Source of the DNA: a virus
Virus record (IMG/VR): IMGVR_UViG_3300040801_000557
Location: 1-23,857 of that record
Direction: 5' to 3' (one strand)
Length of the DNA: 23,857 nucleotides
The notes under the pieces: generated by a model
Database searches by the model: none
Seen by the model: the letters and a program-made list of their open reading frames with translations, nothing else
What the model was told of the DNA's origin: nothing
Position numbers and translations under genes: made by a program
Shown here: positions 1 through 23,857 of the stretch, piece after piece
Numbering within the stretch: the first letter of the stretch is position 1
Layout: every line of letters starts with the position of its first letter

Positions 1-915
1 AAGCTGTCCGGTCAGGTCTATGAGGGCAAGAACAGCTGGATGAAATTCATGGATGCCGATGGGCGGATCCATGGCCGGGTGCACACCAACAAGGCGGTCA
101 CCGGGCGGGCCAGTCACTCCAGCCCGAACCTCGGGCAGGTACGGTCCTCAGACAGCCTATTCGGCCCTGAGAGCCGCGAGTGCTTCGAGGCTGACGAAGG
201 GTGGGTCATGGTCGGCAGCGACCAGCAGGGCGTCGAACTGAGAGCCCTGGGGCACCATCTATTCCCCTACGACGGCGGGGCATATGCCCATGAGCTGCTG
301 CAGGGCGATGTCCATATGCTCAAAGCCCACCTGATCACCCAGCTCCCGATCGACTCCATCGCAAAGGGGATCCGAAACGGCGGCAAGTCTGCCTGGACGT
401 ACCCATGGCTCTACGGGGCCGGCGATAAGAAGCTGAAGGTTCAATACCTGGATCTGCGGAAGCAGTTCCCGGAGATGCCAAAGCTATCTGGGAAGGAAAT
501 CCGGTACCGCATGGAGCAGGGTATTACCGGTGTGGAGCCGTTGCTGGAACAGGTAAAACACTCCCATAACAGTAAAGGTTACATCATCGGTATGGATGGC
601 CGAAAGGTCTATACCAGATCCGAGCATTCAGCTCTTAACACCCTCTTGCAACATACTGGCGCTATGTTGGCCAAGGTCTGGATCATCAAGACCTATGAAC
701 TGATCGAAGCTGAAACCAACTGGGAATGGGAGAAGGACTACAAGCAACTGCTTTGGGTCCACGATGAGCTGCAATTCACCTGTCGTCCTGACATCGCGGA
801 TCAGCTTGGGGACATCCTTTGCCGTGCCTGTCTGCTGGCTGGTGAGTATTTCAACTGTGCCCTGCCCATCGAGGCTGAGTACAAAATCGGTAAGACTTGG
901 AGAGAAACACATTGA
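1..915 (+). CDS. DNA polymerase family A (T7 gp5-like), C-terminal part, 5' end outside window
   Basis: This is the polymerase domain of a T7-like replicative DNA polymerase, which adds dNTPs to the primer end at the phage replication fork. The reading frame is open from base 1, so the N-terminal part, including any 3'-5' exonuclease, lies outside the window; the ATG at 40 is internal. Visible landmarks are GRIHGRV and AVTGRASHSSPNLGQV in the primer/template region, motif A as SDQQGVELRALGH (Asp at 220-222), motif B as R-x3-K...LYGAGD (373-417), DGRKVYTRS and ALNTLLQHTGA as in T7 gp5, and motif C as WVHDELQ (His-Asp-Glu near 760-768). Motif B is one residue longer between its Lys and the YG pair than in T7 or Taq polymerase. 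The gene overlaps the next one by 4 bases. Family assignment is firm. Confidence 0.96.
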   Translation, partial: KLSGQVYEGKNSWMKFMDADGRIHGRVHTNKAVTGRASHSSPNLGQVRSSDSLFGPESRECFEADEGWVMVGSDQQGVELRALGHHLFPYDGGAYAHELLQGDVHMLKAHLITQLPIDSIAKGIRNGGKSAWTYPWLYGAGDKKLKVQYLDLRKQFPEMPKLSGKEIRYRMEQGITGVEPLLEQVKHSHNSKGYIIGMDGRKVYTRSEHSALNTLLQHTGAMLAKVWIIKTYELIEAETNWEWEKDYKQLLWVHDELQFTCRPDIADQLGDILCRACLLAGEYFNCALPIEAEYKIGKTWRETH

Positions 916-1049
916 TCACTAACCCGATCGCAATCATCGCCCTGCACATCATCGCCCTTGTCGGGGCGATCGGCATATTCGGCCCAATCCTCGGCGGCCT
1001 GATGTATGCCGGTGCAGTCTATATGCTTCACACTGGAGAACTGACATGA
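912..1049 (+). CDS. Small membrane protein, 45 aa, TTG start
   Basis: This short frame begins at a TTG that overlaps the polymerase stop codon. GGAGAG at 899-904 lies 7 bases upstream, and the frame ends inside the ATG of the next gene, so it sits exactly between two coupled genes. The product is very hydrophobic: residues 5-40 are rich in Ile, Ala, Leu and Gly and could form one or two membrane segments, with a short polar tail ending HTGELT. I do not recognise a family. Membrane location is inferred from composition only. The TTG start is inferred from the Shine-Dalgarno spacing, since no ATG occurs at the head of this frame. Confidence 0.6.
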   Translation: MITNPIAIIALHIIALVGAIGIFGPILGGLMYAGAVYMLHTGELT

Positions 1050-1225
1050 CCAATGGTGAAATCGTTCTGTTTTCGGTCCTGTGCTCTATTGGTGCGGGGT
1101 TCACCCTTCTGACTATTGACATTCTGATGTCTCGCCATGCGAACAGGAAGCGGCAGAAGGAGCAAGAGCTGTTCCGCCGGCTCTACGATCAAGCCATCTC
1201 CGATAGCTTCCGGCCCAAGCAATGA
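1046..1225 (+). CDS. Small single-pass membrane protein, 59 aa
   Basis: The ATG overlaps the stop of the preceding small gene (ATGA), and its own stop overlaps the ATG of the exonuclease gene (again ATGA), a strong sign of translational coupling. Residues 5-28 (IVLFSVLCSIGAGFTLLTID) form a clear hydrophobic segment. A basic and acidic tail follows (MSRHANRKRQKEQELFRRL), which would be cytoplasmic by the positive-inside rule and could form a short helix. No family is recognised. It forms a pair with the 45-aa membrane protein just upstream. What the pair does between a polymerase and an exonuclease gene cannot be told from sequence. Confidence 0.7.
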   Translation: MTNGEIVLFSVLCSIGAGFTLLTIDILMSRHANRKRQKEQELFRRLYDQAISDSFRPKQ

Positions 1226-1983
1226 GGGAAGTCATCAAGAACCGCAAGCTCCTCATTGACGCCGACGGCATCATCTATAAGTATGCCGCCGGTCTCGAAG
1301 AGGAGTTTGAATGGAGTGAGGACGGAGCAGGGTACATTACCCTGACCACCGATTCTCATGAGATCTTCCGCCTGGTAAAAACGGAGTGCCGTAAACTGGC
1401 AAGAGAGTACGATGCAGAGCCTGTCATCTGCATTACCGATTCGGCGAAGAACTTCCGATTCGACTTCTTCCCCGAGTACAAAGGCAATCGGGTCCACACA
1501 CGTAAACCCCTCGGCATCAAGTGGGTTCGTGATCGGTTGCAGGATATGCCCGAGACGATGTTCAGACCGAGGCTCGAAGCAGACGACATCATTGGGGTGT
1601 TATCCACCTGGAGAAAATACCTAAAGGACAACTACCCAATTGTCTGGTCCCCCGACAAGGACATGAAGACGATCCCTGGTGCTCACATCGGTAAGGATGG
1701 AACTGAGTACACCATCACTCCCGATATGGCATGGGAGTTCTTCCTAATGCAGTGCATCGCTGGCGACACCTCCGATGGTGTTCCCGGAGCCCCTGGGTTC
1801 GGTCCCAAGACGGCAATAGAGTACCTGGACGAATACGGGTACACCTGGGATACGGTCAAGATGGCGTATTCCGAATCATGGACCCCAGTATCCACGGCAC
1901 TGACCTATGCCAGAGCTGTTCGTATCCTTCACGCATCCGAATATGACTTCAAACGACAAGAGGCAATCCTATGGACTCCCTGA
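1222..1983 (+). CDS. 5'-3' exonuclease (T7 gp6-like, flap endonuclease family)
   Basis: The 253-aa product is a metal-dependent 5'-3' exonuclease/flap endonuclease. In T7 the relative, gp6, degrades host DNA and removes RNA primers. The expected acidic residues are present in order: DAD near 13-15, TDS at 72-74, EADD at 119-122, SPDKD at 143-147 and GDTSDG at 181-186. A helix-hairpin-helix-like stretch follows (GVPGAPGFGPKTA, 186-198). YKGNR at 86-90 corresponds to the YKANR of T7 gp6, and the C-terminal YDFKRQEAILWTP matches gp6's NEYNFIDKEIYLWRP in kind. There is no strong Shine-Dalgarno; the ATGA overlap suggests coupled translation. It is shorter than T7 gp6 (about 300 aa). The next gene starts inside its 3' end. 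Confidence 0.93.
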   Translation: MREVIKNRKLLIDADGIIYKYAAGLEEEFEWSEDGAGYITLTTDSHEIFRLVKTECRKLAREYDAEPVICITDSAKNFRFDFFPEYKGNRVHTRKPLGIKWVRDRLQDMPETMFRPRLEADDIIGVLSTWRKYLKDNYPIVWSPDKDMKTIPGAHIGKDGTEYTITPDMAWEFFLMQCIAGDTSDGVPGAPGFGPKTAIEYLDEYGYTWDTVKMAYSESWTPVSTALTYARAVRILHASEYDFKRQEAILWTP

Positions 1984-2453
1984 CCGCACCAAACATGCTC
2001 ACCATGGCCCGCAACATCCTCAAGGAACGAGGGGAGCAGCGGGACTCCGAAGAGGGCGAGCGTTCCATGGCGAAGGCTGTGACGATCTTCAACGCCGCGA
2101 GTGCACACAACCTCAGTGAGGTGGATGGCTGGTTGTTCCAGCAGTGCCTCAAATTGGCCCGCGAGAGCCAGGGTGTCTTCCACCTGGATGATTACATCGA
2201 CGGCATTGGCTATGCAGCTTTGAAGGCCGAGGCAGCCCTGAAGGCCGAGAAGTACCGCATGGAATCCGAGGAGGTCCCGGAGCAGTACAATCCCATGCGA
2301 AACGGCTATGGGATTGTCCCCCCGCCGCCCCCGCCGCCTTGCCCACCACCACCACCGACCCCTTGGGTCTGGCCCAATAAACGCCCCGACGCCGACTTGA
2401 CCCATAAACAGGTCATGAACGAACTCTGTGCATATGTGAAAGGTACCAACTAA
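1971..2453 (+). CDS. DUF6378-like phage protein with a polyproline tract
   Basis: The 160-aa product has the layout of the phage DUF6378 family: ILKERGEQRD at 16-25, an Asp/Trp-containing helix (SEVDGWLFQQCLKLAR, 49-64) and LDDYIDGIGYAALKAE at 72-87. That family is widespread in phages and its biochemical role is not known to me. After this domain comes a polyproline run interrupted by one Cys (residues 117-129, bases about 2319-2357), then a Lys/Asp-rich C-terminal stretch. The proline run would cause ribosome stalling without EF-P and probably acts as a rigid linker. The start overlaps the exonuclease stop by 13 bases, and the stop shares one base with the reductase ATG (TAATG). Family call is from memory of the pattern. 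Confidence 0.75.
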   Translation: MDSLTAPNMLTMARNILKERGEQRDSEEGERSMAKAVTIFNAASAHNLSEVDGWLFQQCLKLARESQGVFHLDDYIDGIGYAALKAEAALKAEKYRMESEEVPEQYNPMRNGYGIVPPPPPPPCPPPPPTPWVWPNKRPDADLTHKQVMNELCAYVKGTN

Positions 2454-4153
2454 TGGCTCAATACGGACCCAAGACCCGATTCGCGCAAGAACTCCACAAG
2501 GAAAAGTACCGCCAGGCGGGCGAGGAGTTCCGGGACTACGCCAACCGGGTGGCCAACGCCCTGTCGGATAACCCCGAGCACTTCCAGGCTATGAAGGGCA
2601 TCCTCCGAGACCAACGCTTCCTGCCCGGTGGCCGGATTCAATCCTCGGTCGGCTCGATGCGCCGCACGACGGCAATCAACTGCTTCGTCTCGCAGCATGT
2701 AGACGACAACATGGATTCGATCATGGAAGGTGCTACCAAGGCTGCGCAGACCATGCGGCTCGGCGGCGGTATCGGGTATGACTTCTCGGACCTTCGGCCC
2801 TTTGGGGATCGCATCAAGTCACTTGATTCCAAGGCAAGTGGCCCTGTGAGTTTTATGGGTATTTTCGATGCGGTCTGCCAAACCATTGCGTCTGCCGGCC
2901 ATCGCCGGGGGGCACAGATGGGGGTGCTTCGTATCGACCACCCGGACATCCTCCGCTTCATTCATGCCAAGCGGAACAGTGACGCCCTTCAGGGATTCAA
3001 CATCTCCGTTGGAGTGACCGACGAATTCATGCGGTCACTGAAGAACGGCTTCATGTTCCCATTGCAGTTCGATGGTAGGGTGTATGAGTTGGTCGACCCC
3101 CGGTACCTTTGGGACGAGATCATGCGCAGCACCTGGGATTGGGCAGAACCTGGTGTATTGTTTATTGACACCATCAACCGCATGAACAATCTTCTCTATT
3201 GCGAGGAGATTAGTGCGACCAATCCGTGCGGCGAACAGCCACTTCCCCCCAACGGTGCATGTCTGTTGGGATCATTCAACCTTACCAAGTACGTCAAGGA
3301 TGCAGTCGACGGGCGCTACTTCGACTGGGATCAGTTCGATGAAGACATCCCCAACGTAGTTCGGGCCATGGACAACGTGATCGAGGAGACCCTCTATCCA
3401 CTTGAGGCCCAGCGCCAGGAAGAACTCGACAAGCGGCGGATGGGGCTCGGGATCACCGGGCTGGCGAATGCGCTTGAGGCCCTTGGCCTTCCTTACGGTA
3501 GCCGTCAATTCCTGGTGGTCGCAGAGGAAATACTCGAGTTCCTACGTGATGGGGCCTATCGGGCATCCGCACTGCTGGCCTGCGAGAAAGGAGCATTCCC
3601 GAAGTACGACTCCCGGTACCTCGAAAGCCAGTTCATTCTTGGGCTTCCAGTGGACATCCAGGATCTAATAGCGCAGCACGGCATCCGCAATAGCCACCTG
3701 CTCAGCATTGCGCCCACCGGGACCATCAGCTTGACCGCGGACAACGTGTCCAGTGGGATCGAGCCGGTATTCGCCCTGACGGCCGAGCGCACCGTGCAGA
3801 CCATGGATGGCCCGAAGAAGGAGGTCCTGAAGGACTACGCCTATGAGGTCTTCGGTGTCAAGGGGCGGACTGCCAACGAGGTGAGTGTCCAAGAGCACCT
3901 GGACGTGCTGCTGCTGGCCTCGAAGTACGTGGACTCAGCGGTGAGCAAAACCTGCAACGTCGGGGATCACGTCACCTTCAATGAGTTCAAGGACATCTAC
4001 CTCAAGGCATGGGAGGGTGGGGCCAAGGGTATCACCACCTTCCGGGCAGCCGGCAAGCGGTTCGGTATCCTCAACGTAGTGAATGAAGGCGATGAATCGC
4101 GGGCCGAGGCTTGCTATATCGATCCCACTACCGGGACTAAAACCTGCGAATAG
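2453..4153 (+). CDS. nrdJ: Ribonucleotide reductase large chain, probably class II (adenosylcobalamin-dependent)
   Basis: This 566-aa enzyme reduces ribonucleotides to deoxyribonucleotides. FLPGGR at 56-61, NCF with Cys77, NPCGE at 257-261 (Asn257, radical Cys259, Glu261), GACLLGSFNL with Cys270, and APTGTISL at 420-427 match the ten-stranded barrel; Cys77 and Cys270 would be the redox pair. Class II is inferred because there is no small-subunit (nrdB) gene, glycyl-radical domain or activase in view, and the C-terminus lacks the paired tyrosines of class I. The N-terminal ATP cone is absent, which is usual for short phage enzymes. The C-terminal pair Cys554 and Cys565 could be the shuttle thiols, but ten residues separate them instead of the usual two to four. 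The start shares one base with the preceding stop. Confidence 0.9.
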   Translation: MAQYGPKTRFAQELHKEKYRQAGEEFRDYANRVANALSDNPEHFQAMKGILRDQRFLPGGRIQSSVGSMRRTTAINCFVSQHVDDNMDSIMEGATKAAQTMRLGGGIGYDFSDLRPFGDRIKSLDSKASGPVSFMGIFDAVCQTIASAGHRRGAQMGVLRIDHPDILRFIHAKRNSDALQGFNISVGVTDEFMRSLKNGFMFPLQFDGRVYELVDPRYLWDEIMRSTWDWAEPGVLFIDTINRMNNLLYCEEISATNPCGEQPLPPNGACLLGSFNLTKYVKDAVDGRYFDWDQFDEDIPNVVRAMDNVIEETLYPLEAQRQEELDKRRMGLGITGLANALEALGLPYGSRQFLVVAEEILEFLRDGAYRASALLACEKGAFPKYDSRYLESQFILGLPVDIQDLIAQHGIRNSHLLSIAPTGTISLTADNVSSGIEPVFALTAERTVQTMDGPKKEVLKDYAYEVFGVKGRTANEVSVQEHLDVLLLASKYVDSAVSKTCNVGDHVTFNEFKDIYLKAWEGGAKGITTFRAAGKRFGILNVVNEGDESRAEACYIDPTTGTKTCE

Positions 4154-4159
4154 GAGAAC

Positions 4160-4258
4160 ATGATGATAGGTCCAGAGTGGCCATTGGCAGCAATTTGTAT
4201 TGGGTGTCCAACCATCTGGGCCTATCTCAAGCTCATCCGACATAGGGGTGATAAGTGA
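4160..4258 (+). CDS. Very small hydrophobic protein, 31-32 aa
   Basis: The frame lies directly after the reductase stop. TAGGAG at 4151-4156 precedes two consecutive ATGs (4160 and 4163); the second has the better 6-base spacing. The product has a hydrophobic centre (WPLAAICIGCPTIWAYLKLI) and a basic end (RHRGDK), the shape of a minimal single-pass membrane protein. Its stop overlaps the GTG of the next gene. No family is recognised. Support is the ribosome-binding site, the tight fit between neighbours and the membrane-like composition. Confidence 0.5.
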   Translation: MMIGPEWPLAAICIGCPTIWAYLKLIRHRGDK

Positions 4259-4494
4259 GAACCATACAGGATCAGAGAGTGCGTATCAGACTTGGCTGGG
4301 CCATTTTCAACACCATCACAGGGGCTCCTGTACGAACAGGCCCCAGAGGGCATCGAATGCCGAAGATCTACTCATCAGTGAAGCGGGCACTGCTTTATTG
4401 CAAATCCCCGGAACACATCGTCGTGCCCGTCGTAATCGACGTGCCAGATAGCTTGGGAGAAACGAATGAGCTACATCATTCTGGAAAACCGTGA
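4255..4494 (+). CDS. Hypothetical protein, 79 aa, GTG start
   Basis: The GTG start overlaps the stop of the tiny upstream gene by 4 bases (GTGA), with AGGGG at about 4244-4248 as a possible ribosome-binding site. The sequence is polar with a basic N-terminal half (VRIRLGW, TGPRGHRMPKIYSSVKRAL) and a short beta-like stretch (HIVVPVVIDV). I do not recognise a family. Its 3' end overlaps the next gene by 29 bases in another frame. Either the overlap is genuine, as is common in phages, or the C-terminal residues are unimportant. Confidence is moderate because it rests on context only. Confidence 0.55.
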   Translation: MRTIQDQRVRIRLGWAIFNTITGAPVRTGPRGHRMPKIYSSVKRALLYCKSPEHIVVPVVIDVPDSLGETNELHHSGKP

Positions 4495-4666
4495 TTCCAA
4501 GGAATGGAAGGAAGGCTACGAGAACGGCAAGAGCGGTGGGGATTGGTTGTCGGATTGCCCATACCCCCTTAGAACCCCCGAAATGAACCAGTGGGACTAC
4601 GGCTGGTCGGCGGGGCATGAGGAATGGCGGCGGGCCAACCCCGCATGGCTGGAGAAGACACTATGA
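4466..4666 (+). CDS. Ribosome modulation factor (RMF)-like protein, 66 aa
   Basis: The pattern EGYENGKSG...DCPYPL...QWDYGWSAGHEEW (residues about 15-55) matches the small RMF family, in which E. coli RMF reads RGYQAGIAGRS...MCPYQT...QWLGGWREAM. The shared features are the GY-x2-G-x2-G turn, the Cys-Pro-Tyr triplet and the W-x2-GW-x2-G helix. In bacteria RMF binds 30S subunits and promotes inactive 100S ribosome dimers. Whether this phage copy touches ribosomes is inference. GGGAGA at 4455-4460 lies 5 bases before the ATG. The stop overlaps the next ATG by 4 bases. The match is by eye, so the family is likely but not certain. Confidence 0.68.
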   Translation: MSYIILENRDSKEWKEGYENGKSGGDWLSDCPYPLRTPEMNQWDYGWSAGHEEWRRANPAWLEKTL

Positions 4667-4848
4667 CGAACAGAGACCCGAACACCCGCATCGGTCGTAT
4701 TGCTGTCTTCAAGCTCAATACCGGGAGGGTGATTACCGGCCTAGCCACTTCATCGCTCTTCGCGTACACCGAGAAGCTCCCCGACTTCTCCCATTGGGGG
4801 ACCGAGGAATTCATCATCGACATGACACCCCCCAAAGAGGCAGCGTAA
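4663..4848 (+). CDS. Hypothetical protein, 61 aa
   Basis: I chose the ATG at 4663 because it overlaps the preceding stop (ATGA) and has GGAG 8 bases upstream; a longer in-frame start at 4624 lacks such a site. The sequence (RIGRIAVFKLNTGRVITGLATSS..., then EEFIIDMTPP) looks like a small beta-rich fold, perhaps an SH3-like barrel, but no family is recognised. The stop codon shares a base with the next ATG (TAATG). It belongs to the chain of small coupled genes between reductase and thymidylate synthase. Confidence 0.6.
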   Translation: MTNRDPNTRIGRIAVFKLNTGRVITGLATSSLFAYTEKLPDFSHWGTEEFIIDMTPPKEAA

Positions 4849-5048
4849 TGATCAGAGCTAAACCGGAGACCATCCCCTTCAAGATCGGGGACATCGTCGC
4901 CCTCACCCAAGAGCTGGGTTTCCTGTACGAAGTGAAGGATGTCTTTAAGCAGGCATTCGGCATCCTCCTGGTCCTAGAAGGTCAGGATGGGAAAGAGGTG
5001 TGGGACTGGTCAACCTATTACGTCAAGGTAGGAGAGAAAGATGGGTGA
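4848..5048 (+). CDS. Hypothetical protein, 66 aa
   Basis: The ATG at 4848 overlaps the previous stop by one base and has AAGAGG at 4835-4840, 7 bases upstream. The open frame extends further upstream but without support. The product (IPFKIGDIVALTQELGFLYEVKDVF...GILLVLEGQDG, then WDWSTYYVKV) looks like a small beta-barrel, of the kind seen in KOW- or SH3-like domains, with a FKIGDIVAL opening typical of such folds. This is a guess from hydrophobic spacing. The 3' end overlaps the next gene by 8 bases. Confidence 0.6.
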   Translation: MIRAKPETIPFKIGDIVALTQELGFLYEVKDVFKQAFGILLVLEGQDGKEVWDWSTYYVKVGEKDG

Positions 5049-5355
5049 AGAATCCCTGGAAGACCTTGAGGGGTACCGTCTGCATTTTGTACGCGCTCGG
5101 GACTCACTCAATAACAAGATCACCGAGATCGAACAGCGCATGGGCGCTATGGCTACCGGGATCTCCATCGGTGACACCATCAGTTATGACTTCGGCAGCC
5201 CCCCACGTCGGCGTCGGGGTAAGGTCGTAGGCTTCGAGCGACACGCCTTCAAGCAGTGGGCACTTCACATCACCAGCATCCGAAAGGATAAGTCTGATGG
5301 GGCTCAATTGACCATTTACCCGTATGCAAACTATCGCAAGGAGACAACAGAATGA
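5041..5355 (+). CDS. Hypothetical protein, 104 aa, helix plus beta-barrel-like half
   Basis: GGAGAG lies just ahead of the ATG at 5041 (inside the previous gene). The N-terminal 35 residues are a likely helix (HFVRARDSLNNKITEIEQRM), followed by a beta-rich part with a basic loop (GDTISYDFGSPPRRRRGKVV) that resembles the small barrels encoded by its two upstream neighbours. The RRRR loop might bind nucleic acid, which is inference. The stop overlaps the next ATG by 4 bases. Family unknown. Confidence 0.6.
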   Translation: MGEESLEDLEGYRLHFVRARDSLNNKITEIEQRMGAMATGISIGDTISYDFGSPPRRRRGKVVGFERHAFKQWALHITSIRKDKSDGAQLTIYPYANYRKETTE

Positions 5356-5579
5356 AACTTCCTGATTTCGGCGAGCTTCCCAAGTGGGCCAACTACGTTG
5401 CCATGGATGCCAATGGGGATTGGTGGTGCTACGAGGTAGAGCCCAAAGCTAAGGACGGAATGTGGAGCAGTCAGCATGGTTGGTGTTTGGAATGGGTTCG
5501 CCATGGGGAGGGCTGGGTTGACTCCCTTCACCGCGTTGCCCGTGAAACCCAATTCATCCAGGTAATGGTGGAGGAATGA
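5352..5579 (+). CDS. Hypothetical small Trp-rich protein, 75 aa
   Basis: The start overlaps the previous stop (ATGA), with AAGGAG at about 5338-5343. The sequence is rich in Trp (LPKWANYVAMDANGDWWCYE, HGWCLEWVRHGEGWVDS) and reads as a compact beta-sheet protein. Proteins with the opening LPxWAxYVAxDxxGxWWxYE recur in phage early regions, to my recollection without known function. The stop overlaps the ThyX ATG by 4 bases, so both are probably translated together. Confidence 0.65.
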   Translation: MKLPDFGELPKWANYVAMDANGDWWCYEVEPKAKDGMWSSQHGWCLEWVRHGEGWVDSLHRVARETQFIQVMVEE

Positions 5580-6259
5580 GCAAATTCATAACTGCTAAGC
5601 TTATCCCCCAGCTGTCCATCGGTTCCGACTTGGAGATTGCCAATGCTGCGCGTCGTTCCTTCGATACCGAGCATGAAGTATGGCAAGTCGCCGATGCAAG
5701 GCTCGTCGCTTTTCTGGTCCGGGAAGGCCATTGGCTGCCATTCCGCCATCCTCAACTGTCTTTCGACTGTGCCGTTCCCGTATTCGTCGCAAGACAGCTT
5801 GGAAAGCATCAAGTCGGGATGTCGTGGTCGGAGGTAAGCCGCCGGTACAAGACCGAGGGCATCGAGTTCTGGGAGCCAGAGGAGTGGCGTGGGCGTCCCC
5901 CGGAGAACATCAAACAGGGCACTGGTGAGCCTCTGTCAATGGGGGCGCAGGCCGACGCATCGCGCATCATCCAACGGGTCCATACCTTCACCTTCTGGGC
6001 ATACAAGCGGCTGCTGGACCTCGGGGTAGCGCCCGAGCAGGCCCGCTCCGTCCTCCCGCAATCCATGATCGTCAAGTACACCTGGACCGGCTCATTGCTG
6101 GCATGGCTGCATCTGATCAAGGAACGCAATCATCCCAATGCCCAGCAGGAGACCACCCAGTTCGCGGAACTGATCATGGAAGAGGTAGCGGAGAGGTTCC
6201 CGGTCACCTGGGCAGCCATCGTCAACAAGATCCCACAGGACTTGCCACATGCAGCCTAA
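5576..6259 (+). CDS. thyX: Flavin-dependent thymidylate synthase (ThyX family, divergent motif)
   Basis: ThyX makes dTMP from dUMP with FAD and NADPH and methylene-tetrahydrofolate. The 227-aa product fits the family in length and order: GHWLPFRHPQLSF (51-63) is the H-x2-PF-x-H helix, and residues 73-91 carry the signature region RQLGKHQVG...SEVSRRY. ARSVLPQSM (156-164) and TWTGSLLAWLHLIKERNHPNAQQE (169-192; quoted as start TWTGSL and end NAQQE) cover the substrate-binding C-terminal part. The signature differs from the canonical RHR-x7-S: here KHQ replaces RHR and eight residues precede the Ser. Similar variants are known in some phage ThyX proteins. It sits with reductase and MazG in a dNTP-supply block and overlaps its neighbours by 4 and 11 bases. 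Confidence 0.88.
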   Translation: MSKFITAKLIPQLSIGSDLEIANAARRSFDTEHEVWQVADARLVAFLVREGHWLPFRHPQLSFDCAVPVFVARQLGKHQVGMSWSEVSRRYKTEGIEFWEPEEWRGRPPENIKQGTGEPLSMGAQADASRIIQRVHTFTFWAYKRLLDLGVAPEQARSVLPQSMIVKYTWTGSLLAWLHLIKERNHPNAQQETTQFAELIMEEVAERFPVTWAAIVNKIPQDLPHAA

Positions 6260-6539
6260 GGACACCGTTCAGACCATCAACTTCAAGGGATACACCAACT
6301 CCAAGTGTGAGTTCTTCCCCTGCCACAAGGGGGTGAAGCCTGAAGAGTTCAATTGCCTCTTCTGCTATTGCCCCCTGGTCTTCCTTGAATGCCCCGGTCC
6401 CTATGAAGTCTTCACCGACGCCAATGGGATCAAACGGAAGGACTGCACCAACTGTACCTTGCCACACAAGGGTATCGTGAAGTCGTGGAACTTCATCCAA
6501 CATCAACTCAAGAACCCCGTCCCATGGGGTGGAGAATAG
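6249..6539 (+). CDS. Cys-rich small domain protein (PF04071/COG2158-like), probable metal binding
   Basis: The 96-aa product has eight cysteines in the spacing of the 'cysteine-rich small domain': CEFFPCH at 20-26, FNCLFCYCPL at 34-43, CPG at 48-50 and KDCTNCTLPH at 64-73. These Cys and His residues almost certainly bind one or more metal ions or a cluster. In bacteria and archaea the domain is often found near, or fused to, cobalamin-synthesis proteins; that is recollection, and its biochemical role is not established. Here it follows ThyX, with an 11-base overlap, in a phage that also encodes a B12-type reductase. The surrounding part (SWNFIQHQL, 79-87) also fits the family's C-terminal pattern. 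Confidence 0.82.
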   Translation: MQPKDTVQTINFKGYTNSKCEFFPCHKGVKPEEFNCLFCYCPLVFLECPGPYEVFTDANGIKRKDCTNCTLPHKGIVKSWNFIQHQLKNPVPWGGE

Positions 6540-6541
6540 TT

Positions 6542-7090
6542 ATGAATAAACAATCCGCTGTTATCGCACTCTTACTGCTGCTATCTGTCAACGTCGCGCA
6601 TGCTACCCCTCCTGGTGGGTGTACCGGAACAGCCCAATACCTAAACGGACGCTTGCTAGGGTACACCCTCACTGCCAATGACCCAGCTGTTGGGCGGTGG
6701 CTTGGTTTCGGATTCGGCATCGCGTCCTCATCCAAGACCCCGACATCCGGGGCGATGCAGCTCTATATCGAGCCCAACGGTCGGTACACCGGGGTCAGCC
6801 TCGGGCGTGATGGCGCTGAGCCCTTGATCGATCCCGTTACCTTCTATGGCCGAGTCTACTGCTTGGCAAAGGACACCGTCTACGTCGCATGGAATGATAC
6901 GGGACGTGCTAAGGGAAACAGTTACGCGGTTGTACTAAGCCCGGACCACGGGTCTATTAGTATCAACGGGTTCATTGCCGACACCTCCCCGGATAGGGGG
7001 ATGCACGAAATCAATGGAATGCACCGTGTCCCTGACGATCTCAATATCGACACGGTCCTTGAATACTACTACGACCTTCAAACATTCTAA
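6542..7090 (+). CDS. Secreted hypothetical protein, 182 aa, Sec signal peptide
   Basis: The ATG at 6542 has GGAG at 6531-6534, 7 bases upstream, and opens a textbook signal peptide: MNKQSAVIALLLLLSVNVAHA with cleavage likely after Ala21. An upstream in-frame start at 6485 would bury the signal and is less likely. The mature part is Gly-rich and beta-like, with two cysteines (27 and 107) that could pair in the periplasm. No family is recognised. A phage-encoded exported protein beside replication genes could act in envelope modification or superinfection exclusion; this is inference. Its two downstream neighbours are MazG and another exported protein. Confidence 0.8.
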   Translation: MNKQSAVIALLLLLSVNVAHATPPGGCTGTAQYLNGRLLGYTLTANDPAVGRWLGFGFGIASSSKTPTSGAMQLYIEPNGRYTGVSLGRDGAEPLIDPVTFYGRVYCLAKDTVYVAWNDTGRAKGNSYAVVLSPDHGSISINGFIADTSPDRGMHEINGMHRVPDDLNIDTVLEYYYDLQTF

Positions 7091-7100
7091 GGAGACACCC

Positions 7101-7451
7101 ATGCACTTCTCTGACTATCAATACGAAGCCTGCACCTTCATCGCATTCCCGGAGGATGCTGCGGTCACCTACCCACTGCTGGCCCTGCAAGAGGAAGTCG
7201 GAGAGGTGTCCGGGAAGGTCGCCAAAGCTCTGCGTAAGGGCTGGCTGACTGGAAATGCCCTCCAGGTTGGGAGGTTCCCCCCGGGCCTGCTGCGTGAGGT
7301 GGAAAGCGAGCTTGGGGATGTCCTCTGGAATGTCGCCGTCCTGGCCAAGGGGCTCGGGCTGTCGCTGGAAGACATCGCAATCGGCAACCTGGACAAGCTG
7401 GAGGCTCGCCGGTATCGGGGTACCATCATCGGAGAAGGGGACAACAGATGA
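7101..7451 (+). CDS. MazG-like nucleotide pyrophosphohydrolase
   Basis: The 116-aa product has the all-alpha NTP pyrophosphohydrolase layout: LLALQEEVGEVSGKVAKALR (26-45) with the first acidic motif EEVGE, and ESELGDVLWNVAVLAKGLGL (68-87) with the second motif E-x3-GD, followed by DIAIGNLDKLEARRYRG. These acidic residues hold Mg2+. The family hydrolyses (d)NTPs to monophosphates and pyrophosphate, and phage MazG has been proposed to alter nucleotide or ppGpp pools. The start at 7101 is fixed by AAGGAG just after the previous stop. An unassigned insert of about 20 residues (WLTGNALQVGRFPPGL) lies between the two motifs, not unusual in phage versions. Confidence 0.86.
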   Translation: MHFSDYQYEACTFIAFPEDAAVTYPLLALQEEVGEVSGKVAKALRKGWLTGNALQVGRFPPGLLREVESELGDVLWNVAVLAKGLGLSLEDIAIGNLDKLEARRYRGTIIGEGDNR

Positions 7452-8038
7452 TCAACTTGAAAGAGCTTGCGGCGTTTATCGTGACGTGGATACTGTTTGT
7501 CCTGGTCCTGTCAGTGGTAACACCTGCAAAGGCGATGAGCTATGAATGGATGATGGATGCGAACGGCACCCCAGTCCTTGGTGGTTCGATCATCATTCTC
7601 ACAGGTGAGATCGTCCCAGGAGACGCAGAAGTCCTCAAGGAAAACCTGGATCGGTTCCCAGCCATCCATACAGTCATGCTTGAGGGGAACCCCGGCGGAT
7701 CAGTCATGGAAGCTATCGAGGTTGGGCGGTTGCTCAATCAACGTGGGATCCAGACCGTGGTCACCGGGGTATGTGTGTCGGCCTGCCCATTGGTTGCCCT
7801 CGGCGGTCTAGCGCCCCGTGTGGCGTCTACCGGGCTGGTTGGCGTGCATTGGATGTGGTGGGACAACCCAACCCCCGAGGCGGGGTATCAGGCCCAGGGG
7901 ATCCTTAGGGATACCTGGCAATACCTAGATGAAGTTGGCGCTAAGTCGGAAGCTTTCATGAAGCTGATGCTTGACGCCGGCCAGGACATTGATGTTCTGA
8001 GTAAGAATGAACTGAAGAACATAGGTTTCCTGGAGTAG
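7448..8038 (+). CDS. Exported ClpP-fold serine protease-like protein (COG3904 type)
   Basis: The 196-aa product begins with a hydrophobic export signal (residues 8-24) and a possible AKA cleavage site at 27-29. The rest has the crotonase/ClpP-like layout: GGSIIILTGEI (45-55), the oxyanion loop NPGGS at 81-85, the nucleophile region GVCVSACPLVALGG with Ser111, and GLVGVHW with His134. This is the pattern of the periplasmic Clp-like proteins of COG3904, whose members usually read C-x-SAC. Predicted location is periplasmic or anchored in the inner membrane. It overlaps MazG by 4 bases and is the last plus-strand gene before the shared terminator. The substrate is unknown; proteolytic activity is likely but unproven. 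Confidence 0.8.
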   Translation: MINLKELAAFIVTWILFVLVLSVVTPAKAMSYEWMMDANGTPVLGGSIIILTGEIVPGDAEVLKENLDRFPAIHTVMLEGNPGGSVMEAIEVGRLLNQRGIQTVVTGVCVSACPLVALGGLAPRVASTGLVGVHWMWWDNPTPEAGYQAQGILRDTWQYLDEVGAKSEAFMKLMLDAGQDIDVLSKNELKNIGFLE

Positions 8039-8039
8039 C

Positions 8040-8086
8040 AAAAAAAGCCCCACGCAGTCCTTTACGGATTACGTGGGGCTTTTTTT
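8040..8086. terminator. Bidirectional rho-independent terminator between convergent operons
   Basis: The perfect stem GCCCCACG (8047-8054) pairs with CGTGGGGC (8072-8079), flanked by seven A on the left (8040-8046) and seven T on the right (8080-8086). Read on either strand this gives a GC-rich hairpin followed by a U run. A small inner GUCC/GGAU pairing may shorten the 17-base loop. It lies 1 base after the plus-strand stop and 3 bases after the minus-strand stop codon (8090-8092), so it ends both transcription blocks. Confidence 0.95.
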
Positions 8087-8089
8087 CGT

Positions 8090-8626
8090 TTACATTCGAC
8101 CCATTGGGCGGGCCATACCGGGCATCTGAGCGCCCCCCTGCGGCATCACAGCCGGCTTGGACATTCCCTGGGGCATACCCCCACCCATGGTCTGGGGACC
8201 GCCTCCTACGCCCATAGGACGCGCCTGTGGGGGCATCCCGCCCATCACGCCGGGGGCCATGGCTTGGGGGCCAGTGGGGGCCTGGGGCATCCCCATGCCG
8301 GGAACCCCGAGGACACCCATACCGGGCGGCTGCGGGGGCATAGGCTGGCCGATCGGGGCCGGCTGGCCCATGGGCATTGCCTGGGGACCGGACGGGGGCA
8401 TACCGCCCATCTGGGACTGAAGGTGCTGAAGGAGCTGGGCCTGGTAGGGGTTACCGCCACCTTGGGCCGTTCCCTGGAACGGGTTGCCCATGGATTGAAC
8501 ACCACCTCCACTGGCCATCCCGTGGGGACCGCCCATACCGGGCATCCCTTGGGGACCGCCCATACCGGGCATTACCCCCATGTTACGGAACCCCATAGTG
8601 TTGCCGTAGTTGCCGATGCCATTCAT
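8090..8626 (-). CDS. Met/Gly/Pro-rich low-complexity protein, 178 aa
   Basis: The last gene of the minus-strand block encodes a protein made almost entirely of Met, Gly, Pro and Gln, in repeats such as MPGMGGPQG, MPGMGGPHG and GQPMPPQPPGMG. I chose ATG 8626, one base after the preceding stop, with a G-rich site (AAGGGGG) upstream; a longer frame to 8698 would overlap the neighbour by 71 bases without a start signal. No membrane segment or catalytic motif is seen. Low-complexity Gly/Pro proteins of this kind occur at the end of some phage structural operons and may be virion-associated. Function unknown. The coding DNA contains a 27-base tandem duplication. Confidence 0.7.
   Translation of the reverse strand: MNGIGNYGNTMGFRNMGVMPGMGGPQGMPGMGGPHGMASGGGVQSMGNPFQGTAQGGGNPYQAQLLQHLQSQMGGMPPSGPQAMPMGQPAPIGQPMPPQPPGMGVLGVPGMGMPQAPTGPQAMAPGVMGGMPPQARPMGVGGGPQTMGGGMPQGMSKPAVMPQGGAQMPGMARPMGRM
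8523..8572. repeat. 27-base tandem direct repeat inside the Met/Gly/Pro-rich gene
   Basis: The 23-base core (starts TGGGGACCGC, ends CCGGGCAT) occurs at 8523-8545 and again at 8550-8572, exactly 27 bases (nine codons) apart. It encodes two successive copies of MPGMGGP(Q/H)G. Partial copies of CCATACCGGGC recur near 8113 and 8317, so the gene probably grew by slippage or unequal recombination. Confidence 0.85.
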
Positions 8627-8627
8627 A

Positions 8628-8888
8628 TTAAGCCCCCTTCGAGAACTTCGCCTTCGCAGCGTAGATCGCGAGGTTGAATAGCCACTGCGGGGTGGCAATC
8701 AGGACCGGGGTCCAGCCGAATTCGCTATCGAGGTCCTGAAGGATTGCTTGGCGGGCAACATCGCCGGGGATGTCGAAGCCGAGGGTACCCTCGATCTGGG
8801 TCTCGATCTTGGCGAACAGGTCTGGGTTGATTTGCCGACGAATCAGCGGGAGGAACATGGTAAGGATGGAAGCAAGAACAGGATTCAT
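8628..8888 (-). CDS. Small protein with hydrophobic ends, 86 aa, lysis-region candidate
   Basis: ATG 8888 follows the preceding stop by one base and has CGGAG upstream. Residues 1-16 (MNPVLASILTMFLPLI) are hydrophobic, and a second hydrophobic stretch lies near the C-terminus (PVLIATPQWLFNLAIYAAKA), with an acidic amphipathic middle (LFAKIETQIEG...DIPGDVARQAILQDLDSE). It follows a lysozyme-like gene, and a holin-like gene lies just beyond, so a role in lysis is possible, but no family is recognised and it could equally be a small virion protein. Longer versions of the frame (to 9143) overlap the neighbour and are unlikely. Confidence 0.6.
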   Translation of the reverse strand: MNPVLASILTMFLPLIRRQINPDLFAKIETQIEGTLGFDIPGDVARQAILQDLDSEFGWTPVLIATPQWLFNLAIYAAKAKFSKGA

Positions 8889-8889
8889 A

Positions 8890-9390
8890 TCATTTCTCCG
8901 AGTTAATGGTATCAGCGACGGTGCGCCAATAAGTCGGCCACTTGGCCGGGTGGGGCTTGCCGGGTCTCCAATTATCGAGGTAGTAGCGCCATCCAGCCTC
9001 GGGGGTAACCGGGAGCGGACGCGGATCGGTCCAAAGCAACAGGCGGGCGAACCCGGTCGCAAGGTCATCATTCCCTTCCAGGCACCGCCAGATGTCGTTT
9101 CGGTTGAAGGGAACAGCGATGTCCTCGCACAATACCCGCGCAAGGTGGCCAGACGCCGGGTGCTGCATCACGCCAGCAACACCCCCGCCCAGCTCGAACT
9201 GATACCAACCACGTGCCGGGCCGGCACGCCCAGATCGGAGCTGCTGGACACGATGCTCCATTGCGGATTCCTGCAGGGCGATGGTCATCACCATCTGCAG
9301 GGCGGCATCGGACACGCTGGGGCCGCCGAGGGCATTCAGCCGCAGCAGCCCAGGCATGGCGATTCTATTCATGAAGCGTTCAGGGCTCAT
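8890..9390 (-). CDS. Lysozyme/transglycosylase-like protein, putative endolysin
   Basis: The 166-aa product has a lysozyme-superfamily feel: IALQESAMEHR with Glu41 in the place of the catalytic Glu of transglycosylases, then GPARGWYQFELGGGVAGV (57-74), which recalls the GxxGxxQF motif downstream of it. The C-terminal half (FARLLLWTDPRPLP, YYLDNWRPGKPHP, WPTYW) is strongly conserved, to my recollection, in proteins from other phages and prophages that are usually listed as hypothetical. It has no signal peptide, so release would need a holin. Its neighbours are a coiled-coil membrane protein upstream and a hydrophobic small protein downstream. Putative endolysin is the best guess; a virion-associated role is the alternative. 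Confidence 0.55.
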   Translation of the reverse strand: MSPERFMNRIAMPGLLRLNALGGPSVSDAALQMVMTIALQESAMEHRVQQLRSGRAGPARGWYQFELGGGVAGVMQHPASGHLARVLCEDIAVPFNRNDIWRCLEGNDDLATGFARLLLWTDPRPLPVTPEAGWRYYLDNWRPGKPHPAKWPTYWRTVADTINSEK

Positions 9391-9392
9391 AG

Positions 9393-9701
9393 TTACTGTC
9401 CCACAAAGTAATGAAAGGCATCAGATGCCAACAAAGCCACAACAGTCGAGATGACTGCTACAACACCAAGGATCCATGCCCGCCACCGTTCAAGGGCGGA
9501 CACTCGATCATCCAACTGCTCATGGTGCTTGTCGTTGAGTTCCAATCGTTGGATAACAGCATCCATTTTTCCATCAATTCTGCCAAGCATGATCAACAAC
9601 TCCAGAGGGGGCTGGCCTGGGTGTGATGGAGACCGATACCCCTCGTCTCTCTCATGGTAATGATGTGCGTCCATTCCATCCTCCAGATCAGAATGATCCA
9701 T
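9393..9701 (-). CDS. Coiled-coil protein with C-terminal membrane segment, holin-like
   Basis: I chose ATG 9701 because GGAG lies 7 bases upstream; it overlaps the preceding gene by 14 bases. The 102-aa product has a charged N-terminus rich in His and Asp, a coiled coil over about residues 40-75 (LIMLGRIDGKMDAVIQRLEL, then LDDRVSALERW), and one membrane helix near the C-terminus (AWILGVVAVISTVVALLA) with a short tail. This topology resembles XhlA-type holin-associated proteins. It lies directly before the lysozyme-like gene, so a lysis role is likely but inferred. Alternative: a virion membrane-interaction protein. Confidence 0.65.
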   Translation of the reverse strand: MDHSDLEDGMDAHHYHERDEGYRSPSHPGQPPLELLIMLGRIDGKMDAVIQRLELNDKHHEQLDDRVSALERWRAWILGVVAVISTVVALLASDAFHYFVGQ

Positions 9702-10290
9702 AAGGATTCTCCAGTGCCATGCCGGATGAAGTAGCCATCTTCTGATCCAACACCTCTTCGCGGATCTCTCCTGCCAGTACCATGAATTTCTCTTCATACG
9801 TTGGCTCTCTGGCATCCTCGAATGCGTTGGCTAGGAATGAGAGTGCCCCGTAGGTCACAACATCCTCTGCCCAATCCATTAAGTAGTTGGTATCCCCATC
9901 AGCCGATGGGACCGGGAAACGACCGTAGTAGGCAAGGATGATGGACTGGCCGATGGCGTCGGGAGCAACCTTGATTCGGTTATTGAATAGGGTGAAGTAT
10001 TTGGCCTCGGTGCCGTCTTGGGTAACCTTGAGCCAGTCCGGGGTATGCTTGCGCTGCAATGCAATCCCATCGACAATGACATCGGTGATCTGCACAAGAT
10101 CGTCCGGTACCGGGATTGAGCTTGCCGAATCCAGAACGGACTCGGTAACAATTTCCTGCTTCGGGAGGTCCGACAATCGCTCAATGCGCCGAATGGATTG
10201 CCGGATAGCCTTGTCGATGTCTGTGTTCAGAACGTCGGTGCGCCCGAAGATCCGTTTGATATCGGCCCTCATTAGAGCGAGTGTGGCCAT
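9688..10290 (-). CDS. Head-tail adaptor, SU10-adaptor-like
   Basis: The 200-aa product resembles the adaptor that sits below the portal in SU10-type podoviruses. Characteristic stretches are an N-terminal helix pair ending RRIERLSDLPKQE, IPVPDDLVQITDV, NNRIKVAPDAIGQSIILAYY, and a helical C-terminal half (NYLMDWAEDVVTYGALSFLA, EPTYEEKFMVLAGEIREEV). Family members build the ring that links portal to tail tube. Its place shortly after the capsid gene fits. The start ATG at 10290 shares one base with the stop of the 95-aa gene upstream (TAATG). The call is pattern-based. Confidence 0.7.
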   Translation of the reverse strand: MATLALMRADIKRIFGRTDVLNTDIDKAIRQSIRRIERLSDLPKQEIVTESVLDSASSIPVPDDLVQITDVIVDGIALQRKHTPDWLKVTQDGTEAKYFTLFNNRIKVAPDAIGQSIILAYYGRFPVPSADGDTNYLMDWAEDVVTYGALSFLANAFEDAREPTYEEKFMVLAGEIREEVLDQKMATSSGMALENPYGSF

Positions 10291-10577
10291 TAGAGCCTCC
10301 GCTTGGTCATTACGAAGTTGTCGTACCCATTGGCCTTAAGCCACGGGAGGATGTCATCCGCCGGCATCTCCATACCATCTTGGAAGGTGAGCCCACGGGA
10401 CCGAAGGTATTCCTCATAGACGACGAAGGGGATCGACGCTGCCAGGACGGTATCCGGCGCAAAGTGGTCATCCTGGGTGTCTTTGATGACCTTCAGGTTG
10501 TGAAGGTATTCATCTGAAAGGGTTTGGGTTTGGGTAATAGCATCGGGGGTGATGATCGTCCGAACTGCATTCTCCAT
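10290..10577 (-). CDS. Hypothetical protein, 95 aa, between capsid and adaptor genes
   Basis: ATG 10577 has AGGAG 7 bases upstream. The product is soluble and mostly helical (SDEYLHNLKVIKDTQDDHFA, VVYEEYLRSRGLTF, ADDILPWLKANGYDNFVM). No family is recognised; its place suggests a head-completion or connector role. It is the first gene after the capsid terminator, and its start codon lies inside one arm of an inverted repeat whose other arm is just after the capsid stop codon, so its translation may depend on which transcript it is on. Confidence 0.7.
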   Translation of the reverse strand: MENAVRTIITPDAITQTQTLSDEYLHNLKVIKDTQDDHFAPDTVLAASIPFVVYEEYLRSRGLTFQDGMEMPADDILPWLKANGYDNFVMTKRRL

Positions 10578-10658
10578 AGGTGTCTCCTAATGCTGTGGAC
10601 AAAAGAAAACCCACCACCCCAATTAAGGAGTGGTGGGCTTGGTTACGCCACCTATGGA
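10573..10658 (-). promoter_or_regulatory. 10-bp inverted repeat flanking the capsid terminator and covering the next start codon
   Basis: On the minus strand TCCATAGGTG (10658-10649) lies right after the capsid stop, and its exact complement CACCTATGGA (10582-10573) contains the ATG at 10577-10575 of the next gene. In a read-through RNA the two arms could pair around the terminator hairpin and mask that start codon. The repeat is seen directly; the regulatory role is inference. Confidence 0.5.
10601..10637 (-). terminator. Rho-independent terminator after the major capsid gene
   Basis: On the minus strand CCCACCAC (10637-10630) pairs perfectly with GTGGTGGG (10617-10610), closed by a 12-base loop that contains an additional CC/GG pair. 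It is followed by TTTTCTTTT (10609-10601). It lies about 20 bases after the capsid stop. Partial read-through would set a lower level for the adaptor and lysis genes than for capsid. Confidence 0.88.
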
Positions 10659-11615
10659 TTAGGCGGGCAGGCCGGTGAGCTTCACGCCCTCGTTGAAGTT
10701 CTTGTGAATGAAGGTGAATTCACCCACAAGGCCCCACTTCTCGTTGTCGCCGGTCTTGGCCAGCGGCTCCTTCTTCCACCCACGCAGGGTAGCGAGCTTG
10801 TGGTACTCGGGATCGTAGAGCAGGCCGGTTTGAGCGACCATGTTCCGGTTCAGGACAACCTTGACGGTGCCGTAAGGCGTGACAAGGATCTCGATCACCA
10901 TGGTGATCTTCTTTTCATCCGAGATGTCCCGCTTGTTGACGTACTTGCCGGCAGCGGATGCCCAGCCAGCGAAGGTCATAGCGTACTTCGGCGGAACCAT
11001 CAGGACCTTAGGGGTGACGCCCTGAGTGTAAGCCTTGAACATCGCAGCCATCACGTCGTCTTCCACGAACGCTGCGGTGCCGTCACCGGTGCCTGCAACC
11101 GTGGAGTTGACCGCCTGGGACTGGAGCATCATCGCGGTGCCGCCGACGGCATTGCCGAGGATGTTTCCCATGACACGGGCCACGGTGCTGGAACCAACCG
11201 TTGCATTCTGAGCGACGCCGATCAGGGCGTACTCGAGATCGCGCTTCAGGGCCTTACCGGTCTTGACCAGCTGATAGGCGGATTCCTTCGCGCGGCCATA
11301 CTTGTCGACCACATCGACGGTCGCCGGGATCATAATCGCGTCGGACATGATCTGGGTGTAGTTCATGCGCATGACGGTCGGCGTGCGGGTGGACACCGCA
11401 TACTCAGCACCCTCGACCTTCGCGTTCGCCGCGCCGTTGCGGATGTCGTCTTCCTGCCATTCGGGGCTCCGGGACTTGACCGGGTACGAACCGAGCGAGG
11501 ACAGATAGGGCGTCTCGGTCGGGGTGATGTTGGAAATGATGTCGGAAACGTCCTCGGCCATACCAACAGCCGTGTAGGTGGACATTGCGTGACCAGCAGA
11601 GATATCAACTGCCAT
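10659..11615 (-). CDS. Major capsid protein (SU10/DUF5309 type, HK97-fold expected)
   Basis: The 318-aa product has the signature of the SU10-like major capsid family (DUF5309): the N-terminal region EDVSDIISNITPTETPYLSS, then PEWQEDDIRN, NYTQIMSDAIMIPATVDVVD, and the helical stretch KTGKALKRDLEYALIGVAQN. The C-terminal half includes PKVLMVPPKYAMTFAGWAS and GTVKVVLNRNMV. This protein forms the icosahedral shell; the fold is established for the family, not shown here. AGGAG lies 9 bases before ATG 11615. Position after scaffold and before a terminator is typical of a highly expressed capsid gene. No decoration domain or protease is seen. Confidence 0.92.
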   Translation of the reverse strand: MAVDISAGHAMSTYTAVGMAEDVSDIISNITPTETPYLSSLGSYPVKSRSPEWQEDDIRNGAANAKVEGAEYAVSTRTPTVMRMNYTQIMSDAIMIPATVDVVDKYGRAKESAYQLVKTGKALKRDLEYALIGVAQNATVGSSTVARVMGNILGNAVGGTAMMLQSQAVNSTVAGTGDGTAAFVEDDVMAAMFKAYTQGVTPKVLMVPPKYAMTFAGWASAAGKYVNKRDISDEKKITMVIEILVTPYGTVKVVLNRNMVAQTGLLYDPEYHKLATLRGWKKEPLAKTGDNEKWGLVGEFTFIHKNFNEGVKLTGLPA

Positions 11616-11645
11616 GATGTGTTACTCCTGACTCTTCAAATTGGA

Positions 11646-12620
11646 TTATGCCCAACGCTCCAGAAGGGCAGCGACTGCATCATCGTCCGATCCTGTGGAT
11701 TGGAACTTCTGCATCGCCACCTTCTTCTTGGACGGTGCCATACGGCTACCAGCCTTGAGCACCTTCTTGGGGGTTTTGGCTTTCGCCTTGGTGACCTTCT
11801 CGGCCACCGTCTTGTGTGCCTGATCGTAGAGCATCGCCTTGTGGATGATCTGGATGGCGGCTGGATCGGTCAGGTTATTGACGACATCGGCATCCATGCC
11901 GAGCCCAATAGCATACCCGCGAACTTCACCATACAGCCGATCGCCCCACTCGGGGATTGCATCGGAGAGGATCTCATTTGCGACCTTGGCCTGAGCCCTG
12001 AGGGTCTGCTGGATCATCTCCTGTTGCTTACTCTGGAACCCTTGCACTTCCTGAACGAAGAACTGGTGCTCATTGAAGGCACTCTGAGCTTCTTCCCGGA
12101 GAGCTGTATAGGATTCCTGATCAAGCTCTTTTGCTGCCATCGCCCAATCGATGCCTTGGTACTTTTGCAGCTTCTCTGCCGACTTAGAGAAGAGGCGCTC
12201 CAATGCGTGTGCATTGACCTGCGCAGTTTCGATAGCGGCTTTGCGTTCTGCTGCCAGGGCTTGGGACTTCTTGGTCAGTGCGGCCTCTTGCCCGAACAGA
12301 CGCTTCAGATCCTTCACCTTGACGACATGATCCTCGTCACCCACCCGAACCTTGACCTCATCGTCGTCGGTTGCTTCGCGGGTTGCCGGGGCTTCGTCAT
12401 CGCCCTCATCTTCGTCGGCTTCTCCGTCATCGGAGTCGCCATCCTCTTCATCAGAGGATTCATCTTCCTCGTCGTCTACTGTGTCCTCGGTTTCGGATTG
12501 AGTTTTATCCTCGTCCTCTTCCTCGGTCCACCTCTGTGTGAGGGCTGCGACGGCATCGTCGTCACTCATGCCCCCTTCAACCAGGCCAGGAGTAGTGGTA
12601 CTGGTATTTTCAAAACTCAT
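11646..12620 (-). CDS. Capsid scaffolding protein
   Basis: The 324-aa product has the hallmarks of a podovirus scaffold: it lies directly before the capsid gene, and is highly charged and helical. An acidic low-complexity segment runs over about residues 32-85 (runs such as DEEDESSDEEDGDSDDG). A coiled-coil-like centre (LTKKSQALAAERKAAIETAQ; FFVQEVQGFQSKQQEMIQQT) is followed by a Lys-rich stretch near 270-305. In such scaffolds the C-terminal helix binds the capsid protein. Here the end reads SDDDAVAALLERW (311-323), and a near-identical SDDDAVAALTQRW occurs at residues 19-31, so a likely capsid-binding motif is present at both ends. GGAG lies 7 bases before the ATG. Confidence 0.88.
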   Translation of the reverse strand: MSFENTSTTTPGLVEGGMSDDDAVAALTQRWTEEEDEDKTQSETEDTVDDEEDESSDEEDGDSDDGEADEDEGDDEAPATREATDDDEVKVRVGDEDHVVKVKDLKRLFGQEAALTKKSQALAAERKAAIETAQVNAHALERLFSKSAEKLQKYQGIDWAMAAKELDQESYTALREEAQSAFNEHQFFVQEVQGFQSKQQEMIQQTLRAQAKVANEILSDAIPEWGDRLYGEVRGYAIGLGMDADVVNNLTDPAAIQIIHKAMLYDQAHKTVAEKVTKAKAKTPKKVLKAGSRMAPSKKKVAMQKFQSTGSDDDAVAALLERWA

Positions 12621-12638
12621 AGACTGTCTCCAATCGAA

Positions 12639-12911
12639 TTAGTTCAATTCAGCGGTATCGCCAAGTTCTGCTTTGAGCTGGTCGCGAGTAGTCACCCACG
12701 ATTGCAGCTCCCCTACGATTTCCCGCAATGCCAAGCTCTTGTAGTAGGCGGTTTCGCGGGACTTCACATGCTGCGGCTCACTGGTCATCCAATCGGCAAT
12801 GTACCGATTCTCCAACTCAGTGACAACCTCGGCTAGTACGGGGTCCGTCAAGATGTGCTCAGCTGCCATTCCTCTCGCGTAGGCACGCTGGATTGCTTCT
12901 TCTTCGGTCAT
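12639..12911 (-). CDS. Hypothetical small helical protein between portal and scaffold, 90 aa
   Basis: The 90-aa product is acidic and helical (EEEAIQRAYARGMAAEHILT, DPVLAEVVTELENRYIADWM, ALREIVGELQSWVTTRDQLK). Small proteins with a helix like this and an AYYKSLALREI-type segment are often encoded beside phage portal genes, without an assigned role. It begins 11 bases after the portal stop. The only ribosome-binding candidate is a weak AGGT about 8 bases upstream, so translation may be coupled to portal. No catalytic residues are apparent. Confidence 0.75.
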   Translation of the reverse strand: MTEEEAIQRAYARGMAAEHILTDPVLAEVVTELENRYIADWMTSEPQHVKSRETAYYKSLALREIVGELQSWVTTRDQLKAELGDTAELN

Positions 12912-12922
12912 AGGGGTACCTA

Positions 12923-14899
12923 TTAGTTGGCGCTATACATAGCGTTCTGGTTGTCATCGGGAGCGGCTTCAGCCAGATCAAGTTCCCTTTCGGCAACATA
13001 CTCTGCGTGAACCTGCTTACGGGTCTCAAGCTGCATCTTCCATTCGGCTTCCATATGCTTGAGCATTGCTTCCTGCATCTTCACATCCAGCTTCTGGATC
13101 GCTTCCATCTGATCAGTGCGGGCTTTCATCTCCGCGATCTGCGTCTGACGTTCATTGATCTCCAGGGTCTGCTGGGCTTGCTGGATCTGAACCTCTTGCA
13201 TCGGATCGGGCGGCGGCGGCGGGGCTTGGGTATTGAGCCAGGACTCTGCATCGTCAACACCCATCAATTGGAGTGACCTGACGATGATCTCGCGCTTCTT
13301 AGGAGCTTCGAGCATGTGCGCGACTGCCGGGTCCTGAGCGATCAGCATCATGGCATTGGTGAGCTTGCCGGCTTCCAGCTCGCGGTCCTGGACACTCAAG
13401 GACAGCTCGACCTTCGCGCGGGCCTCCGCGGGCCATTCCCCAGCCTCGGCGGGCAGCCTACCGGTGGCCACCAATAGGGTGTACACCTTCTCGGCCAGCG
13501 GCTTGAGGGTGTTCTCGGCAAAGCGTCGCGCAATGACACGCATCCGCTGCTGGCTCATATTGGCCAGCTCCTGGATCATGCCGGCGCTGTTCTGCTTCGA
13601 CACGGCTTCCTTATCGATACCTTTGGCCAGCTGACTGAATCCGGTCACGTTGTCCTTGTCCTGGTCCAATAGACCGAGGAGTTGGAACGTGAAGGGGTTC
13701 AGAGGGGGCTGTTCGAGAGGCTTGATACCATCGGGCTTCTTCACGTTGACAATGCCGCCGAGCTTGTTCTGGAGCAGCTCACGGGCACTATCTACGGTAC
13801 CGCTTAATACGGTGTACCGGACGTTGTTGGTGCGAAGAGAATGGTCGATGATAGACCGGGTCAGGGTCGACTTTGCGTTCTGGGTCGGGATGATCTTGGA
13901 CGCATAGGACGATCCGTAGAACGTATGCGCAACAGGGATCGGGGTGAATAGTACGAACGGATGGGAATCAACCTCGTCCTTCTCCAGAATCTTCGGGCCG
14001 GCCAGTAGGAACTTCCAAAGGGCCTCTTTACCATCCCGGTTGATGTCGATCTTGGCGTAGGCTTCCAGAAGGGTAACCTCTGGATCGATTGCACTCCCGT
14101 CATCATCCATCCAGCCGGATCCAGCGGTATTGCGAGCAGACTTCTCCTGGGAGTATTGGGCCAGGGCTTCTTCACCCAGTGCCTTGACCAGATCGTCTTC
14201 CTTGTACCCCTCAGACATCCACACTGACAGCCGCTTGGTGACCCTATGGGCGAACGGTCCATCGAGGATACTCTCGGAGTCGGTGGACTTGACGAAGTCT
14301 TCAGGGACCACGACATCGATCTTGATGTCATCTACCTCTTCGGTTTCCGTGATCTCACCGGACCAAAGGCCGGTACCATCGTCTTGCATTACTGCCACAT
14401 CCTTGGACAGCATCAACACCTCTTCCATCGCCTCGTCCGGGAGTCCCTCGAATTCGGAGATGTTCTCGATGGTGCGCTTCTCGGTGTAGACCTTCATGAT
14501 CCCGATGCGAGCCGTAAAGCCATCGAATAGGATGGTGTCAAGGATCGGGAATCCTTCGTTCTCGGTGAAGACCACAGAGTTGACTTCGTTGGTTGCGAAG
14601 GCAGCCATCGGCATCGTCATAGCATCCGTAGGTTTGAATTCCAACGGAAGCTTGTTGCCGGTGAACACCTCCAGCAGTGAGGACCGTGCGGACTCAACCC
14701 CCTCGAATACATCCAGGGACCGGTAGCTAGAAGATCCTTCATGCATCTTGTTCGGATACTTGCCATCGTAGTAATCGAGAGCATTCTTGCGTTCGGTACT
14801 TAGGGTACCGCTTGCGAATTCGTCGGCATCACGCAGGTGATGTCGTAGGTATTGACTCAGTTCCTTATCGGAATAAGGCTTCTTCTTACCCTTTGCCAT
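12923..14899 (-). CDS. Portal protein
   Basis: At 658 aa this matches podovirus portals, the dodecameric ring through which DNA enters and leaves the head. Typical stretches are KNALDYYDGKYPN, SSYRSLDVFEGVESARSSLL, FTENEGFPILDTILFDGFTA and IGIMKVYTEKRTI. Further on come HPFVLFTPIPVAHTFYGSSY and the stem-like helix region KQNSAGMIQELANMSQQRM / ARRFAENTLKPLAEKVYTLL. The last 130 residues form a long charged coiled coil (barrel or crown), after a run of prolines near residue 560. AGGAG precedes ATG 14899. Position between large terminase and scaffold supports the call. I cannot assign a portal subfamily with certainty, though the SU10-type capsid and adaptor suggest the same lineage. Confidence 0.9.
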   Translation of the reverse strand: MAKGKKKPYSDKELSQYLRHHLRDADEFASGTLSTERKNALDYYDGKYPNKMHEGSSSYRSLDVFEGVESARSSLLEVFTGNKLPLEFKPTDAMTMPMAAFATNEVNSVVFTENEGFPILDTILFDGFTARIGIMKVYTEKRTIENISEFEGLPDEAMEEVLMLSKDVAVMQDDGTGLWSGEITETEEVDDIKIDVVVPEDFVKSTDSESILDGPFAHRVTKRLSVWMSEGYKEDDLVKALGEEALAQYSQEKSARNTAGSGWMDDDGSAIDPEVTLLEAYAKIDINRDGKEALWKFLLAGPKILEKDEVDSHPFVLFTPIPVAHTFYGSSYASKIIPTQNAKSTLTRSIIDHSLRTNNVRYTVLSGTVDSARELLQNKLGGIVNVKKPDGIKPLEQPPLNPFTFQLLGLLDQDKDNVTGFSQLAKGIDKEAVSKQNSAGMIQELANMSQQRMRVIARRFAENTLKPLAEKVYTLLVATGRLPAEAGEWPAEARAKVELSLSVQDRELEAGKLTNAMMLIAQDPAVAHMLEAPKKREIIVRSLQLMGVDDAESWLNTQAPPPPPDPMQEVQIQQAQQTLEINERQTQIAEMKARTDQMEAIQKLDVKMQEAMLKHMEAEWKMQLETRKQVHAEYVAERELDLAEAAPDDNQNAMYSAN

Positions 14900-14913
14900 A
14901 CGGGTCTCCTAAA

Positions 14914-14973
14914 ATGATGGTGATGATGGTGAGTGGCTGGGAGACAGGACAACCGCCCACCACCACCACCACC
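14914..14973 (-). promoter_or_regulatory. GGT-repeat hairpin in the terminase-portal gap
   Basis: The 78-base gap holds two triplet-repeat arms: on the minus strand GGTGGTGGTGGTGGTGGG (14973-14956) and, farther on, CACCATCATCACCATCAT (14931-14914), followed by TTTT. The arms can pair over about 14 bases with several G-U wobbles on minus-strand RNA, whereas the plus-strand RNA would have A-C mismatches. It looks like a weak terminator or RNA-stability hairpin just ahead of the portal ribosome-binding site. Confidence 0.45.
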
Positions 14974-14977
14974 GAAA

Positions 14978-16549
14978 CTAAATTGCTTCCAGGAGATAGG
15001 TTTCCTGATCCAACACTGGTGTCCACTTGCCTCTGTGGTAATGGTTTGCAAGAGCCAGGGCCATAACACCATCGTCATGTGCTCCAGGTTCTGCCTCATA
15101 TTTCCCCTCTGGGGTTGCAATGAACGTCCGCATATCATTCATCAACATTGGGCAGTTGAGCTTGATTGCCTTGTCCCGAACCTCGGCCCGGAGCTTGTCG
15201 ATGATATATGGCTTGGACTTGGGCGACGTTGTGAAGCCCAGCTTGATGGTTAACTGGTCAGTGATCTTGTCCACTACTTCTTCAGTGTAGAAGTTCGGGT
15301 ACTCCCAGTCCTTATAGATGCGTGTGCAGACCAACAGACCATGGCTATTGCTCTCAACGATAACGTGGGCATTGTTATAGAGAGTAGCCAACCTGAAGAT
15401 GATATTGGCGAAGTGGTCAGGGTGCACCCAATCCCGATAGGTAGCAACGACCTCCTTCTGCTCGTCCAGTATCACCAGAAATGACGGATCACCTCCTCGA
15501 ATGCCCATAGAGGAGTCGGCACCAATCCAATACTCTTGGCTTGGCTCGTGCTCCTTGTAAATGTGCAATGGTCCACCTCTGCGTTCCTCCCATTTCTCAC
15601 CAAACATGATCTTGGTCATGATCAGAGGCGCAGCCCGTTCCCTCTCGAATTGAAGGTGTGTCGGGTTGAATACGCCCATACCAGTCGAGATAAATGCTTC
15701 CTCCGGGGTTGCTGGGTATTCCTGCTTGAACTTATCCAGCCCGTTCAGGCCGATCTTCTCGCGCCTGAAGCAGAGCTGCTCGTCATCTAGTCCGTACTTT
15801 GCCGCTTCAACCTCTTCATCAGGGGTGCGCTCAAAGTCCGAAGGAACCGGACGACGATATTCGGGGGCTTCGTACCAGGGGAAGAAGATCGGGGTGAAGC
15901 CGTTTTCCCCTTTGACGGCACTGTTCCACATATCGTAGTAGAGGCCCGATGTGCCGTTTGCAGTGCTCTCAACGATGATAATTGAGCCGTGACCATACGG
16001 GACCGCTTGCTCCAAGCCATTGTATAGCTCCTTTGCAGACTTCTTCGGCCAGAAAGCGATCTCGGAACAATGCAGGTACTGGATTGTGGACCCACGCCCA
16101 ATGGACGCGGACCCAGCAGTCCCCACAACGTACCGGGAGTCAAGCTTGTCAAAGAAGAGTTCACGTTTAGATGAATACTTGGTCGTAGGCTTGATCGCCT
16201 GCGGAAGGTTCTCGAACATACGCTGCGAGATAACGAATAGAGTCTCGGTGGACTCCGAGTCGTGCGCAACCACCATTGCCAGTTTACCACGGTCATTGGT
16301 AATGCGATGGGTCATTCGGCCAGCCGTATAGGTTGACATCCCCAACTGGCGAGCCTTTAGGAGGATGATCCGAGCCTGACCCTTGGCCTTCAGCTCGGCT
16401 TCAATGGTGTCGTCAAGCAGCTTCTGCTGGCGGTTGATGATGAATGGTACGATGTCACCCTTCTTGGTTCGGATCTTAAGGGCCTTTTCAGCGTAGAATT
16501 CAAAGTCTTCCTTCAGCTTTTTGCGAACGTCAGCTGCTGATGTCTCCAT
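14978..16549 (-). CDS. Terminase large subunit (ATPase and nuclease)
   Basis: This 523-aa motor protein cuts and pumps phage DNA into the procapsid. The ATPase domain has a variant Walker A (KARQLGMST, 65-73), Walker B with catalytic Glu (SIIIVEST, 189-196, Glu195) and GTAGSASIGRG (143-153). The RNase H-like nuclease domain shows WIGADSSMG with Asp345, AHVIVESNSHG with Glu399 and GAHDDGVMAL with Asp492/493. I chose ATG 16549: AGGAG lies 7 bases upstream, whereas a TTG one codon earlier has poorer spacing. The start lies inside the previous gene (20-base overlap), so the two may be coupled. Headful or cos packaging cannot be told from this. Confidence 0.95.
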   Translation of the reverse strand: METSAADVRKKLKEDFEFYAEKALKIRTKKGDIVPFIINRQQKLLDDTIEAELKAKGQARIILLKARQLGMSTYTAGRMTHRITNDRGKLAMVVAHDSESTETLFVISQRMFENLPQAIKPTTKYSSKRELFFDKLDSRYVVGTAGSASIGRGSTIQYLHCSEIAFWPKKSAKELYNGLEQAVPYGHGSIIIVESTANGTSGLYYDMWNSAVKGENGFTPIFFPWYEAPEYRRPVPSDFERTPDEEVEAAKYGLDDEQLCFRREKIGLNGLDKFKQEYPATPEEAFISTGMGVFNPTHLQFERERAAPLIMTKIMFGEKWEERRGGPLHIYKEHEPSQEYWIGADSSMGIRGGDPSFLVILDEQKEVVATYRDWVHPDHFANIIFRLATLYNNAHVIVESNSHGLLVCTRIYKDWEYPNFYTEEVVDKITDQLTIKLGFTTSPKSKPYIIDKLRAEVRDKAIKLNCPMLMNDMRTFIATPEGKYEAEPGAHDDGVMALALANHYHRGKWTPVLDQETYLLEAI

Positions 16550-16883
16550 CAATCATCTCCTGGATCCATTCTTCGTGAGTCTTCTCCTTCTTCTTGTTGG
16601 CATCCGCAGCAATTCGCTGCTTCATCAAGTCCATGGCAGCCTTCGACAGATTCTCCAGTACCCGGAGGTTCTGGGTCATATCGAGGTTGCCGCTCATGAG
16701 GAGCTGTTGCTGGGTTGCGAAGGGATTGACGCTGACTCCAAGGTCTCCCAGGGCGTCTACCAATTCACCCGAGGGCTCGGGCAGCTGGGCCTTCCGGGTG
16801 CTTACGATCGGCACCGGGGGAAAGCCCAGTGGAAAGTCACCGTTTTCTGCTGGGAGTTGGTCTTGTGGTTGCTTGCGGGGCAT
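16530..16883 (-). CDS. Hypothetical protein upstream of large terminase, candidate small terminase
   Basis: I chose ATG 16883, with GAGGAG 8 bases upstream; a longer frame to 16961 lacks support. The 117-aa product starts with a basic, Pro-rich region (MPRKQPQDQLPAENGDFPLG), followed by a helical part (ATQQQLLMSGNLDMTQNLRV, LSKAAMDLMKQRIAADANKK) and an acidic end (EEWIQEMIDGDISS). Its 3' end overlaps the large terminase start. In tailed phages the small terminase gene usually lies just here, but I see no helix-turn-helix, so this is a positional guess. It could also be an adaptor or an unrelated regulator. Confidence 0.6.
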   Translation of the reverse strand: MPRKQPQDQLPAENGDFPLGFPPVPIVSTRKAQLPEPSGELVDALGDLGVSVNPFATQQQLLMSGNLDMTQNLRVLENLSKAAMDLMKQRIAADANKKKEKTHEEWIQEMIDGDISS

Positions 16884-17106
16884 TCTTTGTCTCCTCTTTG
16901 GCTGGTGCTGGAGAGATGGCAATAGCCCTGACATATCTCTCCACCACGTCCAGGGTTCCAAGTACCGGCTCTGCGGTGTGTTTCGACGGCATCATCCGAA
17001 GCAGGTCATTGGCCACTTTGGCCTTATCTGCTTTATTGAGGTCGGTATTCTTCAGCCATTCGGCGTTCTTGAGTGTATCGATCAAACGGTCAATTGCTCG
17101 GTCCAT
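16837..17106 (-). CDS. Hypothetical protein, 89 aa, second small-terminase candidate
   Basis: The product begins with a helical, charged part (RAIDRLIDTLKNAEWLKNTD, KADKAKVANDLLRMM), a TLDVVERYVRAI helix, and ends in a basic, Pro/Thr-rich tail (ATTRPTPSRKR) that could bind nucleic acid. It starts 2 bases after the 788-aa ejection gene, with GGGAAA inside that gene's end as ribosome-binding candidate, and overlaps the next gene by 47 bases in another frame. No family is recognised. Together with the next gene it fills the slot before large terminase. Confidence 0.6.
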   Translation of the reverse strand: MDRAIDRLIDTLKNAEWLKNTDLNKADKAKVANDLLRMMPSKHTAEPVLGTLDVVERYVRAIAISPAPAKEETKNAPQATTRPTPSRKR

Positions 17107-17108
17107 AC

Positions 17109-19475
17109 TTATTTCCCGTAGTTGAGTAGGGGCTTGATGGTTGCAATGAATAACTGCTGGACTGCCGGGGGCTCATTACTGATACGGGCGAGGGCCATTG
17201 CAGCTTGGCGCTGCTTATCGGCCTTCGTCTTTGCATTCGCAATATCATCCACGGCAGACCGTAGCTGGCTCTTCAATGCACTGGGGATCGGTGCTCTGGC
17301 GATTGCCGCCTTTGCACTGTTTCGGTCCTTGGTTGCGCGATACACAACCATCCGCCTTGCCTCTTCACTGGTAAGTGGCACACCCTGAGCGACCTTTGCC
17401 TTCAGAAGCGCCCTTTCGGCGATGACCTGCTTTACTGCATCCACCTTAATTCGGCGGTTTGCGGCCTTTCTCGAGTGCTTCTGAAGCTCCTTCTTCGACA
17501 TCCTCCCAGTTGATTCAAGCCAGCGGGCCATTTCATTCTGGAATTTGTAGAAGTCACCTTGAGGCAGCCGGCCATTAGCCAGCAGCTCGTCGCCATAGAA
17601 TTGAATCTCTGGTCGACCGGACTCGGCCTGGAATTCCTTGACCGCTTTCACGTACTTCTGGACATCCATGCCAACCTCGCGGGCGGACGTAGCAAGTCCA
17701 TTCCCGGACTTCAGGGGTGGAACGCCTGCATTGGGTCCCCAGCTTGGGCGACCCGAGCGTGCATTAGCCAGCCGCTTGGACATATCATTCAGGTCTCGGA
17801 TCTCCTTGCCGACCTTCTTGGCATCGGCCTGATACGCCTTCTTGAGTACGTCCGGGATATCCCGACTCATTGCCGCAGATCTGGCATTGAGCATCCGAGC
17901 CGGGGGAGGTGTCATCACGCCGAAATGTCGGCCAACACCCTCCGCTACCTTTCCTGCGATAGTTGTCCCAGTGGAACCACCTGGCATAGTGAAGTCTGCC
18001 GCAACCTTGAATAGGGGGTTCTCAATGAACTCCCGGAGCCGGGACTGCTGCCCTCTGATGGTCCGGTATTGGACGGTCTGGGCTGCAGACTTGGCCTCGG
18101 CGGCGAGCACGGAGAGTGCTTGCACTGCATCTGGATCATTGGTCCTTCCGATCAGCTCCTGGATATCCCCAGCCCTGTAGTGGGCATTAGGAGCTTTGGC
18201 TGCATTGAAGGCCGCCTCGGCGGTCCCGACGCTGTAGCCATCGATCCTGCCCTTGGTGGACAACGCCCGCAGACGATTCAGTGCGACCCGCCCTCGGGCC
18301 ATGGATTCCTGATTGACACCCTTCACGACCGAGGCATTGAATTCCGTCCCTGCCATCTTGGTCTTGTTGCCCTTGAGCACCCCCTGATAGAGGGTGTCTA
18401 GTCCTTCGACATCCCCGGCATCATAGAGCCGGCGTGCCTCGGCCTGCTTCGCGGCATCCCCGGCAGCATCGATCGCATTGCGCTGAAGCCCAACGGCGGT
18501 ACGCATATCGCCGCCAGCTGCATAGTCCTCCAAGGACCGGCGGACGTTCTTGATGCGCTTCGAGTTGCCCCGAGCCACCCCGGCACCGATCGCTCCACCA
18601 ACGCCTCCCCCGAGGGAAGCGCCGGCCATCGCCGGCAGCACCATCCGAGTGGGGTCATACCCTTCGCCCGATCCGGCACCTTGCTCCACCGATTGGCGGG
18701 CAACCTCGTCGGCTACCCCAAACCCGGCCCCGGTCGCCGCACCGGTACCCGCGGCCTTCAGAGCCGTAGCGCCAGTAGACGCCCTGACACCCCCCTTGAC
18801 CAATCCCTCGACGCCAGCGTCCACCAGTTCTTGGCCAGCATCCATCGCGGTGCCCTTGGTGAGCTGCTTCAGGATCGCCGCGCGGGCGGCAGCCTTACCG
18901 CCGGCCCCGAGCGCCACCTTGCCGACCCCAAGGAGTCCGAGGTAGTTGGTGAAGTCGGTGGCCAGGCCCTTGACCAACCGATTGGTGCCGTCCATGGTGA
19001 AGTTGGGCAGATCGTCGGTTCGCTCCAGGAGCCCGAGGAACGCGCGGCTACCCTGCTCTCCCCACTTGCCACCCTTCGAGTCGACCGCATCCACCACCTG
19101 CTGCGGGAGGTTGTAGTTGAATTGCCCGATACGGCTCAGAGCCCACTTTGCGGCTTCTTCATCGGTACCCTGGAAGTCCTTACCTTCGTCGGCCTTATAG
19201 AATGTCTTGGCCTCTTCGGTAAAGATTGGGTCCGCATACAGATCGGCATCGGATTGTGGCTTCTTCTTACCACGATAGAGCTTGTGAATCTCACGGGCAG
19301 CATCGTAGTTGTTGTCTGCCTTGGCCTTCCGGTAGCCATTGACTAGGTTCTCGGGATGGGTCTTAATGACCTGAGAAAACATCCCAGCAGTCGCATTGTC
19401 ACCGGCAGCCATTGCCTTTTGTTGCGCAGCCTTGAGCTTCTCCAGCGGCATCGCATCATACTGGGATGTATCCAC
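17109..19475 (-). CDS. Large ejection-type internal virion protein, 788 aa
   Basis: This large protein has no recognised enzyme motif but the layout of podovirus DNA-ejection proteins. It has a soluble helical N-terminus (about 1-175), then Gly/Ala-rich hydrophobic segments near 176-204 (YLGLLGVGKVALGAGGKAAA), 226-256 (GATALKAAGTGAATGAGFGV) and 278-302 (VLPAMAGASLGGGVGGAIGA). A long basic helical C-terminal part is rich in Lys, Arg and Ala. Such segments are thought to help cross the host envelope. I prefer GTG 19475, with AGGAGG at 19486-19481 and 5-base spacing; the in-frame GTG at 19481 falls inside that site. It follows the transglycosylase-bearing virion protein, which fits T7-like gp14-16 groups in kind, not in sequence. 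Confidence 0.75.
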   Translation of the reverse strand: MDTSQYDAMPLEKLKAAQQKAMAAGDNATAGMFSQVIKTHPENLVNGYRKAKADNNYDAAREIHKLYRGKKKPQSDADLYADPIFTEEAKTFYKADEGKDFQGTDEEAAKWALSRIGQFNYNLPQQVVDAVDSKGGKWGEQGSRAFLGLLERTDDLPNFTMDGTNRLVKGLATDFTNYLGLLGVGKVALGAGGKAAARAAILKQLTKGTAMDAGQELVDAGVEGLVKGGVRASTGATALKAAGTGAATGAGFGVADEVARQSVEQGAGSGEGYDPTRMVLPAMAGASLGGGVGGAIGAGVARGNSKRIKNVRRSLEDYAAGGDMRTAVGLQRNAIDAAGDAAKQAEARRLYDAGDVEGLDTLYQGVLKGNKTKMAGTEFNASVVKGVNQESMARGRVALNRLRALSTKGRIDGYSVGTAEAAFNAAKAPNAHYRAGDIQELIGRTNDPDAVQALSVLAAEAKSAAQTVQYRTIRGQQSRLREFIENPLFKVAADFTMPGGSTGTTIAGKVAEGVGRHFGVMTPPPARMLNARSAAMSRDIPDVLKKAYQADAKKVGKEIRDLNDMSKRLANARSGRPSWGPNAGVPPLKSGNGLATSAREVGMDVQKYVKAVKEFQAESGRPEIQFYGDELLANGRLPQGDFYKFQNEMARWLESTGRMSKKELQKHSRKAANRRIKVDAVKQVIAERALLKAKVAQGVPLTSEEARRMVVYRATKDRNSAKAAIARAPIPSALKSQLRSAVDDIANAKTKADKQRQAAMALARISNEPPAVQQLFIATIKPLLNYGK

Positions 19476-19484
19476 GTTCACCTC

Positions 19485-21515
19485 CTAATTAAGATATGAG
19501 TCCATTTTGGCAGCGTTGATGATCTCTTCTCGCTTGGCGTCGAATTGAGCCTTTGAAGCTTCATCGAGTCCCCCAGCCTCACGGACCCGGATCTTGTCCC
19601 GAGCCAGCTGCATCATCTTACGATACGCAACGAAGTCGGACTTGTTGGATGTGACCGTTGGAGACATCTCCAACATCCACTTGAATTCCTTTTCGGTATC
19701 CGACCCACCAATCTGGCTCAATCGGGTAACAGCATCGGTACTAGCAACCAAGTTAACCCGCTTGCGCCACTCATTCCTGAGGGCTGAAGACTCACTATTG
19801 AACGGGGCTTGTTCCCCGAAGTAGTCCGCAGTCTTCGACACCGGGTTATTAGCCCATGCGCCATAAAGATCATTCTCCTCGGCCATAGCCATGATTTCGT
19901 CAAGCTGACTGAGGCCATTATCGAACTCAGCCCCGACAAGTGCGGCTTCCTTCTGCGCCTTGGTGGATGCCTGCTGTGCCTCACGCTGGGACGGAGACAC
20001 ATACTCGGGGCCAGCTGCAGGAATGAATCCTCCGCTACTATCCTTGTACAGGACCCGGTACCCACCTGCCTCAGGATCCCATGTCTGGGACTTGATTTCC
20101 TTGCCGCCGCCACCCTGCATCTCGTACTCGATCTTCGCGATCTGAGCTTGCTGCAAGGGATCCAGCGGGGCATTGAGGTCCTGGTACATCCTGTACTCTT
20201 CCCGATCGGCGGCATCGAGCTGGCTGAGCATCTGCACATGCGCGTAGGGGTCGACCTCAGCAATACCCGCGAGGGCATTGTATAGAGCACCCTTCCACGG
20301 AGACGAATAGATCTTCTCCATAAAGGCATTGGCGCGACTCTGGGGCATTCCCGGAGCTTGGCCTCCCTGGGGGGTGGCCTGTGTGAGGGCTCCGGGCGCT
20401 CCAGCAACCCCAACGCCGGCAGCCGGGGCCGGCATCTCATCGAATCTGACCGGCTGACCTTGTGCGGCACGCTCACTAGGCGACGGCCCACCGACACCAC
20501 CATGCCGTGCCGCATAGTCACTCAGCCGGGTACCGTTGGCATCCGCCGGGTTATACGCCCCACCGCTGGTCAGGAACTTCTCTAAACCCTCATTGCCGCC
20601 GAGATGCGCAATAGCCCTGAAGGCGTCAACAGTCATCGGAACACCTCCGACAACCTGCCCGACAAACCTATCGAGCCCCTGGGACTTCACGAAGTTGTCG
20701 ATGTCGCCGAAGTGCCACTGTTCGACTCGCTGCTGGAGAGCGGGGTCCTTCAGGAACTGTTCAGGTGTGAAGGATTCGCCGGTGGCGTTGGAATAGTCCT
20801 TCATGCGGCCACGACTGAACTGGAGCCGCCCGAAGTGTCCCTTGCCGCCGGCACCAGGAACAGAATTCTTGGCATCCCACCTTCCTCCCGACTCATTCAG
20901 AATCAGGCTCTCCATGGCATTGCTCCGTGGCTGCGATGCCATGGACGTAGCGGTCACCGGAGAGGTTCTGATGGCTTCCTGCATCGGGGTTGCCGGTGGC
21001 GGGGCCTGAGGAGCCACGGGAGCCGTCGACAGGGCAGGGGGCGGTGGTTGTACCGGCTCGGTGGCCAGGGCCGGCTGTGGGGCCGGCGGGGCGGCCTGAG
21101 GGGGTGTTGGGGCCTGTCCGGGAGCAAGGCCGGCCTGACGCATGCCGATGTCTCGTCCAAGGGCCTGTGCCTCTGCTGCGGTGTCCTTGATGACCCCGCC
21201 GGCAGCCTTGAATGGGGCAGCAATGGCACCCCCGATTTTCTCGAGCATTGGGCCATAGACCGGCGGGGTTGGAACCTGCCCCTGCCCTTGTGGCATCCCC
21301 GCGTGGGGAGCCTCGGGCGGCGGAAGCTGTGGGATGCCGGCCCCGAGCCCGAAGGGGTTCTGGGGCTGGGCCTGGGATGCGGCGGACGACAGGATGCCCA
21401 CGGGCGGGGCCGCGGCACCGGAGACAATCGCCAGAGCCTGCTGTTCCCCAACACCCTGAGCTTTCAGTGCCTGGAGAGCCTTGAGCTGCTCCGGGGTAAG
21501 TTGTGGTTGTGCCAT
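19485..21515 (-). CDS. Internal virion protein with lytic transglycosylase-like domain, 676 aa
   Basis: Residues about 200-345 form a lysozyme-like domain: MESLILNESGGRWDAKN carries the probable catalytic Glu208, followed by GKGHFGRLQFSRGRMKDY (224-241), FLKDPALQQRVEQWHF and AFRAIAHLGGNEGLEKFL. This domain would open peptidoglycan locally during DNA injection, as the T7 gp16 N-terminal domain does. A Pro/Ala/Gln-rich, probably disordered region (about 30-195) precedes it. A helical C-terminal part (AQQASTKAQKEAALVGAEFD; EEIINAAKMDSYL) follows. GGAG lies 6 bases before ATG 21515. Its neighbours are the other two ejection-type proteins. The enzymatic assignment is good; its place inside the virion is inference. 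Confidence 0.82.
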   Translation of the reverse strand: MAQPQLTPEQLKALQALKAQGVGEQQALAIVSGAAAPPVGILSSAASQAQPQNPFGLGAGIPQLPPPEAPHAGMPQGQGQVPTPPVYGPMLEKIGGAIAAPFKAAGGVIKDTAAEAQALGRDIGMRQAGLAPGQAPTPPQAAPPAPQPALATEPVQPPPPALSTAPVAPQAPPPATPMQEAIRTSPVTATSMASQPRSNAMESLILNESGGRWDAKNSVPGAGGKGHFGRLQFSRGRMKDYSNATGESFTPEQFLKDPALQQRVEQWHFGDIDNFVKSQGLDRFVGQVVGGVPMTVDAFRAIAHLGGNEGLEKFLTSGGAYNPADANGTRLSDYAARHGGVGGPSPSERAAQGQPVRFDEMPAPAAGVGVAGAPGALTQATPQGGQAPGMPQSRANAFMEKIYSSPWKGALYNALAGIAEVDPYAHVQMLSQLDAADREEYRMYQDLNAPLDPLQQAQIAKIEYEMQGGGGKEIKSQTWDPEAGGYRVLYKDSSGGFIPAAGPEYVSPSQREAQQASTKAQKEAALVGAEFDNGLSQLDEIMAMAEENDLYGAWANNPVSKTADYFGEQAPFNSESSALRNEWRKRVNLVASTDAVTRLSQIGGSDTEKEFKWMLEMSPTVTSNKSDFVAYRKMMQLARDKIRVREAGGLDEASKAQFDAKREEIINAAKMDSYLN

Positions 21516-21530
21516 TTGATTCTCCGATGA

Positions 21531-22643
21531 TTAACGTAGGGCGGACATGATACCGAGGCCGGCACCTTGAAGTCCGCCTATCCCCGTCATTGCTCCGAAT
21601 CCAACCCCACCCGTCATAGCTCCGAGGCCGGCCATGGCACCGATCTTCAGTGCCTGCGGTCCCCACCCCTGGGTCTGGACCGGAGTGGTCCGGGTACCGG
21701 TAGTGTTAGTGGTTCCGCCCCAGTTATTGCCGCCGACGATACTCGCGTAATTTCCCATGTTCTGCCATGGGATATCCCGCTCGTATTGGTCACGGAAGAA
21801 GGCATTGTCGTTGGTGATCTGATTGAGACCGTATTCGTAGTCGCCAGCACCGCGAAGCATATCGGCACCTTGGCCCAGAAGACCAGCCTGCATTCCAGCT
21901 TCGCCGAGCTGAAGCTGCCCCGACTGGCCCATCATAGAGCCCTGCATACCGTAGAGGTTGTTCATGAGCCCTAGGGTCGACTGGTCCATACTGGCCTTTA
22001 GCTGGGCATCATTGCCGGCCTGCTGGAGCCCCTGGGACCACGCATTGCCGCGCATACCGGAGCTGATCTGGCCGATCGTGTCATTGGCGTTGGTATTGAT
22101 AACACCCTCTGCGACGCCGGCTCTGGAGTTGTTCATGTTCCCGGACATCGACGCCTTTGCGTTGAGGCTGGATACCTGACCCTGGGCCATCTTCGAGACA
22201 TCGCCCTGGGCAGCCTCAATCTGAGCATTCAGATACGGGTTGTCGGCATACCGGCCAGCAGCATTGATGTTCTCCTCGGTGGCATCACGCCCATTCCAAT
22301 AATCTCGGGACTGCTGGATGTTGCCCTGCTGGATCCCGCCTTGATTGGTCGCGAACTGCCCGAGCTGACCGCCCATATCAAAGCCCTGCTGGCCCATCCC
22401 GTAAATCTGGTTGCCGGCCCTCTGCATGAAGCCTACAGCATCCCGCTGAAGCTGGGTCGGATCGGCGTACCGGTTGATGCCCTGATCGAACGGGCTCTGC
22501 CGTGCCTGATTCTGATTGAAGATACCCTGTGCCTGATTGAACATATCCATCAGGTAGGGGGTTTGCTGAGCCCACGGGTTTTGTTCAGACGTGGACTTCT
22601 CTCGAGTGGTTTGATTCTTGGTACCACCAAACATGGAACCCAT
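21531..22643 (-). CDS. Gln/Asn/Gly-rich internal virion (ejection) protein, 370 aa
   Basis: I chose ATG 22643 because AGGAGG lies 5 bases upstream; an in-frame GTG at 22649 is inside that site. The product is very rich in Gln, Asn, Gly and Met, with repeats such as GNMNNSRAG, GMRGNAWSQGLQQAG and GMQGSMMGQSGQLQLGEAGM. The C-terminal 45 residues form Gly/Ala-rich hydrophobic stretches (KIGAMAGLGAMTGGVGFGAM, GLQGAGLGIMSAL) that could enter a membrane. Short Gln/Asn-rich proteins of this type head the ejection-protein group of many podoviruses. The precise role is unknown. No enzymatic motif is seen. Confidence 0.72.
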   Translation of the reverse strand: MGSMFGGTKNQTTREKSTSEQNPWAQQTPYLMDMFNQAQGIFNQNQARQSPFDQGINRYADPTQLQRDAVGFMQRAGNQIYGMGQQGFDMGGQLGQFATNQGGIQQGNIQQSRDYWNGRDATEENINAAGRYADNPYLNAQIEAAQGDVSKMAQGQVSSLNAKASMSGNMNNSRAGVAEGVINTNANDTIGQISSGMRGNAWSQGLQQAGNDAQLKASMDQSTLGLMNNLYGMQGSMMGQSGQLQLGEAGMQAGLLGQGADMLRGAGDYEYGLNQITNDNAFFRDQYERDIPWQNMGNYASIVGGNNWGGTTNTTGTRTTPVQTQGWGPQALKIGAMAGLGAMTGGVGFGAMTGIGGLQGAGLGIMSALR

Positions 22644-22652
22644 AGACACCTC

Positions 22653-22946
22653 CTATAGTGTGAGCTTGACCCATATCTCAGCAGGCCGGCCATCGGCATC
22701 TACGGCTATGGACAACTTTGCGAATTTGAATAGAGCAAGGAACTTGAGATGTTTCTTACCCTGCTCAGGGTAGTGAGTTGCGAATACGGGCTCATTGATG
22801 GTACGATGCCAGTTGTGGAACTCTTGCTCTAACCGTCTACGTTTGGACTTGGTCCAAGGGCTATGCACATCGCAGTGGACGAACTTAGCCCCCAGAACCT
22901 CTTCCACCTTCACGGTGTAGTCCTCGTTCTTGAAGGCTAAGTCCAT
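22653..22946 (-). CDS. Small GNAT-like phage protein, 97 aa
   Basis: AAGGAG lies 5 bases before ATG 22946. The pattern KFVHCDVHSPW, then NEPVFATHY and KKHLKFLALFKFAKL resembles a small acetyltransferase-like (GNAT fold) protein encoded next to ejection genes in several podoviruses, such as T7 gp13 in position. The usual acetyl-CoA-binding loop (R/Q-x2-G-x-G/A) is not visible, so it may be a structural derivative. The match is by eye and the activity is unproven. Confidence 0.55.
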   Translation of the reverse strand: MDLAFKNEDYTVKVEEVLGAKFVHCDVHSPWTKSKRRRLEQEFHNWHRTINEPVFATHYPEQGKKHLKFLALFKFAKLSIAVDADGRPAEIWVKLTL

Positions 22947-22955
22947 ATCATCTCC

Positions 22956-23351
22956 TTATGGTGCCCACTCAAGCTGGACGCGGATGTTGGTTGGTGCCGT
23001 TAGCGTCGGCTTGGGTTGGTATGCCACGGTGATCTCTGCCGGTGCTGAATACCCAAGGGACGTGCTGTACGCCCTGACCTTCAGTAGATGGGTACTCCCG
23101 AGGGTCAGGTTCAGCGTCGAGCAGGGGATAGAGCGTGCAGGCCCACCAACCTGAGCGTGCCCAGTACGCTCATCGACATTGATGAAGAACGACTCGACCA
23201 AATGCGCGGTCGCCTCGTCATAATCCCAGGCCAGGGTACATCCTTCGTAGGCAGGGACAGGTTCGGTAGCGTCCGCCGCCAGTCCGGCCAGGGTATAGGA
23301 TACCCCGGTGATGAACAGAAGGCTGGAGAGCAGGAAGGTCTTCATAGTCAC
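22956..23351 (-). CDS. Secreted fibronectin-type-III-like protein, 131 aa
   Basis: A GTG start at 23351 has GGAGG 9 bases upstream; ATG 23345 two codons later gives the same signal peptide. The leader MKTFLLSSLLFITGVSYTLA and following AGLAADA give a likely Sec cleavage site. The mature part reads as one Fn3-type beta-sandwich: CTLAWDYDEATAH, FFINVDERTGHAQ, STHLLKVRAYSTSLGYSAPA and EITVAYQP, with two cysteines that may pair. Export of a domain like this from a late phage operon is unusual. It lies 6 bases after the small spanin-like gene. Function unknown; an envelope or spanin-partner role is conceivable. Confidence 0.68.
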   Translation of the reverse strand: MTMKTFLLSSLLFITGVSYTLAGLAADATEPVPAYEGCTLAWDYDEATAHLVESFFINVDERTGHAQVGGPARSIPCSTLNLTLGSTHLLKVRAYSTSLGYSAPAEITVAYQPKPTLTAPTNIRVQLEWAP

Positions 23352-23357
23352 AACGGA

Positions 23358-23519
23358 TTACCTCCGCCCGGTGCGCGGCGGTGCCGGGTTGGGAACTCCT
23401 GGGCCAGCACCGGGCTTTCCGCACGCGCTATATTGATCACCGCAGCCGACGACGGGGGGCACAGACGCGAACACCGCGCCGGCGAACAGTAAAGAGAACA
23501 GGATGATTGCGATTTTCAT
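23358..23519 (-). CDS. Small exported protein, 53 aa, possible outer-membrane spanin lipoprotein
   Basis: ATG 23519 overlaps the preceding stop by 4 bases; GAGG lies 10 bases upstream. Residues 3-18 (IAIILFSLLFAGAVFA) form a signal peptide. VVGC at 23-26 fits the lipobox pattern, and the rest (second Cys at 33, then GKPGAGPGVPNPAPPR) is short and proline-rich like Rz1-type outer-membrane spanins (Rz1 reads VVGC...C-x-KPPPPP). The lipobox lies a few residues beyond the hydrophobic core, so plain cleavage after FA at 17-18 is an alternative. No inner-membrane spanin is visible nearby. Confidence 0.6.
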   Translation of the reverse strand: MKIAIILFSLLFAGAVFASVPPVVGCGDQYSACGKPGAGPGVPNPAPPRTGRR

Positions 23520-23857
23520 AGTTCGGGTTCCTCGGGTTGGTTAGGGTCAATCGGATTTGGGTCTACCACAAGCCCATCCTCGATCAGGTCTTCCATCGTC
23601 ATCAGACCTTCAAGTGCCCCGCTCGGCATCAACGCAGCAAGCGGAACCGTCAGCACCGGCTCAAGGCCGCCGAGGCTCGGGTCGCCGCGCGGAGGCAGTG
23701 CATCCAGTGCATCCGTGACGCCGGCCCAATTGGCGAGATCGGCCTCATTCGGCGGGCCGTTGAGATTGCGGATCAAGACCTCGACGCTGCCGCTTGCGGC
23801 GGACTCTTTATGCAGGATGATGGATCCTTCCATGTCGAGAGGGAGCGCCGCCCGTCC
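23516..23857 (-). CDS. C-terminal end of a virion (tail?) protein, 5' end outside window
   Basis: The frame is open to the window edge: residues GRAALPLD precede the Met at 23833, and no ribosome-binding site stands before that ATG, so it is probably internal and the gene is cut by the window. The visible part (SIILHKESAASGSVEVLIRN, LANWAGVTDALDALPPRGDP, GALEGLMTMEDLIEDGL) ends in an acidic, Pro-rich tail (DPNPIDPNQPEEPEL). No domain is recognised. Its place upstream of the ejection genes suggests a tail protein, which is inference. The stop overlaps the next start (ATGA). Confidence 0.65.
   Translation of the reverse strand, partial: GRAALPLDMEGSIILHKESAASGSVEVLIRNLNGPPNEADLANWAGVTDALDALPPRGDPSLGGLEPVLTVPLAALMPSGALEGLMTMEDLIEDGLVVDPNPIDPNQPEEPEL

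Follow-up and report, generated by a model that had tools for sequence, protein, structure and literature searches.

A small phage protein with a probable distant relationship to the Rmf/CrpP fold family, apparently retaining the scaffold of ribosome modulation factor but not its rRNA-binding surface

Does a small gene lying downstream of the ribonucleotide reductase of a phage encode a factor that acts on the ribosomes of its host? The initial annotation of a gene at 4466-4666 in the viral record IMGVR_UViG_3300040801_000557 called its product a phage-encoded protein like ribosome modulation factor (RMF), on the basis of three short motifs. RMF drives ribosomes into inactive dimers, and a phage copy, it was proposed, could redirect host translation, protect ribosomes for late infection or oppose hibernation. 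The sequence in the record comes from a viral fragment of 23.9 kb, and the window referred to below is this whole stretch of DNA at its full length of 23,857 nucleotides. An early-type cluster on the + strand runs in the order DNA polymerase A fragment, 5'-3' exonuclease, class II ribonucleotide reductase (RNR), the 4466-4666 gene, small ORFs, ThyX and MazG, and is followed by the head and packaging genes on the - strand. The features of the window used here are as follows.

2453-4153, + strand: class II RNR, the upstream neighbour, in the same cluster as the RMF-like gene
4450-4465, + strand: Shine-Dalgarno-like GGGAG and spacer, 5' of the ATG, read from the sequence
4466-4666, + strand: gene for a probable small Rmf/CrpP-fold protein, from profile searches and HHalign, with single-model matches below threshold
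4514-4528, + strand: codons of G17-Y18-x2-G21, aligned with G16-Y17-x2-G20 of RMF
4556-4564, + strand: codons of C31-P32-Y33, aligned with the loop residues C29-P30-Y31 of RMF
4592-4615, + strand: codons of W43-x2-G46-W47-S48-x-G50, aligned with W40, G43, W44 and R45 of RMF
4663-4848, + strand: 61-aa ORF, its start overlapping the RMF-like stop codon (ATGA)
5576-6259, + strand: ThyX thymidylate synthase, same early cluster
7095-7451, + strand: MazG-like pyrophosphatase, same early cluster

The 4466-4666 frame looks like a genuine gene, with a good ribosome-binding site (TTGGGAGAAACGAATG, with GGGAG immediately 5' of the ATG at 4466), GC contents at the three codon positions (0.52/0.47/0.73) akin to those of the RNR, ThyX and MazG genes, and translational coupling of its stop to the ATG of the next ORF through an ATGA at 4663-4666. 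The product of that next, 61-aa ORF matched no Pfam family. Elsewhere in the cluster, a frame next to ThyX (6249-6539, + strand) encodes a zf-like Cys-rich small domain (PF04071, E = 1.5e-15), and the product of 7448-8038 (+ strand), with no Pfam match and a weak match to PHROG 30575, has a hydrophobic stretch at its N-terminus together with a GNPGGS...GVCVSACP pattern, giving the impression of a secreted ClpP-type serine protease fold. The portal protein of the window was 28% identical to those of LUZ24-like phages and its RNR at most 67% identical to other viral RNRs; searches for sister phages with the portal, terminase and ThyX returned one close contig of 4.2 kb (L082), which does not include this region.

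The encoded protein is 66 aa long (MSYIILENRDSKEWKEGYENGKSGGDWLSDCPYPLRTPEMNQWDYGWSAGHEEWRRANPAWLEKTL), and the GY-x2-G (residues 17-21), CPY (31-33) and W-x2-GW-x2-G (43-50) motifs on which the initial annotation was built are all present in it. The last glycine of the third motif, however, lies outside the RMF pattern and was wrongly counted as an RMF trait, E. coli RMF having A47. A clear match to the Pfam RMF family (PF04957), proposed as the check on the annotation, was not obtained: this was the sole model reported at E<10, with E = 0.0095 and 16.4 bits, 11.5 bits short of the gathering cut-off of 27.9. Similarly, the single NCBIfam match was to the Rmf/CrpP model NF041886 (E = 0.0081, 15.7 bits, cut-off 28), with none reported to NF041887. 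PHROG gave no match, and no close relatives were found in the viral contigs, genome contigs or named phages searched. By sequence, the PDB gave only a meaningless match, to LEAFY (E = 0.54). Since a tblastn search of the named phages with E. coli RMF itself returned no match, single-sequence searches are evidently too weak for this family.

For comparisons at the level of profiles, a cellular profile was built from Rmf/CrpP proteins of bacterial genomes, leaving out the window and marine-phage sequences, and a diverse profile from cellular and named-phage members thinned to 60% identity, excluding the window protein. The 4466-4666 ORF ranked first with both, at 18.4 bits among 21,464 six-frame ORFs with the cellular profile and at 21.5 bits among about 21,500 viral ORFs with the diverse one; the 21,464 ORFs came from 156 viral loci and the window, one locus (L001) being a copy of the window that contributes the same ORF again. 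The bare protein scored 18.8 bits against 13.0 for the best of 20,000 shuffled versions with the cellular profile, and 22.0 against 12.7 with the diverse profile, so that with either profile none of the 20,000 came within 5 bits of the true score. Using HHalign, matches to Rmf/CrpP with probabilities of 92.9% (cellular profile) and 96.3% (thinned profile) were obtained. Judged on these profiles, rather than on the curated thresholds, the 66-aa protein very probably belongs, as a remote relative, to the Rmf/CrpP fold family.

An AlphaFold2 model from the single sequence was poor (pLDDT 48) and was set aside, while an alignment of 22 sequences (the protein and 21 relatives, RMFs included) gave a model with a pLDDT of 83 and a pTM of 0.69, which is partly circular, RMF sequences being in its input alignment. 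In this model two main helices are joined by the CPY loop and followed by a C-terminal helical extension. Structural alignment with VIA-align placed chains of E. coli RMF first and second (9iot_y, Z 6.3; 6h4n_v, Z 5.0), with rmsd values above 6 angstrom, and Vibrio RMF fourth (Z 4.5), and the unrelated chain C5a fell in the same range (Z 4.7); Foldseek returned no significant match for the model. We treat an RMF-type hairpin as a tentative prediction from this modelling.

In E. coli RMF, alanine at each of the fully conserved residues abolished or nearly abolished the formation of 100S dimers (Yoshida et al. 2021, PMC8126665). Seven of these residues are related to structure or to the loop (G16, G23, C29, P30, W40, G43, and W44), and four are basic: the single substitutions R3A, K5A and R11A each did away with 100S formation, and with R45A it was faint, with R3 and K5 touching helix 28 of the 16S rRNA and R45 the anti-Shine-Dalgarno region (PMC8126665). 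Of these 11 residues critical for dimers, the scaffold residues are kept in the 66-aa protein at seven of seven positions (G17, G24, C31, P32, W43, G46, and W47). R3 and K5, in contrast, have no counterpart, R11 is replaced by K12 and R45 by S48, and the protein is acidic (pI 4.81, net charge -4) where E. coli RMF is strongly basic (pI 10.86, net charge +7). Compared with the RMF family (PF04957; Rmf of E. coli, 2JRM and chain v of PDB 6H4N), the protein is alike in scaffold and size and, by tentative prediction, in its two-helix arrangement, and unlike in its N-terminus, its charge, a longer loop before CPY and a longer C-terminus. The sequence suggests that the RMF scaffold has been retained and the basic surface that grips rRNA lost. 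With R3, K5 and R45 missing and an acidic pI, the driving of ribosomes into dimers should not be transferred to it from the RMF name, and of the description as a phage-encoded RMF-like protein we would keep the phage origin and the distant Rmf/CrpP relationship but not the RMF function. On this evidence the protein should not be called an RMF.

Acidic relatives without the basic N-terminus are also found in cells (L278, L307, and L311). Some proteobacterial genomes (L298-L311; G198, G190, G318, and G312) have up to six divergent Rmf/CrpP matches each, and several of the matches in L298-L311 are acidic and without the KRQKRD N-terminus.

Phage-encoded Rmf/CrpP-fold proteins are themselves an already curated family (NCBIfam NF041887). 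Of eight phage proteins scored against the NCBIfam models, seven passed at least one cut-off, the exception being an ORF of the marine phage CRP-212; the seven, from Streptomyces phages Eklok and Austintatious, Delftia phage IME-DE1, Caulobacter phage CcrSC, Stenotrophomonas phage BUCT548, Cronobacter phage VP8, and Brevundimonas phage Papperlapapp, are all annotated as hypothetical in their records. In Eklok gp6 (L343:1492-1662) and Austintatious gp5 (L350:474-638) the Rmf/CrpP fold is clear, and both genes lie in a head-morphogenesis cluster, directly after a capsid protease or MuF-like gene, an odd location for a ribosome factor. The window protein shares with members of NF041886/NF041887 (Eklok gp6, IME-DE1 AKG94475, and BUCT548 QIQ60783) the C-P-Y-P-x-x-T/S...W-x2-G-W/Y core as well as being encoded by a phage, whereas its scores lie under the cut-off of either model and a clear relative is lacking. 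It is most likely a divergent new member of this already known kind.

Function is a separate matter from fold. With the core of the fold kept and the rRNA-binding surface missing, binding to a protein is favoured over dimerisation of ribosomes, and the reading we prefer, to which we give about even weight, is that the product is a small, protein-binding accessory of early host takeover and not a hibernation factor. Its two helices and CPY loop would be packed through the W-x2-GW core, on a scaffold from which the basic surface used by E. coli RMF on 16S rRNA has gone, and it would make no 100S dimers itself. Early expression and a role in takeover are expected solely from the place of the gene among RNR, ThyX and MazG, and the partner may be a regulatory protein of the host or a component of the translation machinery. 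Precedents are the acidic Rmf/CrpP relatives of bacterial genomes and BatR (PA3049) of Pseudomonas aeruginosa, an RMF homologue that has the kinase SrkA as an interaction partner and no role in hibernation (PMC13411936). BatR is cellular and, by the account of that paper, much nearer to E. coli RMF than the 66-aa protein is, which shows that transfer of function from the RMF name fails even at closer range.

A question of origin, compatible with any of the functional readings, is whether the gene is orthologous to a gene of the HMO-2011-type marine phages. Tracing the window RNR led to these phages and their uncultured kin, which encode a separate RMF-like protein of 75-90 aa between the RNR and the structural genes, just before or overlapping MazG. 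Its core is Y-x2-GY...P-Y/F...EW-x-RGF, the P-Y/F being missing in HMO-2011 itself. The family is present in at least 250 viral contigs, and examples are as follows.

L339:5019-5255: HMO-2011 AFV50582.1, RMF-like, annotated as hypothetical
L338:5013-5237: CRP-345 gp38, RMF-like, annotated as hypothetical
L356:3001-3264: CRP-1 gp29, RMF-like, annotated as hypothetical
L019:7613-7837: HMO-type RMF-like copy, lying after the RNR and beside MazG
L340:3977-4177: unannotated RMF-like frame of CRP-212, starting directly after the RNR
L341:3956-4159: unannotated RMF-like frame of ctYwJ313, slightly further beyond the RNR

The family matched Rmf/CrpP at 95% with HHalign, and so it and the window protein each match Rmf/CrpP separately; in a paper on HMO-2011-type phages the word "ribosome" does not appear. 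The neighbourhood is shared, with the class II RNR upstream in an early cluster and late genes further on, on the opposite strand, and MazG, an immediate neighbour in HMO-2011, CRP-345 and CRP-1, lies about 2.4 kb away in the window. The proteins themselves differ, those of the HMO type being basic (pI about 10 in HMO-2011 and CRP-345), often with Asn for the Cys and with Phe for W44. A direct HHalign comparison with the window protein gave an insignificant 3%, the HMO-family profile listed no window protein within its reporting limit, and a copy was detectable at only about 28 of 80 RNR loci and at none of the 15 whose RNR is nearest to that of the window, a few of the loci stopping shortly beyond the RNR. 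Because of the insignificant comparison and this patchy occurrence, these sequences cannot show a shared phage ancestor, and we regard orthology as possible but unlikely.

A less likely functional reading is that the protein binds the platform of the 30S subunit at or near the RMF site without dimerising ribosomes, altering initiation or competing with the hibernation factors of the host. The scaffold residues that alanine scans showed to be needed for binding (G16, C29, W40, and W44) are kept, early phage proteins that bind ribosomes are known, such as phiKZ014 (PMC10914614), and an antagonist of hibernation could pay, RMF being enriched in T5-infected cells mounting DRT2 defence (PMC11100668). 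Against this stand the loss of the contacts to helix 28 and the anti-Shine-Dalgarno region and the negative charge of the protein.

Chance resemblance, in which an unrelated small phage protein happens to carry GY, CPY and W-GW, would fit the single-model E-values, all near 0.01, and the failure to find relatives, but we consider it improbable given the shuffling results, the first rank with profiles that excluded the protein, and the fact that the ranks immediately below were taken up by a single further family of phage genes, that of the HMO-2011 type. More improbable again is a true RMF driving host 70S ribosomes into 100S dimers, which has the motifs and the weak PF04957 match in its favour and against it the distance from the gathering cut-off and the absence of three of the four basic residues, with the fourth changed to lysine, each of which is needed for normal 100S formation.

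Many unrelated phages encode small Rmf/CrpP-fold proteins, and the ones checked here carry only the annotation hypothetical. It is a doubtful proposition that the small Rmf-like proteins encoded among the early nucleotide-metabolism genes of abundant marine podophages, that of the window included, represent a recurring phage device acting on host ribosomes or the control of hibernation, repeatedly acquired and remodelled from cellular Rmf/CrpP proteins. The probable retention of the RMF scaffold without its rRNA contacts in the phage protein described here calls for caution in annotating such proteins as hibernation factors. The gene of the HMO-2011-type phages, which encodes a basic protein and is conserved among these dominant phages of the sea, offers a concrete candidate for asking whether phages touch ribosome hibernation.
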